From: Haloglomus litoreum
GTDB lineage: Archaea; Halobacteriota; Halobacteria; Halobacteriales; Haloarculaceae
Assembly (NCBI RefSeq): GCF_029338515.1
Contig: NZ_CP119988.1
Coordinates: forward strand, 3,844,001 to 3,908,000
Direction of reading: 5' to 3'
Length of the DNA stretch: 64,000 bases
Positions 1 through 64,000 of this stretch are shown one piece after another (positions within the stretch are counted from its first letter, which is position 1; every line of letters begins with the position of its first letter). Below the pieces are notes generated by a model, which was given only the letters and a program-made list of their open reading frames with translations, searched no databases and was not told the DNA's origin. The translations under genes were made by a program, and so were the position numbers.

Positions 1-449
1 CCGAAGGCGATGCCCACGCCGAGGAGGGCCTGGGTCTGGCTCTGGGCCCCGAACGAGGCCGACCGACCCTGTATCGAGTTCACGTCGTAGCCGGCCCCTT
101 CGGCCGCGTTCTGGATGCCGTCGGTGTTCGTCGACTGGAACGTGACGATGAAGGAGTTCTCCTGCGAGCGGATCGGCTGTACCGACTCCACGTCGTAGCC
201 CGCGGACCCGAACGTCGACTCGATCTGGGCAGTCGTATCGCCCGTCGTGACCTGGAGCTCGGTCCCGCCGGTGAACGCCAGTCCCGGGCGGACCGGCGCC
301 CCGGTCAGCGCGAAGAACGCGCCGATGACGGCGAGGGCGAGAATCAGCACGACCAGCGGGATGGCGATGAGCTGCCGGTTCGTGTACCGCTCGTAGTCCA
401 CGTCGGGGAGGTCGAACGGGAGCTTCCCGGTCGCGTCGGCCTCAGCCAC
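1..449 (-). CDS. secF: Protein translocase subunit SecF, N-terminal part (cut by window edge)
   Basis: The minus strand reads into the window edge as about 149 residues of SecF. A short acidic N-terminus with DLPDVDYERYTNRQ is followed by one membrane span (about residues 28-48), and then by the start of the periplasmic-type P1 domain with LAFTGGTEL, the SecD/SecF D1 signature. SecF works with SecD in the membrane to help Sec export. The start must be the GTG at 447-449, because an in-frame stop lies only two codons upstream; GGGGTGAG in front may serve as ribosome binding site. secD normally follows secF in haloarchaea and would lie outside the window. The gene is divergent from the HAD genes. 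Confidence 0.9.
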   Translation of the reverse strand, partial: MAEADATGKLPFDLPDVDYERYTNRQLIAIPLVVLILALAVIGAFFALTGAPVRPGLAFTGGTELQVTTGDTTAQIESTFGSAGYDVESVQPIRSQENSFIVTFQSTNTDGIQNAAEGAGYDVNSIQGRSASFGAQSQTQALLGVGIAF

Positions 450-557
450 CGACGCTCACCCCCACGTGCGCGGAATCTACCATGGCCACGGGTCGGAAAC
501 GGCGGCGAATAAGCCTTCTCACTTCGCCCCTGACGGGGTCGATCCCCATCCCCATGG

Positions 558-566
558 TCTATATCC
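558..566 (+). promoter_or_regulatory. TATA box of first HAD gene
   Basis: TCTATATCC is centred 27 bases before the ATG at 589. This is the spacing of archaeal leaderless promoters, and it selects the 589 start over the upstream in-frame ATG at 466. Confidence 0.6.
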
Positions 567-588
567 GCCGAGCCCCATCCCACAGGCG

Positions 589-1266
589 ATGCCCGCCGAT
601 CCGGTAGAGACAGTCCTGTTCGACCTCGACGACACCCTCTGCGAGTACCGGCGCTCGCCGGGCGACCTCATCGAGATCGCGTGCGAGGCGGTCGGGGTGG
701 AGCCGTTCTTCGGGCAGGCCGAGTACGAGGCGCGCTACGGCGAGTTCACCGACGAGAGCGACGACGTGCGAGACCTCCGCGAGCGGTGCTTCGCCGCCAT
801 CGCCGCGGACCGCGGGCGCGACCCCGACCTCGGCCGCGACATCGCCCGCGCGTTCGCCGCCGAGCGCGACCACACGAACGTCCGGCCGCTCCCGGGCGCC
901 CGCGAGGCCGTCGAGACCCTCGCCGAGCGCCACCGCGTCGGCGTCGTCACGAACGGCGCGCCCGGGATGCAGCGACGGAAGCTCTCGGCGCTCCCGTTCG
1001 CCGACCGCTTCGAGACGGTCGTCCACGCGGGCTACGACGCCCCCGCCAAACCCGCCCCCGACCCGTTCCACGAGGCGCTAGCGGCCCTCGATGGCCGCCC
1101 CGAGCGCGCGGTCCACGTCGGTAACTCCCTCTCGAGCGACGTGGCCGGCGCGCACAACGCGGGCTGCCGGTCGGTGTGGCTCCGCCAGCCGGGCGGCCCC
1201 GGCGACCACCGGCCCCACTTCACCGTCGACGGGATGGCCGAGCTGGCGGCCCCGCCATGGGAGTGA
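589..1266 (+). CDS. HAD superfamily phosphatase, copy 1
   Basis: A 225-residue haloacid-dehalogenase-type hydrolase, probably a cytoplasmic phosphatase acting on a small phosphate ester; the substrate cannot be told. Motif I is FDLDDTL near the N-terminus (Asp nucleophile and general acid), motif II is VVTNGAP, the motif III lysine is in KPAPDP, and motif IV is HVGNSLSSDVAGA. The helical cap lies between motifs I and II. The ORF is open for 41 more codons upstream, but the TATA box 27 bases before 589 and the family start (MPADPVETVLFDLDDTL) fix the start here. The next gene is a close paralogue, sharing the DRFETVVHAGYD segment and the PPWE tail, so the pair is a tandem duplication. Confidence 0.85.
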   Translation: MPADPVETVLFDLDDTLCEYRRSPGDLIEIACEAVGVEPFFGQAEYEARYGEFTDESDDVRDLRERCFAAIAADRGRDPDLGRDIARAFAAERDHTNVRPLPGAREAVETLAERHRVGVVTNGAPGMQRRKLSALPFADRFETVVHAGYDAPAKPAPDPFHEALAALDGRPERAVHVGNSLSSDVAGAHNAGCRSVWLRQPGGPGDHRPHFTVDGMAELAAPPWE

Positions 1267-1307
1267 GCGCGGACCCTCGGAGAAGCGGTCCCCCACCGCG
1301 CCGAGTC

Positions 1308-1316
1308 GTTTAATCC
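1308..1316 (+). promoter_or_regulatory. TATA box of second HAD gene
   Basis: GTTTAATCC lies 29 bases (centre) before the ATG at 1341. The second HAD gene therefore seems to have its own leaderless promoter rather than depending only on read-through from copy 1. Confidence 0.5.
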
Positions 1317-1340
1317 GGGGCAGGCCGAACCCGCCTCCGG

Positions 1341-2024
1341 ATGACGGCAGTGGAGGCGGTCACGCTGGACATCGACCGGACGCTGTGCGAGTACCGGCGC
1401 TCGACCGCGGAGCTGCTGGCCGAGGCGTTCGCCGAGGTCGGCGTCGACCCGTTCTTCACCGCCGACGAGTACCGCGACCGGATGTTCCGTTACGTGCCCC
1501 GGACGGAGACGAAGGCCGAGCTGCGGGAGGCGTGTTTCGCGGACCTCGCGGAGGAGCGGGGCCACGACCGCGCTGTTGGCCGCCGGGTCGCGGCGGCCCA
1601 CACGAACCGGCGCGACCACCGCGCGGTCGACCCAGTGCCGGGCGCCCGCGAGGCCGTCACGGCGCTCGCCGAGCGCTACCCGCTCGCCGTCGTGACGAAC
1701 GGCGCGCCCGAGATCCAGGCACCCAAACTCGACGCGCTCGGGCTCACCGACCGCTTCGAGACGGTGGTCCACGCCGGGTACGACACGCTCGCGAAGCCGG
1801 ATCCCGCGCCGTTCCTCGACGCGCTGGACGCCCTCGGGAGCGCGGCGCCCGCGACGGTCCACGTCGGCGACGGGCGCGACGACGTGCTGGGGGCCGACGC
1901 GGCCGGGATGCGGGCGGCGTGGCTCCGACACCCGGACGAGCGGGACGCGACCGGCCGACCGGGGACCCGGCCGCACTTCGAACTGGGGTCGATGCGGGAG
2001 CTGGTCGACCCGCCGTGGGAGTAG
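1341..2024 (+). CDS. HAD superfamily phosphatase, copy 2
   Basis: A 227-residue paralogue of the preceding gene with the same layout: motif I LDIDRTL (both aspartates kept), cap domain, motif II VVTNGAP, lysine in AKPDP and motif IV HVGDGRDDVLGADAAG. It differs from copy 1 in motif IV (GDGRDD against GNSLSSD) and at the base after the second aspartate, which suggests separate substrates after duplication. It is a predicted cytoplasmic hydrolase of unknown substrate. The 74-base gap to copy 1 carries a TATA box. Confidence 0.85.
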   Translation: MTAVEAVTLDIDRTLCEYRRSTAELLAEAFAEVGVDPFFTADEYRDRMFRYVPRTETKAELREACFADLAEERGHDRAVGRRVAAAHTNRRDHRAVDPVPGAREAVTALAERYPLAVVTNGAPEIQAPKLDALGLTDRFETVVHAGYDTLAKPDPAPFLDALDALGSAAPATVHVGDGRDDVLGADAAGMRAAWLRHPDERDATGRPGTRPHFELGSMRELVDPPWE

Positions 2025-2146
2025 GCGAGGAGTCCAGGACGGTGGAATCGACCCGCACCGCGACGCCTGCGACCCACCGGGGCCCGCTCCCGGAGCGGTC
2101 GGTTCCGGCCCCAGCGAGGGGCGCGAGGCACGCCCGGCTGGCGGGA

Positions 2147-3385
2147 TCAGTCGTCGTCGTCCGCGGTCGGGGCATCCGCCAGTGGCGCCGCCGCACCGGC
2201 GTCGCCGCGGGCGGCGGCCTCCAGGCGTCGGAGGAGTGCCGGCCGTGCGACGGCGTACAGCGTGTCGCCGGCGGCGAGCGTCCGGGTCCGCGAGGGGATC
2301 GCCTCGACGGTTCCCTCGGCGGGTCGGACGGCCGCCACCGACACCGCCAGGCCGCCGAGACTCACCCCCACGAGCGGACTCCCATCGGCGACGGTGGCGA
2401 CGCCCATGGTCTCCTCCGCCGCCCGCAACAGCGAGGCGAACTCGCGGTCCGCCCGGGGACTCGTCGGGAGCGTCACGAGTCGGTAGCGCGTCGTGTCGTC
2501 GAACGCCTCGGTCTCCTCCTCGTCGACGGCCAGCGTCACCGTGTCGCCGGCGCTTCCCCGGACCTCGGCCGTGGCCACGCGCTTCGGGGCGCCGTCGCCG
2601 TCGGCCGGCCGGAACACCTGCACCACGTCGCCGGCCCGGGCGGCGTGGGCCGGGTCCGCGCGGACGGGGATCGCGGCGGTCCCGGTCGGGAGTGACGGGC
2701 CGATACCGGATTCACGGGAGCCGACCGCGAGGTACGACACCACTCCGTTCTCGTCGAGTTCGACGTCGACCTGCCCGACGCCGTAGTCGGTCTTGAGGCG
2801 CTCGATGAGTCGCTTGCGGAGCTCCGCGACGGTCAGGCGGCGGGGGAAGACGAGGGTCGCGCCCGCGAACTCGGCCTTCGCTTCGGGTGGAACCGGGTCG
2901 TACCCCTCGATATCGCTCACGTCCTCCGGGAGGTCGACGGTGACGACGCGCCCGACCGCCCGGACGACCTTCGAGACCTCGCCCTCGACACGGTCGGCGC
3001 CCGTCAGTGCGAACGCGCCCGCGCCGAGGCGGTCGCCGGCACGCCCCCCGGCCGCCGCCGCGACCCCCGCAGCGAGGAAGACGCTGACGTTGAAGACGGC
3101 CGTCTCGAGCGCCAGCACCGCGGTCTTGTCGTCGATGACCTGTGCGAGCGCGAAGTCGGTGTTGAGCGAGAGCGCCACGCCGCTCAGTCCCACCAGCACG
3201 GAGAGCCCCTCGGGGACCGTCTGGGCGGCGTACCAGCGGTGGACGAGGCCGATGGCGCCACCGAGCACGAGGGCAAGCACCGCGAGGCCGGCGGCGTTGA
3301 CGAGCGAGCGCACCGGAATCCCCAGCACCGAGCCCATCCCGCCCGTCGACTGGAGCAGGGCGTCGAACGCGGCGAGCCCGGTCAT
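2147..3385 (-). CDS. Membrane protein with C-terminal TrkA-C domain (second gene of pair)
   Basis: 412 residues. The N-terminal quarter has about three hydrophobic spans (about residues 25-48, 58-80 and 88-110), the middle is soluble and charged, and the C-terminal 80 residues resemble a TrkA-C/RCK-C domain (segment with SLGGLAVSVAAVRP and LAAGDTLYAVAR). TrkA-C domains bind regulatory ligands in K+ transport systems, so this is probably a membrane regulator or transporter component for K+; the exact role is inferred. The ATG overlaps the stop of the upstream paralogue by four bases (ATGA), so the two are translationally coupled. The protein ends in a run of aspartates. Confidence 0.75.
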   Translation of the reverse strand: MTGLAAFDALLQSTGGMGSVLGIPVRSLVNAAGLAVLALVLGGAIGLVHRWYAAQTVPEGLSVLVGLSGVALSLNTDFALAQVIDDKTAVLALETAVFNVSVFLAAGVAAAAGGRAGDRLGAGAFALTGADRVEGEVSKVVRAVGRVVTVDLPEDVSDIEGYDPVPPEAKAEFAGATLVFPRRLTVAELRKRLIERLKTDYGVGQVDVELDENGVVSYLAVGSRESGIGPSLPTGTAAIPVRADPAHAARAGDVVQVFRPADGDGAPKRVATAEVRGSAGDTVTLAVDEEETEAFDDTTRYRLVTLPTSPRADREFASLLRAAEETMGVATVADGSPLVGVSLGGLAVSVAAVRPAEGTVEAIPSRTRTLAAGDTLYAVARPALLRRLEAAARGDAGAAAPLADAPTADDDD

Positions 3386-4683
3386 GCGACGGCCTCCGCG
3401 AACGCGTCCAGTGACTCGCGTGTCCCGATGGCGAACAGTTCGTCGCCGGCGGCGAGCGCGGTCTCCCCGGAGGGCGCGAACGCCCAGCCCTCGCCCGTCC
3501 GGACCGCGAGCACCGCCACGCCGTACGTCTCGCGGACGCTGGCGTTCCCGATGCTCGCCCCGTCGAGGGCGCCACCGGAACGGAGCGTCAGCCGCCGGAC
3601 GCGCTTGCCGGCGCGACGGAGGAGCGAGAGGAGTTCGAACTCGCGGCGACGCCCCCGTGACCGAACCACCACGCGCCCGCGGTCCGCTCGCAGGAGGGTG
3701 TCCGCGTCCCCTCGCGGGACCGCGACCGTCAGCCGGCCGTCGCCGCCGGTGGTCGTCGGCGCCCGTGGTGGTGGGGCCTCGGTGGCGTCGGTGGCCGTTC
3801 CACCGTCCGTCCGGGCGTCGCCGTCCCGTTCATCGCGGTCGGCCGGGGCCGAGAGGTCGCCATTGGCGCCGGGTGCCGATTCGGGTGGCTCCGGCATCCG
3901 GGCCGGTGCCGGCGGCGTTCCGGTCTTCGCGCTGAGGACGGTCCCGTCGACGGCGCCGCCGTCGGTGCGGACGGTGACGCGGTCGCCACGTGCGAGGCCG
4001 GTCGGGAGCAGGGCGTCGACGGAGACGGCTCGGTGTCCATCGGGGACGCGCTTCGAGAGGCCGGCCAGCGGCGGTGCGGCCGCAACGGTCGCCTGGCCGC
4101 GCTCGTCGAGGCGGACGGTCACCTCGGCGCAGTCGAACTCCGTCCGGAGGCGGTCGGCGAACCGCGATTCGAGTTCGCCGATCGGGAGGTCGGCGGGGAA
4201 GGTCCAGTCCCCGTCCCGGATCTCGGCGCGGATGTCGTCCGGGAGCGGCGGGTAGCCCTCCATGTCGGCCACCTCGCCGACCACCTTGACGCGGACCTGT
4301 CCACGGCCGCCGACGAGTTCCACCACGTCGGCCGAGAGCGTCTGTTCGCGGAGCTTCTGCAGGGAGACTCGCCTCGGGAACGCCGCGCCCATCGCGTCAC
4401 CCTTCGCGTGGGCGTACAGCGACATCATCAGGACGACGAGGATGGCGACGACGACCACCGGGCCGGTGGCCCGGTCGGTGACGGTCTGGTCGGTGAGCGC
4501 GAGGAGGCCGCCGTTGACGCCCGCGATGGCGAGCGCGAGGACGACCACACCGAACCCGGGGATGGAGACCCCCGTGACGTACTTGAAGATGAAGCCGAGC
4601 CCCCAGGCGACCAGGGCCGGGATGATGCCGGTGAGCACCCCCAGATAGATGCCGAGGACGACCTCGACGGGGAGCGGAGCCAT
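3382..4683 (-). CDS. Membrane protein with C-terminal TrkA-C domain (first gene of pair)
   Basis: 433 residues with the same plan as the next gene. Three membrane spans lie within the first 90 residues, followed by a soluble region starting at FPRRVSLQKLREQ, a low-complexity Pro/Glu/Asp/Thr linker (about 265-320), and a TrkA-C-like domain at the end (SIGNASVRETYGVAVLAVR, LAAGDELFAIGTR). The two share PRRL/VxxxxLR blocks and look like ancient paralogues that could form a heteromer. They are divergent from a K+ channel gene, which supports a role in K+ homeostasis. A GTTAAACG-type TATA element (plus strand 4706-4713) gives a leaderless start at 4683. Confidence 0.75.
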   Translation of the reverse strand: MAPLPVEVVLGIYLGVLTGIIPALVAWGLGFIFKYVTGVSIPGFGVVVLALAIAGVNGGLLALTDQTVTDRATGPVVVVAILVVLMMSLYAHAKGDAMGAAFPRRVSLQKLREQTLSADVVELVGGRGQVRVKVVGEVADMEGYPPLPDDIRAEIRDGDWTFPADLPIGELESRFADRLRTEFDCAEVTVRLDERGQATVAAAPPLAGLSKRVPDGHRAVSVDALLPTGLARGDRVTVRTDGGAVDGTVLSAKTGTPPAPARMPEPPESAPGANGDLSAPADRDERDGDARTDGGTATDATEAPPPRAPTTTGGDGRLTVAVPRGDADTLLRADRGRVVVRSRGRRREFELLSLLRRAGKRVRRLTLRSGGALDGASIGNASVRETYGVAVLAVRTGEGWAFAPSGETALAAGDELFAIGTRESLDAFAEAVA

Positions 4684-4705
4684 GCGCGCCCTGACGGTGG
4701 GGCCC

Positions 4706-4713
4706 GTTAAACG
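4706..4713 (-). promoter_or_regulatory. TATA box for the TrkA-C pair
   Basis: Read on the minus strand this is CGTTTAAC, centred about 27 bases before the ATG at 4683. It faces the K+ channel promoter at 4778-4787, so both promoters share a 125 bp divergent region. Confidence 0.5.
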
Positions 4714-4777
4714 AGTACCGGAGGGCGCGTCGGAACCACTCCCGTCTCCGGGACCGCTCTCGCATCCGGGACCGCGG

Positions 4778-4787
4778 TAGTTTTGTC
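4778..4787 (+). promoter_or_regulatory. TATA box of K+ channel gene
   Basis: TAGTTTTGTC is centred about 27 bases before the ATG at 4810. It argues against the in-frame TTG at 4783, which lies inside the element. Confidence 0.5.
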
Positions 4788-4809
4788 GGCCGAGAGTGAG
4801 GCCATCCCC

Positions 4810-6135
4810 ATGAGCGGGGTCGACGACGAACTCGAGGACGCTGGGCGGTCCGTCCGGCGTGCGAGCCGGGGGCTGTTCCGGGTCCGTGCGGCTATCGGCC
4901 TCGTCACCGTCGTCGCCCTCCTCTCTATCGTCACCGGTATCATCAACATCGGTGGCACGGAGACGTCCGGACTGCTCTCGGCGTACGTCCCGCAGTCCGT
5001 CGAGCAGGCGTTCGGGTTCACCGGCGCGCTCACGGGGTTCATCCTGCTCGCCACCACCGCCGGCCTCCGCCGGGGGGTCCGTGTCGCCTGGGGCATCGCG
5101 GTCGTCCTCCTCCCCGTGACGGCGTTCCAGGGACTCGTCGGGTCCACCGGGGTCGCGGTCGCCGGCCGGACCATCCCCGTGGCGACGCCGCTGGTCGCGC
5201 TCTCCGTGCTGTCGCTGCTCGGTCTGCTCATCAACTTCCGCGCGTTCGACCGGGAGTTCGACCTCGCAACGACGCAGCTGGCGGCGCTGGCGGCCATCAT
5301 CGGGGCGCAGGTGTACGGGACGGCGGGCGCGTTCGCCCTGCAGGACGGCTTCAGCGGCGTCGATTCGCTGACCGATGCCTTCTACTTCGCCCTTGTCACC
5401 GCATCCACGGTGGGCTACGGCGACGTGACACCCGAGACCGAAACCGCGAAGTTGTTCGCCATGAGCGCCCTCGTCATCGGGACGGCATCGTTCGCGGTCG
5501 CGCTGGGGACGCTGCTGACACCGGCCATCGAGGCCCGTCTCGCCGAGGCACTGGGAACCATGAACGAATCACGACTGGAACTGCTGGACGACCACGTCAT
5601 CGTGGTCGGGTTCAGCGACATGACGGAACCGATACTCGAGGAACTGGGCCGGGTCGACTTCATCGTCATCACCCGCAACGAGGAGAAGGCCCGACGCCTC
5701 CGGAACCGCGACATCGAGGTCGTCGTCGCGGATCCCTCCGACGAGGAGCCGCTCCGGAAGGTCGGCATCGAGCGGGCCCGCGCGCTCGTGGCCGCCACCG
5801 ACGACGACGCCCAGGACGCCCTCGCGATTCTCACGGCCCGGGAGCTCAACCCCAAGCTGAACATCGTCGCCGCGGCGACCGAGCGACAGAACGAGAAGAA
5901 GCTCAAGCGCGCCGGCGCCGACACGGTCGTCTCGCCGGCCGTCATCGGCGGCCACCTGCTCGCCCAGTCCGCGCTCGGCGGGGGCGCCGGCGTGGAGAAC
6001 TTCGCCGCCCGCATCGCCGAGGCCGACGAGCAGGAGATCGCGGCCGCCGACGAGGAACTGGCCGAGGGAGCGGACGGCGAGAGCACCGAAGCCAGGGCCG
6101 CGGACGACGACGAGGACGGAGAAGCCGAGCCGTAA
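4810..6135 (+). CDS. Potassium channel with RCK (TrkA-N) domain
   Basis: 441 residues. Hydrophobic spans at about 28-48, 68-85, 92-112 and 121-142 are followed by a pore module: S5 about 157-177, pore loop with the K+ selectivity filter TVGYGD at 200-205, and S6 about 214-240. From about residue 262 a Rossmann-type RCK/TrkA-N domain begins (HVIVVGFSD, then VVVADPSDEEPLRKVGI and ALVAATDDDAQDALAIL). The tail is acidic low-complexity sequence. The nucleotide-binding loop is GFSDMTE rather than a classic GxGxxG. The family gates K+ flow in response to ligands bound to the RCK ring; the ligand is unknown. ATG 4810 is chosen over TTG 4783 because of promoter spacing. Confidence 0.9.
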   Translation: MSGVDDELEDAGRSVRRASRGLFRVRAAIGLVTVVALLSIVTGIINIGGTETSGLLSAYVPQSVEQAFGFTGALTGFILLATTAGLRRGVRVAWGIAVVLLPVTAFQGLVGSTGVAVAGRTIPVATPLVALSVLSLLGLLINFRAFDREFDLATTQLAALAAIIGAQVYGTAGAFALQDGFSGVDSLTDAFYFALVTASTVGYGDVTPETETAKLFAMSALVIGTASFAVALGTLLTPAIEARLAEALGTMNESRLELLDDHVIVVGFSDMTEPILEELGRVDFIVITRNEEKARRLRNRDIEVVVADPSDEEPLRKVGIERARALVAATDDDAQDALAILTARELNPKLNIVAAATERQNEKKLKRAGADTVVSPAVIGGHLLAQSALGGGAGVENFAARIAEADEQEIAAADEELAEGADGESTEARAADDDEDGEAEP

Positions 6136-6244
6136 CCGGCGACCGTTCAGTCGACCGCGACGCTATCGGATTCTTCTGGAATTTCGTAACTAAAACGTAG
6201 TATATTATAGATGAGCAGAGATTTAGATATGGATATTGACTATA
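6136..6244. other. AT-rich convergent intergenic region
   Basis: Between the 3' ends of the K+ channel gene and purQ. Bases 6176-6243 are strikingly AT-rich for this genome (runs such as ATTTCGTAACTAAAACG and TATATTATAG). No gene is seen; the position suits transcription termination from both sides. Confidence 0.4.
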
Positions 6245-6922
6245 TTACGCGAACGCCCGCAGGAGGCCCTGGCCGTCGGTCCCGGCGTGCAGGTCGGGGA
6301 GCGTCGCGCGCTCCGGGTGGGGCATCAGGACGGCGACGGACTCGCGCTCGCCCAGGACGCCCGCGACGTTCCCCTTCGAGCCGTTGGGGTTCGCCGCGTC
6401 GGTGACCTCGCCGTCGGCGTCGCAGTAGCGGAACAGGACCCGGTTCTCCGCGACCAGGTCGTCGTAGCGGTCGTCGGCGATCTCGAAGCGGCCCTCGCCG
6501 TGGGCGATGGGCAGGCGGATGACGTCGCCCTCGTCGAAGACGCTCGTGAACGGCGTGTCCGCGCGCTCGACGCGGCAGTGGACGTGCTCGCACTGGAAGC
6601 GGGCGCTCCGGTTGGTCGTGAACGCGCCGGGGGTGAGGCCGGACTCGGAGCCGATCTGCGCGCCGTTGCAGACTCCGAGGACGGGCGTTCCCTCGTCGGC
6701 GACCTCGCGGACCTCCGCCATGATGGGCGAGCGCGCGGCCATCGCGCCGGCCCGGAGGTAGTCACCGTAGGAGAACCCGCCGGGGATGACGACGCCCGAG
6801 GGGTCGGCCGGGAGGCCGTCCTCGTGCCAGACGATGTCGGCCTCGACGCCCAGGTGTTCGAGGGCGCGGACGGCGTCGCGGTCGCAGTTCGAGCCGCCGA
6901 AGCGGATGACGGCGACGGTCAC
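6245..6922 (-). CDS. purQ: Phosphoribosylformylglycinamidine synthase, glutaminase subunit
   Basis: 225 residues. Class I glutamine amidotransferase that supplies ammonia for FGAR to FGAM conversion in purine synthesis, acting with PurS and PurL (PurL is not in this window). The N-terminus is typical (TVAVIRFGGSNCDRD), the nucleophile Cys85 sits in GVCNGAQ, the oxyanion region is IPGGFSYGDYLR, and the His of the triad is in MPHPERA near the end. An in-frame GTG at 6931 exists, but the GTG at 6922 gives the family length and is preceded by GAGGTGGTC. A 56 bp tandem duplication lies directly upstream and puts a 19-codon ORF over the start. Confidence 0.95.
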   Translation of the reverse strand: MTVAVIRFGGSNCDRDAVRALEHLGVEADIVWHEDGLPADPSGVVIPGGFSYGDYLRAGAMAARSPIMAEVREVADEGTPVLGVCNGAQIGSESGLTPGAFTTNRSARFQCEHVHCRVERADTPFTSVFDEGDVIRLPIAHGEGRFEIADDRYDDLVAENRVLFRYCDADGEVTDAANPNGSKGNVAGVLGERESVAVLMPHPERATLPDLHAGTDGQGLLRAFA

Positions 6923-7017
6923 AGCGACCACCTCGGGTGGGCGTCGGGCGTCGACGTCATCATCGAGGCGACGGTCACAGCGACCACCTCGGGTGGGCGT
7001 CGGGCGTCGACGTCATC
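6912..7017. repeat. 56-bp tandem duplication at the purQ start
   Basis: Fifty bases at 6912-6961 recur identically at 6968-7017, an offset of 56. The unit contains the purQ ribosome-binding region and GTG start with its first codons, so the start signal exists twice in tandem. The perfect identity suggests a recent event. Confidence 0.95.
6919..6978 (-). CDS. Short leader ORF created by the duplication, overlapping purQ start
   Basis: The duplicated copy of the purQ start begins GTG ACC GTC GCC and then runs through the repeat junction for 19 codons to CTG TGA. The TGA overlaps the purQ GTG (CTGTGACC). The copy keeps the GAGGTGG ribosome-binding sequence, so ribosomes could load here and reinitiate at purQ. 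Whether it is translated is unknown; it may be only a by-product of the duplication. The predicted 19-residue peptide has no recognisable function. Confidence 0.45.
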   Translation of the reverse strand: MTVASMMTSTPDAHPRWSL

Positions 7018-7030
7018 GTGCCTGCGACCG

Positions 7031-7282
7031 TCACCGCTGGTCGACCTCCACGGTGTAGTCGTGGATGGTGGGGTTGGCGAGCAGTCGCTCGGCCATCTCC
7101 TCCGCGCGGTCGGCCGCCGCGTCGGCGTCCTCGGCGTCGAGGTCCACCTCGAAGCGGTCGGCCGAGCGGAGGTCGGCCAGCTCGAACCCGAGTCGTTCGA
7201 GCGCCTCCTGGGTGCGTTCGGCCTCCGGATCCAGCACGCCGTGCTTGAGCCGGACCGTCACGACGGCGGTGTAGGCGGTCAT
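7031..7282 (-). CDS. purS: Phosphoribosylformylglycinamidine synthase subunit PurS
   Basis: 83 residues, the usual PurS length. PurS is the small subunit that bridges PurQ and PurL in FGAM synthetase. The sequence MTAYTAVVTVRLKHGVLDPEA is a typical PurS start, followed by a family-like EALERLGF segment and an acidic ADAAADRAEEM helix. The ORF is open further upstream, but ATG 7282 sits about 27 bases downstream of a TATA-like GTTTTGTC (plus strand 7305-7312). The gap of 108 bases to purQ would be about 52 without the tandem duplication. Confidence 0.93.
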   Translation of the reverse strand: MTAYTAVVTVRLKHGVLDPEAERTQEALERLGFELADLRSADRFEVDLDAEDADAAADRAEEMAERLLANPTIHDYTVEVDQR

Positions 7283-7304
7283 GTCCGAGGGGCGGTGGCG
7301 GCCG

Positions 7305-7312
7305 GACAAAAC
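7305..7312 (-). promoter_or_regulatory. TATA box of the purS-purQ operon
   Basis: GTTTTGTC on the minus strand, about 26 bases upstream of the purS ATG at 7282. Confidence 0.5.
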
Positions 7313-7437
7313 GGTTCTGTTGTGCGGGGCGGCCCCGCCGTTTGACAGACCGGGGAGCGAGCCCGCGTGACGGGAATCTCGACGAACGAGAATCGACAAC
7401 CGAGTTAACACATCTCATCCCGTGGGTTCCAGATACC

Positions 7438-8511
7438 ATGTCCATGCAGGCAGTGGTACTGGAGGCGTTCAAGGAACCGCTCGACGTGACGGAGGTCGAC
7501 CGACCGGAGCCGGATGTCGACGGGCTCGTGGCCCGGGTCGACGGCTGTGGGGTCTGTCGCAGTGACTGGCACTGCTGGCAGGGCGACTGGGACTGGTTCA
7601 ACTACCGCCCGGACCCGCCACACGTGCTGGGCCACGAACCGACAGGGACCGTCGTGAAGGTCGGCGAGGAGGTGGAGCGCTTCCGGGAGGGCGACAAGAT
7701 CGCGATCCCGTTCAACTTCGCGTGCGGGAAGTGCGACCTCTGCCGGAACGGCCACGAGAACATCTGCGAGAACCACATCGGCCTCGGCTTCATGAACGAG
7801 GCGCCCGGCGCGTTCGCCGAGGAGGTCCACATCCCGACCGCCGACATCAACGCCGTCCCGCTCCCGGACGGCATCGACACGGAGACGGCGGCCGGCATCG
7901 GCTGTCGCTTCATGACATCCTACCACGGGATGGCCCACCAGGGCGACGTGGGCAACGGCGAGGACGTCGTCGTCCACGGCCTGGGGGGCATCGGCCTCTC
8001 GGCCGTCCAGATCGCCAACGCGCTCGGCGCGAACGTCATCGGCGTCGACCTGATGGACGAGAAACTCGCGAAGGCCGAGGAGCTGGGCGCCGTCGCGACG
8101 GTCAACGCCAGAGAGATCGACGACCCCGCGAAGGAGGTCCGGGACATGACCGACGGCGGCGCGGACGTCTCCGTCGACGCGCTCGGCATCGCGACGACGT
8201 GCCAGAACGCCGTCCGCTCGCTCGGCAAGGGCGGCCGCCACGTCCAGATCGGCCTCACGACCTCCGAGGAGGAGGGGATGGTGCCGCTGCCGACCGACGA
8301 GTTCGTCGCGAAGGAGATCGAGTTCGTCGGCTCGCTGGGGCTGCAGCCCTCGAAGTACTCGGAGATGCTGTCGATGATCGAGACGGGCAAGCTCGACCCG
8401 ACCGCGCTCGTCGAGGAGACCATCGACATCCACCAGATCCCCGACCGGCTGGAGGCGATGACCGACTACGGGACGATGGGCATCCCGGTCTGTAACGACT
8501 TCACGGCGTAG
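7438..8511 (+). CDS. Zinc-dependent alcohol dehydrogenase
   Basis: 357 residues, medium-chain dehydrogenase/reductase. Catalytic zinc ligands are Cys40 (GVCRSDWH) and His66/Glu67 (LGHEPTG), and the structural zinc lobe has Cys96, Cys99, Cys102 and Cys110. The nucleotide-binding loop is GLGGIGLSAVQIA, followed by an acidic residue at the end of the second strand (VIGVDLMDEK), which favours NAD. Substrate unknown; cytoplasmic. The start ATG TCC ATG CAG at 7438 fits the family N-terminus (QAVVLEAF). The ORF is open upstream, but that extension has no family resemblance. The gene is divergent from purS. Confidence 0.92.
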   Translation: MSMQAVVLEAFKEPLDVTEVDRPEPDVDGLVARVDGCGVCRSDWHCWQGDWDWFNYRPDPPHVLGHEPTGTVVKVGEEVERFREGDKIAIPFNFACGKCDLCRNGHENICENHIGLGFMNEAPGAFAEEVHIPTADINAVPLPDGIDTETAAGIGCRFMTSYHGMAHQGDVGNGEDVVVHGLGGIGLSAVQIANALGANVIGVDLMDEKLAKAEELGAVATVNAREIDDPAKEVRDMTDGGADVSVDALGIATTCQNAVRSLGKGGRHVQIGLTTSEEEGMVPLPTDEFVAKEIEFVGSLGLQPSKYSEMLSMIETGKLDPTALVEETIDIHQIPDRLEAMTDYGTMGIPVCNDFTA

Positions 8512-8585
8512 GCCGTCGCCCTGTTCTGCCGCGCCGTGGGCCGGCTCCCCGGCTCCGGCGTCTTCCGCCGCACCGATAGCGGGGT

Positions 8586-8592
8586 GCTTTTG
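8586..8592 (+). promoter_or_regulatory. TATA-like element before the purU leader ORF
   Basis: GCTTTTG is centred 28 bases before the ATG at 8617. Leaderless transcription would start at that ATG, not at the purU GTG at 8649. Confidence 0.5.
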
Positions 8593-8616
8593 CCGGCGCG
8601 GCGGCTGTGGACGGGT

Positions 8617-8652
8617 ATGAGTTGCCCCACGCCCGCCGAGGTGGTCGCGTGA
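8617..8652 (+). CDS. Possible 11-codon leader ORF overlapping purU start
   Basis: ATG AGT TGC CCC ... GTC GCG TGA. The stop shares bases with the purU GTG (GCGTGACC). The ATG lies at the expected 5' end of a leaderless transcript, so it would be the first codon the ribosome meets, with GAGGTGG inside it available for purU. It could be a translated leader peptide or could mark a frameshifted purU 5' end. Confidence 0.4.
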   Translation: MSCPTPAEVVA

Positions 8653-9638
8653 CCCGCCACTACACGGAGATCGTCGTCGTTGGCGACGACAAGAAGGGGC
8701 TCATCGCCCGCGTCACGTCGCTGCTGTTCGAGCGCGGCATCAACATCGAGGATCTCGACCAGGCGGTCCGGGACGGTGTCTTCCGGATGACGCTCCACGT
8801 CGACACCTCGGAGATGGTCGTCAAGGACGAGACGCTCCGGGACGACCTCGACGAGCTGAGCGGCGAACTCGGCGTCGACATCCAGGTCCGGTTCCCGAGC
8901 GACCGCCAGACCGACCGCATCGCCGTCCTCGTGACGAAGGAGTCCCACTGCCTGGAGGCGCTGTTCCAGGCCCGCGAGGAGGGCGAACTCGACGCCGAGA
9001 TCAGCGTGGTCATCGGCAACCACGACGACCTCGAACCGCTCGCGGCCGAGCGCGGCGTCGATTTCCACGACATCGGTGACGAGAAGGGTGTCCCCGACGA
9101 GAACCGCCTCCTCGACCTCCTGGGGGAGTACGAGGTGGACCTCGTGGTGCTGGCGCGCTACATGCGCATCCTCAGCCCGAACGTCGTCTTCCGCTACGAG
9201 AGCCGCATCATCAACGTCCACCCCTCGCTGCTCCCGTCGTTCCCCGGCGCGGAGGCCTACCGGCAGGCCCGCGAGGAGGGCGTCCGGGTCGCCGGCGTCA
9301 CCGCGCACTACGTCACGACGGACCTCGACCAGGGGCCCATCATCACCCAGCGTGTCTTCGACGCGCCGGCCGGGGCCGAGGTCGAGGAGCTCGAACGCCG
9401 CGGACAGCCGCTCGAGGCCGCGGCCCTCGTCGAGGCCGTCCGCCTGCATCTGGACGACGCGGTGTCGGTCTACCACGGCCGGACGGAGTTCCGCGACGAC
9501 GTGGACCGCTCGCAGTACCAGCTCGGGCTGCCGGACGAGGCCGACGCGCTCCGGCCCAGCGAGCCCCGCGACGGCGCCGGGCTGGAGTACGACGTGGACG
9601 TGGACGTGCCGAGCGGGTCACCCTCCGAGGACGACTGA
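8649..9638 (+). CDS. purU: Formyltetrahydrofolate deformylase
   Basis: 329 residues. An N-terminal ACT domain (about 1-85, with GDDKKGLIARVTSLLFERGINIED) is followed by a formyl-transferase-fold hydrolase domain from about residue 88. Catalytic features are INVHPSLLPSFPGA (His of the Asn-His-Asp set) and DLDQGPIITQ (Asp). The enzyme hydrolyses 10-formyl-THF to formate and THF; formate feeds purine synthesis steps in many archaea, which fits the neighbouring pur genes. The C-terminus has an acidic tail after about residue 285. GTG 8649 matches the usual family start (TRHYTEIVVVGDDK); an in-frame GTG at 8607 lies upstream of the likely transcript start. Confidence 0.9.
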   Translation: MTRHYTEIVVVGDDKKGLIARVTSLLFERGINIEDLDQAVRDGVFRMTLHVDTSEMVVKDETLRDDLDELSGELGVDIQVRFPSDRQTDRIAVLVTKESHCLEALFQAREEGELDAEISVVIGNHDDLEPLAAERGVDFHDIGDEKGVPDENRLLDLLGEYEVDLVVLARYMRILSPNVVFRYESRIINVHPSLLPSFPGAEAYRQAREEGVRVAGVTAHYVTTDLDQGPIITQRVFDAPAGAEVEELERRGQPLEAAALVEAVRLHLDDAVSVYHGRTEFRDDVDRSQYQLGLPDEADALRPSEPRDGAGLEYDVDVDVPSGSPSEDD

Positions 9639-9657
9639 GGCCCGGCGCGGACGAGGA

Positions 9658-9666
9658 TTCAAATAC
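9658..9666 (+). promoter_or_regulatory. TATA box of hicBA
   Basis: TTCAAATAC lies about 25 bases before the hicB ATG at 9687; leaderless start expected. Confidence 0.5.
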
Positions 9667-9686
9667 GAACCCGCGCTAGCCGGCGT

Positions 9687-9935
9687 ATGAGCACCGGGCG
9701 CGAGATCCGCCTCGTCGAGAACGAGGACGGCTGGTGGACGGCCATCGACGAGGCGACGGGTGTCGCCAGTCAGGGCGAGACACGGGAGGCGGCGCTGGAG
9801 AACCTCGACGAGGCGGTGGCGTTGCACGAAGGGGGCGGAGACCCCATCGAGGACGAGGAAGCCTTCCTCCGCGAGGTGGGCATCGACCCGGACGATGTCG
9901 AGGAGACGAAGGACCTCCCCGAGTTCATGCAGTGA
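9687..9935 (+). CDS. hicB: HicB-like antitoxin
   Basis: 82 residues with the HicB partial RNase-H-like fold: REIRLVENEDGWWTAID, then VASQGETREAALENLDEAVALH, as in the HicB/UPF0150 family. It is expected to bind and neutralise HicA. No separate DNA-binding domain is obvious in the acidic C-terminal third (DPDDVEETKDLPEF). Its TGA overlaps the hicA GTG (CAGTGAGT), so the pair is translationally coupled with the antitoxin made first. Confidence 0.88.
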   Translation: MSTGREIRLVENEDGWWTAIDEATGVASQGETREAALENLDEAVALHEGGGDPIEDEEAFLREVGIDPDDVEETKDLPEFMQ

Positions 9936-10180
9936 GTCGGCCGACCGACTTCTCCGGGCGGGACCTGATAGCGGTCCTCCGGAAGCACGACTTCAGACCA
10001 GTCGGCCGCACGGGGAGCCACGTCCGACTCCGATACGAGCATCCCGAAACCGACGAGGTACGCCTCGTCTCGGTCCCGATGCACGACCGAATCAGGGAAG
10101 GGACCCTGCGGAACATCGCCGACCAGTGCGGCGCCGACGACTTCGACGCCTGGTGCCGGTGGATAGACGACCACCGCTGA
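9932..10180 (+). CDS. hicA: HicA-like toxin (mRNA interferase)
   Basis: 82 residues, HicA/YcfA family with a small dsRBD-like fold. The catalytic histidine is in TGSHVRLRY, preceded by DLIAVLRKHDFRPVGR, and VSVPMHDRIREGTLRNI is the usual second half. The family cleaves mRNA when not bound by HicB. GTG 9932 is the only start giving the family N-terminus and overlaps the hicB stop. The pair looks intact; it is a chromosomal type II toxin-antitoxin system between purU and purC. Confidence 0.88.
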   Translation: MSRPTDFSGRDLIAVLRKHDFRPVGRTGSHVRLRYEHPETDEVRLVSVPMHDRIREGTLRNIADQCGADDFDAWCRWIDDHR

Positions 10181-10201
10181 CCCGCGACCGCCGACCCGCC
10201 G

Positions 10202-11266
10202 CTACAGGTCCCGCACGCGCTCGACCGCCTCGGCCAGCGAGGGCGCGTCGAACAGGTCCCGACCGAGGTAGGCGTTCGCGCCGCCGCAGTACAGGTCGCT
10301 CATCGCCTGCACGACATTCTCGGGGAGCGGCTCGGGGTCGCGCTCGCAGAGGTCGCGCCAGTCGGCCACGTCCTCGGCCTTCGCGCGTGCTTTGGCCTCG
10401 TCGACGGCCGCGACCCACTCGGGCTGTTCGCGCCTGTGGTACTGGCGGACGACCTCCTTCGAGACCTGCTGGCCGTCGTAGGAGAAGCGGTTCTCGTCGA
10501 ACGTGCCGACCACGTCGGCGACGCGGACCTCGCCGTCGACGTAGATGCACTCGATCTTGCCGTCCTCGTGTTTCAGCCCCGCGTCGGCGGCGCGCTCGGT
10601 GACGAGGCGGTTGACCGTGCGGGCGGTCTCCTCCAGCTCCTCGATGTCGGCGGCGCCGGCGATGCGGTCGGCTTCGTCCTGCGAGAGGTAGCGGTCGGAC
10701 TCCTCGAACTTCGTCGAGAACTCGACCACGGCCTCGGGCAGATCGACGGCCTCCTCGGGCCAGTCGTCGATGTCGAGGCCGAAGTCGGCGGGGTCGGCGC
10801 GTCCCCGGAGCGAGGAGCCGACCGGGACGGTGTTCCGGAAGACGATCTCCAGCGGGACGACGTAGTTCTCGCCGGCCTCTGCGTGGAACGCGTCGTAGTC
10901 GTAGGTGCGACCCTCGTGCGGGAGGTCCGGCACACGGGAGAGGTCGATTGCCATCTCGCGCGGGGGGTCGGCGGCCTCATCGAGCGCGACGACCTCGCCG
11001 TCGCTGCTCACGGCTTCGCCGTTCGCCCGGGGCGTCTTCGACGCCCCGCTGACGACCCCGCGGTAGTGGGTCGGGACGCCCTCGGCCTCGAGCAGTTCGA
11101 AGTTGGCGGCGCCCATCGCACAGAGCGAGGCCCCCTTGCCGGGGATGGGGTCGGGCATCTTCCCCCAGTCGAAGACGGAGTAGTCGTCGGTGAAGGCGAA
11201 CCGGCCGCGGCCGACGGCATCGGGCGTCGCGGCCTCCTCGATGACGAACTCCTTGACGCTGGTCAT
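10202..11266 (-). CDS. purC: Phosphoribosylaminoimidazole-succinocarboxamide synthase
   Basis: 354 residues. SAICAR synthetase joins CAIR and aspartate using ATP in the de novo purine pathway. The N-terminal part has the family's [27 protein letters not shown], and the ATP/substrate region includes [23 protein letters not shown] and [11 protein letters not shown]. It is longer than bacterial PurC because of an archaeal C-terminal extension (after about residue 290). ATG 11266 is chosen because the family starts MTSVKEF; the ORF is open nine codons further. It is convergent with hicA. Confidence 0.93.
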
Positions 11267-11381
11267 GCGCGGGGGGTCGCGGTCGGTCGGCAAGGGGTTT
11301 CCCCTTCGGCGTGGGCTACCGACGCGCCCACGGCCGCCGATACCGGGGTGCTTTTCGACCTGCCGGCCCTACCGGCGGACG

Positions 11382-11969
11382 ATGACCGACTCGGAGGCGG
11401 CGACGGCCGCGACGGCAGCAGGCGACGCCGGCGCACCCGACGACGACGCCTACTCCGGGCTGTTCGGGGCGTTCCCGTACGCCTTCCGGCGGACCGACTC
11501 GCGCCTGTGCAAGCTGTACGTCGTCGTCGGGGGCCTGCTCGGCGGCCTGCTCGCCCTGTTCTTCGGCCTCGCGCTCGTCGTACAGGTGTTCAACACCCTC
11601 TCGGGGACGGGCGGGACGTTCACCTTCTCGCGGGCGTTCTTCCTGCTGATCGGGCTGTTCGTCGTCGGGCCGGTGCTGGCGCCGGTCCTGCTGGTCGCGC
11701 GACGACACCGGCGGTCGGGGAGCGACCCCCGCTACGACCGGCTGCTCGCCGCGTCAGGGGGCCTGTTCCTGGTGTCGCTCTATCTCGGCATCATCGCCTC
11801 CATCCCGCCGCAGTTCGTCCTCGACGGCGAGACCATCACCCGGACGCCGCCGTCGGGGCTGCTGGCGCCGCTGGTCGCGGTGCTGTACGCCATCCCCTCG
11901 GTCGCGTCGGTGCTGATCCCGCTCGCGGCCGCAGCCGGCATCTACGGCGCACACCGATACGCCCGCTGA
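11382..11969 (+). CDS. Hypothetical membrane protein, four spans
   Basis: 195 residues, not recognised. After a 40-residue acidic Ala/Asp-rich cytoplasmic start there are about four hydrophobic spans (about 46-70, 84-106, 127-147 and 163-190) with a basic loop RRHRRSGSDPRY between the second and third. A CTTTT box at 11351-11355 stands 27-30 bases before the ATG and fixes the start; the ORF is open 64 codons upstream. It may be co-directional with the HPP-UspA gene, but that gene has its own TATA box. Confidence 0.75.
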   Translation: MTDSEAATAATAAGDAGAPDDDAYSGLFGAFPYAFRRTDSRLCKLYVVVGGLLGGLLALFFGLALVVQVFNTLSGTGGTFTFSRAFFLLIGLFVVGPVLAPVLLVARRHRRSGSDPRYDRLLAASGGLFLVSLYLGIIASIPPQFVLDGETITRTPPSGLLAPLVAVLYAIPSVASVLIPLAAAAGIYGAHRYAR

Positions 11970-12024
11970 CGCGTGGCAGACGTCGGCGGAACGGTTTACT
12001 GCGGCGAACCGCACGTCCCCAGCC

Positions 12025-13614
12025 ATGCAGGACGACCTCCCGGGGCGGCTCCGGTCGGCGTGGCGCCGTCTGCGGCGGCTGGAACGGCGCGAGATCCGGG
12101 GGTTCCGCGCGTGGCTGGAGCACACGAACAACCTCATCCACCTGTCGGCGCTGCTGTTCGTCCCGCTGTTGATGGGGGCGGTCACGTTCCTGTCGGGCGA
12201 GCTCCAGCAGATCTCCTTCCTCCTGTTCCCGCCGCTGGCCTCGGGGACGTACACACTGTTCTACGACCCGGACGGGGCGTTCGCCTCGCCACGGCGGTTC
12301 GTCGGCGGGATCACCTTCGGCGCGGTCGCCGGGCTGGTCGCGGTCAACGTCGCCGCCGCGTTCCAGCACACGACCGTCGACGGACTGCAGGTCACGCCCA
12401 CGAGCGCCGCACTGGCGGTGTTCCTGGCGGGGGCTGGAACCTGGGCGCTGGACCTCGAGGAGCCGTCGGCGTTCTCGACGGCGCTGCTGGTGCTGGTGAC
12501 GGGGACCGACCGCCTGACGTACGTCGTGAGCGTCGCCACCTCCAGCCTCCTCGTCGCCGGTGTCTTCCTCCTGTGGCGCGAGCGCTTCTTCGACCGGCGG
12601 GCGCGCTACCTCTACACCTCGACCCGCGGCGACGACCGCGTCCTCGTGCCCGTTCGCGGCGCACACCCGGGCGAGACCGCCCGCCTCGGCGCGCGCATCG
12701 CCGCCGCCCACGAGGGCGCGAAGGTCGTACTGCTGGGACTGCTCGACCCCGAGGCGTTCGCCGCCGCGGCCGACGCACCCGAGACGGACGCCCCGGACGA
12801 CCGCATCGCCGTCCTCGACGACGACGGGGCGACGGGCGAGCGCGACGCGACAGCGGGTGGACGGACGGTCACGGCCGCGGGCGCGGACGACACCTCGCCC
12901 GACGAGGCGACCGTCGACGGGGCGGTCGCCGACGGTGCCGGTGACGCGCTGGCCGAGCAGCTCGCGACCGCCGCCTCGGCGATGGACCTCGAATCGCGCG
13001 CGGCCGACATCGAGACGACCTACGGGGTCCCCGCGGAGGTGCTGGTCGCCGAGACAACCCCCGAGACGCCGGGGCGCGCCATCGTGCAGGCGGCCCACGA
13101 CACGAACTGCGACCTCATCGTCACCCCCTACGAGACCGATGGCGACCGGCTGGCGCCGCACATCCACGAACTGTTCCACAGCGACACGGACACCCTGGTC
13201 CATCGCTGTGCCGACCCCGAGGACCCGTCCGGTGGCGAGTGGCGTGACGTGCTGGTCCCGGTCCGCCGCGCCGGCGACGTGGCCCACAAGATGATCGACT
13301 TCGCCACCCGGCTCGCCGGCGACGTCGGCCGCGTGTCGGTCTGCAAGTGCATCGGAAGCGAGCGCGAGCGGGCCGACGCGGAGCGGATGCTGGGCAACCT
13401 GGCCGAGACCGCCGACGGCGGCGTCGAGACGCGGGTCGCCCGCGACGACATCGTCGAGTTCCTCACCCGCGTCTCCGCGAGCTACGACCTCGTCATCATC
13501 GGCTCGTCCTCGGACCGCTCGACCGCGTCGCGGTTCGTGTCGCGACCGACGTTCGAGCGCGTGGACGAACTGGACTGCGATTTCGCGATCCTGGACCGGA
13601 ACTTCAGGTTCTAG
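12025..13614 (+). CDS. HPP-domain membrane protein fused to universal stress (UspA) domains
   Basis: 529 residues. Residues about 35-190 carry four to five membrane spans of the HPP family (LLFVPLLMGAVTFLSGE, LLFPPLASGTYTLFYDP, SAALAVFLAGAGTWAL). From about 205 on there is UspA-like sequence (DDRVLVPVRGAHPGETARLGARIAAAHEGAKVVLLGLL), an acidic Ala/Asp/Thr linker (about 250-310), and a second Usp half (DVLVPVRRAGDVAHKM ... YDLVIIGSSSDRST). The HPP domain is known in nitrite-transport proteins and in CBS-fused membrane proteins; here the Usp domains may bind nucleotide and regulate it. A GGTTTACTG box lies about 30 bases before the ATG. Function is inferred from architecture. Confidence 0.8.
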   Translation: MQDDLPGRLRSAWRRLRRLERREIRGFRAWLEHTNNLIHLSALLFVPLLMGAVTFLSGELQQISFLLFPPLASGTYTLFYDPDGAFASPRRFVGGITFGAVAGLVAVNVAAAFQHTTVDGLQVTPTSAALAVFLAGAGTWALDLEEPSAFSTALLVLVTGTDRLTYVVSVATSSLLVAGVFLLWRERFFDRRARYLYTSTRGDDRVLVPVRGAHPGETARLGARIAAAHEGAKVVLLGLLDPEAFAAAADAPETDAPDDRIAVLDDDGATGERDATAGGRTVTAAGADDTSPDEATVDGAVADGAGDALAEQLATAASAMDLESRAADIETTYGVPAEVLVAETTPETPGRAIVQAAHDTNCDLIVTPYETDGDRLAPHIHELFHSDTDTLVHRCADPEDPSGGEWRDVLVPVRRAGDVAHKMIDFATRLAGDVGRVSVCKCIGSERERADAERMLGNLAETADGGVETRVARDDIVEFLTRVSASYDLVIIGSSSDRSTASRFVSRPTFERVDELDCDFAILDRNFRF

Positions 13615-13804
13615 ACCACCCTGTCAGCCACAGCCGGACCCGATGGACGGGGAGCAACCGTCGCCCCCGACCTCGGGAGACCGGACCACCCCGAAGCCCT
13701 CGCAGGTGGTAACCGAAAGCACCGAATGGATAGGAGATAGACGCCATTCATGAGATATACTAAAATTTTCGCGTATATCAACCACACCGACAGGAAACGG
13801 GCGT

Positions 13805-14593
13805 CTAGCAGAAGTTCTGTGTCGCGTACACCGACCCATCGACGATGACGATGCCGATACCCTGGCGGGTGAAGCGCTCCTTCAGGATGGCCTCGCGGTG
13901 GCCCTCGGAGTTCATCCACTCGCGGACGACGTGGTCGGCGAGGGTCCGCTCGGTCGCCGCCAGGCCGCCGCCACGGGTCAGGTAGATGTTCTCGCCGCCG
14001 TTGCAGTCGATGCCGAAGCGGCTGTAGCGATCCGAGACCGTCTCGCCGTCCGGCCCCTCGTGGGCGAAGTAGTCCCGGTCGTGCATATCCCGGGAGTGGA
14101 AGGCGGCCACGGCGGCCAAGTCGGCGTCGTAGTCGAGCGGGTCGAGGCCGTTCGCGGCCCGGCGCTCGTTCACCTCCTCGGCGACGAGGTGCTCGACGCG
14201 GGTCTCGTTGAGGCCGTCCCCGGCGGCCGCGCCCGGCCCGGGGGCCGCGAACACGACCAGCAGCGCCGCGACCAGGACCACGAGCAGGCTTCCAGCAGCC
14301 ATGTACGCGCCGCTCCGGGATGGCGTCAGGAGCTCGCGCCAGCCCGGGTCCTCGCGGGCTGTGCCCGCTGTGGTGCTGTCCTCGCGGGCTGTACCCGCTG
14401 TGGTACCGCCCTCGCGGATCGGCTCCCTCGCGGGACCGTCGAGGTCGATGATCCAGCCGCCCGTCCGCTCGGCGTCGAGCCCGGGGCAGTCGTGTGCGTC
14501 GGTCGGCCGGTGGGCCGCACAGACCGGCCGTCCGCAGTGGGGACAGGCGGCCGTGACGGACGTCTCCCGGCCACAGACGACGCAATCGGCCAT
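13805..14593 (-). CDS. Zinc-finger / membrane-anchored CAP (SCP/PR1) domain protein
   Basis: 262 residues. An N-terminal AN1-like zinc finger has Cys/His pairs CVVCGRE, CPHCGRPVCAAHR and HDC (residues 4-36). A linker with a duplicated TTAGTARED unit (about 64-82) follows, then one membrane span (about 97-117), then a CAP domain (about 128-262) with HSRDMHDRDYFAH and DHVVREWMNSEGHREAI, which hold the usual His/Glu cavity residues. The CAP domain should be outside the cell and the zinc finger inside. ATG 14593 is supported by a TATA-like CTTTTGACCC 27 bases upstream. The role of archaeal CAP proteins is poorly known. Confidence 0.83.
   Translation of the reverse strand: MADCVVCGRETSVTAACPHCGRPVCAAHRPTDAHDCPGLDAERTGGWIIDLDGPAREPIREGGTTAGTAREDSTTAGTAREDPGWRELLTPSRSGAYMAAGSLLVVLVAALLVVFAAPGPGAAAGDGLNETRVEHLVAEEVNERRAANGLDPLDYDADLAAVAAFHSRDMHDRDYFAHEGPDGETVSDRYSRFGIDCNGGENIYLTRGGGLAATERTLADHVVREWMNSEGHREAILKERFTRQGIGIVIVDGSVYATQNFC
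14351..14410. repeat. Two 30-bp tandem repeats inside the CAP gene
   Basis: Bases 14351-14380 and 14381-14410 are near-identical in-frame copies that encode the TTAGTARED linker units, a coding minisatellite. Confidence 0.9.
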
Positions 14594-15427
14594 GGACCGG
14601 AGTAGGGACTCACGGGTCAAAAGCGGCGCGCCACAGCCCTCTACGGGGCGACAGGACCACCGGCACACGACACCTGATGGTCGGCACCCGAGCGACGGGG
14701 TTGCTATCTCCAGTTGAAAGACAAGTGGTCCCCGTGTTTATTAGGTACCAGGCCACATCCCAGGGTGCGGGATACCCGTCCGCCTCTGACCCCACATCGG
14801 GCGCGGGAGCCCGCATCGTAGCATCCGAGGCCGCGCGCGGTCGGGGAGGCGTCGCCCACACGGCGCTACACCCCTCCGGGGAGATGGATGCTTCCGGTAC
14901 CTTCGCCATCGAGAGCGACGGTTCTGGACGCCGTGAACTGCGGCACCGGGGCCGACGACACCCAGCATCTGATACCAGCGGTGACCGGATCTCGGACGAC
15001 TCCCGCGACCGACGTGACGACCGCTCACCGGCCGAGCAGCTCTCGGACGGGAGAACGGGCAGCCGGTTGGGGGGGAGAGAAGCCGGTGTCACGGCTGCCC
15101 ACGTCATACGTTACCACCCTGAGGGCTTAATTCCGTCGGTCCTGCGTCAGAAACGCCTGCGAACCGGCGGAGCGACGGCTCGACTCCCCGCCACCGCGAT
15201 CCAGTCACGCAGTTCTCTTCCGGGCGTTCTGCGGTCGCGGGCACGGCTAATCGAGCGTTCCGTCCGGATCGCTTCCCGGCGGAACCCGTCGCGACGACAC
15301 GGACGCACCGAGGGCCGGGACCCCTGGAACAGGCCGGCGATGGCACGGTGACCGAGGGAGGCCCCACCCTGTCCACCGGACTCGACCGGCCGGGCCGATC
15401 CGGTAGCCAACAGGGCCTGAACGGAGG
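14594..15427. other. 834-bp region without a convincing gene
   Basis: Several overlapping open frames exist (the longest 224 codons, plus strand), but they show Arg/Ser/Pro-rich shadow composition, no acidic bias and no recognised family. Visible elements are TATA-like GTTTATTAGG at 14736-14745 and GGCTTAATTCC at 15125-15135, neither followed at about 27 bases by a persuasive start. It may hold an RNA gene or a decayed gene. Confidence 0.5.
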
Positions 15428-16486
15428 TTACGCCGAGCCGGGGACCTCGAGCAACCGCTCCAGCGCAGTCTCGAACGTCGATCGCCCGCGACTCTCGGCG
15501 ACGGAGAAGGTCTCGACGCCGACCTCGTCGGTCACGAGCCGTCTCGATAGCTCGGTGTCACACACCGGCCCGACGATCATGTCGGGCTCGAGCCCGTACC
15601 GTTCCTGCAGCAGGTCCACACCCCCGACCGCCCCGCATTCATCGGCCGCCGAGAACACCAGTACGTCGATGTCCTCCATCAGACTGGATTCCAGCACGTG
15701 TCGGGGCCCATACGTCAGGATGCCCCCACCGAGTTCCGCCAGAACGACGTCGGTCTCCTTTCCTCGCAGGTGGCCGAGTACGGTTTCAGCGCACCGTATC
15801 GATTCCTCCCGCTCGGTCGTGCAGGAGACCCCGACATCGGAGAAGTCGGATGTGGCCGCCGCTCCCGCGGCCTCGAAACGCAGTAGATCCCGGCGCATGA
15901 CCGTCCCCGTGAGTTTGCCCGCCCCGACCTCCAGGGAGGCCGATAGGGCGTCGACACCTGCCTCGACAGCGCTCGTCTTGCCCGATTCCATCGAGGTCCC
16001 GCAGAACAGGGCCGTCGGGACGTTCCCCGGCTCCGGACCGGAGGTCGGTGTGAGGCGTGGGTGGTCGGTAACGTTGACCGCTTCGCCGTCAGCCATCAGG
16101 AACCCGACGATCGACACCCGGGTCGGCGCGAAGGAGGGGATCGCAGACCAGACCTCCCCGATCAACCCGCTCTCGATCAGCAGGGACAGCCCGGTCTCCT
16201 CGGAGCTGATTCCGCCTTCCGGGACCCCTCCGTGGAGCTCTTTGACAGCGGGTCTCGTCCCCAGACAGCCCACGACCGACTTCCCAGGGCGTAACGGCAT
16301 TTGCTCGCCGTCCTCCAGCTCGATCGCGTCGATCGGCGTTCCGCCGCGCTCGATCCGGAACACGCAGACATCGCCCTCGTGTCCCACCCCGTCTTCAACT
16401 GACAGGGTCCCGTCGAAGGGCACGTGTCGGACGCTGGAGCTTCGGTAGACGTCATCGGGTAGCTCGGAGGAGACGGTCGAGCGCAT
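15428..16486 (-). CDS. P-loop NTPase of BioD/MobB-like type with N-terminal beta domain
   Basis: 352 residues, not assigned to a named function. Residues about 20-145 are beta-rich (GDVCVFRIERGG, LRPGKSVVGCLGTRPA, EVWSAIPSF). Residues 160-172 hold a Walker A motif, FCGTSMESGKTS. Then come KLTGTVMRRD (about 191-200), SDFSDVGVSCT, a Walker B-like VVLAELGGGILTYG (about 248-260) and LVFSAADECGAVGG, an order resembling BioD, MobB and DUF1611 proteins that use ATP or GTP with a small substrate. It is divergent, with 59 bases between starts, from a C-terminally anchored unknown; a GNAT gene follows that one. Base composition is less GC-rich than around it, suggesting transfer. Confidence 0.75.
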   Translation of the reverse strand: MRSTVSSELPDDVYRSSSVRHVPFDGTLSVEDGVGHEGDVCVFRIERGGTPIDAIELEDGEQMPLRPGKSVVGCLGTRPAVKELHGGVPEGGISSEETGLSLLIESGLIGEVWSAIPSFAPTRVSIVGFLMADGEAVNVTDHPRLTPTSGPEPGNVPTALFCGTSMESGKTSAVEAGVDALSASLEVGAGKLTGTVMRRDLLRFEAAGAAATSDFSDVGVSCTTEREESIRCAETVLGHLRGKETDVVLAELGGGILTYGPRHVLESSLMEDIDVLVFSAADECGAVGGVDLLQERYGLEPDMIVGPVCDTELSRRLVTDEVGVETFSVAESRGRSTFETALERLLEVPGSA

Positions 16487-16545
16487 GCCAGAGAGCTATA
16501 CTATCCAGCACAAAGTATGTTGAGTGTGGCAGGAACTGTTGTCGC

Positions 16546-17433
16546 ATGGGCGTAGTGGTCATCGCCGAGGGGAGGTGTCAACCCGACACCGATGTCGTGG
16601 TCGAGGAGCTCGATACGACCGCGTGGCTCACCGGTGGCTCGTTGTTTGACAGTGGGAGTGCCATCGTCAGAAACACCCTTCACGTCCGGTGCAACAGCGG
16701 CTCGCTCGACTCCCTCGAGTTCGTCATCGCCGGCGAGGTCGGCAGCATCCAGGATTGTTCGGACATCTACCGCGACGAGGACTATGTCGAGTACATCACG
16801 ACGTTCGTCGACCAGGCCGGAACGGTAGAGCAGGAGCAGGATGGGGTCGTCTACTACGACGGGGAGACCCATCGACGAATCAACCGTCTGACCGTTCGCG
16901 AGACACGGGAGTTCGACCGTGGAACGCTAATCCACACGGAACTGGACGAACCGATATCCGCCGGAGAGGACCACCTCATCACGTTACAGTATCGACGACC
17001 GGACTTCGCCAGTCCCTTCGTTCCGGTCCTCTCGAAACGGCAGGAGATCGATACCCGGATCTATTCCATCTACGACGTCTGGGGGGACGCTCCGCTCATG
17101 TCACAGGTGCGTGATATGTCGCCCATCCCCGTAGAAGACGTCGGTATCTGGTTCGGCCTTCCTCCGGGTCGCAGTCCAGTCTCGTTGCGACCCGCTCCCG
17201 ATCGGCAGACGTCCGTCGTCGTCCAGCACCCCGGCTACGCGAGGGAGGAGCTGGAAACCGAAGGGTATACCGGGATCTTCTGGAGTTTCGAGGCGATCGA
17301 GTGCGAGTTCGCGAAGGACGACGTCGAGGTCCACTGTCAGTACGACGACATAACACTCTCGTGGCGACTCGTCGTGATCTCGCTCCTGCTGACAATACTC
17401 GGTACCGCTGCTGGGCTACTCACGCTGCTCTGA
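16546..17433 (+). CDS. Unknown protein with C-terminal membrane anchor
   Basis: 295 residues, not recognised. No signal peptide is seen; the N-terminus (MGVVVIAEGRCQPDTD) leads into a long acidic, beta-rich, Tyr-containing soluble part. One hydrophobic span fills the last 24 residues (about 272-295), as in tail-anchored proteins, so the bulk should face the cytoplasm unless export is unconventional. Cysteines near residues 49 and 64 and near 272 are present but form no clear motif. It shares a 59 bp divergent promoter region with the P-loop gene and precedes a GNAT gene by 46 bases. It is probably part of one functional cassette, by inference from layout only. Confidence 0.7.
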   Translation: MGVVVIAEGRCQPDTDVVVEELDTTAWLTGGSLFDSGSAIVRNTLHVRCNSGSLDSLEFVIAGEVGSIQDCSDIYRDEDYVEYITTFVDQAGTVEQEQDGVVYYDGETHRRINRLTVRETREFDRGTLIHTELDEPISAGEDHLITLQYRRPDFASPFVPVLSKRQEIDTRIYSIYDVWGDAPLMSQVRDMSPIPVEDVGIWFGLPPGRSPVSLRPAPDRQTSVVVQHPGYAREELETEGYTGIFWSFEAIECEFAKDDVEVHCQYDDITLSWRLVVISLLLTILGTAAGLLTLL

Positions 17434-17479
17434 CCGTATGTGCGACAACGATTTGCCGCCCCGGTCCACTGATTAGACC

Positions 17480-18022
17480 ATGCTTCTTCGATTCTCCGAG
17501 GGTGTCGGGGAGTACGCCGATCAGGTTCGTGCCATCCTGAGGTCGGTCGACGAGGAGTTCGTCCCCCCGCTCTCGAGTCGGTCGGGGACCGCAGAGGTGG
17601 ATGACCTCGGTGGGGACGAGGGAAGCGGGATCGATTCGTACTTCCAGGCCTGTCTGGATCAGCAGTTCCTGTTCGCTGAGACGGACGACGAACTCGTCGG
17701 TGTTCTCTCCTACCGGCACCGGTACACTCCCCCGTTCCTGCGACGGTTCTCGCCGTCGAACTACCCGACGATTCTGGCGGTCCGCCGCGAGTGGCGGAAC
17801 GAGGGCGTCGGAACGGCGTTGTATCGGACCTTCCTGTTCGATCTACCACCGGCGTACAGGCTCCCGTACGTCGTCGCTCGGACGTGGAACGAGAACGTTC
17901 GGAGCATCCGGCTCCACGAGAAGTTCGGCTTCGACCGGGTCCATACGATCCCCAACCACCGGGCGCCCGGCGTTCACACCGTCTACTTCGCGAAGGCGCT
18001 GTCTCCCCACGACGGGGAGTAG
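17480..18022 (+). CDS. GNAT-family N-acetyltransferase
   Basis: 180 residues. Residues about 55-170 have the GNAT order: QQFLFAETDDELVGVLSYRHR (beta strands), then TILAVRREWRNEGVGTALYRTFL, where RNEGVG fits the acetyl-CoA pyrophosphate loop (R/Q-x-x-G-x-G/A), then VARTWNENVRSIRLHEKFGFDRVHTIPN, the usual end of the fold. Acceptor unknown. ATG 17480 lies 46 bases after the preceding gene; the CTGATTAGACC stretch 17-27 bases upstream may be a weak promoter. It could modify a partner encoded by the two genes before it. Confidence 0.85.
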   Translation: MLLRFSEGVGEYADQVRAILRSVDEEFVPPLSSRSGTAEVDDLGGDEGSGIDSYFQACLDQQFLFAETDDELVGVLSYRHRYTPPFLRRFSPSNYPTILAVRREWRNEGVGTALYRTFLFDLPPAYRLPYVVARTWNENVRSIRLHEKFGFDRVHTIPNHRAPGVHTVYFAKALSPHDGE

Positions 18023-18067
18023 CCGCGGGGCTCCGCCATCACGTCGGTCGCCACTCGCTACGGCGGC

Positions 18068-18727
18068 CTACCACCCGGACCAGGCGACGGAGGTCTTCGA
18101 CTCGTCGCGGGCGTACACCCGCTTGATGTGTTTGGCTGGCGCCTGGTCGCCCGCGTAGTCGAGTTTCTGCTGGCCGTAGCGCTCCACGTCGTCGCGGAGG
18201 TAGATGCCCTCGACGGTGAACTCGGCGTCCGCGTACTCGTGGGTCTCGCCGACCGTGAACACCTCGTCGCCGGGCACCCGGACCGTCGTGGAGTACGTCG
18301 AGTCGTGGCGGCCGTCCTTCGGGTGGAGGGTGAGGTCGACCGAGACGTTGCCGACGACGCGCGTCCACACCGTCTTCACGTCGTCGACGGGCGCGGCGTC
18401 GGTCCGGGGGGACTCGTCCTCGCCGGCGAGTTCGAGGCTGGTCACCGCCACCGAGAGGATGGCCTCGTCGGTCTCGACGAGGAACTCGTCGTCGACCGAC
18501 AGCCGCTCGTCGGGGTCGAACTCGACGCTGGCGTCGAAGGAGTCGCCCTCCTGCGAGACGATGACCCGGCGCTCGACCGTCGGCTCGCTCGGCAGGTCCG
18601 TCTTGTGGACGTGGGCACACTCCGTACAGCGGACGGTGGCGTGACCGCTCTCGTGCAGGACCTCGTGGACCGTCTCGTCCCCCGGCGAGCAGGACGGACA
18701 GGCGACCGCGACGCGGTTCGTGCTCAT
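18068..18727 (-). CDS. HVO_0476-type zinc-finger protein
   Basis: 219 residues. A zinc ribbon at the N-terminus (ACPSCSP ... VRCTECAHVHKT) is followed by an all-beta, acidic domain with TDEAILSVAVTSLEL, DDVKTVWTRVVGNVSVDLTLHP and FTVGETHEYADAEFTVEGIYLRDD. It resembles the haloarchaeal family annotated as HVO_0476 zinc finger proteins; the role is not known. ATG 18727 is supported by GGCTTATACCC on the minus strand about 30 bases upstream. It is convergent with the GNAT gene. Confidence 0.82.
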   Translation of the reverse strand: MSTNRVAVACPSCSPGDETVHEVLHESGHATVRCTECAHVHKTDLPSEPTVERRVIVSQEGDSFDASVEFDPDERLSVDDEFLVETDEAILSVAVTSLELAGEDESPRTDAAPVDDVKTVWTRVVGNVSVDLTLHPKDGRHDSTYSTTVRVPGDEVFTVGETHEYADAEFTVEGIYLRDDVERYGQQKLDYAGDQAPAKHIKRVYARDESKTSVAWSGW

Positions 18728-18833
18728 GGACGGCGCTTGCCGGTCCGAGGGTATAAGCCCGCGGTCCCGGCGTGGGTGCGACAGGCGGGCCCACGGGCCC
18801 ACCGAGGCCCGCCAGCCGCTCTCCAGCGGGGCC

Positions 18834-20138
18834 TCAGTCGGTCGCGGGCGTGGCCCCATCCGCAGTCGGCGCCCGCTGCTCGCGCCGGTGGAGCCAGACG
18901 ATGGCGCCCGTGGCGAGCACGCCGGTCGCCGTCGCGATGGCGAACGCGACCCGATAGCCGGGGACGGTGTAGACCCGGGCGCCGCCGATGACCTCGCCGG
19001 TCCAGTAGGCGTCGAGAACGGCCCCGAGCAGCGTCGGGAACACCGCGGCACCGAAATAGCCCATGCTGTTGATGACGCCGGTGATGGTGCCCGCCACCTC
19101 GGCGTCGTGGCGCTCCTTGCCCACGGTGAACGCGAGCGCGACGCCGCCGTTGGCGAACAGCGCGAGGAACAGCGCTGCCCCCACGACCGGCAGGGGCGGC
19201 ACCAGCACCAGCGCGGCGTAGCTCAGGGTGAACAGCGCGGCGGCCCCGACCATCAGCGCCGTGCGGCGTTCGAGCCGGTCCGAGAGCGCGCCGAACGCGG
19301 GCGACCCGATCACGAACCCGACGTTCCCCAGCAGAACGTACGTCGAGGCCGTCGCCACGTCGACGCCGTAGATGTCCACGACGTACGGCACGCCCCACAG
19401 CCCGAGGACGGTGAAGTTGGTCCCGAGGGTGAGGAAGAGGGCGACACCCAGCAGCCACGTCTCCCGCTCCGCGAGGACGGTCCGCGTGTTGGCGAGCACC
19501 TCGTCCAGCGTGGCCGCCGTCCCCTCGTCGTCGGCCCCTGTGACCGGCTCGTGTCCGGCGCGCGCCGGCGTATCCCGGACGGCCCCACCGATGGCGACCG
19601 CGAGGCCGGCACCGACGCCACCCGCCGCCAGCATCGCCGTCCGCCACCCGGCCGCCTCGATGGCGAGCGCGAGCGGCGTCGTCGCGAGGATGCCACCCAC
19701 CCCCGCCGCGGCGATGGTGTAGCCGGTCATGGTCGCGTACTCGTCCGGACGGTACCAGTTCGCACAGAACCGGAGCGTCGCGATGTACAGCACGCTGCCG
19801 CCCAGCCCGATGGCGGCCCGCGCGAGGAACGCCTCGGCGAGGCCGCCGCTGGACGCGAACCAGACCACGCCGCCGGTCATCGCCGCGAGTCCGACGGCCC
19901 CGACCCGCCGCGGCCCGTAGCGGTCCACCACGAGCCCCGAGGGCAGCTGGAGGGCGGCGTAGATGTAGAAGAAGGAGGCGTGGAGGCTTCCCAGCTCGGC
20001 CCCGGTCGCGTCGAACGTCGCGGCGAGCGTGTCCGCCAGCACCGCCGTCGCGGTGCGGTGGAAGTTCACCAGCAGGAACCCGCCCGCGAGCAGCGCCCAG
20101 AGGAGCGTCCGCCGCCGGCGCATCGAGAGGCTGACCAT
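18834..20138 (-). CDS. Major facilitator superfamily transporter
   Basis: 434 residues with about twelve membrane spans. MFS signatures are GLVVDRYGPRRVG between spans 2 and 3 and GALSDRLERRTAL in the second half, with a polar central loop (about 195-220). Family members of this type (nitrate/sugar/organic acid MFS) exchange small molecules; the substrate cannot be inferred. ATG 20138 (MVSLSMRRRRTLLW) is preferred over 20162 because GCTATTGTGC on the minus strand lies about 27 bases upstream. Confidence 0.88.
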   Translation of the reverse strand: MVSLSMRRRRTLLWALLAGGFLLVNFHRTATAVLADTLAATFDATGAELGSLHASFFYIYAALQLPSGLVVDRYGPRRVGAVGLAAMTGGVVWFASSGGLAEAFLARAAIGLGGSVLYIATLRFCANWYRPDEYATMTGYTIAAAGVGGILATTPLALAIEAAGWRTAMLAAGGVGAGLAVAIGGAVRDTPARAGHEPVTGADDEGTAATLDEVLANTRTVLAERETWLLGVALFLTLGTNFTVLGLWGVPYVVDIYGVDVATASTYVLLGNVGFVIGSPAFGALSDRLERRTALMVGAAALFTLSYAALVLVPPLPVVGAALFLALFANGGVALAFTVGKERHDAEVAGTITGVINSMGYFGAAVFPTLLGAVLDAYWTGEVIGGARVYTVPGYRVAFAIATATGVLATGAIVWLHRREQRAPTADGATPATD

Positions 20139-20293
20139 ATCGTCAGCCGGTGCCGGCAGCACAATAGCCGTTTTGACGGCAGGTAGCGTTCCCGACCGGC
20201 GAGCGAACGGACGACCCCTCGGCGTCCCCGGAAGCCCCGATTTCGGGCGCTTGAGGCCCGCCTAAACACGCAAAAGAGGGCGGACACGCCGGA

Positions 20294-20301
20294 TTTATAT
20301 T
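20294..20301 (+). promoter_or_regulatory. TATA box of aconitase gene
   Basis: TTTATATT centred about 30 bases before ATG 20328, one of the best TATA matches in the window, as expected for a highly expressed TCA gene. Confidence 0.65.
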
Positions 20302-20327
20302 CGCGGGTCGCACATCCACGGACGACA

Positions 20328-22304
20328 ATGGGACAGACGCTTACCGAGAAAATCCTCTCCGACCACCTCGTGGACGGGGAGCTCGAGACCGGCGAGGAGA
20401 TCGGGATCGAGATCGACCAGGTGCTCACACAGGACACGACCGGGACGCTCGTCTGGCTGCAGTTCGAGGCGCTGGACCTCGACGAGGTCCAGACGGAGAT
20501 CGCGGCCCAGTACTGCGACCACCAGACCTACCAGTTCGACTTCAAGAACACGGACGACCACCGCTTCCTCCGGAGCGCGGCGGGCACGTTCGGCGCGCAC
20601 TTCTCGCGCCCGGGCAACGGTATCTGCCACAACGTCCACAAGGAGAACTTCGCGGCGCCCGGCAAGACGATGCTCGGCTCCGACAGCCACACGCCGACGC
20701 CCGGCGGACTGGGCGAGCTGGCCATCGGTGCCGGCGGCCTGGACGTGGCGGTCGCCATGGGCGGCGGCCCGTACTACATCGAGATGCCGGAGGTCGTGAA
20801 CGTCCGGCTCGAGGGTGAACTCCCCGAGTGGAGCACTGCGAAGGACGTCGCGCTGGAGATGCTGCGCCGCCTCACCGTCAAGGGCGGCGTCGGCAAGATC
20901 TTCGAGTACACCGGCCCCGGTGTCGAGAACCTCACCGTCCCCGAGCGGACGACCATCACCAACCTCGGCACGGAGCTCGGTGCGACCACGTCCATCTTCC
21001 CGACCGACGAGAAGACGAAGGACTACCTCGCCCGCCAGGGTCGCGAGGACGAGTTCGTCGACATCGGCCCCGACGAGGACGCCGAGTACGACGACGAGAT
21101 CGTCGTCGATATGTCCGACATCGAGCCGCTCATCGCCGAGCCCTCGATGCCGGACAAGGTCGTGCCGGTCCGCGAGGCCGCCGGCCGGTCCGTCGACCAG
21201 GTCATCATCGGCTCCTGTACGAACGGCGGCTACGAGGACATCCTCCCGACGGCGAAGATGCTGGAGGGCCGCCAGATCAACAAGAAGACCGAGATGATCG
21301 TCGCGCCCGGCTCCAAGCAGGCCTCCGAGATCCTCGCCCGCCAGGGCTGGACCGCGGAGCTGATGGCCGCCGGCGTCAACTTCTCCGAGGCCACCTGCGG
21401 GGCGTGTATCGGTATCGGCCACGTTCCCGCCTCCGATTCGGTCTCGCTGCGCACCTTCAACCGCAACTTCGAGGGTCGCTCCGGCATCGAGGACGACTCC
21501 GTCTACCTCTGCTCGCCGGAGGTCGCCGCCGCGGCCGCCCTCGCGGGCGAGATCGTCGACCCGCGTGACCTCGCCGACGAACTCGGCGACCTCGAGGCGC
21601 CGGGCGTCGAGCTGCCCGACAAGTACGACGGCTCGAAGGCCGACCTCATCGCGCCCGACGAGGCCGTCGACGACGAGCTCATCAAGGGCCCGAACATCGG
21701 CGACGTCCCGCTCAAGGACGAGCTGGACTCCGAGCTGGCCGGTCCGAACCTCCTGCACATGGAGGACAACATCACGACCGACCACATCATTCCGGCCACG
21801 CAGGACATCCTGATGTACCGGTCGAACGTTCCCAAACTGAGCGAGTTCACGCTCTCGCGCGTCGACGACACGTTCGCGCAGCGGGCCCTCGACAGCGACG
21901 GCGGCTTCCTCGTCGCCGGCGAGAACTACGGCCAGGGCTCCTCCCGTGAGCACGCGGCGCTGTGCCCGATGTACCTGGGCATCGAGGGCGTCTTCGCACA
22001 GAGCTTCGCCCGCATCCACAAGGCGAACCTGTTCAACTTCGGCCTCATCCCGCTCACCATCGACGAGGAGACCTACGAGAAGCTCGAGCAGGGCGACGAC
22101 ATGGAGATCGTCGACGACGTCGCCGAGGGCGTCCGCTCCGGCCAGGAGGAGTTCACGGTCCGCGTGAACGACGACTGGGAGTTCACGGCCAACCTCGACG
22201 CCTCCGAGCGCGAGCGCGAGATCCTCGCCGACGGTGGCAAGCTCTCGCACACGAAGAAGCTCGCCGAGGACGGCGGCTCCGGCGCGACCCCGGCCGACGA
22301 CTGA
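20328..22304 (+). CDS. acnA: Aconitate hydratase
   Basis: 658 residues. Converts citrate to isocitrate in the TCA cycle with a [4Fe-4S] cluster. Cluster ligands are Cys297 (GSCTNGG), Cys357 and Cys360 (ATCGACIG). Domains 1-3 (about 1-415) start LTEKILSDHLVDGE and include GSDSHTPTPGGLG; the swivelling domain 4 (about 465-640) has VAGENYGQGSSREHAA with the catalytic Ser/Arg. The length fits the shorter archaeal/mitochondrial-type aconitases. A long antisense ORF across it is a codon-bias shadow. Followed by an AT-rich stretch (22380-22440). Confidence 0.95.
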   Translation: MGQTLTEKILSDHLVDGELETGEEIGIEIDQVLTQDTTGTLVWLQFEALDLDEVQTEIAAQYCDHQTYQFDFKNTDDHRFLRSAAGTFGAHFSRPGNGICHNVHKENFAAPGKTMLGSDSHTPTPGGLGELAIGAGGLDVAVAMGGGPYYIEMPEVVNVRLEGELPEWSTAKDVALEMLRRLTVKGGVGKIFEYTGPGVENLTVPERTTITNLGTELGATTSIFPTDEKTKDYLARQGREDEFVDIGPDEDAEYDDEIVVDMSDIEPLIAEPSMPDKVVPVREAAGRSVDQVIIGSCTNGGYEDILPTAKMLEGRQINKKTEMIVAPGSKQASEILARQGWTAELMAAGVNFSEATCGACIGIGHVPASDSVSLRTFNRNFEGRSGIEDDSVYLCSPEVAAAAALAGEIVDPRDLADELGDLEAPGVELPDKYDGSKADLIAPDEAVDDELIKGPNIGDVPLKDELDSELAGPNLLHMEDNITTDHIIPATQDILMYRSNVPKLSEFTLSRVDDTFAQRALDSDGGFLVAGENYGQGSSREHAALCPMYLGIEGVFAQSFARIHKANLFNFGLIPLTIDEETYEKLEQGDDMEIVDDVAEGVRSGQEEFTVRVNDDWEFTANLDASEREREILADGGKLSHTKKLAEDGGSGATPADD

Positions 22305-22463
22305 GCGCGCCGCCGAGGAACGTTCCCCTTTCTTTCGCACCCGCCCGGAGAGCGGCCGGACCCCCCACGTGCCGGGAAGCCGCATTCAGACGTTACGACA
22401 GATATTCAAATATTATGTACTCACTATACAAATTATGGCCTGAGTAGCCAAGTTACCTCGCCA

Positions 22464-23318
22464 TCAGTCCAGCCGCAACAGCTCCATGATCGTCAGGCTC
22501 AGTCCGAACGGGACGAACGTGGCGGCGACGAGGAAGAAGCCGGCCCACGACAGCAGCGGCCGGTCCGCGAAGATGAACATGATGGGACCGATGAGCGACC
22601 AGGCGCCGAAGACGGGGACGCCGACCTCCGGCGTCGCGAGCAGGTAGCCGAGCGTGCAGAGGAGACAGCACAGCAGGATGAGGTTGACCACGATGGGGAA
22701 GCGCGGGGTGACGCTGCTGGCGAGGAAGACGGGGTAGAAGAAGAACGTCGCCAGCCCGAAGATGGCGGTCTTCGGGTCGAGATCGAAGCGGTACCGCTCC
22801 AGCATCCGCGCGGCGACCGTGATGCGGTCGCCCAGACCGCTCGGGGGGACGGTACCAGCACCCTCGGCATCCTCGTCCGCAGCGTAGCTCGCGGTCGGGT
22901 CCGCGGTGGGACCGGCGCCGGACCCGGCCGCAGTGCCGGCGCTGCTCCCGGCCCCGGCGCCGGTGCTGGAATCGGTCCAGCCCTCGGCGGTCCAGCGAGC
23001 GCGCTGGCGGCGGCGCCCGCGCCCGCCGAAGCCGTCGCTGGCGTTGCTTCCGGTCATGCCATCCCCGTCCGCCCCGTTGCCGACGTAACGCTCGTGACCC
23101 AGGCGGTCGTAGCGCGCCCGCTCCTCGGGGTCGGTCAGCACCTCCCGGGCGCGTCTCACACGCTGGAACTCGTCGGTGGCGTCCGGTGCGTCGTTCAGGT
23201 CCGGGTGCGTCTCCTTGACCCGCTCGCGGTACGAGTCCTCGATGGCCGCGACGCTGGCGTCAGCCGGGACGCCCAGCACCGCGTAGTAGTCCTCGCCCGT
23301 GTCACCCGGGTCGGGCAT
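22464..23318 (-). CDS. Membrane J-domain (DnaJ-like) protein
   Basis: 284 residues. J domain at about 9-75 (DYYAVLGVPADASVAAIEDSYRERV ... THPDLND ... ARYDRLGHERYV), with the HPD motif needed to stimulate DnaK. A Gly/Ala/Ser/Thr-rich linker (about 85-165) leads to about four membrane spans (about 190-280). The protein lacks the Gly/Phe and zinc domains of true DnaJ, so it is a membrane J-protein that may recruit DnaK to the membrane. ATG 23318 is supported by a TTTGGTATC box about 27 bases upstream; the ORF is open far beyond it without family sequence. Confidence 0.85.
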   Translation of the reverse strand: MPDPGDTGEDYYAVLGVPADASVAAIEDSYRERVKETHPDLNDAPDATDEFQRVRRAREVLTDPEERARYDRLGHERYVGNGADGDGMTGSNASDGFGGRGRRRQRARWTAEGWTDSSTGAGAGSSAGTAAGSGAGPTADPTASYAADEDAEGAGTVPPSGLGDRITVAARMLERYRFDLDPKTAIFGLATFFFYPVFLASSVTPRFPIVVNLILLCCLLCTLGYLLATPEVGVPVFGAWSLIGPIMFIFADRPLLSWAGFFLVAATFVPFGLSLTIMELLRLD

Positions 23319-23708
23319 TGTCGGGATGACGGACCGGGGATACCAAACGGTATCGGTGGTTCTCGCGGAGCGAAGTAATCCACTGCGGCTGCTCGGGTTG
23401 CAAAAGCGGGGTGGGGGGGTGGGGATGCACCCTAATCGGGTGCAACTAAGTGTATCGCCGCGGGAGGTATCAACCTTGCGGCCACCGGTGCGTCGCCTGG
23501 CGTCACTCGGTTCATGAAAACGTGCATCACCGCACAGAACCGTCCTCCGGTCGGTTCCTGTGGTCGTCCGGTGGTCCGGCGGTCCGGCGGTCCGGGGCCG
23601 CGGGCGACGGTCGGGGCCGACCCGTGTCCCCGCCCCCCGTGGAACGCCGCTATCACCACCGAGCGGGCGGCAACAGGGCTTAACTGACGGGGGGGCGTAC
23701 GCCGGGTC
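23319..23708. other. Divergent intergenic region with hairpin
   Basis: 390 bp between the J-protein gene and rimI. It holds a perfect 7-bp inverted repeat TGCACCC-TAATC-GGGTGCA at 23426-23444 next to a G-rich tract, a GGTCCGGC triple repeat near 23573-23600, and TATA-like GGCTTAACTG at 23678-23687 for rimI. No gene is seen. Confidence 0.5.
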
Positions 23709-24194
23709 GTGACGGCTACCCCCCCGCGCCGGTCGCTCGTGGTTCGCGAGGCCACCCGCGCGGACCTGCTGGAGGTGTTCCGCATCGAGCGGGCCTCCTT
23801 CCCGCAGCCGTGGCCCTACGGCGCGTTCGAGGGGTTCCTCGGAACGCCGGGATTCCTCGTCGCGGAGCAGCGCGAGGAGGGCGACGACCCCGGCACCATC
23901 ACCGGCTACATCGTCGCCGACACCGTGCCCAACCACGGGAGTCCCATCGGTCACGTCAAGGACATCGCCGTCCACCCGGACCACCGCGGCCGGGGCATCG
24001 GGCGCCGGCTGCTCGAGCGTGGCCTGGCCGTGATGGAGGGTCGTGACGCCGCACGCGTCAAACTGGAGGTCCGCGACGGGAACGACGCCGCGATCTCGCT
24101 CTACCGGGACTTCGGCTTCAGACACCACCACACCGTCCCCGGCTACTACGACGACGGGACCGACGCGCTGGTGATGGTCCGCCCCGGGGACTGA
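23709..24194 (+). CDS. rimI: RimI-type protein N-terminal acetyltransferase
   Basis: 161 residues, GNAT fold. DLLEVFRIERASFPQPWPYGAF is the RimI/Ard1 substrate-side start, VKDIAVHPDHRGRGIGRRLLERGL holds the acetyl-CoA loop (HRGRGIG), and KLEVRDGNDAAISLYRDFGF ends the fold. Archaeal members acetylate protein N-termini. The GTG at 23709 stands about 27 bases after GGCTTAACTG. It leads a run of co-directional genes, each with its own TATA box. Confidence 0.9.
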   Translation: MTATPPRRSLVVREATRADLLEVFRIERASFPQPWPYGAFEGFLGTPGFLVAEQREEGDDPGTITGYIVADTVPNHGSPIGHVKDIAVHPDHRGRGIGRRLLERGLAVMEGRDAARVKLEVRDGNDAAISLYRDFGFRHHHTVPGYYDDGTDALVMVRPGD

Positions 24195-24280
24195 CGGCCG
24201 CCCCCCCGCACTCGCCGGGGACCGCCCACCGGCCGACCGGACTCGCCCGGGCTTTTGTGTCCTCGCGCCCAACAGCCGGT

Positions 24281-24871
24281 ATGACCACCGGCTACGCCTG
24301 CCCGGTCTGTGAGGACCCGCAGGCCGACATCGGCCACCTCGCCAACCATCTCGCGTTCACCGCGATGCTCCGGAACGAGGCCCACGCCGACTGGCTGGAC
24401 GAGCACGTCCCCGGCTGGACCGACCACGAGGAGGCGGAGCTCTCGGCGGCGCTCGAGGACCACACCGACCGCCTCGAGGAGCGCGACTACCCGCAGGTGT
24501 TCGAGGATACCACCGGGAACGACGGCAGCGCCGGCCGGGACGACCCGGCCGAGCGCTCGGGCGCCCTGTTCGACGACGGGGGCGCCCACGGACATGACCA
24601 CGGCCACGACCACGGCCAGGGACACGGGCACCAGCACGGCCACGACCACGCCCCGGACCACGACGCTGGACACGGGCCGTCGGGGCTCCCCGAACACGTC
24701 GACACGGCCGCGGTCCCGGGTGGAGCGGTCGACGATGAGGAGCGTGAGGCCATCATGGAGGAGGCCCGGGAGATGACCCGGAAGCTGCGAGAGGGTGCCG
24801 GCGCGGACGAGGCGTCCACGGCCGCCGGCGACGACGCCGACGACGACGCCGACGACGCCGACGACGAATAG
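24281..24871 (+). CDS. Haloarchaeal zinc-finger, His-rich protein (DUF5810-like)
   Basis: 196 residues. The N-terminal 60 residues look like a zinc-binding module (YACPVCEDPQADIGHLANHLAFTAML). Residues about 104-135 are a striking His/Gly/Asp-rich tract with roughly 15 histidines, able to bind metal. After a helical segment (EEREAIMEEAREMTRKLREG) the end is a run of Asp/Ala. I believe this is the haloarchaeal family called DUF5810, with function unknown. ATG 24281 follows GGCTTTTGTG by about 27 bases; the ORF opens eight codons earlier. Confidence 0.8.
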   Translation: MTTGYACPVCEDPQADIGHLANHLAFTAMLRNEAHADWLDEHVPGWTDHEEAELSAALEDHTDRLEERDYPQVFEDTTGNDGSAGRDDPAERSGALFDDGGAHGHDHGHDHGQGHGHQHGHDHAPDHDAGHGPSGLPEHVDTAAVPGGAVDDEEREAIMEEAREMTRKLREGAGADEASTAAGDDADDDADDADDE

Positions 24872-24901
24872 CGTTATCCCGTCGCCGCTCCGGGAGCCGG
24901 T

Positions 24902-25363
24902 ATGGACGCAGACGAGATCCCGGACGACCCCGCGGAGGACCGCTTCCACTACGTCTGGGAGAACCGGGTCCGGTACGCCGAGACCGACGCGCAGGGGATC
25001 GTCTTCTACGGCGAGTACGTCACCTTCCAGGACGAGACGTTCTCGGAGTTCCTCCGGACCATCGAGTTCCCGTACGACGAACTCGAGGCCAGCGGCGTCG
25101 ACCTCCACGTCGTCCACACGGAACTGGACTACCACTCCTTCGCGGAGTTCGACGACGAACTCCGGAACGGGTTCCGCGTCGCCGCGGTCCGCGATTCGAG
25201 CGCGGACTTCGAGTGGGTCTGCCGGCAGGCCGCGGACGACCGCCTCGTGGCCAGCGGCGAACTCACCCACGTCGCCGTCGGCGAGGACGGCCCCACCCGG
25301 GTCCCCGACGACTTCCGCGAGGCTGCCGTCGCGTTCCAGGACGAACCGCCCGAGCCGGTGTGA
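24902..25363 (+). CDS. Acyl-CoA thioesterase (4HBT hot-dog fold)
   Basis: 153 residues. The 4-hydroxybenzoyl-CoA thioesterase signature YAETDAQGIVFYGEYVTFQDETFSEF contains the catalytic Asp (TDAQG). Then LHVVHTELDYHSFAEFDDELR and ASGELTHVAVG follow the hot-dog strand order. Such enzymes hydrolyse acyl-CoA esters in the cytoplasm; chain length is unknown. GCGTTATCCC stands about 30 bases before the ATG. Confidence 0.9.
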   Translation: MDADEIPDDPAEDRFHYVWENRVRYAETDAQGIVFYGEYVTFQDETFSEFLRTIEFPYDELEASGVDLHVVHTELDYHSFAEFDDELRNGFRVAAVRDSSADFEWVCRQAADDRLVASGELTHVAVGEDGPTRVPDDFREAAVAFQDEPPEPV

Positions 25364-25427
25364 CCGCGGGCCCGCTCCCCCCGCAACCGACGACACCGAT
25401 TAACACCCTGCACCCGAAGGGGCAGCC

Positions 25428-25817
25428 ATGAGCGAATCGGAGGAGCCACACCGGGAGCTCGGCGAGCATCTGGAGGAGCACCTGATGGCCGAGGGGGTCT
25501 ACGTCACGGACCACACCGTCTCCGAGGGGACGTTCCACGTCGCCTACGAGACGGCCTCGCCCGAGGACGGTGTGCCGCGTAACGAGATGGGGACCATCCT
25601 GCAGGAGCTGCTGGACGCCCGCGAGCGGGGGTGGCCGGCGACGGACGTGACCGTCTGGGTGTACGACATCGAGGAGCCGGCGGACGAGCGCGAGCCGAAG
25701 GGGCGCTGGGAGGCCCGTGCGGGCTGGTTCCACGCGTTCGAGAACGACAACCTCTCCGAGACGGACCTCTCGACCCTGGTCATCTCGACGGTGGATCTGG
25801 AGGCGACGCGCGACTGA
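25428..25817 (+). CDS. Conserved haloarchaeal hypothetical protein
   Basis: 129 residues, acidic, no membrane span, not recognised. Visible features are an amphipathic helix at the start (HRELGEHLEEHLMAEGVYV), alternating strands (TDHTVSEGTFHVAYET), the segment MGTILQELLDARERGWPATDVTVWVYDIEEP, and AGWFHAFENDNLSETDLSTLVISTV. The composition is typical of a real haloarchaeal protein. CGATTAACACC about 30 bases upstream supports the ATG. It ends a few bases from the convergent next gene. Confidence 0.75.
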   Translation: MSESEEPHRELGEHLEEHLMAEGVYVTDHTVSEGTFHVAYETASPEDGVPRNEMGTILQELLDARERGWPATDVTVWVYDIEEPADEREPKGRWEARAGWFHAFENDNLSETDLSTLVISTVDLEATRD

Positions 25818-25824
25818 CTCCGAC

Positions 25825-26457
25825 TCAGCACACGGGCTTCGGGTCCAGTCCCATCTCGTTCAGCGTCTCGGCGTACTCGTCGTACGCGGTCCCGAGAGCG
25901 TCGGTCGCGGCCGTCTGCGCGGTCACCCAGTCCCCGTCATCGACACAGACCGTGTCCAGCAGGGCGGCCGCGTCGCCGGGCATCGCCTGCAGGTCGCTCC
26001 GGGCGTCGCGAACCGTGTCGGCACCCGAGCGGACCCCCTCGTTGACCAGGTAGTTGATGACCTGCAACAGGAGCCGCTCGCCCACCAGCGGGAGGGCGAC
26101 GAGTCCCGCGGCGACCCGTTCGGGCGTCGTCTCGGCGGTCCGGAGTTCGTCGACGACGTAGGGAGCGTCCCCGTCGGTGCTCGCCGCGTCGTCCATGTCG
26201 AGCAGGGCATCCCGGTGGCCGGCCAGCGTGTCGGCCGCGTCGGCGAAGGCCGCCCGAGCGTCCTCGTTGTCGGTCTCGTCGGCCCACGCAGCCAGCGTGT
26301 CCGCGCCGCCGTCGAGGAGGCGTGCGGCCGCGCTCAGGACGGGGCCGGTCTCCAGTTGTGCGCCGGTCGCCGCGACGACGGCCTTCTCGGAGCCGAGCCG
26401 GCTCAGCTCCGTCTCCCGTTCCTCCCGGACGGCCGCCACGAGTTCCTCGCCGTTCAT
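25825..26457 (-). CDS. Alpha-helical haloarchaeal protein
   Basis: 210 residues, nearly all helical and Ala/Asp/Glu-rich. It starts MNGEELVAAVREERETELSRLGSEKAVVAATG and ends DEYAETLNEMGLDPKPVC. The pattern of four or five helices with LSRLGS near the start is like a haloarchaeal family sometimes labelled transcription anti-termination protein; I am not sure of that link and no nucleic-acid motif is visible. ATG 26457 is supported by ACACCTATGCC about 27 bases upstream on the minus strand, inside a 99 bp divergent region shared with the rhodanese gene. Confidence 0.7.
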   Translation of the reverse strand: MNGEELVAAVREERETELSRLGSEKAVVAATGAQLETGPVLSAAARLLDGGADTLAAWADETDNEDARAAFADAADTLAGHRDALLDMDDAASTDGDAPYVVDELRTAETTPERVAAGLVALPLVGERLLLQVINYLVNEGVRSGADTVRDARSDLQAMPGDAAALLDTVCVDDGDWVTAQTAATDALGTAYDEYAETLNEMGLDPKPVC

Positions 26458-26556
26458 GTCCGGCCGGTCGACCGGGGGCGGCATAGGTGTGGCCCCGGTC
26501 ACGGCTGGACCCGCCTCCCGCCCACGCTTATCCCGCCCCGCGGCGTACCTGTCCCC

Positions 26557-27768
26557 ATGACCGACGACGTCGACCCCGACGCCGCTCCGGCGGAGGGCGA
26601 CCCCGTGGCCGAGTCGCCCGAACCGGAGACGGCGGGCGCGCTCACGCCCGCCGAGCTGCAGACGTGGCTCGACGAGGGCCGCGCGTTCACCCTGCTGGAT
26701 ACGCGCAACCGCGACGAGATCGACGAGTGGCACATCGACGCGCCCCGGCGGCTGGACGTGCCGTACATGAAGTTCGTGAGCGCCCGCGTCACCGGCGGTG
26801 TCGACGACCTCGTGACCGACGGCGAGGGCCCGTTCGTCGCGGTCTGCCCGCGCGGCGAGGCCAGCGCGGAGGTCGCGGACCTGCTGGCCGACGCGGGGTA
26901 CGAGGCGTACAACCTCGCCGGCGGCATGCACGGCTGGGCACGGCTGTACGAGGCGACCGAGCTCCCGGCCGACGCCACGCCCGCGGGCGTGACGGTACTC
27001 CAGTACCGGCGGCCCTCCAGCGGCTGTCTGGCGTACCTCGTCGTGTCGGGCGAGGAGGCCGTCGTCGTCGACCCGCTGCGGGCCTTCGCCGAGCGGTACG
27101 CCGCCGACGCCAACGAGCGCGGGGCCGACCTCGTCGCGGCCGTCGACACGCACGTCCACGCCGACCACGTCAGCGGCGTCCGCGAGGTGGCCGACGCGAC
27201 CGGTGCCGAGGCGGTCCTGCCGGCGGGTGCGGTCGACCGCGGGCTGGCGTGGGACGCGACGCTCGTCGCGGCGGGCGAGACGGTCGCCGTCGGCGACACC
27301 GAACTCGCGGCCGTCGCCGCGCCCGGCCACACGACGGAGATGCTGGCCTACCGAATCGGAGACCTCCTCCTGACGGGCGACTCGCTGTTCACCCACAGCG
27401 TGGCGCGTCCCGACCTGGAGGCCGGGAGCGACCGCGTCGAGGCGTTCGCCGCGACCCTCCACGAGACACTCACCGAGCGGTTCGGCGCGCTCGACGACGA
27501 CACGCTGGTCGCACCGGGGCACTACGCCCACGAGGACGAGGTCACGGACGGCCTCGTGACCGCGCGCCTGGGCGACCTGCGCGAGGACCTCGACCTCCTC
27601 GGCGTCGACCGGGGGACGTTCGTCGAGCGCGTGCTGGCCGGGATGCCGCCGCGGCCCGCCAACCACGAAACCATCATCGCGGTCAATCTCGGGCGCGAGA
27701 CCGCGGACGAGGACACGGCGTTCGAACTGGAACTGGGGCCGAACAACTGCGCCGCCACCGCGGACTGA
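26557..27768 (+). CDS. Rhodanese-metallo-beta-lactamase fusion protein
   Basis: 403 residues. A rhodanese domain (about 30-135) comes first: ELQTWLDEGRAFTLLDTRNRDEIDEWHI, with active-site Cys in FVAVCPRGEAS. The metallo-beta-lactamase domain (about 148-400) has the metal motif DTHVHADHVSG, AAPGHTTEM (third His), LLTGDSLFTHSVARPDL (bridging Asp) and VAPGHYAHEDE. This resembles persulfide dioxygenase/ETHE1-like proteins with the order reversed (rhodanese first), suggesting sulfur transfer or oxidation of persulfides. A cytoplasmic enzyme. ATG 26557 follows GCTTATCCC by about 27 bases. The next gene starts one base after its stop. Confidence 0.87.
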   Translation: MTDDVDPDAAPAEGDPVAESPEPETAGALTPAELQTWLDEGRAFTLLDTRNRDEIDEWHIDAPRRLDVPYMKFVSARVTGGVDDLVTDGEGPFVAVCPRGEASAEVADLLADAGYEAYNLAGGMHGWARLYEATELPADATPAGVTVLQYRRPSSGCLAYLVVSGEEAVVVDPLRAFAERYAADANERGADLVAAVDTHVHADHVSGVREVADATGAEAVLPAGAVDRGLAWDATLVAAGETVAVGDTELAAVAAPGHTTEMLAYRIGDLLLTGDSLFTHSVARPDLEAGSDRVEAFAATLHETLTERFGALDDDTLVAPGHYAHEDEVTDGLVTARLGDLREDLDLLGVDRGTFVERVLAGMPPRPANHETIIAVNLGRETADEDTAFELELGPNNCAATAD

Positions 27769-27769
27769 C

Positions 27770-28255
27770 GTGCCGGGAGGCGACGACGCGCCGGGGAGCG
27801 ACGACGCGCTCGACCCGGACCGTGGTCTCGACACCGCGGCCGTCCGCGCCCACCTGCTCGACGAGCGCCGCGCGCTCATCGCGACCGTCGCGGACTGCGC
27901 GGACGCCGTCGCCGCGGGGTGGGACGGCGAGTCGACGACGGACCCGGACCTCGTGACGGGGCCGCTGCGCGCGACCCTTGAGCGGGCCGGCGTGCTGGGG
28001 GAGTTCCCGACGGTGCTCCGCGAGTGCGTCACGGCCGCGGGCGGCCGCCTGCGGGCCGAGCCCGTGCCAGCGCCGCCGTACGTCGTCGTCACCAGCGTCG
28101 GGCCGGTCCTGCGTGCGACGCTGGAGGACGGGCGACTGGTCGTCACGCTCCGGACCTTCGCGGTCGAGCGGCCGGAAGAAGGCGGGCCCGCACGCTACGT
28201 CAGAACCGGGCTGGACGAGGCGGGGATGGTCGACGTGGCGGTCCGGGGTCGGTAG
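27770..28255 (+). CDS. Hypothetical protein coupled to the rhodanese-MBL gene
   Basis: 161 residues, GTG start one base after the upstream TGA, so almost certainly in the same operon. Not recognised. An acidic start is followed by a helix (AVRAHLLDERRALIATVADCADAVAAGW), a middle segment with ECVTAAGGRLRAEPVP, and a beta-rich end (PPYVVVTSVGPVLRATLEDGRL ... VVTLRTFAVER). No membrane span or metal motif is seen. Composition and coupling support a real gene; the function may relate to its sulfur-handling neighbour, by inference only. Confidence 0.7.
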   Translation: MPGGDDAPGSDDALDPDRGLDTAAVRAHLLDERRALIATVADCADAVAAGWDGESTTDPDLVTGPLRATLERAGVLGEFPTVLRECVTAAGGRLRAEPVPAPPYVVVTSVGPVLRATLEDGRLVVTLRTFAVERPEEGGPARYVRTGLDEAGMVDVAVRGR

Positions 28256-28267
28256 TCGCGGCGGTCG

Positions 28268-29275
28268 CTACTCGTCGAACGGGAGCTCCGGCTCGTACCC
28301 CACCGCATCGATCAGGCGGTCGACCACCGCGTCCACGTTCTCGCCCTCGGTGACGCTCATGTAGGCGTCGGCGTCGACGTCGCGCGAGCGGTCGCTCTTG
28401 TTGCAGACGGTGATGACGGGGACGGGCTCGGCGTCGTCGCCGGAGACCGCGAATACCTCCTCCAGTTCGTCGCGGAGCGCCAGCTGCGCCTCGATGGGGT
28501 AGCCGCAGTCGCCGCTCGCGTCGACCATGAACAGGACGGCATCGGCGAGATGCGTCAGCGCGCTCACGGCCTGCTGCTCGATGCCGTTGCGGTCCTCGGC
28601 CGGGCGGTCCAGCAGGCCGGGCGTGTCGACCAGCTGGTAGCGGATGTGGTCGCGTTCGAGGTGACCCACCCGTATCTGCGTCGTGGTGAACGGGTAGCTC
28701 GCGGTCTCGTTGCGCGCGTTCGTCACCGCGTTGACGAACGAGGACTTGCCGACGTTGGGGTAGCCCGCGACCACGATGGCGGGCTCGTCGGCCCGGATGT
28801 CGGGCAGGGTCTTCAGCGCCTCGCGGGCCTCACCCAGCGCGAGCAGGTCGTCCTCGACCTCGTCGAGGATGTCGGCGAACCGGGCGAACGCCTGCTTGCG
28901 GACCTTGCGGGCGGTGTCGGGATCCGCGCGGCGGATGCGGCCCTGGTACTCGCTGCGCAGCTCGCCGATCTGGCGGCTCGCCCAGCCGACCTCGGAGAGA
29001 TGCTGGCGGAGTGCGTCGACGCCGGGGACGCCCTCGGCGTCCCGGCAGACGGCGTCCGCGAGTTCGCGGTAGAACGGGTCGACGGCGTCGAAGTCGGGCC
29101 ACCCGGTGACGACGTTCTCGAGGTTGTCGCTGAGGATGTTGGCGGCCGTGATGAGCATCGACTCCTGGGCCTCGACGCCTTGCTTCGCGCGGCCCGCACG
29201 CGCCGCTCGGGAGAACGCCTTGTCCACGAGTTCCTCCGAGCGAGGAACGGTCTGCAGGGATTCGAATGCGGGCAT
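28268..29275 (-). CDS. Nog1-type (Obg superfamily) GTPase
   Basis: 335 residues. A helical N-terminal region (about 1-160) precedes a GTPase domain with G1 GYPNVGKSS (171-179), G2 region ASYPFTTTQI, G3 DTPGLLDRP, and G4 NKSD in VITVCNKSD. The layout is that of archaeal Nog1-like proteins, whose eukaryotic relatives act in large ribosomal subunit assembly, so a ribosome-biogenesis role is likely. ATG 29275 follows a CCCTTATCC box on the minus strand by about 27 bases; the ORF opens 34 codons earlier through an AT-rich segment that is not part of the protein. Confidence 0.9.
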   Translation of the reverse strand: MPAFESLQTVPRSEELVDKAFSRAARAGRAKQGVEAQESMLITAANILSDNLENVVTGWPDFDAVDPFYRELADAVCRDAEGVPGVDALRQHLSEVGWASRQIGELRSEYQGRIRRADPDTARKVRKQAFARFADILDEVEDDLLALGEAREALKTLPDIRADEPAIVVAGYPNVGKSSFVNAVTNARNETASYPFTTTQIRVGHLERDHIRYQLVDTPGLLDRPAEDRNGIEQQAVSALTHLADAVLFMVDASGDCGYPIEAQLALRDELEEVFAVSGDDAEPVPVITVCNKSDRSRDVDADAYMSVTEGENVDAVVDRLIDAVGYEPELPFDE

Positions 29276-29532
29276 CGCTGATTGAAGGGGCTTGACCGTC
29301 GGCGGGGATAAGGGCGTCCGTTCTGCCCCGGATCGCCGTGGGATGGAGAATAGAACCGATAAGCCATATACAACCAATCAAAACCCTTATTTCGACAATA
29401 ATGCCCGATATCGACCACAAATTCGCCATCGGGCAGAGTAACGACGGGAGATGACACCCAGCGAAGCCGACAGCCTGCGACCCGGGGGCATCCCGAGAGT
29501 TGAAGTACCGGAACGGGACCAGACGGCCCACC

Positions 29533-30816
29533 GTGCTCCCGGCGACACAGTCCAGACCGCCCACGTTCCTGACGGCCGTCGACCTCGCGGGCGTCCGAAT
29601 CCTGCTCGACCCGGCGCTCGCGGCGACGGCACTCGCGTTCGTCGCCGGGGGCATCCTGCTGGGGACGGTCAGCGGGCTGACCCCGGGACTGCACGCGAAC
29701 AACATGGCGCTACTGCTGGCCTCCGTGGCGCCCGCAGTCCCCGGGCCGCCGCGGCTCGTCGGCGCCGCGCTGCTCGCCACCGGGGTCGTCCACACGTTCC
29801 TCGACGTGGTGCCCGCGCTGGCGCTCGGGGTGCCCGACCCGGCGATGGCGGCCTCCGCGCTCCCGGGACATCGGCTCGTGCTGGAGGGCCGCGGCCGGGA
29901 GGCGCTGCGGCTCTCGGCGCTCGGGAGCGGCCTCGCGGTGGTGCTGGCGGTCCCGCTCGCGGTTCCCGTGACGAGGGCGATGGTCGCTGCCTATCCGACA
30001 CTGCGGGCGCACCTCCCGCTCGTCCTCGGCGGCGTGGCGCTGGTGCTCGTGGTCACCGAGCGCGACCCGTTCCGGATGCTCGTCGGAGCGGGGTCGTTCC
30101 TCGCGAGCGGCGCGCTCGGCTGGCTGACGCTGGATCTGGACCCGGCCGCCCCGCTCGCGGTCGGCGGGATGCTGACGCCCCTGTTCGCGGGACTGTTCGG
30201 CGCGCCCGTCCTCGTCGACGCGCTCGGTGGGAGCGGGGTCCCCCAGCAGGACGATGCGACGGTCGCCACGGCCCCCGGAACCGTCGCCCGCCTCGGCGCC
30301 GTCGGCGCGCTCGCGGGCGCGGTCGTGGGCTACATCCCGGGCGTCTCCAGCGCGGTCGCCGCCACCGTGGCACTGCTCGCCGTCGGGGGCAGCGGTGCCC
30401 GCGGCTTCGTCGTGACGACGAGCGGCGTCAACACGGCCAACTCGATATTCGCGCTGTTCGCGCTCGTCGCGCTCGGCTCGCCGCGGACGGGCGTGCTGGT
30501 GGCGCTGGAGGAGGCGAGGACGCCGCTGAACCTGCCGCTCCTGCTCGCGGCCGCCGGACTCGCGGCCGTGGCCGGGTTCTGCATGGTTCCGCTCGTCGGC
30601 GACCGGTACCTCCGGCGCCTGCGTGACGCCGACTACGGCCGGCTGTCGGCTGCCGTTCTCGTCGGCCTCGTGGCGGTCTCGTTCGTCTTCGCCGGCCCGG
30701 TGGGCGTCGGCGTGTTCCTCGTGGCGGGCGGGCTCGGGCTGGTGCCCGCACGCCTCGGCGCTCGCCGGTCGCACCTCATGGGCGTGCTGATGGGCCCACT
30801 CATCGTCGGCGCATGA
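29533..30816 (+). CDS. TctA-like (tripartite tricarboxylate / DUF112) membrane permease
   Basis: 427 residues with about ten to twelve membrane spans. The first half has FVAGGILLGTVSGLTPGLHANNMAL, the glycine-rich TPG loop of TctA-type permeases, mirrored in the second half by VVGYIPGVSSAVAATVALL and TTSGVNTANSIFAL. Bacterial TctA works with TctB and a binding protein; neither is next to it, as is usual for the archaeal branch, so substrate and partners are unknown. The GTG at 29533 is preferred over TTG 29500 because GTTGAAGTACC lies about 30 bases upstream. It is convergent with the phosphohexomutase gene. Confidence 0.83.
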   Translation: MLPATQSRPPTFLTAVDLAGVRILLDPALAATALAFVAGGILLGTVSGLTPGLHANNMALLLASVAPAVPGPPRLVGAALLATGVVHTFLDVVPALALGVPDPAMAASALPGHRLVLEGRGREALRLSALGSGLAVVLAVPLAVPVTRAMVAAYPTLRAHLPLVLGGVALVLVVTERDPFRMLVGAGSFLASGALGWLTLDLDPAAPLAVGGMLTPLFAGLFGAPVLVDALGGSGVPQQDDATVATAPGTVARLGAVGALAGAVVGYIPGVSSAVAATVALLAVGGSGARGFVVTTSGVNTANSIFALFALVALGSPRTGVLVALEEARTPLNLPLLLAAAGLAAVAGFCMVPLVGDRYLRRLRDADYGRLSAAVLVGLVAVSFVFAGPVGVGVFLVAGGLGLVPARLGARRSHLMGVLMGPLIVGA

Positions 30817-30890
30817 GGGTACGAGAGGAGGTCGCGGGAGCCGCCGAGACCGGGCGAGTCCGAACCCCGGATCCATCGCCGCGGTCGGCC

Positions 30891-32327
30891 TCAGCCCTCG
30901 TTCGTCGCCGCGAGGATGTCGTCCCGCATCGCGTGGGCGAGCTCCTCGGCGCGCTCGCGGCTGGGCGCCTCCGCGTAGACGCGCACGAGCGGCTCCGTTC
31001 CCGACTCGCGGGCCAGCACCCAGCTGTCCCCGAAGTCGAGCCGGTAGCCGTCGATGGTCGTCACGTCGGCGTCGGCCGCGGCCGCGTGCGCCTCGATGGC
31101 GTCGAGCATCGCCTCGCGCTCGGTGCCGCCGCCGTGGCTCACGTTGAGCCGGACGTTCTCGTAGCCGTCGAACGGCGCCACGATCTCGCGGACCGTCCGT
31201 GGACCGTCGGCGACGCCGGCGATGTCGCCGCGGCCGGCGAGCAGTTCACAGAAGCGCGCGGCCGTGTAGGCGCCGTCGCGGGCCAGCCGGTACGGGGGGA
31301 ACAGGACGCCACCGTTCCCCTCGCCGGCGACCGGGACGCGGGTCCCCTCGGCCTGCAGCTCCTCGATGCGCGTGATGATGTGCGTGCTCCCGATGGGTGT
31401 GAGTTCGAGGTCGGCGTCGGCCCCCCGGGCGGCCTCGACGAGGCGCTGGGAGACGTTGACCGCGGAGACCGTCGCGTCGCCGGGGGCGAGGTCGGCCGCG
31501 GCGAGCGCGGCGAGCGTGGCGTCCCCCTCGACAGGGCGCCCGGCAGCGTCGTAGAAGACCGCGCGGTCTGCGTCCCCGTCGTGGGCGATGCCGACGTCGG
31601 CGTCGGCCGCCCGGACGAGGCGCCCGAGGTCGCCGAGGTTCTCCGGGACAGGCTCGGGGTTGCGCCCGGGGAAGTGGCCATCCGGCGTCGCGTTGACCGT
31701 GACGACCTCGCAGCCGAGTTCGCGGAACAGGTCGGGCGAGGTGAGTGCGCCGGCGCCGTGGCCGGGGTCGAGCGCGACCGTCAGGTCGGCCGCGGCGATG
31801 GCTCCGTGGTCGACCGCCTCGACGACGCTCTCGACGTACCGGCGGCGGGCGTCGCCGACGGACCGGCTCCGGCCCGTCTCGTTCCACGCCGCGTAGCCGG
31901 GGCCGACGGCCCCGTCCGACCGCATCGCGCGGACGTGGGCCTCGACCCGTTCCAGTTCCGAGCGGTCCAGCTCGATGCCGTCGCCACCGATGAGCTTGAT
32001 GCCGTTGTACTCCGGCGGGTTGTGGCTGGCCGTCACCATCAGCCCGGGGACGCCCTCGCTCTCGGCGTACGCCTGCAGCCCCGGGGTGGGGACGACCCCG
32101 AGCCGGTGGACGTCGAGCCCGACGCTTGTGAGACCGGCCGCTGCCGCGTCGGCGAACGTCTCACCGGTCCGGCGGGTGTCGCGGGCGAGGGCGGCGACCG
32201 GTCGGCCGGGGCCGTCGTGGGAGTCGCGCCAGACGGCCCCGGCGGCGCGCGCGACCCGGCCGACGAACGCCGGCGTCATCAGGTCGCCGACCACGCCGCG
32301 GACCCCGCTGGAGCCGAACACCTCCAT
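30891..32327 (-). CDS. glmM: Phosphoglucosamine mutase / phosphomannomutase family
   Basis: 478 residues, alpha-D-phosphohexomutase. Domain 1 has the phosphoserine loop VTASHNPPEYNG, domain 2 the metal loop GIAHDGDADRAVF, domain 3 the sugar loop GEGNGGVLFP, and domain 4 the phosphate loop ARESGTEPLVRVYAEA. N-terminus EVFGSSGVRGVVG fits the GlmM/ManB archaeal group. It probably makes glucosamine-1-phosphate or mannose-1-phosphate for nucleotide sugars. The frame continues more than 600 codons upstream, but that is a shadow; ATG 32327 follows a CTTTGACC box at leaderless distance. Confidence 0.9.
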   Translation of the reverse strand: MEVFGSSGVRGVVGDLMTPAFVGRVARAAGAVWRDSHDGPGRPVAALARDTRRTGETFADAAAAGLTSVGLDVHRLGVVPTPGLQAYAESEGVPGLMVTASHNPPEYNGIKLIGGDGIELDRSELERVEAHVRAMRSDGAVGPGYAAWNETGRSRSVGDARRRYVESVVEAVDHGAIAAADLTVALDPGHGAGALTSPDLFRELGCEVVTVNATPDGHFPGRNPEPVPENLGDLGRLVRAADADVGIAHDGDADRAVFYDAAGRPVEGDATLAALAAADLAPGDATVSAVNVSQRLVEAARGADADLELTPIGSTHIITRIEELQAEGTRVPVAGEGNGGVLFPPYRLARDGAYTAARFCELLAGRGDIAGVADGPRTVREIVAPFDGYENVRLNVSHGGGTEREAMLDAIEAHAAAADADVTTIDGYRLDFGDSWVLARESGTEPLVRVYAEAPSRERAEELAHAMRDDILAATNEG

Positions 32328-32492
32328 TCGGGTGGCCGTCCGTCCGGTCGGGTCAAAGGGGTTCCGGACGCCCGCGCGCCGGCGCCATCCGGTGTTGGGT
32401 GACGGGCCGCCGCCGGGCCGGCGTCCGCCCGGGACGGCGAGTACCCCGACGCCCACGGCAACCGCTTTGGGCGTGGCCGTCGGCGCTCCGGT

Positions 32493-33350
32493 ATGAGCGA
32501 CGACGACATCTCCATCGACGAGAAGCGCGTCTACGGCGCCAAGACCGGAACGACGGCCGCGTTCGTCGCCACGGGCGCGGGCCTCGCGCGGGTCGAGATC
32601 TCCGGTGACCTCGTCGGCGAGTTCGGGCTCGCCCACCGCGGCGGCGTCCACGACGTGGCCGGGCACGATGGACGCCTCGCGGTCGCGGCCGACGACGACG
32701 TGCGCCTCGGCATCGGCGACATCTTCCGGCCGACCGGGTTCGGGACCGCGACGGCCGTCGGCTGGCACGACGGCACCCTCCACGCCGCGGGCGACGGCCG
32801 AGTCGCCCGGTTCGACCCCGACGGCGACCCCGCGGTGGGCGACCTCGACGACCCCGCCCCGGGCACGTGGACCACCGCGTTCGAGGTCGGGGACGTCCGC
32901 GCCATCGTCGACGACACGGTAGCCGCCGCGGACGGCCTGTTCCGCCTCGACGGCGGCCACATCGGCCTCGCCGATGCCCGCGACGTGGCGCCCTCGGTCC
33001 CGCTCGCGGCGACCGGTGACGGGCTCTACTACCTCGGCAACGGCTGGATGGACGCACTGCCGGGCGACTTCCGGGCGGTGGTCGCCGCGCCCGACGGCCG
33101 CGCACACGCCGCGACGCCGGACGCCCTGTACGCCCGGGCCCCCGGGAGCGACGGCTACGGGCCGGAGGCGTGGGTCGAGGTCGACCTCCCGGTCACCGGC
33201 CATGTCGTCGACGTGGCCTACGGCCCGGAGGCGACGTACGCCGTCACCGCCGAGGGGACCGTCCTCGTGAACGCTGGCGACGGCTGGCGCGACCGCTCGC
33301 TCGGCCTCCCGGACGCGCGCCGGCTTGCCGTTCCAGGTGTGACGCTGTAG
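32493..33350 (+). CDS. HVO_0234-type beta-propeller protein
   Basis: 285 residues, acidic, all-beta. Repeated short units of the form VxxGDGRVARFDPDG / AAADGLFRLDGG / VNAGDGWRDRSLGLPD look like a propeller. It begins SDDDISIDEKRVYGAKTGTTAAFVA. The family occurs widely in haloarchaea beside PRPP synthetase and is annotated as HVO_0234 family; the function is not established. GCTTTGGG lies about 27 bases before the ATG. The PRPP synthetase gene follows after 81 bases. Confidence 0.85.
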   Translation: MSDDDISIDEKRVYGAKTGTTAAFVATGAGLARVEISGDLVGEFGLAHRGGVHDVAGHDGRLAVAADDDVRLGIGDIFRPTGFGTATAVGWHDGTLHAAGDGRVARFDPDGDPAVGDLDDPAPGTWTTAFEVGDVRAIVDDTVAAADGLFRLDGGHIGLADARDVAPSVPLAATGDGLYYLGNGWMDALPGDFRAVVAAPDGRAHAATPDALYARAPGSDGYGPEAWVEVDLPVTGHVVDVAYGPEATYAVTAEGTVLVNAGDGWRDRSLGLPDARRLAVPGVTL

Positions 33351-33431
33351 GACGACTTCGACGTCAGGAACGCCACACATCGACACCCGCCGACGGAAAC
33401 GCTTGTTACCTTCCACGCGGGAGCCGCAGTC

Positions 33432-34280
33432 ATGATCGTTCCAGGGTCCGGGTCGCAGTCGCTGGCCGCCGCCCTGTCGGCCGCCCTCGACGAGCCCCTG
33501 GCCCCCGTCGAGTTCGAGCGGTTCGCGGACGGCGAACTGCTCGCGCGCGTCCCCGAGTTCGAGGGTGAGCGCGCCGTCGTGGTCGCGGCCACCGATTCGA
33601 GCGACGCCCACGTCGAACTCCTGCAGCTCCAGGACGCCGTCGCCGACCGGGCCGACGAGGTCGTGACCGTCGTCCCGTACATGGGCTACGGCCGGCAGGA
33701 CGAGCGCTTCCGCGAGGGGGAGCCGATCTCCGCGCGGGCGATGGCACGGGCCATCTCGACCGGCACGGACCGCGTCCTCGTGGTCAACCCACACGAACCC
33801 GGCGTCGGGGAGTTCTTCGACGTGCCGTTCACGGCCGTCGACGCGTCGGCCCGCCTCGCCGAACCGCTCCCCGACGACCTCCGGGAACCGCTGTTCCTCG
33901 CGCCCGACGAGGGCGCGATCGACCTCGCGGCGACGGTCCGGGACGCCTACGGCGCGGGCGCGACCGACCACTTCGTGAAGCACCGCGACCGCGAGACCGG
34001 CGCGGTCGAGATGGAGCCCTCGCAGGTCGACGCCGGCGGCCGGGACGTCGTCCTCGTCGACGACATCATCGCCACGGGCGGGACGATGAGCGAGGCCATC
34101 GACCAGTTGCACGGGCACGCCGTCGGGCGCGTGTTCGTCACCTGCATCCACCCGATGCTGGCGGCGAGCGCGCGGACGCGACTCGAACGGGCGGACATCG
34201 AGGCCGTCTACGGGACCGACACGCTGGAGCGGGCGGTCTCCTGTGTGAGCGTCGCCCCGGCCGTCGCGGCGGACCTGTGA
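33432..34280 (+). CDS. prs: Ribose-phosphate pyrophosphokinase (PRPP synthetase)
   Basis: 282 residues. Transfers pyrophosphate from ATP to ribose 5-phosphate, giving PRPP for purine, pyrimidine, histidine and NAD synthesis. It begins MIVPGSGSQSLAAAL and has VEFERFADGELLARVPEFEG, VVTVVPYMGYGRQDERF (ATP region), and the PRPP loop VVLVDDIIATGGTMSEAI near residue 215. It is slightly shorter than bacterial enzymes, as in other archaeal class members. It feeds the pur genes in this window. A GCTTGTTACC element lies about 35 bases upstream. Confidence 0.94.
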   Translation: MIVPGSGSQSLAAALSAALDEPLAPVEFERFADGELLARVPEFEGERAVVVAATDSSDAHVELLQLQDAVADRADEVVTVVPYMGYGRQDERFREGEPISARAMARAISTGTDRVLVVNPHEPGVGEFFDVPFTAVDASARLAEPLPDDLREPLFLAPDEGAIDLAATVRDAYGAGATDHFVKHRDRETGAVEMEPSQVDAGGRDVVLVDDIIATGGTMSEAIDQLHGHAVGRVFVTCIHPMLAASARTRLERADIEAVYGTDTLERAVSCVSVAPAVAADL

Positions 34281-34332
34281 CGCCGGCGGGCACCGGTCCA
34301 TCGCTACGCCACCGACTCACACCCAAAGACAC

Positions 34333-34340
34333 GCGTTAAG
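34333..34340 (+). promoter_or_regulatory. TATA box of pdxS
   Basis: GCGTTAAG centred about 28 bases before ATG 34365. Confidence 0.5.
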
Positions 34341-34364
34341 TGGGTCCGGACCCAACGTTTTCCC

Positions 34365-35273
34365 ATGAGCGAGGCCACCGATCTCGAGGAACTCGAACGC
34401 GGGACGGAGCTGGTCAAGCGCGGGTTCGCGAAGATGCAGAAGGGCGGCGTCATCATGGACGTCGTCAACCGCGAGCAGGCCCGTATCGCCGAGGACGTCG
34501 GCGCCGTCGCCGTGATGAACCTCGAGGCGGTGCCCGCCGACATCCGCAAGCGGGGCGGTGTCGCGCGGATGGCCGACCCCGGGAGCCTGACCGAGATCAT
34601 CGACGAGGTCTCCATCCCGGTGATGGGCAAGGCCCGCATCGGCCACACGAAGGAGGCCGAGATTCTCGAGGCCGCCGGCGCCGACATGGTCGACGAGTCC
34701 GAGGTGCTCACCCCCGCCGACAACGACTACCACATCGAGAAGGAGGAGTTCACGGCACCGTTCGTCTGTGGCGCCCGGAACCTGCAGGAGGCACTCCGGC
34801 GCATCGACGAGGGTGCCGCGATGATCCGGACGAAGGGCGAGGCCGGCACCGGCGACGTGAACCAGGCCGTGACCCACCAGCGCGCCATCAAGTCCGCCAT
34901 CCGCGAACTGGAGGGGAAGACCCACGAGGAGCGCGAGAAGTGGGCCCGCGAGCACGAGGCCCCCGCCGACCTGGTCCACCAGACCGCCGAGATGGGCCGG
35001 CTCCCCGTCGTCAACTTCGCGGCCGGTGGCATCGCCACCCCGGCCGACGCCGCCCTGATGATGCACCACGGCTGCGACGGCATCTTCGTCGGCTCGGGCA
35101 TCTTCGGCGCCGAGGACCCCGAGGCGATGGGCCGGGCCATCGTCGAGGCCGTCAACAACTGGGACGACCCCGAGCGCCTCGTCGAGATCGCCACCGACAT
35201 CGGCAAGGGCATGAAGGGCGATTCGAACGTCGACATGCCCGAGGAGGAGAAGCTGCAGGGACGCGGCGTGTGA
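34365..35273 (+). CDS. pdxS: Pyridoxal 5'-phosphate synthase subunit PdxS
   Basis: 302 residues, a (beta/alpha)8 barrel that makes PLP from ribose 5-phosphate, glyceraldehyde 3-phosphate and ammonia from PdxT. The catalytic Lys89 is in [32 protein letters not shown] carries the early Asp, and the phosphate loop is [10 protein letters not shown]. The C-terminal [27 protein letters not shown] is typical. PdxT is not in the window. It lies directly after prs, which fits a shared demand for pentose phosphates. Confidence 0.95.
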
Positions 35274-35364
35274 CCGACACCGGCATCCTCCCGCCACGGT
35301 AGTACTGGCAGTCCGGGCGACGACCCCCACAAGACGTTTACTGCGGACGTTCGTGCCGCCGGAC

Positions 35365-35787
35365 GTGCCCCCGATACCTCGCCGGCGACTCCTCCTGACT
35401 GCTGGTGCTAGCGGAGTGGGGGCCCTCAGCGCCGGATGCACCTCCACTGGAGGGTCCTCACCCACGGAGACCGCCCGCTCCGACTCGGAACGCCGGGAGG
35501 ATTTCCGCTTCTCCAACAAGACGAACGCAGAGGTCACCGCCCGGATGTACGTCACCGACGAGGAATCGGGCGAACCGGTCATGGAACGCTCGTACGACCT
35601 CGCACCCCGCTCCGAGACGGGACACGTGGTGGAGGATACGATCCCAGAACTACGCGGCCATCTCTACGCCTACGAGTTCAGCGCGGGCTCTGAAGGGGAG
35701 GCGAGTTACGAGTTCGGGCCCTATCGGTCCACACAGCTGCGAGTGTACGTCCGGGCGACCGGCATAGAGGTCCGGGAGGTCGTATAG
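35365..35787 (+). CDS. Tat-exported lipoprotein, unknown function
   Basis: 140 residues. A twin-arginine start (PRRRLLLTAGASGVGALSAGC) ends in a lipobox LSAGC, so the protein should be exported folded by Tat and lipid-anchored at the cysteine. After a Ser/Thr/Asp linker comes a small acidic beta-sandwich (DFRFSNKTNAEVTARMYV ... YEFGPYRSTQLRVYVRATGIEVREVV). The GTG at 35365 gives MPPIPRRR and lies about 27 bases after ACGTTTACTG; GTG 35353 would add four residues. It is followed by a strong terminator. Confidence 0.8.
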   Translation: MPPIPRRRLLLTAGASGVGALSAGCTSTGGSSPTETARSDSERREDFRFSNKTNAEVTARMYVTDEESGEPVMERSYDLAPRSETGHVVEDTIPELRGHLYAYEFSAGSEGEASYEFGPYRSTQLRVYVRATGIEVREVV

Positions 35788-35824
35788 AGTATCGCGTACT
35801 CGCGAGCGTAGCGAGCGAGTTTCA

Positions 35825-35878
35825 CCGGCCGAAGCGAACGAAGTGAGCGGAGGCCGGCATTTTTTCTGAACGTTTTTT
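35825..35878 (+). terminator. Terminator of lipoprotein gene
   Basis: The stem CCGGCC (35825-35830) pairs with GGCCGG (35852-35857) and is followed by two T6 runs at 35860-35865 and 35873-35878. The loop holds the GAAGCGAACGAAGTGAGCG type sequence common in haloarchaeal intergenic repeats. Confidence 0.65.
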
Positions 35879-35897
35879 GCGGCGAGTGGTGCCGCAG

Positions 35898-35941
35898 CGC
35901 TCGCCGGAGGCGAGCGCGAGGTCACCCGAGTCGTCAAAAAA
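35898..35941 (-). terminator. Opposing terminator of SCP2-like gene
   Basis: On the minus strand a T6 run (35941-35936) lies just after the SCP2-like gene stop and precedes a perfect 8-bp stem (CGCTCGCC-GGA-GGCGAGCG, 35898-35916). Together with the preceding feature it isolates two convergent genes. Confidence 0.5.
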
Positions 35942-35948
35942 GCTCGTG

Positions 35949-36377
35949 CTAGTACTTGTAGTTCGTCGGGATCTCGCTGGCGATCTCGGTCAGGTCGACG
36001 GCCGCCTGGGTGTACTGCATCACCTTCTGCATATCACCCTCCAGCTCGAACACGCCGGACATCATGCCGTCGATGGCGCCGATGTTCCCCTCGTTCAGGT
36101 CGATCCAGTCCGAGTAGGCCCCCCGGAGGACGAACCCGGCGTCGGCCTCGTCCGGGTCATCGACCTCGTAGGTATCGGTCACGCCGCCGTCGTGCAGCCC
36201 CACGAAGAACTGTCGTGTCTCCGGCAGCCGGTCGTCGGCCTCGTACACGTAGAGGAAATCGCCGTTGAAGTCCACGCCCCATCCGGCCCCGTTCTCGGAG
36301 TAGGCCTCGCTCTCGTTGACCCGGCGCCCGTACTCCTCGAACCACTCCTCGCTGGGGAAGTCGATCTCGTCCATCAT
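35949..36377 (-). CDS. SCP2 sterol-binding-like domain protein
   Basis: 142 residues, cytoplasmic, no membrane span. It has the small SCP2/sterol-carrier layout: strands with DFNGDFLYVYEADD and RQFFVGLHDGGVTDTYEV, FVLRGAYSDWIDLNEGN, then MMSGVFELEGDMQKVMQYTQAAVDL, where the late helix with DMQKVMQ is usual in the family. It probably binds a lipid-like ligand; none can be named. Two adjacent ATGs (36377 and 36374) both fit the TTTTAATC box (plus strand 36402-36410). Confidence 0.8.
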   Translation of the reverse strand: MMDEIDFPSEEWFEEYGRRVNESEAYSENGAGWGVDFNGDFLYVYEADDRLPETRQFFVGLHDGGVTDTYEVDDPDEADAGFVLRGAYSDWIDLNEGNIGAIDGMMSGVFELEGDMQKVMQYTQAAVDLTEIASEIPTNYKY

Positions 36378-36401
36378 GACACAACACCTCACACGGTCGG
36401 T

Positions 36402-36410
36402 GATTAAAAC
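36402..36410 (-). promoter_or_regulatory. TATA box of SCP2-like gene
   Basis: GTTTTAATC on the minus strand, about 29 bases before the ATG pair at 36374-36377. Confidence 0.55.
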
Positions 36411-36548
36411 TTCGGCCCTTCATACGACGTATGATTTAAACCCATCGTCGTTGCGAACCGCCGACGGTACCGTATGGTGACGCTCACCGGGAACCGCCGA
36501 AACCGGCGGCATCGGGCGTATAAACCGCCGGAGAGCACCCCCGCAACG

Positions 36549-36558
36549 CTTTATTAGG
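36549..36558 (+). promoter_or_regulatory. TATA box of four-repeat membrane protein gene
   Basis: GCTTTATTAG lies about 35 bases before GTG 36588 and overlaps the alternative GTG at 36558, arguing for the later start. Confidence 0.5.
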
Positions 36559-36587
36559 TGGGGTCAACAAACGCTGGTAGACCGACA

Positions 36588-38624
36588 GTGACGCACAGCA
36601 ACGTGTCTGGCCGCGCCGGGATCGGTGGGAATCCCGGGCGCGGGACGAACGACAAGGTGGTGGTCGCGCTCCTCGGGGGCCTCCTCGCGGGAGCACTGGC
36701 CGTGCTGGTGGCAACGGGCGTCGTCTCCGCACCCGACGGGATGGAGGGGTTCCTGACGGCGGGGTCCGGGATGGCCATGAGCAGCGGGACGCAGAGTGCG
36801 ACAGGTAGCCGGAAACGGCGTGCGACGGCCTACGCGGGGCTCGCCGGCTCGCTAGCGGGCGCCATCACGACCTACGCCGTGGCGACGCTCCACCTCCGGT
36901 ACATGGGGACAATCCTCCAGAGTGGGCGCCCTGCTCGCGGGATGTTCCTCTTCGGGCTCGTGGCGTTCGCCCTGACCGGGCTCTACGTCGTCACCGGCGC
37001 GAAGCTCGTCGGCCGCGGGAGCGGTTTCGTCCGCCGGAGCGCGACGACCGGACTGGCCTTCGGCGCCGTCCTCGGCGGGGCGTTCAGCCTGTTCGTCGTC
37101 CCGTCGCTCGTCGGGAGCACCCCGGCGACCATCGACCCGGCACCGACCGTCGCCGTCCTCGGCTGGGCCGTCTTCGGCCTCGTGATGGGGACGACATACG
37201 CCAGCGTCCTCTCCGGGCAGTCCATCCTGCCGGCGTACCTCCGCCGGAACGGGGCCCGGGTGGTCGCGAGTTCGCTCGCCGGCGTCTACCTCGGGGGGCT
37301 CGCACTGCTGATCATCCGACCGCCGCACCTCCGGTTCGTCGGCACCATCCTCGCGAGCGGCACCCAGCAGCGCGGGCTGGTCTTCCTCCTCCTGATGGGG
37401 CTGCTGCTCACGCTGACCGTCTCCCGGGTCGCCGGCACCCGGACCGCCGCGGCACCCTTCTCGACCGGGATCTTCGCCGGTATCGGTACCACCGTCTTCG
37501 GCCTGTTCGTCGTTCCGGCCCTCGTCGGCGCCATCGGCGGCTGGCCGCTGCAGGTGCCCATCGGCTACTTCCCCATCGCCTTCGGCTACTTCCTCTTCGG
37601 CTTCGGGACCACCGCGGCCTACGGGCTGCTCCGGCGCCGCGATGTCGACCTCGTCGCCGACGTCCGGAGCACGGCGACCCTGAAGGGGCTGCTCGCCGGG
37701 GGGACAGCCGGCGGGGTCCTGCTCTACGTCCTCGCCCAGCCGCATCTGCTCTGGCTGGGGACCATCCTCCGGAGCGGGACCGCAGGACGCGGGTTCCTCG
37801 CGTGGTTCATCGTCTGCCTCCCGCTGGCGGTGGTCATCGCGGCCATCCCGGGCCGTCGGTTCGAACCCGGGACCAGTACGCTCGACGCCGGGACCACGGG
37901 CATCATCTACGGGCTCGTGTTCGCCATCGTCGCCGGCACCGCCCTCGTCCCCTCGGTCATCGACGGCGTGACGCCGCTCCAGGCCTACCCCGCGCCGTAC
38001 GTCGGTGCTGGCCTGCTGGCGTACGTCGTCTTCGGCTTCGTCTTCGCCGCCGTCTACCGGGACAGCCTCCCGCTTGGCGAGCCCCAGACGGACTTCGAGT
38101 CCGTCAGCGCCGGCGTCAGCTCACGCCGGCTCCGGGCGTACGCGTTCGGCTCCGTCTTCGGCGGGCTTGTCGGCGGCCTCACCATCTACCACATCGGCGC
38201 TCCCGTGTACATGCGCTACATCGGCTCGCTGTTCGGGATGGGAGGGAGCTTCGAGAAGGCCTGGGTCGCGTGGCTCGTCCTGGCGCTGGTGCTCGGTGGC
38301 CTGTTCGTCGCCCTCGTCCGGAACACGCTGGACGACTACGTCAACAGCCTCATCATGACCACCTCGCGGAACCGGGACCTCCGCCAGCTCCTCCAGCCCG
38401 CGCTCAAGCAGGCCTCCGTCACCACCACCGCGACGGCGGTCGGCCTGGCCTACGGCGTCGCGCTGGCGGTCGTTCTGGGCGCGGTCGGCCTCCCGCTGCT
38501 GGTCGAGAACCTCACCGCGTTCTCGATGGGCCCGGCCCCGAACCTCGACGGCGGCACGCTGCTCGGGTTCGTCCTCTACGGCGGCTTCCTCGGCGCCGGC
38601 TACGGGCTCATCCTGGAGTTCTGA
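36588..38624 (+). CDS. Large membrane protein made of four internal repeats
   Basis: 678 residues, not recognised. After a 25-residue polar start it has about sixteen or more membrane spans in four repeats of 140-155 residues. Each repeat holds the motif (h)HLRYMGTILxSGxxxRG: LHLRYMGTILQSG (101-113), PHLRFVGTILASG (247-258), PHLLWLGTILRSG (about 385-397) and VYMRYIGSLFGMG (about 541-552). Each is followed, some 70-85 residues later, by VVPSLVG, VVPALVG, LVPSVID or GLPLLVE. Repeat 4 is the most divergent. Such repetition suggests a pseudo-symmetric channel or transporter, or a membrane scaffold. The gene stands alone between an SCP2-like gene and mptG. Confidence 0.75.
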   Translation: MTHSNVSGRAGIGGNPGRGTNDKVVVALLGGLLAGALAVLVATGVVSAPDGMEGFLTAGSGMAMSSGTQSATGSRKRRATAYAGLAGSLAGAITTYAVATLHLRYMGTILQSGRPARGMFLFGLVAFALTGLYVVTGAKLVGRGSGFVRRSATTGLAFGAVLGGAFSLFVVPSLVGSTPATIDPAPTVAVLGWAVFGLVMGTTYASVLSGQSILPAYLRRNGARVVASSLAGVYLGGLALLIIRPPHLRFVGTILASGTQQRGLVFLLLMGLLLTLTVSRVAGTRTAAAPFSTGIFAGIGTTVFGLFVVPALVGAIGGWPLQVPIGYFPIAFGYFLFGFGTTAAYGLLRRRDVDLVADVRSTATLKGLLAGGTAGGVLLYVLAQPHLLWLGTILRSGTAGRGFLAWFIVCLPLAVVIAAIPGRRFEPGTSTLDAGTTGIIYGLVFAIVAGTALVPSVIDGVTPLQAYPAPYVGAGLLAYVVFGFVFAAVYRDSLPLGEPQTDFESVSAGVSSRRLRAYAFGSVFGGLVGGLTIYHIGAPVYMRYIGSLFGMGGSFEKAWVAWLVLALVLGGLFVALVRNTLDDYVNSLIMTTSRNRDLRQLLQPALKQASVTTTATAVGLAYGVALAVVLGAVGLPLLVENLTAFSMGPAPNLDGGTLLGFVLYGGFLGAGYGLILEF

Positions 38625-38885
38625 GGTTCGAACCGTACCGCGGTGTTCTCGCAGCGCTCTCGCACCCTTTCCACTGAATGAGTGTGTTGAGCGGATACGT
38701 CTCCAGTAACCAGATATCCCTCCCGGCCACGGGGAACACGGAGCTTCATATACGGGAACGGGACCAGCCACCCCATGTCCTGACGAGTCGCCCCGGACCG
38801 CCGACCCGGACGGGGAGAACGCCACTCCCCGGCCGGTTCGACCCGCGCGGTGCCCGGTCCGGGTCTCGGTCGCACCGCCTGCTCG
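38625..38885. other. Convergent intergenic region with unused promoter-like box
   Basis: 261 bp between two converging genes. It has a TTCATATAC box at 38753-38761 followed by ATG TCC TGA, and hairpins such as GGGGAG-CTCCCC at 38814-38832. No protein gene is supported; a small RNA is conceivable. Confidence 0.35.
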
Positions 38886-39890
38886 CTACGCCTCGCTCTC
38901 GATGGTGGCGCCCTCGTTGCGCGGCCGGGTGATCAACACGTCCCCGTCGCTCTCGGCCGCGTCGAGGGCTGCGTGGGCCGCTCGTCGCGCGGTGCCCGCC
39001 CGGTCGGCGTCCGTGAGCGCGTACACGGCCGGCCCCCACGACGACTGGCCGACACCGGCGACGGCCGGTGACTCACGCAGCTCCTCGACGACCTGTCCGG
39101 CAGGGGGACGGTAGACGCCGCCCTGTTCGTCGGCGTACCAGGCTCCGTTGAGCCGGCCGAACTCGGCGATAGCGTCCCCGAACGCCCCTAGCCGTCCCTC
39201 GGCCGCCGCGGGGAGCAGGCGCCGGACCGTCAGCGCCGCGAGGTCGTCGGCCACCGACGGGTCCGCCGACTCCACGACGGCACCCATACTGTCGTCCTCG
39301 TCGCTGCCGTGGCGGCCCTGCTCGGCGTCGGGGAGCGCAAGCACCACCCGCCAGTCGGCCGGGAGGGCGTGCCGCGCGAGCACCGTGGGTACCGTCCAGT
39401 TCCCCTGCGCGGGCGGCCGGGTGGTGAACCGCTCCGTCGGGTGGCCCGCATCCACGACGAACCCCCCCTGCTCGAACGCGGCGACGCCGACGCCCGAGCG
39501 ACCACCTCGACCCAGCGCCGGCGCGCGCTCCCGGGACCGAACGTCCTCGCCGTGTGCTCGGGCGACCGCGGCCAGCGTCGCGAGCGCCGTCGCCGTCCCG
39601 CTCCCGAGCCCCACGTGGCGCGGGAGCGTCGCCTCGACGGCCAGTTCGGCCCCCGGAACCCCGAGGAGGTCGCAGACCGCAGTCGCGTACTCGCGGACAC
39701 ACGCCACGTCGGGCTCGTCGACCGCCGCGTCCGCGGCGTGACAGGTCACCGTCTCCGCCGGTGTCGCGGAGAGACGGACGCGCGGCTCCGCGAGTGCCAG
39801 CCCGACGCCGCCGTAGAGGCGCTCGTGCGCCAGCGAGAGGTTGGCGAAGCCGACGTGGAGTCGCGCGCCGGTCGAGACGGTGGCTCGCAT
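38886..39890 (-). CDS. mptG: Beta-ribofuranosylaminobenzene 5'-phosphate synthase-like protein (GHMP fold)
   Basis: 334 residues. GHMP kinase superfamily: GARLHVGFANLSLAHERLYGGVGLAL at the start and the ATP/phosphate loop LPRHVGLGSGTATALATLAAV near residue 90-110, then GRGGRSGVGVAAFEQGGFVVDAGH, and GVGQSSWGPAVYALTD near the end. It matches archaeal MptG, which condenses PRPP with p-aminobenzoate derivatives at the start of tetrahydromethanopterin synthesis; it also needs PRPP made by prs in this window. Haloarchaea mainly use folate-type carriers, so the true product is uncertain. Divergent from ilvD. Confidence 0.83.
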   Translation of the reverse strand: MRATVSTGARLHVGFANLSLAHERLYGGVGLALAEPRVRLSATPAETVTCHAADAAVDEPDVACVREYATAVCDLLGVPGAELAVEATLPRHVGLGSGTATALATLAAVARAHGEDVRSRERAPALGRGGRSGVGVAAFEQGGFVVDAGHPTERFTTRPPAQGNWTVPTVLARHALPADWRVVLALPDAEQGRHGSDEDDSMGAVVESADPSVADDLAALTVRRLLPAAAEGRLGAFGDAIAEFGRLNGAWYADEQGGVYRPPAGQVVEELRESPAVAGVGQSSWGPAVYALTDADRAGTARRAAHAALDAAESDGDVLITRPRNEGATIESEA

Positions 39891-39963
39891 CTGTCGGGGG
39901 TGGGCGGCCCGCCGACAAGCGACTTTCGACCCTGTCGGGGCAGAACTCGCCCCCTCTCGCGGA

Positions 39964-39971
39964 ACTTAACC
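39964..39971 (+). promoter_or_regulatory. TATA box of ilvD
   Basis: ACTTAACC centred about 27 bases before ATG 39994. Confidence 0.5.
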
Positions 39972-39993
39972 CCGTGCGCGACAACCGGATGTC

Positions 39994-41760
39994 ATGAGTC
40001 AGCAACGTCCCAGCCGCACCGAGGACGGCGACGCGGTCGGATCCGAAGGGGAGAAGCCCGAGAACCTACGGTCGCGAGAGGTGACCGAAGGAGCGGAACG
40101 CGCCCCGCACCGCGCGATGTTCCGCGCGATGGGGTTCGACGACGAGGACCTCGCCTCCCCGATGGTCGGGGTCGCCAACCCCGCAGCCGACATCACGCCC
40201 TGCAACGTCCACCTCGACGATGTCGCCCAGAGTGCCATCGACGGCATCGACGCCGCCGGCGGGATGCCCATCGAGTTCGGCACCATCACCATCTCCGACG
40301 CCATCTCGATGGGCACCGAGGGGATGAAGGCCTCGCTCGTCTCGCGCGAGGTCATCGCCGACTCCGTCGAGCTCGTCTCCTTCGGCGAGCGTATGGACGC
40401 CCTCGTCACGGTCGCGGGCTGTGACAAGAACCTCCCCGGGATGATGATGGCCGCCATCCGGACGGACCTCCCCTCCGTCTTCCTCTACGGCGGCTCCATC
40501 ATGCCCGGCCAGCACGAGGGACGCGACGTGACCATCGTCAACGTGTTCGAGGGCGTCGGCGCCTACGCCGAGGGCGACATGTCAGCCGAGGAACTGGACG
40601 ACCTCGAACGGCACGCCTGCCCCGGCGCCGGCTCCTGTGGCGGGATGTACACCGCCAACACGATGGCCTCCATCAGCGAGGCGCTCGGCCTCGCACCGCT
40701 CGGGTCGGCCTCGGCCCCGGCGGAGGACGAGGAGCGCTACGCGGTCGCCGACCGCGCGGGCGAACTCGTCCTCGAGTGTGTGCAGGAGGATCGCCGGCCC
40801 TCGGACATCCTCACGAAGGAGTCGTTCGAGAACGCTATCGCGCTCCAGACCGCCATCGGCGGTTCGACCAACGCCGTCCTCCACCTGCTCGCGCTGGCCG
40901 CCGAGGCCGATGTCGACCTCGACATCGAGGACTTCGACCGCATCAGCCGGCGGACGCCGAAGATCGCCGACCTCTCGCCCGGCGGCACCCACGTCATGAA
41001 CGACCTCCACGAGGTCGGCGGCGTGCCCGTTGTCGTCCGTCGCCTGCTCGATGCGGGGCTGTTCCACGGCGACCAGCTCACCGTGACGGGCCGCACCATC
41101 GCGGAGGAGCTCGAGGAACTGGACCTGCCCGACGACGACGAGATCGACGCGGAGTTCCTCTACACCGTCGACGAGCCCAAGTACCCGGAGGGCGCCATCA
41201 AGATCCTCACCGGCAACCTCGCCCCCGATGGGGCCGTCCTGAAGGCGACCGGCCAGGACGAGTTCCACCACGAGGGCCCCGCGCGGATCTTCGAGAACGA
41301 GGAGGACGCGATGCGCTACGTCCAGGAGGGCCACATCGAATCGGGCGACGTCATCGTCATCCGGAACGAGGGCCCCCGCGGCGGGCCGGGGATGCGCGAG
41401 ATGCTCGGCGTCACGGCAGCCGTCGTCGGCGCCGGCCACGAGGACGACGTGGCGCTCCTCACCGACGGGCGGTTCTCCGGCGGCACCCGCGGCCCGATGA
41501 TCGGCCACATCGCGCCCGAGGCGTTCGTCGGCGGCCCCATCGCCGCGCTGGAGGACGGCGACCACGTCCGGGTCGACATCCCCGACCGGACCATCGAGGT
41601 CGACCTGAGCGACGAGGAGCTGGACGCGCGGCTGGAGGACTGGGAGCAACCCGCACCCGCGTACGACACCGGCGTCCTCGCGAAGTACGGCTTCGCGTTC
41701 GACTCGGCGGCCAACGGTGCCGTCACGAATCCGGGCGTCCGCCGGTTCGACGACCGGTAA
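39994..41760 (+). CDS. ilvD: Dihydroxy-acid dehydratase
   Basis: 588 residues. Dehydrates dihydroxy acids to 2-keto acids in valine, leucine and isoleucine synthesis. Iron-sulfur ligands expected at Cys70 (ITPCNVHL), Cys143 (AGCDKNLPG) and Cys215 (GSCGGMYTAN); other signatures are GGSTNAVLHLLALA, GNLAPDGAVLK and LLTDGRFSGGTRG. The N-terminus has a 40-residue polar extension before the conserved MFRAMGFDDED. Three ligands in this spacing suit a [2Fe-2S] or [4Fe-4S] enzyme. The gene is single, with its own promoter; other ilv genes are not in the window. Confidence 0.95.
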   Translation: MSQQRPSRTEDGDAVGSEGEKPENLRSREVTEGAERAPHRAMFRAMGFDDEDLASPMVGVANPAADITPCNVHLDDVAQSAIDGIDAAGGMPIEFGTITISDAISMGTEGMKASLVSREVIADSVELVSFGERMDALVTVAGCDKNLPGMMMAAIRTDLPSVFLYGGSIMPGQHEGRDVTIVNVFEGVGAYAEGDMSAEELDDLERHACPGAGSCGGMYTANTMASISEALGLAPLGSASAPAEDEERYAVADRAGELVLECVQEDRRPSDILTKESFENAIALQTAIGGSTNAVLHLLALAAEADVDLDIEDFDRISRRTPKIADLSPGGTHVMNDLHEVGGVPVVVRRLLDAGLFHGDQLTVTGRTIAEELEELDLPDDDEIDAEFLYTVDEPKYPEGAIKILTGNLAPDGAVLKATGQDEFHHEGPARIFENEEDAMRYVQEGHIESGDVIVIRNEGPRGGPGMREMLGVTAAVVGAGHEDDVALLTDGRFSGGTRGPMIGHIAPEAFVGGPIAALEDGDHVRVDIPDRTIEVDLSDEELDARLEDWEQPAPAYDTGVLAKYGFAFDSAANGAVTNPGVRRFDDR

Positions 41761-41770
41761 CGCCCGCCGG

Positions 41771-41968
41771 CTACCGCATACTGCGGCGGGACAGCACCAG
41801 TGTCGAGGCGAGCCACGCCCCGGCCTCCTCGCGCCCGGACTCGTACACCCGGACGCACCCGTCAACCTCGCGGGACTCGTACCCCTCGTAGGCCGCCGCC
41901 TCCGGCCCGACGGCCGGATAGCGCTCCATCTCACCGTCCCGCTCGCCGTCGTGTGACCTGCTGGACAT
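41771..41968 (-). CDS. Small haloarchaeal protein (DUF7331-like)
   Basis: 65 residues, polar, with AAAYEGYESREVDGCVRVYESGREEAGAWLASTLVLSRRSMR. It resembles the haloarchaeal small-protein family DUF7331 (Tyr/Glu-rich middle and a WL(A/S)S tail), function unknown. ATG 41968 is preceded by AAAGGAG at ribosome-binding distance, and a TTTAACG box about 40 bases upstream, so this transcript seems to have a short leader, unlike most here. It is convergent with ilvD. Confidence 0.65.
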   Translation of the reverse strand: MSSRSHDGERDGEMERYPAVGPEAAAYEGYESREVDGCVRVYESGREEAGAWLASTLVLSRRSMR

Positions 41969-42088
41969 CTGACTCTGACTCCTTTCGCCGTGTCTCTCCC
42001 GCCCCTCGTTAAATGTTGCCACACCGCACGACACGCGTCAGACGCACGGCTCGAGCGTGCGAAAATACTGAGAAGGGTGGTCGGTCGC

Positions 42089-44143
42089 TCAGTGCTGGCG
42101 GCGAGCGAGCAGCGCCGCCGCGACGAGCGCGACGAGTGCGACTACGGCGCCGAAGCCGGGCTGTCCACCGGTGGACGTCCCGGCGCCGCCATCGCCGCCG
42201 TCACCGCCATCGCCGCCATCGCCGCCGTCACCACCGGCGGTCGGCGTGGGCGTCGGCGGCTCGAGTTCGAGGTAGTTGAACGCGCGCTCGATGTCCATCT
42301 CGGGGAACGAGCGGTCGTACGTCCCGGGCATGTGGACCGTGGTGTCCTCGTCGACCACGGAGAGTTCGCGGACGGCGCTCTCGCTGGCGCCGGCCTCGAC
42401 GGCCCCGTTGACGTAGACGTACTGGTTCAGCGAGCCGCTCTCGTTGGTGCGGCCGACGACCCCGCTGATCGAGAGGTCGAGCTGGCCGGACTGCTCGAGG
42501 ACATCACGGAACGCGGCCATGTCCTCGAACTTCGCGCCCGCCTCGAACGTCACGTCACCCTCGGTGACCTCGACGTCCATGCGGGCCTTCTGGAAGCCGG
42601 CCTCGCGGAACGCGCGGATGAACTGCCGGGCCTGCTCGGTCTCCGGGTCCTCGGCGGCTCCCTGCTCGGTCGCGTTGAGGAACTGGTCGACCGTGCTGTC
42701 CACCAGGTCCTCCTGCTCGACGCTGAGCGAGCCGTTCGCGACGATCTGGTCACCGGACGTGTCGGCGGCCAGCGAGTACTCCTGGTTCGCGACCGTGATG
42801 TCGCGGCTCTCCAGCTCGCTCACGTAGGCCTGCCAGTTCTCCGTCCGGGACTGGGCCTGGAACTCGATGACAGCCTGTGAACTGGACGGCAGCGTGTGGG
42901 AGGCGCTGAACGAGTACGTCCGCGTCAGGTCGGCGGCCTGCTGGGCCTCGATCTGTGCGCGGAGATCCTCGAGCTGCTCGGGCTGGATGGGGACCTCCTG
43001 CTCGGGCGGCGAGTAGCCCTCGAGCGCGTCCAGGCCGGCCAGCAGCGCGTCGTTGTAGTTCTCCAGCTGGATGTCGAAGCTGCCCTCGACGGACTGGGCC
43101 TGCATCCGGTAGTCCGCGGCGATGCGCTCGATCTCAAGCTTGGTCACGTTCGCGGCGATGTCCGAGGCCGCCGTTCGGGAGAGGTCGAACTGCTCGGAGT
43201 TGGCCAGGAACGCGGCCGCCTGCCGCTCCAGCCCCTCGTCGACGCCCTCGTACTCGACGGTGTAGTCAACGTCGAGCCGGTAGACCCCGCGCTGGCTGGT
43301 GTTCGTGAAGGCGTAGGAGCTCAACGTCACGGTGGCGCTGCCACCCAGCTGCTCGGCGACACTCGCGTAGCGCTGCCGGATGGTCTGCCGGGCGCGCTCC
43401 TCGCTGTCCCACTGGTCCCGCGCGAACTCGCGGACCGTCTGGTTCTGGGCCGCCTGCAGCGTGTACGTGCCCTGGCCCTCGACGAGTTCGAAGGAGCCCG
43501 CCATCGGCTGGCCCAGCTGCGTCGAGGTCTGGGCGTTCAGGCTACCGGAGGCGTCGAGCGAGTCCGGCGCGACGGTCGACTGGAGGGACACGTCGGCCGA
43601 CTCGATGAGCCGAAGCGACGGGGCGCTCCGCGTCGCGACGGCCACGCGCCCGTCGGCGTCGAACCGGTTGTTCTCCTGGGTCCGGACGCCATCGACGGTC
43701 AGGCTCAGCTCCTGGATGGCCTCCGGCCGGGCGGCCGTCAGCTCGCCGTCCGCCGTCAGCGAGCCCGGCTCGAGGACCGCACTCGCCGAGCCCGTCGCGT
43801 TCGGCGCCTCGTCCAGGTCGCTCACGATCAGGCCGTAGAAGATCCCACGACCGACGCTGAGACCGTACTCGCCGTTCGAGAGTTCGGAGCCGGCGTCGCT
43901 CTCGTCCTCGTAGTAGAGGACGGCGTCGCCGTTCTCCCTGACGAAGATGTCGTCCGCCGGGTCGAGTGTCTGGTTACCGGTACCGTCGTCATCCTCCTGG
44001 AGGGACTGCTGGGTCGGACCGTCGGCAGCCGCCGCCGCGGCACCCGCCCCCGCGCCGATGGCCACGCTCGTGACCATCAGCACGGCGACCAGTGCCGTCA
44101 GCACCCGACGCCAGCGCCCCGTGGAGGGAGTTGTATCTTTCAT
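42089..44143 (-). CDS. Secreted PGF-CTERM surface protein
   Basis: 684 residues. An N-terminal Sec signal (RWRRVLTALVAVLMVTSVAIGAG) with Ala-rich cleavage region is followed by a long acidic extracellular part with Gln/Glu-rich helical blocks (EQLEDLRAQIEAQQAADL) and beta-rich segments, then a proline/threonine and Gly-Gly-Asp repeat linker, then a PGF-CTERM signal (QPGFGAVVALVALVAAALLARR). That tail is recognised by archaeosortase A and exchanged for a lipid anchor at the cell surface. Function of the ectodomain unknown. ATG 44143 is preferred over GTG 44152, which is in frame nine bases earlier. Confidence 0.88.
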   Translation of the reverse strand: MKDTTPSTGRWRRVLTALVAVLMVTSVAIGAGAGAAAAAADGPTQQSLQEDDDGTGNQTLDPADDIFVRENGDAVLYYEDESDAGSELSNGEYGLSVGRGIFYGLIVSDLDEAPNATGSASAVLEPGSLTADGELTAARPEAIQELSLTVDGVRTQENNRFDADGRVAVATRSAPSLRLIESADVSLQSTVAPDSLDASGSLNAQTSTQLGQPMAGSFELVEGQGTYTLQAAQNQTVREFARDQWDSEERARQTIRQRYASVAEQLGGSATVTLSSYAFTNTSQRGVYRLDVDYTVEYEGVDEGLERQAAAFLANSEQFDLSRTAASDIAANVTKLEIERIAADYRMQAQSVEGSFDIQLENYNDALLAGLDALEGYSPPEQEVPIQPEQLEDLRAQIEAQQAADLTRTYSFSASHTLPSSSQAVIEFQAQSRTENWQAYVSELESRDITVANQEYSLAADTSGDQIVANGSLSVEQEDLVDSTVDQFLNATEQGAAEDPETEQARQFIRAFREAGFQKARMDVEVTEGDVTFEAGAKFEDMAAFRDVLEQSGQLDLSISGVVGRTNESGSLNQYVYVNGAVEAGASESAVRELSVVDEDTTVHMPGTYDRSFPEMDIERAFNYLELEPPTPTPTAGGDGGDGGDGGDGGDGGAGTSTGGQPGFGAVVALVALVAAALLARRQH
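42191..42235. repeat. 9-bp coding repeats (Gly-Gly-Asp linker)
   Basis: Five near-identical nine-base units (ATCGCCGCC / GTCACCGCC) encode the GGD repeat before the PGF-CTERM signal; prone to length change. Confidence 0.9.
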
Positions 44144-44436
44144 CGTTGTCACCTGTCGACCCCGTGGTTACACGGCAGGTCCCCCGAAGACCGCGACCGG
44201 AGTCGCGTGGGTAGGGAAACGGGGACCGGCGCCCTCGATTTCGGGCGCGTTCGTTCCCCGCTTTCGACCGTTGGTACATAAACATTCATGGGATGGAGTG
44301 ACGATACGGGACGGTAACTGGCTGACATACCCCATACCCCCCGCCGTCACCGGATCCTCGCCGGGATCCGGGGGCCACCCGCGCCGGGTTAGGGCCGGCG
44401 GAAGGGGTATCCCTCGCTCGGCCCAACCAGCGGACG

Positions 44437-44718
44437 ATGGATCCGTTCTCCGTGGTCGCCGAGGAGGACGACGACGCGGGCGAGCGACTCGCGGACGGTG
44501 TAGGATCGCTCTCCACGGGGACCTTCCGGGCCTTCGTCACGGCCCTGCTGCTGGCGCAGGGCGGCCTGTTCGCCGCGAGTCTCGGCCTCCTGCTGGCCTG
44601 GTTCCGGGGACAGGTACTGCTCGGAGGCGCGCTCTTCCTCGGCGGAACGGCCGCGCTCGTCGCGACCGTCGGTATCGTCCACTGGCACGGGCAGCGGGAC
44701 CGAGCGGGGGAGCGTTGA
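44437..44718 (+). CDS. Small two-span membrane protein (DUF7322-like)
   Basis: 93 residues. A polar acidic start (MDPFSVVAEEDDDAGERLADG) precedes two membrane spans (about 33-53 and 62-82) and a basic end. The layout resembles the haloarchaeal DUF7322 family; function unknown. GGGGTATCCC lies about 27 bases upstream of the ATG, which supports the start. It is divergent from the PGF-CTERM gene over 293 bp. Confidence 0.75.
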   Translation: MDPFSVVAEEDDDAGERLADGVGSLSTGTFRAFVTALLLAQGGLFAASLGLLLAWFRGQVLLGGALFLGGTAALVATVGIVHWHGQRDRAGER

Positions 44719-44735
44719 CCGCCATCGGCCCAGCG

Positions 44736-44837
44736 TCAGGGCGCGAACCCGAGACCGGTAGCGGCGACGGCTGCCACCACGAGCGCGACGACCAGCAGTG
44801 TCAGGAGGAAGAGCAACGCCTTCTGTACACCGTACAT
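44736..44837 (-). CDS. Mini-protein, single membrane span (33 aa)
   Basis: 33 residues: MYGVQKALLFLLTLLVVALV is the start of a single span that fills most of the protein and ends GLGFAP. Too short for routine calling, but a clear TTTTATC box (plus strand 44861-44867) lies 27 bases upstream of the ATG, so a leaderless transcript would begin there. Similar one-span mini-proteins are common in haloarchaea. Function unknown. Confidence 0.6.
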   Translation of the reverse strand: MYGVQKALLFLLTLLVVALVVAAVAATGLGFAP

Positions 44838-44860
44838 GGATTCGGATTCGATACTGCGAG

Positions 44861-44867
44861 ATAAAAT
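44861..44867 (-). promoter_or_regulatory. TATA box of 33-aa membrane mini-protein
   Basis: ATTTTAT on the minus strand, about 27 bases before ATG 44837. Confidence 0.5.
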
Positions 44868-44978
44868 CCTTCGCGGCGTTCTCGGAGCCAGAGAACGCCC
44901 CTCGGGGATTGCCCCGGCCCCGGTCAGGGCTGCACCCGGCGTCATCGGTGCCCGTCCCCGTGCCCGGCGCGACCGCCG

Positions 44979-45314
44979 TCAGCCCTCGGCCTCGTACATC
45001 GGTCGGCGGGCCACGACCTCACGAGCACGGAACCAGTCGGCGTCGACCGGAAGCGCGGCCGCACAGCGACCACAGGCCAGTCCGGTGGGGCCCTCCTCGA
45101 CGAACCGGTCACCGGGAGCCAGACACCAGGGGCAGACGAGGTCGTCGCCGGGGATGCCGCCCGCACCGTCCGTCGTCCCGTCAGCCCGGTCGGTCGGCTC
45201 CGCGCCGCCACCCGCCGTCGTCCGTTCGTCGGCGCCCTCCTCGTCAGCCCCGTCGTCGCTCCCGCCGGCCCCGTCCCCGGCGAACGAGCCCAGCGTCGCC
45301 TGGTCGTCGGTCAT
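44979..45314 (-). CDS. Zinc-ribbon haloarchaeal protein
   Basis: 111 residues. The first half is an acidic Gly/Asp/Thr-rich low-complexity arm. The second half has a zinc ribbon, DLVCPWCLAPGD and GLACGRCAAALP, followed by VDADWFRAREVVARRPMYEAEG. No other domain is visible. Such proteins may act in protein-protein or nucleic-acid contacts; none can be claimed. GCGTTAAGCC about 30 bases upstream supports ATG 45314. Confidence 0.72.
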   Translation of the reverse strand: MTDDQATLGSFAGDGAGGSDDGADEEGADERTTAGGGAEPTDRADGTTDGAGGIPGDDLVCPWCLAPGDRFVEEGPTGLACGRCAAALPVDADWFRAREVVARRPMYEAEG

Positions 45315-45395
45315 CGCCGGGGACGCGTCCGGAGCTGGCTTAACGCTCCCGGAGCAGCCGCTGGCGCGATGGGTGGACCGGAGAAGCGCGGCGGC

Positions 45396-45500
45396 CTACT
45401 CGTCGTCGGTCGTCTTGCGACCCCGCTCCCAGACACGGACGGGCTCACCCGACGGCGGTGTGTGGCTGACATCCTTCATCGTCCGCTTCTTGGCACTCAT
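45396..45500 (-). CDS. Mini-protein, basic (34 aa)
   Basis: 34 residues: MSAKKRTMKDVSHTPPSGEP, then VRVWERGRKTTDDE. Basic at the start and acidic at the end, no span, no cysteine motif. The clean frame with an intact ATG and stop and a non-shadow composition support it; AAATACC on the minus strand about 35 bases upstream may be its TATA box. I believe short proteins of this shape occur in other haloarchaea, but cannot confirm it. Confidence 0.55.
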   Translation of the reverse strand: MSAKKRTMKDVSHTPPSGEPVRVWERGRKTTDDE

Positions 45501-45834
45501 TGTGGGAACAGATAGCACACGCCAGGTATTTGAGGGTTTGCTGAAACTGCCTTTGACACCTTATACTATACATATATATTCTAAATGTCAGAAATTTCTG
45601 TATAAAATACCACATTAACATGAATATAGCCACGTTCGGCACCTGCAATCTCACCTATCGTGTTATTCACCAACCGTTCAGCCACCGTCCGTGGGGCCGT
45701 GAAGTCGATGCCCGACGATGACGACGGCGACGCTACGACGAACACGAGCGGGGGCCACCGGACGCGCGGTAGGCGGCAGATACCGGGAACAGGCCGCGAT
45801 GGCCACGCGACTTATGGGCGATGAACGCCTCGGT
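45501..45834. other. AT-rich divergent intergenic region
   Basis: 334 bp. Bases 45535-45640 are the most AT-rich part of the window (TATACTATACATATATATTC) and include a perfect 12-bp palindrome CAGAAATTTCTG at 45589-45600. It separates the 34-aa gene from a pilin-like gene and is a candidate regulatory region. An in-frame extension of the downstream ORF reaches back to ATG 45718. Confidence 0.5.
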
Positions 45835-47400
45835 GTGTACGTGCATCCCCCTCCGTCCGAAAGCCGCCAGGGACCGGACCGCGGTCAGTCGGCGGTCATC
45901 GGGTACGCGCTGCTGATCGGTATGGCGCTGCTAGGAACAGTAGCCGTGGTCGCGCTGGGGGGCGCGGCACTCACCGATACGCAGACGCAGGCCTCGCTGG
46001 AACGGGTGGAACACCAGATGACGTTGTTCGACTCCCGGGCCGCGATGGTGGCCCTGAGCGAGTCGGACACCCAGACCATCGAGCTGGGCCAGGGCGCCGG
46101 GAGCTACCGGGTCGAGGAGGGCACCGGACGGATCACCATCACCCACGTCGGGTTCACCGAGGACTCGTCGAACTTCAACCTCGACGGCAACAGCGTCGAC
46201 GACGGCCCCAACGACGACGACCACGAGGTCTACTCCTCGGAACTCGGCTCGGTCGTCTACGAACGGGGAGGGACCAGCATCGCCTACCAGGGCGGTGGCG
46301 TCTGGCGCGTCGGCTCGGGCGAGCCACGGATGGTGTCGCCGCCGGAGTTCCACTATCGGGGCTCGACGCTCACCCTCCCCGTGGTCGAGACGACCGCCGG
46401 CGACAGCAGTAGCGGCGCCGGCACCATCGGCGCCCGCGTGCGCCCCGCGGACACCGACCCGTTCGCCAGGAAGTATCCCGACCCCGGTGGTAGCACCTAC
46501 CCCGACAGCGACCGGTACCGGAACCCCGTCGAGCAGGGATACATCGTCATCGAGGTCGAGAGCAAGTACTACGCCGCCTGGGCGGACTACTTCCGCAAGC
46601 GGACCGAGGGCGACGTGACGGTCGACGAGTCGACCGAGACCGCCCGACTCGAACTGGTCACGCTCGGCTCGCAGGGCGATTTCACCTTCGACAGCGCCTC
46701 CGACAGCATCCGGATCCGCGGCAAGGACGGCGGGTACGCGCTGAACGAGTTCGACATGGACCTCTACCCCGACGGCCAGAACAACGACGCGTTCAACAGC
46801 TTCAAGTGGAGCCTCCACACGGAGAACGCGGAGGGTGACAAGCTCGAGCTGAGTCTCGAGAAGGGCTCCGGCTCGGGGTCCGCCCGCTGCAACGGCGGCA
46901 GTCCGAACCCGGGCGCCGAGCTCACCGTCTACTACTACGACGACAGCGCGGACGAACACGAGATGTGGACCGCCCCCATCGAGATGACCTGTGACGACTA
47001 CGACGGGGACGGTCAGGACGACGCCCGCCTCAATCTCGACCTCTCCAGCTCGACCACCATGGCGACGCCGGATAGCGGCGGGACGGTACGGTACTTCGGG
47101 ACCGAGGGGGATTACCGCGACCCCGATTTCGACGACGGGGTACCGGGCGAGACCGACCTCAGCTACTCGGGCAGCGACACCGAGTCGCTCGACGTCGTCG
47201 TCAACCACTACTCCGCGCTGATGGGCGACGAGTTCACGCTGAACGTCTACGACCAGACGGGAGGGAACGGGGCCATCTGCTACGCCGACACCGGCTCGAA
47301 CTGCCAGCCGGCGAGCGGGACGCTGTCGTACGACGGCAACAACCGGGTTGTCACCTACCTCCACATCACGGAGAACCGCGTCGAGGTCGAGCTGGACTGA
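45835..47400 (+). CDS. Pilin-like exported protein (DUF7289-like)
   Basis: About 521 residues. A class III (type IV pilin) signal is visible: a polar start, then DRGQSAVIGYALLIGMALLGTVAVVAL, where cleavage is expected before the hydrophobic helix. The rest is an acidic, beta-rich ectodomain with Tyr/Asp/Ser-rich stretches and two cysteine pairs (about 370-400 and 475-485), and AELTVYYYDD and TDLSYSGSDTESLDVVV segments. It resembles haloarchaeal DUF7289 proteins of pilus loci and converges on the pilB-pilC operon. The start is uncertain: GTG 45835 lies about 24 bases after CTTATGG; ATG 45799, 45814 and 45718 are in frame. Confidence 0.75.
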   Translation: MYVHPPPSESRQGPDRGQSAVIGYALLIGMALLGTVAVVALGGAALTDTQTQASLERVEHQMTLFDSRAAMVALSESDTQTIELGQGAGSYRVEEGTGRITITHVGFTEDSSNFNLDGNSVDDGPNDDDHEVYSSELGSVVYERGGTSIAYQGGGVWRVGSGEPRMVSPPEFHYRGSTLTLPVVETTAGDSSSGAGTIGARVRPADTDPFARKYPDPGGSTYPDSDRYRNPVEQGYIVIEVESKYYAAWADYFRKRTEGDVTVDESTETARLELVTLGSQGDFTFDSASDSIRIRGKDGGYALNEFDMDLYPDGQNNDAFNSFKWSLHTENAEGDKLELSLEKGSGSGSARCNGGSPNPGAELTVYYYDDSADEHEMWTAPIEMTCDDYDGDGQDDARLNLDLSSSTTMATPDSGGTVRYFGTEGDYRDPDFDDGVPGETDLSYSGSDTESLDVVVNHYSALMGDEFTLNVYDQTGGNGAICYADTGSNCQPASGTLSYDGNNRVVTYLHITENRVEVELD

Positions 47401-47406
47401 CCGGCC

Positions 47407-48207
47407 TCAGGCCGAGAGTTCGAACTCGATGCTGACGACGTTCACATACAGCTTGTCGGTCTCGAACGTGCAGTCCACCGTCCCGGAACTGACCGAGCAG
47501 GCGTCGGACTCCCAGCTGATCTCCTCCTCCAGGTACCGTTCCCAGGCCTCCGCTCTGGCGTCGGTGGTCTGGATGGCGATGGTCACCTCGCCGCTGACCG
47601 ACGGGCCGACGGTGTTCGTCGGGTAGGTCGTCTCCGACCCCCGCTCCTCCGACCGTACCAGCGCGGTCGTCGTCCCGCCGACCGAGCTCCCGGGACTCCC
47701 ACCCACGTTGACCAGCGTGATGATCGACTGGGAGTTCTCCCGCAGGACCAGCGGTGGCTCCCGGAGCATCACCGCGCTGTCGCCATCGACCCGGAAGGTC
47801 GCCCCCGCGTCGTACACCACCCGGCTGTCGCTGGCGGTCTTCGACTGGTAGATCAGCGGGCGGGGGTACCGCTTGGTCTCCACGTCGTTGGCGCTGCCGG
47901 GGTTGTCGACGGTCACGCGGAACTTCGTCGGTGATGGTGACGAGGCGGTCTTCGGCGCGAGGAACAGCTGGGCGTCCGCGAGCTTGATCTCCGTCGCGCG
48001 GGTCGGCGCGTCCTCGTAGTAGATGTCGGCCACGTTGTCCGCCAGCACGTCGAACGCCCGCTCGGCGTTGTCGACGCGCTCGGCGTTGCGCGTCTCCTGG
48101 AGCCCGTTGAACCCGACGACCGAGACGACGCCGACGGTCGCGGTGATGAGCGAGAAGACGAGCACGAACCCGATGACCTCGTTGACCCCGCGGTCGTCCA
48201 TCGCCAT
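47407..48207 (-). CDS. Pilin-like protein (DUF7289-like), last gene of pil operon
   Basis: 266 residues. The N-terminus DDRGVNEVIGFVLVFSLITATVGVVSVVGF is a prepilin-type signal (short charged leader, then Glu in the hydrophobic helix). The ectodomain is acidic and beta-rich with one cysteine pair (SDACSVSSGTVDCTF). It resembles the gene on the other strand at its N-terminus. It starts two bases after the stop of the upstream gene and overlaps nothing; it is probably processed by PibD and becomes a minor pilin. Confidence 0.8.
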   Translation of the reverse strand: MAMDDRGVNEVIGFVLVFSLITATVGVVSVVGFNGLQETRNAERVDNAERAFDVLADNVADIYYEDAPTRATEIKLADAQLFLAPKTASSPSPTKFRVTVDNPGSANDVETKRYPRPLIYQSKTASDSRVVYDAGATFRVDGDSAVMLREPPLVLRENSQSIITLVNVGGSPGSSVGGTTTALVRSEERGSETTYPTNTVGPSVSGEVTIAIQTTDARAEAWERYLEEEISWESDACSVSSGTVDCTFETDKLYVNVVSIEFELSA

Positions 48208-48209
48208 CG

Positions 48210-49286
48210 TCAGCCCACCTCCGGACCGGTGCCGGTCGGCTCCTCGTTGTCGCTGCAGGTCCCGTCGGTGGGATGGACGAGTGCGACCTTGTCCACCTGG
48301 GTGCCGTCCTCGCGCATGTAGAGGTTCAGCGTGTGACTGCCGCTGGAACCGAAGGTCACCGACGGGTACTCGTTCGCGCCATCAACCTCATGGAGCCAGC
48401 GCCACGCCGTCTCGGTCGAGCCGACCGACAGCCCGTCACTCCCGTACGTGACCGGCGTGTTCCCGTCGACACCGACGTGGACGGAGTCGCTGTTGTCACC
48501 GTCGGTCGGCGGCTCGCGAAGCCTGACGAAGACACAGTAGGTCCCCGACTGCGGGACCTCGACCGGATAGTCGAGCCGGGGCCCGTCCGTTGTGTCCTCG
48601 ACGTTCCCCTCCCCGGTCCCGGAACTGGAGTTCGGGACGGTGGTGATGGCGGTGTTGCCGCTCGCGGCCGCGTCGTGGAATTCCACCCACTCCCTTCCGG
48701 CGCCGTCGTCCGTCCCGGGCCTGACGCTCGTCGGCGCCTCGGCCTCCACGACGATGGTGTTCTCGTCGGCTGCGGGGTACCTGAACGGCTCGTTCTCCGG
48801 GGAGACCAGGAGCTTCTCGTCGACGATGGCGTTCCCCTCGATCACCACCCGGTCGCCGGCCAGCTCCCCGGAGTCGTAGACCGCCGCCTCCGAGCGGACC
48901 TGGACCGTCTCGACGACTGACTCCTTGCCGTTGCGCAACCGGATCCGGTACCGGTCGGTGTCGTCGACCCGGTCGATCCCCATGCGGTAGCTCTCGCCGA
49001 CGACCTGGTCGGGCAGCGCCCGCTCGACCCGCACCGACCCGCCCTCGCTGGCGGTCGCAAGCAGGCGGTCGGCGGCCCCGATGTCGGCCGCCATCCGCTG
49101 GCCCACCACCCGGTACTCCGTCCGGGTCGCGTCCTCGCGCTGGTCCTGGATGAACGTCCCGCCGACGATGAGCAGGCCGCTCACCAGCAGCGTCGTGATG
49201 CCCAGCGTCAGCGCGTAACCCAGTGTCGTCGACACCGCACGCTCGTCGATGACATCGGGACCGGAGAGGGGGCCACTGCTCAACAC
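48210..49286 (-). CDS. Pilin-like protein with CBM-like domain (DUF7266-like)
   Basis: 358 residues. The N-terminus has ERAVSTTLGYALTLGITTLLVSGLLIVGG, a pilin-type hydrophobic helix. Residues about 75-170 are a first beta domain. Residues about 172-340 look like a jelly-roll carbohydrate-binding module: NTIVVEAEAPTSV, GREWVEFHDAAASG, DYPVEVPQSGTYCVFVRLREP, TAWRWLHEVDGANEY and SSGSHTLNLYMREDGTQVDKVALV are the usual CBM6/35-like strand order. This suggests glycan binding at the cell surface. It overlaps the upstream gene by seven bases. Confidence 0.78.
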   Translation of the reverse strand: MLSSGPLSGPDVIDERAVSTTLGYALTLGITTLLVSGLLIVGGTFIQDQREDATRTEYRVVGQRMAADIGAADRLLATASEGGSVRVERALPDQVVGESYRMGIDRVDDTDRYRIRLRNGKESVVETVQVRSEAAVYDSGELAGDRVVIEGNAIVDEKLLVSPENEPFRYPAADENTIVVEAEAPTSVRPGTDDGAGREWVEFHDAAASGNTAITTVPNSSSGTGEGNVEDTTDGPRLDYPVEVPQSGTYCVFVRLREPPTDGDNSDSVHVGVDGNTPVTYGSDGLSVGSTETAWRWLHEVDGANEYPSVTFGSSGSHTLNLYMREDGTQVDKVALVHPTDGTCSDNEEPTGTGPEVG

Positions 49287-51112
49287 GATGGGGACATGGT
49301 GGCGGTCTGCTGACTCGCGCTCTTCCCGTCAGTATCCTCGACGGTCACGGTGATGTAGACGTCCTTGTTACAGGGATTGCCGCCCGACCAGGAGATCGTC
49401 GTTGTTCGGGGGCCGGCGCTCGACCCCGAGATCGTGGTGATCGGTCCGACGGAGGCGACCTGGTTGTTGTTGTTGGCACGGTACATCCGGATGTCCACCT
49501 CCCCCAGATTGCCGTCGGTGTCCTCGACCTCCCACGTGACCGCGTACTGAGCGGTTTTCCCGAAGCTCAGGTCGGTGGTCGAGACGGAGGTCACGCTGGG
49601 CGCCGTGTTGCCGCTCGACGTGACCTGCACGGTCCTGGTCCGCGTGTCCGTCGCACCGTCGCCGTCGGTGACAGTCAGCTCCACGTCGTGATTACCGGCG
49701 GTGGAGAAGGAAGTCGTTGTGGTCACTCCGGTGGCGTCGGTGGTCCCGTCGCCGTCGAAGTCCCACTCGTAGCTGGCGATGCTGCCGTCCGGGTCGGAAC
49801 TGCCGCTGGCGTCGAGGGTGACGGACGAACCGGTCGAGACGCTCGACGGCGTGACGGTGAACTCGGCGGTCGGCGGGCTGTTGCTCGGGTTCGAGCCGCC
49901 ACCCGCGCTGACGGCCGCGCTGGCCTCGCCCGGGAGCCCCGGCGCCACCCGCATCGTCGACTCGTAGCCCAGCGCCTTGGTCTCGTAGTCCATCCGCACG
50001 TCTGCCGACCAGATGGCGGTGTTCGTGTATGGGTCGTCCGCGGCACCATCGGTCGACGCGTCGTGGTAGGTCGCATCGGGCGAGATGTCCAGGAAGCTGA
50101 GTAGGTTCAGCAGCGTGACCGAGCCGTCGTTCAGTGCCGACACGGAGCCGCCGACGATGTCGAACAGCTGGTCGATGACGTTCTGGTTGTAGTCCTCGAT
50201 GTCGTCCCGGAACGTCGAGACCTCCTTGTCGGCGACGAAGTGGTACGTTCCTTCAACCTGATCCCCGTTCGCGAAGTAGGTGTTCGGCGATCCGGTGACG
50301 TCATCGTAGTAGTCCAGCGCCGCACACGACTCGACCTGGCCGCCGGCGACGACCCGCTCACCGGTCACGTCGATGGTCGCCTCGCTGGCCTGGACACTGC
50401 ACTGCCCGACTTTCGTCGCGGTTCCCCCGTCGGGCCAGCTGTAGGTCACGATCTCGATGCTCTTCGGGGTGGGGTTCGGGTTCCGGTAGACGAAGGTGTA
50501 GTAGTTGTCCCCGTCGTCGTCCTCTGTGGCGAAGAAGAACGGGTCGTCCGTTCCCAGCAACAGGTCCAGCAGGCTCCCGGTCAGGGTCGAGGGTCGCTCG
50601 TACAGTTCGTCTCGCTGGACGGTCATCTCGAACCGCCGGAGCTTCGAATCGGGAGCGGCCAGCCAGGCGTCCTGCAGCACCCCTAGCGGATCGATTCCGA
50701 GTATCACGTTTTCGTCGACGGGTGTGAACTCACCGGTCGTGTCCTGACTCACCCGTGTCCCGTGGGTGAGGCTCCCGGGCACGACCTCGCCGCTCACGCC
50801 ACTCGTCGAGAGGAAGCTGGTCGACCGATGGGCCCAGTCCTTGACCGCCGTCTCGAACGCCGCTTCCCGTGCGGCGTAGTCGACATCGTCCTGGCCGAAG
50901 TTCGACTGCAACATCCCCCGCTGGCTCCCCTCGGCGGCCGCCTGCCGGAACGAGACGGCGTCCTCGGTCTTGACCTCGTCCCGGCTGGCGAGGTTCTCCG
51001 TGTAGATGACGGAGTTGGTGACCAGCGCGAGTGCCACCAGCGTCACCGCGAGCAGCAGCGCTCCGATCAGGATCATCTGCCCGCGGCCATCGCGCTCTGT
51101 GGGTCGTATCAT
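49280..51112 (-). CDS. Pilin-like protein with PKD domain (DUF7261-like), copy 2
   Basis: 610 residues. An N-terminal RDGRGQMILIGALLLAVTLVALALV helix is followed by a large mixed domain (about 60-400), then a PKD domain (about 415-495) with PPTAEFTVTPSS, SDPDGSIASYEWDFDGDG and TDGDGATDTRTRTVQV, and an Ig-like segment to the end (SVSTTDLSFGKTAQYAVTWEVEDTDG). PKD domains mediate surface contacts. Clear paralogue of the next gene upstream (shared TNSVIYTENLASR-type block and PKD core). A separate promoter is possible in the 102 bp gap above it. Confidence 0.82.
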   Translation of the reverse strand: MIRPTERDGRGQMILIGALLLAVTLVALALVTNSVIYTENLASRDEVKTEDAVSFRQAAAEGSQRGMLQSNFGQDDVDYAAREAAFETAVKDWAHRSTSFLSTSGVSGEVVPGSLTHGTRVSQDTTGEFTPVDENVILGIDPLGVLQDAWLAAPDSKLRRFEMTVQRDELYERPSTLTGSLLDLLLGTDDPFFFATEDDDGDNYYTFVYRNPNPTPKSIEIVTYSWPDGGTATKVGQCSVQASEATIDVTGERVVAGGQVESCAALDYYDDVTGSPNTYFANGDQVEGTYHFVADKEVSTFRDDIEDYNQNVIDQLFDIVGGSVSALNDGSVTLLNLLSFLDISPDATYHDASTDGAADDPYTNTAIWSADVRMDYETKALGYESTMRVAPGLPGEASAAVSAGGGSNPSNSPPTAEFTVTPSSVSTGSSVTLDASGSSDPDGSIASYEWDFDGDGTTDATGVTTTTSFSTAGNHDVELTVTDGDGATDTRTRTVQVTSSGNTAPSVTSVSTTDLSFGKTAQYAVTWEVEDTDGNLGEVDIRMYRANNNNQVASVGPITTISGSSAGPRTTTISWSGGNPCNKDVYITVTVEDTDGKSASQQTATMSPSC

Positions 51113-51214
51113 GGACCACCTCGAAACCCGGTATCTGTTACCCCATCTTCATGGAGACATTTGCCTGTTTCGGCCATTCCCCGGGTATACCCCGGTCATT
51201 ACCATCCCCTGCTG
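51113..51214. other. 102-bp gap inside the pilin operon
   Basis: Holds the palindrome GGGTATACCC at 51181-51190 and AT-richer flanks. It is the only sizeable gap in the pilB operon and may carry an internal promoter or processing site. Confidence 0.4.
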
Positions 51215-53272
51215 TCACGTCTCGTCGTCCCCGTCGGCGACCTGCTCCAGCAGCAGGCTGTCCACGTTGCCGGCCTGGTCGACGACCTCGACCCGGATGT
51301 CGTACTGCTCGCCGTAGGCTCCGTCGCTGCTCCAGGCCACCGTGGTTCCGCTCCCGCCGGAGCTGCCCGAGCCCGACCCACTGACCCGGTTGATGGTCGT
51401 CCTGTCGACGTACGACGCGCCGGTGTCACCGTCGCGGTAGAGGGTGATCTCCACGCGTTCGAGATCGTCATCCGGATCCGAGACCGTCCACTCGACCCTG
51501 AACTCGGCGGTCTCCCCGTTTCCGGTCTGCTTGCTCCTGTCCTGGCGGATGCCGGTCCCGCTCGTCTCCACGACCGGCGGCGAGCCGCTGCCGGCGGTCA
51601 CGTCGACGGCCTCGGTCACGGCAGCGGTCGCGCCGTCGTCGTCGACGACGGTCAGTTCGGCGTCGTACTCGCCGGCGCTGGCGTAGCTGTGACTCGCCGT
51701 GGCCGAGGTCGTCGTCGACTCGACGGTCCCGTCGCCGTCGAAGTCCCAGCGGTACTCCACGATTGAGCCGTCGCTGTCGTCGCTCGCACTCGCGTCGAAG
51801 GAGACGGTCTGACCGACCTCCGGGTTCGCGGGCGGGTCGAACCGCGCCGTCGGGGCGCCGTTGGTCGACCCGCCGCAGCCGTCGGTGCCGTCCGCCGGCT
51901 CTACCGTGACGACGCGGCGCGTCTCGGTCCCGTCGTCGACGCGGACGACGATGCGGTAGTCGTCGCCCGCCGTCCCCGACGACCCCTCGTAGCTCGTGTA
52001 CGACCCCGACGCGCTCGCGCCACTCACCGTCGTCGTGGTCGAGCCGTCCTCGCCGACCTGGTCCCGGTTCTCGACGCTGACCGTCACCGAGTCGAGGTTC
52101 CCGTCGGGGTCGGCGACGCGCCACGACACGTCGAACGAGGCGCTGTCCCCGTCAGGTCCCGACGGCGAGGTGTCGTCGACGGTGAAGGCGGTCACCCGTG
52201 GCGCGGTGCTCGGCCCCATCCGGTCGCCCGGGGCGATGCGGAGCCTCGTGTCGTACGAGGAGTCCCCGCCAGTTGCCTGCAGATCGACGGTGGTGGCGTA
52301 GATGGCCGGCTCCGTGTACGGGTCCTCGCTCGCGCCGGCCCCGTAGGTGGTCGGCGTCGTGCAGCCGAACCCGTTGCCGGCGTCGACCGCGGCCCGGACG
52401 CTCGGCTCGACGCGGTCGACGATCCACTCGTACTGGCCCGTCACCGAGGCACCGTTCACGTAGTAGACATCGACCGTCCCCGAGGCGTCCCCGAGGAAGT
52501 CGAGTGCCGGACAGCCGACGGCCGTTCCGCCGGCGAGCAGGGTCTCGCGTGCGATGTCGACGGTCACCCGCGAGCCGTCGAGGCGGCAGGTCCGGTGGGT
52601 CGACCCGTCGAACACGTCGACCAGCACGGCCCCGGTGGCCGGCTCGTGGGCGAGTCCGACCTCCCAGGCTGCGCCGGAGGGGTCCTCGACCCGGAGGTAG
52701 AACGGCGTGCCCCCCGAGCCACCCTCCAGCTCCGACTGCAGTTCCGTGACCGACCGGTCGGCCAGTGACCCCCGCTCGACCGTCAGCCGGGCGTTCCGGA
52801 CGGCCGCGTCGGCGACGACCTGCCAGTTGGGATCGCTCGTCGCCAGCGGGGTCGACGGCGGCGCCGCCCGCGGTTCGAACGTCCCGTCCGTGTCCTGCAC
52901 CAGTCGGGTCCCCTCACGACCACTGATCGGGTCCAGCGACACGCCCTGTCCGCGATCGGCTGCCTGGTCCCGTATCCGCCTCGCGATGCCGTTCAGTCCC
53001 GCCGTGTAGGCGTTCCCGTACAGCGTTCCGTAGCTCGCGCTGCGGTAGCGGTCGGCGTGGTTGACCTGTGAGACGAGGCTCGTGGCCGACTCGGTGACGG
53101 ACGTCCGGAGGTCGGTCCCCGTCCCTCCCGGGTTCTCCTCGCGACTCGCCAGGTTCTCGGAGAAGATGACACCGTTCAGGATGACCGCGAGCGCGACGAA
53201 CAGCAGGCCCAGGAGGACACCGGCCAGAACGAGCAGTTGCGCGCGCGACCGACCGGCGGTCACATCCGCCAC
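51215..53272 (-). CDS. Pilin-like protein with PKD domain (DUF7261-like), copy 1
   Basis: 685 residues. Pilin-type N-terminus (GRSRAQLLVLAGVLLGLLFVALAVIL, then FSENLASREE). A cysteine-containing domain follows (about 60-340; TCRLDGSRVTVD, VGCPALDFLG, GFGCTTPTTY), then an Ig-like stretch, a PKD domain (about 465-555; RFDPPANPEVGQTVSFDASASDDSDGSIVEYRWDFDGDG) and a final Ig-like part with VEWTVSDPDDDLERVEI and DIRVEVVDQAGN. It overlaps the preceding DUF7288-like gene by 13 bases. It is probably a minor pilin with an adhesive head. Confidence 0.82.
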   Translation of the reverse strand: MADVTAGRSRAQLLVLAGVLLGLLFVALAVILNGVIFSENLASREENPGGTGTDLRTSVTESATSLVSQVNHADRYRSASYGTLYGNAYTAGLNGIARRIRDQAADRGQGVSLDPISGREGTRLVQDTDGTFEPRAAPPSTPLATSDPNWQVVADAAVRNARLTVERGSLADRSVTELQSELEGGSGGTPFYLRVEDPSGAAWEVGLAHEPATGAVLVDVFDGSTHRTCRLDGSRVTVDIARETLLAGGTAVGCPALDFLGDASGTVDVYYVNGASVTGQYEWIVDRVEPSVRAAVDAGNGFGCTTPTTYGAGASEDPYTEPAIYATTVDLQATGGDSSYDTRLRIAPGDRMGPSTAPRVTAFTVDDTSPSGPDGDSASFDVSWRVADPDGNLDSVTVSVENRDQVGEDGSTTTTVSGASASGSYTSYEGSSGTAGDDYRIVVRVDDGTETRRVVTVEPADGTDGCGGSTNGAPTARFDPPANPEVGQTVSFDASASDDSDGSIVEYRWDFDGDGTVESTTTSATASHSYASAGEYDAELTVVDDDGATAAVTEAVDVTAGSGSPPVVETSGTGIRQDRSKQTGNGETAEFRVEWTVSDPDDDLERVEITLYRDGDTGASYVDRTTINRVSGSGSGSSGGSGTTVAWSSDGAYGEQYDIRVEVVDQAGNVDSLLLEQVADGDDET

Positions 53273-53907
53273 ACGACCACCTCGACGCGGACGACGTTGT
53301 ACACGGCGCTCGACGAGTCAACGTCCGGCGCGTAGAAATCGCTGTCCTCGTCGCCGACCGTGGTACCGGTATCGAGGCTCTCGTCGGCCTCGTACAGCTC
53401 GTCGTCGTTGTACAGCGTCACCGTTCGCGAGGCGCTCACAGCGTTGTCACTGGGTGCGCCCCGGTAGACCAGTCGCTCGGTTGCCGTCCCGGTGTCCGTC
53501 TGGAAGTGGAGGTAGACGTTGTAGGCGATGCCGCGGTCGCTGAACCCGTCCTGCAGCATCCGCCCGAGGGTGAACTCGGAAGGGAACCCAGCGTCGTTCT
53601 GGTACGGACCGGCGGAGAGACCATGGAACGCCCCGGCGCTCTCATCCCAGTAGAGAACGGCGACCTTCAACGCGTCCCCGTCGGGCCGGGGCTTGTTCGC
53701 CGCCGTCGCGAGCAGGCCGCTCGCGCTCGCCTGCTCCTGGTTCTCGATGTGCTGGTTCGACGTGCTGGCCGAGAGTGGGGTCACGGCGGTCACCTGGAGC
53801 GCGTACACCAGACTCGACAGCAGCAGGAGCGACGCGATGACACCCTCCAGCGTGTGGGCCTGTCCCCGCTCGACCGTCCACGTCGGCCGGCGCTCGCGGT
53901 CTACCAT
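53260..53907 (-). CDS. Pilin-like protein (DUF7288-like)
   Basis: 215 residues. RGQAHTLEGVIASLLLLSSLVYALQVTAV is a prepilin-type leader and helix, with Glu in the expected place. The ectodomain has NQHIENQEQASASGLLATAANK, LKVAVLYWDESAGAFHGL and a Tyr-rich end. It overlaps the DUF7287-like gene by seven bases and the following gene by 13, so translation is coupled. Family members are always found in such pil loci; the role is probably as a minor pilin. Confidence 0.82.
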   Translation of the reverse strand: MVDRERRPTWTVERGQAHTLEGVIASLLLLSSLVYALQVTAVTPLSASTSNQHIENQEQASASGLLATAANKPRPDGDALKVAVLYWDESAGAFHGLSAGPYQNDAGFPSEFTLGRMLQDGFSDRGIAYNVYLHFQTDTGTATERLVYRGAPSDNAVSASRTVTLYNDDELYEADESLDTGTTVGDEDSDFYAPDVDSSSAVYNVVRVEVVVWRM

Positions 53908-54533
53908 GCGCGGACCACCAGGGTTCCCTCGACGCCGCCGACCGAGACGATGCGTCGCGCGCTGATGACCGACTCCGCGCCGGACGGGTCACCGCCGATG
54001 CCGTATCTCTGGTCGTCGGATCCGCTACAGCTGGACGCCGACACGAGCGCCTGTGCGGAGTCGTCGAAGCAGAGCAGCTCCGTCGTATCGTCCCCGTCGG
54101 GGTCACCGCGGATGGTGACGTTCACGTTCTGTCGAGGCGCCAGCCCCAGCAGCTCGTTCAGCGTGGCGCTGCCGGTCAGGTCCAGCGACTCGTCGTAACG
54201 ACAGCCGTTGGCGTTCCGACTCCCGGCCGGCTCCGGGTCGAAGAACTCCGTCGTGCAGTCCACGTCGAGGACGTACGGCTCCGCGGGATCGCCCAGCATC
54301 GACTGCCCCAGCTGGTTCGCGATCCGGTCGGCCACGACCGTCTCCTCCTGGGGACCGGACTCGAACGGCCCCAGGATCCCGGGGACGAACGAGACGACGA
54401 ACGCCATCGTCAGGAGGAAGAGGCTGATGCCGACGGCGAAGTCCAGCGTCGTCTGGCCGCGACTCCGGCCGTCGGCGTCGCTGGGGCCGGGCGTGTCTCC
54501 GCGCGCGTCGAACGAGGGAGGTCGTGCTCGCAT
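53901..54533 (-). CDS. Pilin-like protein (DUF7287-like)
   Basis: 210 residues. RSRGQTTLDFAVGISLFLLTMAFVVSFVP is the pilin-type hydrophobic helix with Asp in place of the usual Glu. The ectodomain has a cysteine-containing segment (DVDCTTEFFDPEPAGSR, NGCRYDES, LLCFDDSAQ, SASSC) that could form two disulfides. It starts six bases after pilC. It is first of the pilin-like set and probably an assembly-priming or minor pilin. Confidence 0.82.
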   Translation of the reverse strand: MRARPPSFDARGDTPGPSDADGRSRGQTTLDFAVGISLFLLTMAFVVSFVPGILGPFESGPQEETVVADRIANQLGQSMLGDPAEPYVLDVDCTTEFFDPEPAGSRNANGCRYDESLDLTGSATLNELLGLAPRQNVNVTIRGDPDGDDTTELLCFDDSAQALVSASSCSGSDDQRYGIGGDPSGAESVISARRIVSVGGVEGTLVVRAW

Positions 54534-54539
54534 CTGGGA

Positions 54540-56576
54540 TCAGAGGAACATGAAGGTCAGCAGGGCGAACGTCGGCAGGACGACCGCGAACTTCAGCCCG
54601 GCCATCAGGCTCACGTCGCGCATGTAGCCCGCGATGAAGCCACTGATGATGGCCTGCAGGGTGACGGCGTGGAAGAACAGCATGTTCAGCAGGTTCACGT
54701 CCACGCCGCCGCTGAAGCCACCGCCACCGGCACCGCCGCCACCGCCGCCGGAGGCCTGCTGTGCGAGGCCGGCCATCACGTCGAGGAACTTCACCTTGAG
54801 GATGGCCATCACGCCCAGCAGCGTCATGTAGGTCATGATGATGATGACCGTCTGCATCCGGGTTCTCGATTTGCGGTCGCGCTCGATGTCGTCCTGGTTC
54901 TCGGAGGCCTGCGCCGCCGTCGAGAGGACCTGCGTGATCTGGCTGGAGGCCTCCTGGGCCTTCGAGATGAGCTTCATCGTCCGCGCCAGCCGCGGGATGT
55001 GGTACTTGTTGTTGAACTCGACGAGGGCGGTCTTCAGGCTGGTCCCGTAGTTCACCTTCGCGTACATCGTCTCGAACTCGTCGGCCAGCTTGCCCGAGGA
55101 CGTGTCCGAGACGACCTTGACCGACTCCAGCAGCGTCATGCCGGTGTCGTTGGCGCTGGAGAGCTTCCGGAGGTTGTCCGAGAGCTTGTCCGTGATGGCC
55201 CGCCGCGACCGGACGTTCCACTCGTAGAAGACCGTCAGCGGGATGAAGTTGATGTACAGCGGGAGGTAGAGCCAGAAGAACGTCCCGAGGATGGGGTCGC
55301 TCTTCAGTCCGCCCCAGGAGGTCGGTGCCAGCCCGCTCAGCGCCGAGAACGCCAGTACGACCAGGGAGATGGGCAGCGTCAGCCCCAGCACCGCGAGCGG
55401 GTGGTCACGGAAGAAGTGATGTGGTGCCTTCAGGATCCCCATCAGCTCGTAGGTCCCCTCGCGGGACTTGATGCGGTCGAACAGCCCGTACTCGCCCGTG
55501 TAGTTGTTCACGATACCCAGGTCGAACATCGCGCTGTTGTCCGCGGCCGCGTCGGCGTTCTCCGGGTCGAGGTAGCCGTCGCCGACCTCGTCCTGTACGA
55601 CCGTCGAGACGAGCACCAGGAACCCGGCGCCGATGAGCGGGATCAATCCGTACACCGTCCCGAGCAGCAGGAAGTCCTGGGCCTTCCCCAGCATCGACAT
55701 GATGACCAGGATGATGATGAGCAGCAGCGGGAACAGCGAGAGCGTCATGAACATCTCGCCGAACAGCTCGAGCGTCTCCAGCACCATCTCCTGCTCCTGC
55801 TTGGAGGTCCGCATCTGCTTTTCCTTCTGGTCCGAGAGGAACGCCTCCATGTCACCCCCGGAGTTGATGATCGACAGCATGTCCGTGAGGAACTGGCTCA
55901 GCTCGTCGGAGGGCGTCTCAAGGGCCTGGTTCCGGATGGCCGTCCGGTAGTCCGTGTCGAAGTACTCCGTCTCGAGGACGATGGACTGGAACTCCTTGGC
56001 CACCTCGCCGTACGTGTCGTCGGCCTTCGCCATCGCCTCGAGGATCTCGAGCTGGTTCAGGCCACCCACGGAGAGTGCGTACATGAACGAGACCGAGTCC
56101 GAGAGCAGGACGTTGATCTCGCGTTTCCGCTCGCCCGCGGTCATGTACGGGCGGGCGACCATCGAGCCGAAGCCCAGCCCGAAGCCGATGGCCCCCATCA
56201 CGATGCCGGTGACGATGATGAACGCCGGGATCTTGATGGCGTTCAGCGTCGCCGCCATCGACTCGCCGACCGGCAGTCCGAGCAGGATGGGGACCTCGGT
56301 CAGCAGGACGCTGAAGACGAACCAGCCGACGAACACGCCGAGGAACCACAGCACCAGCCCCACCAGTACGCCGACCGCCAGCGACCGCGAGAGGTAGATC
56401 TCGACGGTCTCGGACATCCGTGCCTCGGCGAGTTTCGTCTCCACGTTCGAGACGAAATCGCCCTCCTCGTCGAAGACGCGCTTGTACAGCGGGTAGAACA
56501 GGTCGCTGAGGGCGCCCCCCTCGCCGTAGGAGTCGTCCGCTCCCGCCCCGGCGCCGCCTGCCGTGTCGAGGCTCAC
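54540..56576 (-). CDS. pilC: Type IV pilus assembly membrane protein PilC (T2SSF family)
   Basis: 678 residues. Duplicated T2SSF/TadC layout: spans at about 65-110 and 112-140, a cytoplasmic stretch with GLNQLEILEAMAK and EYFDTDYRTAIRNQALETPSDELSQFLTDML, spans about 265-320, then a second copy with NDTGMTLLESVKVVSD and three or four spans at the end. The N-terminal 55 residues and the Gly-rich loop (GGGGGGAGGGG) are extra. It is the platform protein of the pilus machine, driven by PilB. ATG overlaps pilB by four bases. Confidence 0.92.
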   Translation of the reverse strand: MSLDTAGGAGAGADDSYGEGGALSDLFYPLYKRVFDEEGDFVSNVETKLAEARMSETVEIYLSRSLAVGVLVGLVLWFLGVFVGWFVFSVLLTEVPILLGLPVGESMAATLNAIKIPAFIIVTGIVMGAIGFGLGFGSMVARPYMTAGERKREINVLLSDSVSFMYALSVGGLNQLEILEAMAKADDTYGEVAKEFQSIVLETEYFDTDYRTAIRNQALETPSDELSQFLTDMLSIINSGGDMEAFLSDQKEKQMRTSKQEQEMVLETLELFGEMFMTLSLFPLLLIIILVIMSMLGKAQDFLLLGTVYGLIPLIGAGFLVLVSTVVQDEVGDGYLDPENADAAADNSAMFDLGIVNNYTGEYGLFDRIKSREGTYELMGILKAPHHFFRDHPLAVLGLTLPISLVVLAFSALSGLAPTSWGGLKSDPILGTFFWLYLPLYINFIPLTVFYEWNVRSRRAITDKLSDNLRKLSSANDTGMTLLESVKVVSDTSSGKLADEFETMYAKVNYGTSLKTALVEFNNKYHIPRLARTMKLISKAQEASSQITQVLSTAAQASENQDDIERDRKSRTRMQTVIIIMTYMTLLGVMAILKVKFLDVMAGLAQQASGGGGGGAGGGGFSGGVDVNLLNMLFFHAVTLQAIISGFIAGYMRDVSLMAGLKFAVVLPTFALLTFMFL

Positions 56577-58993
56577 TCCGAACCACCCTCGTCGTCGTCG
56601 AAGGCGAACCCGCCGAAGTCGACATCGTCGGTCGCACCCCCGTCGGCGGCGGCCGGCTCACCGGTGTCCGCACTCACGTCGAGCGCGGAGGCGAGGTCGC
56701 CCGACCCCCGGCCACGGTACTCCTCGAGCATCTCCTCGGCGCTCTCGAGGACCTCGGCGGTCTCCTCGAGCATCTCCTCCCCGGCGTCCGGGCGGGGGAC
56801 CATCTCCTCCTTCTCGGGGTCGATGTCGATCTCGACGGACTCCATCTCGCGGAGGTCCTCGAGGGACCGCTCCAGGCGGTCGCCGGCCAGCAGCCCCATG
56901 ATGGTGTCGGGGTCGTTCATGAACGCCTGGAGGCTGGCCGCGACCTGCGTGTACGTGTTGAGGCCGTTCTCGATGAGGTAGGCGAGGACGACCTTCCGCT
57001 TGAAGATCTCCTCGTTGAGCCGGTCCTGGCTCCAGCCCCGGTCGAACATGATGGTCTCCAGCGTGTTCGACTCGCCCATCTGGAGGTAGGTGTCCGTCTC
57101 GGCCTGCCACTGGTAGACGTCCTGGACGTTGATCTCGTCGTTCTCCGGGTCGTAGTGGTTGATCTCGGTCAGCGACTTGTTCCGGCGGACCTTGTGCCCA
57201 CGGACGCGGGTCTGGGTCTGGATGCTCACGAGGTCCAGCGCCGTGAACATCGTCTTCGAGACGTTGATCGGCTCGGTGGTGAACCGCTTGATGACCTCGC
57301 CGACGGAGTCGGCGTGGAAGGTCGTCAGGGTGGTGTGTCCCGTCGACATGACCTGGAACAGGGTGCGACCCTCCTCGCCACGGATCTCGCCCATGACGAT
57401 GTACTCGGGTCGCTGTCGGAGTGCGGCCTCCAGCAGGTCGAACTCGTCGACGTCACCCTTGTCGCCCTCCGAGAAGGAGGGGCGCGTGACCGACGCGATC
57501 CAGTTGCGCTGGGGCAGTTCGACCTCGCGGGTGTCCTCGATGGAGACGATCTTCGCCTTCGACGGGATGAACAGCGAGACGGCGTTCAGCGAGGTGGTCT
57601 TCCCCGACGCCGTGCCGCCGGCGAAGATGAGCGACTTGTGGTTCTCGATACAGAGCCAGAGGAACGCCATCTCGTCCAGCGAGAAGGTGTTCCAGTTGAT
57701 GAGGTCGACCGGCGTGAACGGGACGTCCTTGAACTGGCGGATGGTGTAGTTGGTCCCGTGGTCGGAGACCTCCTTGCCGAGCGTGAGCTGGGCACGCGAG
57801 CCGTCCGGCAGCGTCGCGTCCACCTGCGGCGAGCGCTTCGAGATACCCTTCCCGGACCGCTGGGCCAGTTTGACGACGAAGTCGTCCAGCTCCTCCTCCC
57901 CGTGGTAGACGTTGGAGATGAGCTGCTCGTAGTCCGAGTGGTAGACGAACACCGGCGAGTTGTAGCCGTCGACGGAGATGTCCTCGACGTTGATGTCGTG
58001 CTTGATGCCGTCGATGCGCTCGAACCCGATGAAGTCACGCTTCAGCAGGTAGAGGATCTTCTCGATCTGGTAGGCGGTGAGCGTCTCGGAATCCTCCTCG
58101 ATGACCGCGTGTTCCGGCCGGACCGTGACCTCGCGGGCCGGGACGAGCGCACCTTCCTCCCCCTCGTCGCTGCCGCCCATCCCGAGTGCGCCCTTGACCT
58201 TGGCCATCATGTCACCGCCACCGGCGTCGCCGTCACCGGCGTCGCCGCCGCTCCAGGCGGCCTCGGCGCCCTCGGCGTAGAGGTCGTAGCGCTCCAGCAG
58301 GTTCCGGGTCTCCTGCTCGATGACGTTGGCGCGAGCGTCGTCGTCGCCCTCGACGATGACATCGTCGCTGGAGTACTTGATGGCGGTCTTCAGCTTCGAG
58401 GAGAGGAACTCCCGGAGGTCCGCCTCGATGGGCGTGAGATGGGGCTCGATGAGGTAGTACTTCTTCTCGTTCTCCTTCTCGGAGTGGAAGATGATGACGA
58501 ACGCGTACGGCTTGTTGACCCAGTAGCGGTCGACCTCGCGGAAGTGGGTCTTCTTCGAGAGCGGGACCGCCTTCTCGAGGTCGTAGCGTGTGACGATCGT
58601 CGAGGAGCCGTCCGGTTCGCTGAAGAACTCGTCCTCGTCGAGCTCATCCGTGACGGTGACGGTCCGGTCCTCGACGATATCGGCGGTCGCCTCGGCGATG
58701 TCCCCGGCGAGGGCCAGCTGTCCCTCGATCCGCTCCGGGTCGAACCCCAGGTACTCCTCGGGGTCGAACTCGATCCGGGTCCCGTCGCTGTCGGTCGGCG
58801 GGTTCCCGTTCTCGTCGTAGTAGTGCTCCTCCTTGAACGCGTCCCAGTCGTACGTGCCGGCGACCACGGACGACTCCTCGTTCGGTTCGACGTCGGCCCC
58901 GTCTGCACGAGGCGCCTCCGACGCCTCGCTGTCATCGACGGCGGGCTCGACCGCATCCTCCCCGTCGCCGCCGTCTGCCTCGTCGATAGCCAT
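56573..58993 (-). CDS. pilB: Type IV pilus assembly ATPase PilB (TadA/VirB11 family)
   Basis: 806 residues. An acidic N-terminal region (about 1-45) and an N2-like domain (about 130-400) lead to the ATPase core: Walker A FAGGTASGKTTSLN (about 456-468), an Asp box with SIEDTREVELPQRNW, Walker B region ALRQRPEYIVMGEIRGEE and His box STGHTTLTTFHADS. It hydrolyses ATP in a hexamer to push pilins through PilC. The length and acidic C-terminal tail (about 720-806) are typical of the haloarchaeal PilB3 group. First gene of the operon, with its own TATA box. Confidence 0.93.
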   Translation of the reverse strand: MAIDEADGGDGEDAVEPAVDDSEASEAPRADGADVEPNEESSVVAGTYDWDAFKEEHYYDENGNPPTDSDGTRIEFDPEEYLGFDPERIEGQLALAGDIAEATADIVEDRTVTVTDELDEDEFFSEPDGSSTIVTRYDLEKAVPLSKKTHFREVDRYWVNKPYAFVIIFHSEKENEKKYYLIEPHLTPIEADLREFLSSKLKTAIKYSSDDVIVEGDDDARANVIEQETRNLLERYDLYAEGAEAAWSGGDAGDGDAGGGDMMAKVKGALGMGGSDEGEEGALVPAREVTVRPEHAVIEEDSETLTAYQIEKILYLLKRDFIGFERIDGIKHDINVEDISVDGYNSPVFVYHSDYEQLISNVYHGEEELDDFVVKLAQRSGKGISKRSPQVDATLPDGSRAQLTLGKEVSDHGTNYTIRQFKDVPFTPVDLINWNTFSLDEMAFLWLCIENHKSLIFAGGTASGKTTSLNAVSLFIPSKAKIVSIEDTREVELPQRNWIASVTRPSFSEGDKGDVDEFDLLEAALRQRPEYIVMGEIRGEEGRTLFQVMSTGHTTLTTFHADSVGEVIKRFTTEPINVSKTMFTALDLVSIQTQTRVRGHKVRRNKSLTEINHYDPENDEINVQDVYQWQAETDTYLQMGESNTLETIMFDRGWSQDRLNEEIFKRKVVLAYLIENGLNTYTQVAASLQAFMNDPDTIMGLLAGDRLERSLEDLREMESVEIDIDPEKEEMVPRPDAGEEMLEETAEVLESAEEMLEEYRGRGSGDLASALDVSADTGEPAAADGGATDDVDFGGFAFDDDEGGSE

Positions 58994-59019
58994 TGAGAGA
59001 CAGGTTGGCCCGAGTAGGG

Positions 59020-59028
59020 ATATAAATT
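59020..59028 (-). promoter_or_regulatory. TATA box of pilB operon
   Basis: AATTTATAT on the minus strand, about 30 bases before the pilB ATG at 58993; strong leaderless match. Confidence 0.6.
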
Positions 59029-59214
59029 ACGACCACCCTAGCCTCTCCGTGAGCCCCAGTAGACGCCCGCCTCGGCCCGTATACTGGGCGTTCAGTCCCC
59101 GCCTCCAGCCCGGGAAGAACCGGATTATTTAACCGCTACCTACCGAGTTCGGGCGCCGTGCCGGCGGCGGTAGCGACCGCCTTCCCGCGCTCGGGTGCGT
59201 CGCCCGTCTGCGGC

Positions 59215-60417
59215 TCAGGCGGCCCCCTCGACGAACCGCTCGAGCCGGTGCATCGCCTCCTTCAGGTCGTCCAGTCCCGTCGCGTACGAGGCGCGGAGGT
59301 GGCCGTCGCCGCCGGCCCCGAACGCGTCGCCCGGCACCATCGCGACGGATTCGGCCTCGAGCAGCTCCTCGGCGAACGTCGATGCGTCCTCCCACGGATC
59401 TGGTACCTCCGGAAAGACGTAGAACGCGCCGGTCGCCTCGAAACACTCGACACCCATCTCGGCGAACCGCGAGAGGACGAACTGCCGGCGGCGGTCGTAC
59501 TGGCGGCGCATCTCGGCGACCTCGTCCGCGCACGACTCCAGCGCCTCGATGGCGGCGTACTGCGCCGTCGTCGGCGCCGACAGCATCGCGTACTGGTGGA
59601 CCCGGTTGATGGCCTCGATGGCGCCCGGCGGCCCCATCGCGTACCCGAGCCGCAGCCCGGTCATCGCGTACGCCTTCGAGAAGCCGTTGAACACGACCGT
59701 CCGCTCGCGCATCCCCGGCAGCGCGGCGATGCTCGCGTGGTCGCCCTCGTAGGTGAGGTCGGCGTAGATCTCGTCGGAGAGCACCCCGATATCGTTCGCC
59801 TTGCAGAACTCCGCCACGGGGGCGAGTTCCTCGACGGACATCGTCGCGCCGGTCGGGTTGTTCGGGAAGCAGTAGACCAGCAGGTCCGCCGCCTCGGCGC
59901 CCGCGTCGTCCAGCACCTCGGGCGTGAGTTTGAACTCGTCCGCGGCGCGCGTCGGTACCGGGAGCACCTCCCCACCCGCGAACCGCACGCCCGGCTCGTA
60001 GGAGACGTAACACGGCTGGGCGACCGCCACCGTATCGCCGGGGTCGACGAGCGCCCGGAACGCGGCGTCGATGGCCTCGCTCGCGCCCGCCGTGACGATG
60101 ACCTCCTCGTCGGGATCGTACGAGAGGTCCCACCGCTCGGCGTCGGCGGCGATGCGCTCGCGGAGTTCGCGCATCCCGCGATTGGCGGTGTAGGAGGTCT
60201 GGCCCCGCTCCAGCGAGGTGATGGCGGCCTCCCGAGCGTTCCACGGCGCGGTGAAGTCGGGTTCGCCCACGCCCAGCGAGATGACGTCGTCCATCTCCTC
60301 GGCGAGCTCGAAGAACCGGCGGATGCCCGACGGTGGCGTGTTCTGTACCCGCTGGGACGGGACGAGCGGTTGCTCGTCGCCCTCGCTCTCGTCGGTCTCG
60401 GCTTCGTCGAGGCTCAT
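59215..60417 (-). CDS. Class I/II pyridoxal-phosphate aminotransferase
   Basis: 400 residues, fold type I. SLGVGEPDFTAPWN, YTANRGMRELRERIA, CFPNNPTGATMS (Asn of the PLP site), DEIYADLTYEG (Asp for the pyridine N), FNGFSKAYAMTGLRLGY with PLP lysine Lys248, and LRASYATG (carboxylate Arg). The architecture fits archaeal aspartate/aromatic/branched-chain aminotransferases; the substrate is not certain. The first 25 residues are an acidic extra. It overlaps the lrp gene by four bases; co-transcribed with it. Confidence 0.9.
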   Translation of the reverse strand: MSLDEAETDESEGDEQPLVPSQRVQNTPPSGIRRFFELAEEMDDVISLGVGEPDFTAPWNAREAAITSLERGQTSYTANRGMRELRERIAADAERWDLSYDPDEEVIVTAGASEAIDAAFRALVDPGDTVAVAQPCYVSYEPGVRFAGGEVLPVPTRAADEFKLTPEVLDDAGAEAADLLVYCFPNNPTGATMSVEELAPVAEFCKANDIGVLSDEIYADLTYEGDHASIAALPGMRERTVVFNGFSKAYAMTGLRLGYAMGPPGAIEAINRVHQYAMLSAPTTAQYAAIEALESCADEVAEMRRQYDRRRQFVLSRFAEMGVECFEATGAFYVFPEVPDPWEDASTFAEELLEAESVAMVPGDAFGAGGDGHLRASYATGLDDLKEAMHRLERFVEGAA

Positions 60418-60962
60418 GGCGTCACGGAGAGCCGGTCGTCGTCGCCGGACTCCTCGAAGCGATGGCCCGCCTCCTTGTACGTGTCCATCACGTAGTGGGT
60501 CACCGTCTGCGTGATCTCGGGCACGGGCGCGACCTTCTCGCTGATGAAGCGCGACACCTTGCTCATCGAGGCCTCCTCGACCTCGAGCGCGAAGTCGTAG
60601 TCCCCGCTCACCAGCCGGAGCGCCTGCACCTCGGGGAACTGCGCCAGCCGGTCGGCGATGTCCTCGTAGCCCGTCTCGCGATCCAGCGTCACGTTCAGCT
60701 CGACCAGGGCGTGGACGTGCTCGGCGTCGGTCACGTCCTCGGCGCGGTCCCAGTCGACGACCGCGGCGTACCCCTGGACGACGCCCGCCGATTCGAGATC
60801 CGCGATGACGGACTCGACCGCGTCGGTGTCGAGTCCCGTCATCCGTGCGAGGTCCTCGGTGGAGTAGCGGGCGTTCTCACAGAGGAGGTCGAGGAGTTCG
60901 GCGCGGGCCTCGGTCTCGTCCTGGCCGCCGTCGGCTGCGGCGTCGTCCGACTGGTCGCTCAT
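60414..60962 (-). CDS. Lrp/AsnC family transcriptional regulator
   Basis: 182 residues. An acidic 20-residue start, a winged HTH (about 20-75; ELLDLLCENARYSTEDLARMTGLDTDAVESVIADLESAGVVQGYAAVV) and a RAM/AsnC ligand domain (about 85-165; ALVELNVTLD ... VQALRLVSGDYDFALEVE). Such regulators sense amino acids and often control neighbouring aminotransferase genes, and here the next gene overlaps by four bases. TTTAGTCC on the minus strand about 30 bases before ATG 60962 is its likely TATA box. Confidence 0.9.
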   Translation of the reverse strand: MSDQSDDAAADGGQDETEARAELLDLLCENARYSTEDLARMTGLDTDAVESVIADLESAGVVQGYAAVVDWDRAEDVTDAEHVHALVELNVTLDRETGYEDIADRLAQFPEVQALRLVSGDYDFALEVEEASMSKVSRFISEKVAPVPEITQTVTHYVMDTYKEAGHRFEESGDDDRLSVTP

Positions 60963-61056
60963 GGGCGTATGCGGGTGCAGGGCGGACTAAACGCTTGCGA
61001 GTGCGTGCTAGGGCGAGGCGTACGGGGCCGGGAATCCCAGCCCCCCGCCCTCGCGC

Positions 61057-62100
61057 CTACTTGACCTCGATACGGACCCCCCCGCCACCACGCGCCTGCG
61101 CCTCGCCCGACACGGCCACGTCGCGCTCGCTCCGGCCGACCAGCCGCTCGATGCGGTCCGCCATGGGCGGGTGGGTCGCCAGCAATCGCGTCAGGGTCCC
61201 CTCCTCGTCGCCATGGATGACCAGTTCCGAGAGCAGGCCCGCCGGCGGGCGCGCGGCGCGGTCGATGCGGGCGAGCGCGCTGGCGAGCGCGACCGGGCGG
61301 CCCGTCACGTCGACGGCACGGTCGTCGGCCGCGAGTTCGCGCCGGCGCGAGTAGGCCCGGAGTGCGAGCGTGAAGGCGAACAGGACGACCACGGCGCCGG
61401 TCGTGGCGTACGCGTGCGCCCGGGAGGCCGCGACCGTGATCTCGCGGGGGGAGTCCCCGCGGAGGTAGGCCACCGCGCGGGCGACCCCGACCGCGAGGAT
61501 GATGACCGGGAGGAGCGCCAGCGTCACGAGCCCCGTGACGGTCCGGACGACGCTGCTGCCGAGCGTCTTCACCAGCCCGTCCCGGTTCTCCAGGTGCGCG
61601 AGTTCGTGGGCGAGGATGGTCTCCAGCTCCGGCCCGTCGAGCAGGCGGAACAGCGACGGGTCGATGATGACGAGGCCGTCCCGGGGCCCCCCCAGTGCGA
61701 GCGCGTTCGGGGCGCCCATCCGGCCGACGGCGAGCGTCGGGGGGGCGAGCCCCATCTCGTCGGCCATCGCGGCGACCCGCTCGTACAGCGCCGGAGCGCG
61801 CGCTCGCGGGATCTCGGTGAGGTCGAGGTCGCGCCGGAGTGCCACCAGTCCTCCCCGGTAGCTGGCGTAGCCGAGCGCCAGCGCCAGCCCGAGGACGACC
61901 GCGACCGTCGTGGCGGGGTCCGGGCGCTGGGCCCACACGTAGAGGAGGCCGCGGTAGACGACGAACGCCGCCGTCGTGTACAGCACGAGCACGACGATGC
62001 CGACGACGGCCATGAGGACGCGGAGGCCCGGTCCGGGGTCGAACGGGCGCGAGTGGACCGCTGCGGGGGCGTTCTCCTGGCGAGGACCGCGACGGGACAC
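61057..62100 (-). CDS. htpX: HtpX-like M48 membrane zinc metalloprotease
   Basis: 347 residues. The zinc motif ILAHELAHLENRDG has His165, Glu166 and His169, and a later Glu in YSRRRELAADDRAV supplies the third ligand. Two spans lie before it (about 28-50, 63-83) and two after (about 180-205, 225-250). HtpX proteases degrade damaged membrane proteins. The end has an acidic/Gly-rich tail with GGGGVRIEVK. The start is uncertain; GTG 62100 lies about 27 bases after GTCTTGTCG, and TTG 62127 would add nine residues. Confidence 0.85.
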   Translation of the reverse strand: MSRRGPRQENAPAAVHSRPFDPGPGLRVLMAVVGIVVLVLYTTAAFVVYRGLLYVWAQRPDPATTVAVVLGLALALGYASYRGGLVALRRDLDLTEIPRARAPALYERVAAMADEMGLAPPTLAVGRMGAPNALALGGPRDGLVIIDPSLFRLLDGPELETILAHELAHLENRDGLVKTLGSSVVRTVTGLVTLALLPVIILAVGVARAVAYLRGDSPREITVAASRAHAYATTGAVVVLFAFTLALRAYSRRRELAADDRAVDVTGRPVALASALARIDRAARPPAGLLSELVIHGDEEGTLTRLLATHPPMADRIERLVGRSERDVAVSGEAQARGGGGVRIEVK

Positions 62101-62170
62101 GCTCGCCGGTAGGTGCGGGAGCGACAAGACGATTGCCGTGGGCGGAGAGGGGTCGCCGTGGCCGTGGCCG

Positions 62171-63814
62171 CTATCCGTCCGGGTGGATGTCGGTGACGGT
62201 GCCGACGCCCTTCGACTGGCCCTCGCGGAAGACGAACCGCTGGCCCTCCTCGATGAGGTAGGGACGGAACTTGAACCGCAGCCGTGCGCGGCCCGTATCG
62301 CCCGGCAGGAGCTGGCCGCCCTCGGGGAAGATGGCGGCCGCCTCGCTCACCGTCTCCAGGTGGACGACGGGTTCGTACCCCTCATCGATGCGGGTCGGGT
62401 GGTTCAGCACCATCACCTCGGCCTCGAACTCGCGGACCGGTTCCGGCTCCGCATCACGCGGCAGGAGCACCATCCCGCGCTCCACGTCGGCCTCGCGGAC
62501 GTTCTTGAGCGCGATACCGACGATGCGGCCCGCCCGCGCCTCGTCGACGCGGTGGTAGTGCATCTCGATGGACCGGACCTCGACCTCGCGGAAGGAACCG
62601 TCCTGCATCGGCCCGAGCAGGAGCTCGTCGCCGGCCGACACCGTGCCCGAGCGGATGGTGCCCGAGGCGACCGCACCGACGCCCTTGACGTTGTAGCTCC
62701 GGTCGACGTACATCTGGAAGGTGTCGGCGGCCGTGCCGCTCTCGGTCTTCGGGAGCCGGTGGAACAGCTCGTCGAGCACCTGCAACCCCTCCATCGTCAC
62801 GGCGCTCGTCGTGACGACCGGGACGACCGTCTCCGAGATCTCCTCGATGGCGGCCTCGACACCGTGCCGGGCCACCGACAGCGGCGTCCGGTCGGCCCCC
62901 CGGAGGAGCCGCTCGACCTCGCGCTCGACCTCGGCGAGGCGCTCCTCGCTCACCATGTCGGCCTTCGTGATGGCGACGATGGTCGGGAGTTCGGTCGCGA
63001 GCAGGATGCCGAGGTGTTCGCGGGTGGTCTTGGTGGGGCCGTCGTCGGCCGCGACGACGAGCAGGCCGTAGTCGAGTTTCTGCCCGACCAGCCCGCGGAT
63101 GGTGGTGCGGAGCCACGGCTCGTGGCCCACCGTGTCGACGAAGCTGACGAGGCGGTCGGCCTCCTCGACGACGCCGGCGCGGTCGGACTTGCGGTGCGGG
63201 TTGTCCATCCGGACGGGGCCGTCCTCGTCGTCGAAGCCGTAGACGCCGTACGACAGGTCGGCGGAGAGCCCGCGCTCCATCTCGTGGGGCTGGACGTCGA
63301 GGAACGAACGGGTGCCGCCCTCGCCGTCGTCCGGTTCGCCGGTGACCAGCGAGCCGACCAGCGTCGACTTCCCGTGGTCGACGTGGCCCGCGGTGCCGAC
63401 GACGATGTGCTCGTCGTCGGTGTCGAGCACCGCACCCTCCCGGACCGTGGCGACGCCGACGATGCCGCGCTCGCCCTCGCCACCGGGTTCGGCCCCCTCC
63501 GGGCCGACACCCCACGTCTGCACGTCGTCGATGTGGGCGCCGGCCTCCTCGGCCAGCAGCGAGAGGACGTCCATCGACTCGGAGAAGGCGTCGGGGGAGA
63601 TGCCCGCGATGCCGCCGTCGTCCGTGACGCCGACGACGTAGGTGGCCTCCCCGTCGCCGGAGAGGACACGGTGGCGCAGCTGCGCCGCGAGGGATTCGAG
63701 ACGGCCGTCCGACAGGTGGACGGCCCGGGTGAGCCGTTCCTTGAACTCGACGCTGCCGCCCTCCTCCTCCCCGTGCTCGATGGCACGGTCGAGGAGGGCC
63801 CGGTCGGCTGGCAT
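62171..63814 (-). CDS. GTPBP1-like translation GTPase
   Basis: 547 residues. An N-terminal domain (about 1-120; GGSVEFKERLTRAVHLSDGRLESLAAQLRHR ... EATYVVGVTDDG) precedes an EF-Tu-type GTPase: G1 GTAGHVDHGKSTL, G2 region with RSFLDVQPHEMERGLSADLSY, G3 VDTVGHEPW, and G4 TKAD. Beta-barrel domains II and III follow (about 330-540). This is the GTPBP1/2 class, linked to translation and mRNA quality control in eukaryotes. GCCTTTTGCC upstream supports ATG 63814. Confidence 0.9.
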   Translation of the reverse strand: MPADRALLDRAIEHGEEEGGSVEFKERLTRAVHLSDGRLESLAAQLRHRVLSGDGEATYVVGVTDDGGIAGISPDAFSESMDVLSLLAEEAGAHIDDVQTWGVGPEGAEPGGEGERGIVGVATVREGAVLDTDDEHIVVGTAGHVDHGKSTLVGSLVTGEPDDGEGGTRSFLDVQPHEMERGLSADLSYGVYGFDDEDGPVRMDNPHRKSDRAGVVEEADRLVSFVDTVGHEPWLRTTIRGLVGQKLDYGLLVVAADDGPTKTTREHLGILLATELPTIVAITKADMVSEERLAEVEREVERLLRGADRTPLSVARHGVEAAIEEISETVVPVVTTSAVTMEGLQVLDELFHRLPKTESGTAADTFQMYVDRSYNVKGVGAVASGTIRSGTVSAGDELLLGPMQDGSFREVEVRSIEMHYHRVDEARAGRIVGIALKNVREADVERGMVLLPRDAEPEPVREFEAEVMVLNHPTRIDEGYEPVVHLETVSEAAAIFPEGGQLLPGDTGRARLRFKFRPYLIEEGQRFVFREGQSKGVGTVTDIHPDG

Positions 63815-63913
63815 ACGGGAACGCGTAACAGCCGGCCGGGCAAAAGGCTTCCCGACGCCGTGTGCCGAGCTAGCGAGCCTTGCTCGGAGTCGGCCGGCGA
63901 GCCGCGTCCGTCG

Positions 63914-64000
63914 TCAGGGCCAGACCAGCCCGCGAAGGCTGTCCAGCGTCTCGGGCGAGGCGAAGGGCGTCTCGTCGTGGACCATCGGCCGCAGCGCGAC
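63914..64000 (-). CDS. C-terminal end of an unidentified gene (cut by window edge)
   Basis: On the minus strand a frame enters from the window edge and runs for 28 residues (VALRPMVHDETPFASPETLD and then SLRGLVWP) to a TGA at 63916-63914. Its composition is compatible with a coding end, but the fragment is too short to identify. Confidence 0.45.
   Translation of the reverse strand, partial: VALRPMVHDETPFASPETLDSLRGLVWP

Follow-up and report, generated by a model that had tools for sequence, protein, structure and literature searches.

A three-gene cassette occupies the position of pcm at a variable chromosomal locus of Haloglomus litoreum

The closest described counterparts of the proteins considered here are the DUF1611 family (PF07755; structures 2g0t, 2obn and 7xrj), the BioD, MobB and CTP synthetase enzymes, and the GNAT acetyltransferases (PF00583). 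DgcN, a DUF1611 member, is a D-glutamate N-acetyltransferase. Our searches of the literature on DUF1611 and on 7XRJ brought up nothing relevant, and one on DgcN led to unrelated work on eukaryotic acetyltransferases. We examined a 64,000-nucleotide stretch of the Haloglomus litoreum genome (hereafter the window), a genome assembled as a single contig of 4.7 Mb. One protein encoded in the window shares the fold of its P-loop domain with DUF1611, and it has both the Walker A motif and the overall P-loop domain fold in common with BioD, MobB and CTP synthetase. Its gene belongs to a three-gene cassette that, by comparison with other genomes of the genus, stands where the relatives carry pcm.

The P-loop protein gene (15428-16486, minus strand) encodes 352 amino acids, with the Walker A sequence GTSMESGKTS at residues 163-172. 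Across a gap of 59 bp, it diverges from the gene of an acidic orphan protein of 295 amino acids with one predicted C-terminal membrane span (16546-17433, plus strand; hereafter the C-anchored protein), and 46 bp further on lies a co-directional gene for a GNAT-family N-acetyltransferase of 180 amino acids (17480-18022, plus strand; Pfam PF00583, 7e-11). A sequence-only reading of this DNA had proposed these three open reading frames, and their coordinates, spacing, orientation and Walker A motif were all reproduced. Moreover, a codon-based gene caller trained on the window and related loci accepted all three, with scores of 77.6 (P-loop), 68.6 (C-anchored) and 36.7 (GNAT). The gene-poor segment of 834 bp described next to the cassette corresponds to 14594-15427 if the neighboring CAP-domain gene uses an internal ATG, and the caller placed no gene there. 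The cassette is also less GC-rich than its surroundings, as had been claimed, with values of 0.59-0.68 versus mostly 0.68-0.75 in 500-bp windows. At third codon positions, the GC content (GC3) was 0.818 for the P-loop gene, 0.769 for the C-anchored gene and 0.822 for the GNAT gene, whereas the remaining 46 genes predicted in the window average 0.914 (sd 0.040)—differences that correspond to z values of -2.4, -3.6 and -2.3, respectively. Equally low GC3 values were found in two of these 46 genes, starting at 35353 (0.771) and 22464 (0.814). The overall GC content of the P-loop gene has a z value of only -1.2, and the low-GC argument is weak for this gene. The low GC3 of the three genes is compatible with import. 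Searches for tRNAs, Rfam families and PADLOC systems gave no match at the cassette locus, and none of the three proteins matched a PADLOC anti-phage defense profile at E<=1 (0 families). Likewise, no sigma-70-like site was found at the locus in a search that is unsuited to archaea.

The flanks of the cassette are shared with other members of the genus. On the left lies a gene (13805-14668, minus strand) for a protein with an AN1 zinc finger and a CAP (SCP/YkwD) domain (Pfam CAP 9e-19, zf-AN1 2e-6), whose DNA is 79-82% identical to that of three congeners (G403, G389 and G417). On the right lies a gene for a CPxCG-related zinc-finger protein (18068-18721, minus strand; Pfam PF19769, 9.5e-48), 93% and 90% identical in amino acid sequence to congeneric proteins; position 18721 is the start of the searched stretch, and the true start may be slightly further up. 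Both flanks are collinear in the three congeners, with pcm between them. In G403 and G417, a pcm gene (Pfam PCMT 3.7e-56) occupies the position of the cassette, starting in G403 6 bp past the zinc-finger gene. The interval in G389 measures 5.3 kb and, past its pcm gene, contains genes for TnpB and a VapC-like PIN protein (L140:3791-8440; TnpB at 6368-7597, guided_TnpB 1.2e-52; PIN gene at 4875-5270). This congener thus carries a different insertion at the same locus, which indicates that the site is variable. In a MAFFT alignment of the window with G403 and G417, the intergenic stretch left of the cassette (14884-15427) aligns with the intergenic region of the congeners up to about 15145, including a 46-nt match at 15055-15100. 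Judged by the limit of this alignment, the left junction should fall between about 15145 and 15428, and the replaced interval would span approximately 15145-18069.

To place this difference in a broader context, we also examined the surroundings of the zinc-finger gene, which has matches in 56 of 57 family genomes. Among the best 20 of these loci (L118-L137), 19 of which come from other genomes, a pcm-type gene was found no more than 1.5 kb from the zinc-finger gene in all 19 of the other genomes—at 60% identity or more in 18 of them (in pieces in L122) and at 42% in L130. The zinc-finger gene of the window has no pcm-type neighbor over that distance, and the window contains no PCMT ortholog. 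Since the congeners and all 19 tested family genomes keep pcm and the window is without it, it is likely, in our view, that the cassette replaced pcm specifically in this lineage, at a variable site of the chromosome. Relative to the congeners the swap itself is observed directly, with pcm replaced in one genome among the four compared within the genus. We infer that the pcm state of the congeners is the ancestral one, with the polarity (gain in the window versus loss elsewhere) set by outgroups for pcm only, and that the cassette was presumably acquired by horizontal transfer. In this exchange, the ancestral pcm gene (encoding protein-L-isoaspartate methyltransferase), directly downstream of the zinc-finger gene, would have been lost, and about 3 kb of lower-GC DNA with three unrelated genes would have taken its place. 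The newcomers would be a solitary divergent P-loop enzyme, an orphan membrane-tethered protein and, co-directional with the latter, a GNAT acetyltransferase.

Within the cassette, the gene caller predicted neither an integrase nor a transposase, and the cassette boundaries show no clear target-site duplication. Of the repeats at the boundaries, only one stands out: an exact inverted pair of 13 nt near the cassette ends (15005-15017 and 18039-18051), which was reached in 2 of 400 shuffles and is missing from the loci of the five relatives that were checked. We rejected it as the end of a mobile element; its left arm lies inside the part that aligns with the congeners. A candidate stem-loop at 15040-15120 was likewise dropped, its folding being no better than that of shuffled sequences (z -0.03). 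A literature search on pcm loss in haloarchaea retrieved nothing relevant. The locus offers a clean example of gene replacement—a modest result, in which the cost is a pcm copy kept by the relatives checked.

Turning to the gene products, the C-anchored protein is strongly hydrophobic at its C-terminal end only, with the best 19-residue windows (mean 2.3) starting at residues 275-277 of 295, in agreement with the span first proposed for its very C-terminus. The protein had been described as lacking a recognized family, and searches of Pfam, NCBIfam, PADLOC and PHROG indeed gave no accepted match, just as solved structures, plasmids and viral contigs gave no credible one. Two PHROG matches (E 0.033 and 0.23) were taken as chance, and two weak matches in family genomes (E 0.003 and 0.006) were rejected, given that stop codons interrupt the matching stretches and the local open reading frames are unrelated or short. 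By these searches, the protein appears to be an orphan. The protein could be modeled only poorly (pLDDT 51), and we treat as no more than a lead the likeness that Foldseek found between this model and enzymes of the aminopeptidase N type (best E 8e-4, TMq about 0.26). The third protein, called a GNAT enzyme from the outset, reaches a gathering-level match to Pfam Acetyltransf_1 (42.8 bits vs 20.7; 7e-11) and is an ordinary member of this family.

The P-loop protein yielded a confident model (pLDDT 87.5, pTM 0.87; alignment of 53 sequences), in which a beta-rich N-terminal part, with almost only strands in residues 26-132, precedes a C-terminal P-loop domain of the SIMIBI type. The sequence matches no Pfam or NCBIfam family (in Pfam, 0 families at E<=10), and its single PDB match, to the glucanase 2cyg (E 0.006), was dropped as chance. 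Profile searches with the P-loop family returned one match at E 0.73 in one case and none in the other. Structural comparison with VIA-align gave Z scores of 17.7 for CTP synthetase, 16.3 for 2g0t, 16.0 for dethiobiotin synthetase and 15.2 for 2obn, with 2g0t superposing at an rmsd of 3.4 over 173 residues and 2obn at 3.0 over 179. The top Foldseek hits were HypB and dethiobiotin synthetase, and SIMIBI proteins of other function (HypB, Ffh, ApbC and ParA) score nearly as high. The sequence-only description of a BioD/MobB-like P-loop protein with an N-terminal beta domain is therefore fair as far as the model goes, but the relatives point more often to DUF1611: 47 of the 53 alignment members match DUF1611_C at E<=0.01, versus 6 for CbiA and 2 for MobB, while the window protein itself has no such match. 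A canonical DUF1611 protein is encoded in the same genome about 2.2 Mb away (L138:7343-8377, 1.8e-75). None of five open reading frames near that gene, some of them probably spurious, matched an epimerase-type family, and an hhalign comparison of the P-loop family alignment with this DUF1611 protein gave a probability of 1.8.

Among 52 relatives, 67 positions are at least 95% conserved; the window protein keeps 41 of these and has lost 26. The GTSM..GKT motif, K191, D200, the GA..DF.D.G block, E251 and the A.D motif are all retained, and the SPLEPYNG motif is missing. This pattern of retained and lost residues suggests that the protein is a live enzyme acting on another substrate. Because its fold is that of BioD and CTP synthetase, it may be an ATP-dependent enzyme that activates or ligates a small-molecule carboxylate; we hold this assignment tentatively, at slightly less than an even chance, as a shared fold does not prove the reaction.

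Relatives of the P-loop protein in other genomes revealed a distinct genetic setting. A search of genome contigs with the single protein found nothing, whereas a search with the family profile recovered its relatives, mostly as the last member of a three-gene operon comprising a flavin-reductase-like gene, an M20 peptidase/deacylase gene and the gene for a protein with a beta domain and a DUF1611-like P-loop domain (e.g., L019:8096-10905). The best 80 of 339 candidate stretches from bacterial and archaeal genomes were kept and combined with 11 haloarchaeal loci (L019-L029, from 14 regions, the other three of which came from weak matches), giving 91 loci (L019-L029 and L035-L114). In 77 of these, at least 2.6 kb of DNA was available upstream of the P-loop gene, and both M20-family and flavin-reductase-like genes were found there on the same strand in 74—a proportion biased upwards, as the loci were picked by similarity to the operon clade, and equal to 71 of 74 distinct loci once three contigs counted twice are corrected for (L019/L049, L020/L078 and L021/L084). 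L051, L072 and L074 lack the two partners. Of the other 14 loci, where the upstream DNA was shorter, seven had both partners, five had M20 only and two had neither. The partner names derive from Pfam scans of M20 proteins (L019 and L092) and flavin reductases (L019 and L064), extended to the remaining loci by similarity; operon P-loop members scanned singly reached no Pfam or NCBIfam cut-off. The operon spans Gammaproteobacteria, Bacteroidota, Cyanobacteria and haloarchaea, and it is tightly conserved and apparently uncharacterized. Literature searches on the operon and on a phosphonate cluster found nothing relevant. Four plasmid-borne relatives, out of six matches, lie in other contexts. In Sulfitobacter and two Paracoccus plasmids, the P-loop gene adjoins an ABC transporter gene, and a Priestia megaterium plasmid carries it in a cluster (L177:2754-11442) with genes for ornithine carbamoyltransferase, two ATP-grasp proteins, two TPP proteins, an M20 protein, an LLM oxidoreductase and a PEP-mutase-family protein. 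In L074 (6224-7915), a relative without the usual partners sits beside a divergent GNAT gene, somewhat like the arrangement in the window. We consider this operon family a more interesting outcome than the window itself, and simple biochemical work could suffice to find its substrate.

The question then arises as to whether the three cassette genes belong together. Relatives of the P-loop protein occur in 14 of 391 class genomes at E<=0.001 and in 12 of 391 at E<1e-10 (own genome included). The C-anchored protein was found in its own genome only, both among the 391 class genomes and, apart from the two rejected weak matches, among 146 family genomes. GNAT relatives at E<=1e-8 are present in 16 of 382 class genomes, the 15 other than the host at 34-42% identity, and none of these 15 loci has a relative of the P-loop or C-anchored protein within flanks of up to 1.5 kb. 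The P-loop and GNAT lists share a single other genome (G286), where the two genes lie on different contigs (C8 and C49). Recurrent linkage in unrelated genomes, which the sequence-only reading had named as support for a system, was thus not borne out by the neighborhood search: the three genes are independent in the 382-391 class genomes as far as sampled, the very outcome that this reading had named as its refutation, and nothing shows a recurrent system. The earlier idea of an accessory cassette holds as a lineage-specific insertion replacing pcm and finds no support as a system. A narrowly distributed functional module, such as a cassette for self-protection or small-molecule modification, would fit the tight spacing (59 bp divergent and 46 bp co-directional) and the low GC3 of all three genes. 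The bacterial relative in L074, which also adjoins a divergent GNAT gene (Acetyltransf_4, 2e-16), points the same way, as does the biosynthetic-looking cluster around the Priestia plasmid relative, with its PEP-mutase-family, TPP, ATP-grasp, M20 and exporter genes. However, no linkage was seen in any other genome examined, the C-anchored protein offers no relative to test, and GNAT genes are common, L074 being the only case noticed among 77 loci that were not searched systematically for GNAT genes. We therefore regard such a module as rather improbable. The roles that it might assign—activation of a small molecule by the P-loop enzyme, its acetylation by the GNAT protein, and sensing or protection by the anchored protein—seem improbable to us in much the same degree.

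Somewhat less probable still, and in our view quite unlikely, is the idea that the P-loop protein derives from the operon pathway, still catalyzes its reaction and has shed the partner genes. Its identity of 30-34% over the matched stretch to 11 strong haloarchaeal relatives and the many invariant residues that it retains would agree with such a descent. Against it, the window protein falls outside the operon clade of 53 rows, the large clade nearest to it (support 99/99), although its very long branch (6.4 changes per column) makes this placement unsure, and it lacks SPLEPYNG along with further residues that are nearly invariant in the clade (26 of the 67 conserved positions). Additionally, no ortholog of the operon partners was found in the host genome, where the only matches are weak (E 4e-9 and 8e-5). 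Finally, although the cassette occupies the position of pcm, it is hardly credible that it substitutes functionally for the lost gene in protein repair, as position alone does not imply function, none of the three genes encodes a methyltransferase, and a PCMT-family protein persists elsewhere in the genome (best match E 3.8e-37, only 40% identical to the pcm product of the congeners, besides seven weaker, partial matches).

The cassette proteins also differ from the closest known systems. Compared with DUF1611 proteins, the window P-loop protein has no gathering-level match to PF07755 (two relatives scanned singly were sub-threshold) and, by profile, no DUF1611_N Rossmann-like match, its own N-terminal part being beta-rich instead. 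It differs from BioD and MobB in giving no profile match to them (Pfam/NCBIfam, E<=10) and in the extra beta-rich N-terminal part, and no biotin, molybdopterin or CTP gene was found among the scanned neighbors. Within the GNAT acetyltransferases, the cassette protein reaches no substrate-specific family cut-off. The operon P-loop proteins are homologous to the window protein, with 24-31% identity in the alignment, but the M20 and flavin-reductase genes are absent beside the window gene, whose neighbors are other genes. Drawing these comparisons together, one could picture the window protein as a new branch of a broad superfamily that combines a beta domain with a SIMIBI P-loop domain. The main clade of this superfamily would drive the operon pathway, and other branches would sit in clusters that resemble those for natural products or contain ABC transporters; the cassette would be a minimal module for small-molecule modification, in which a P-loop ligase, a GNAT enzyme and a membrane-anchored partner took the place of a gene for protein repair. 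We offer this combined view as an unlikely suggestion.
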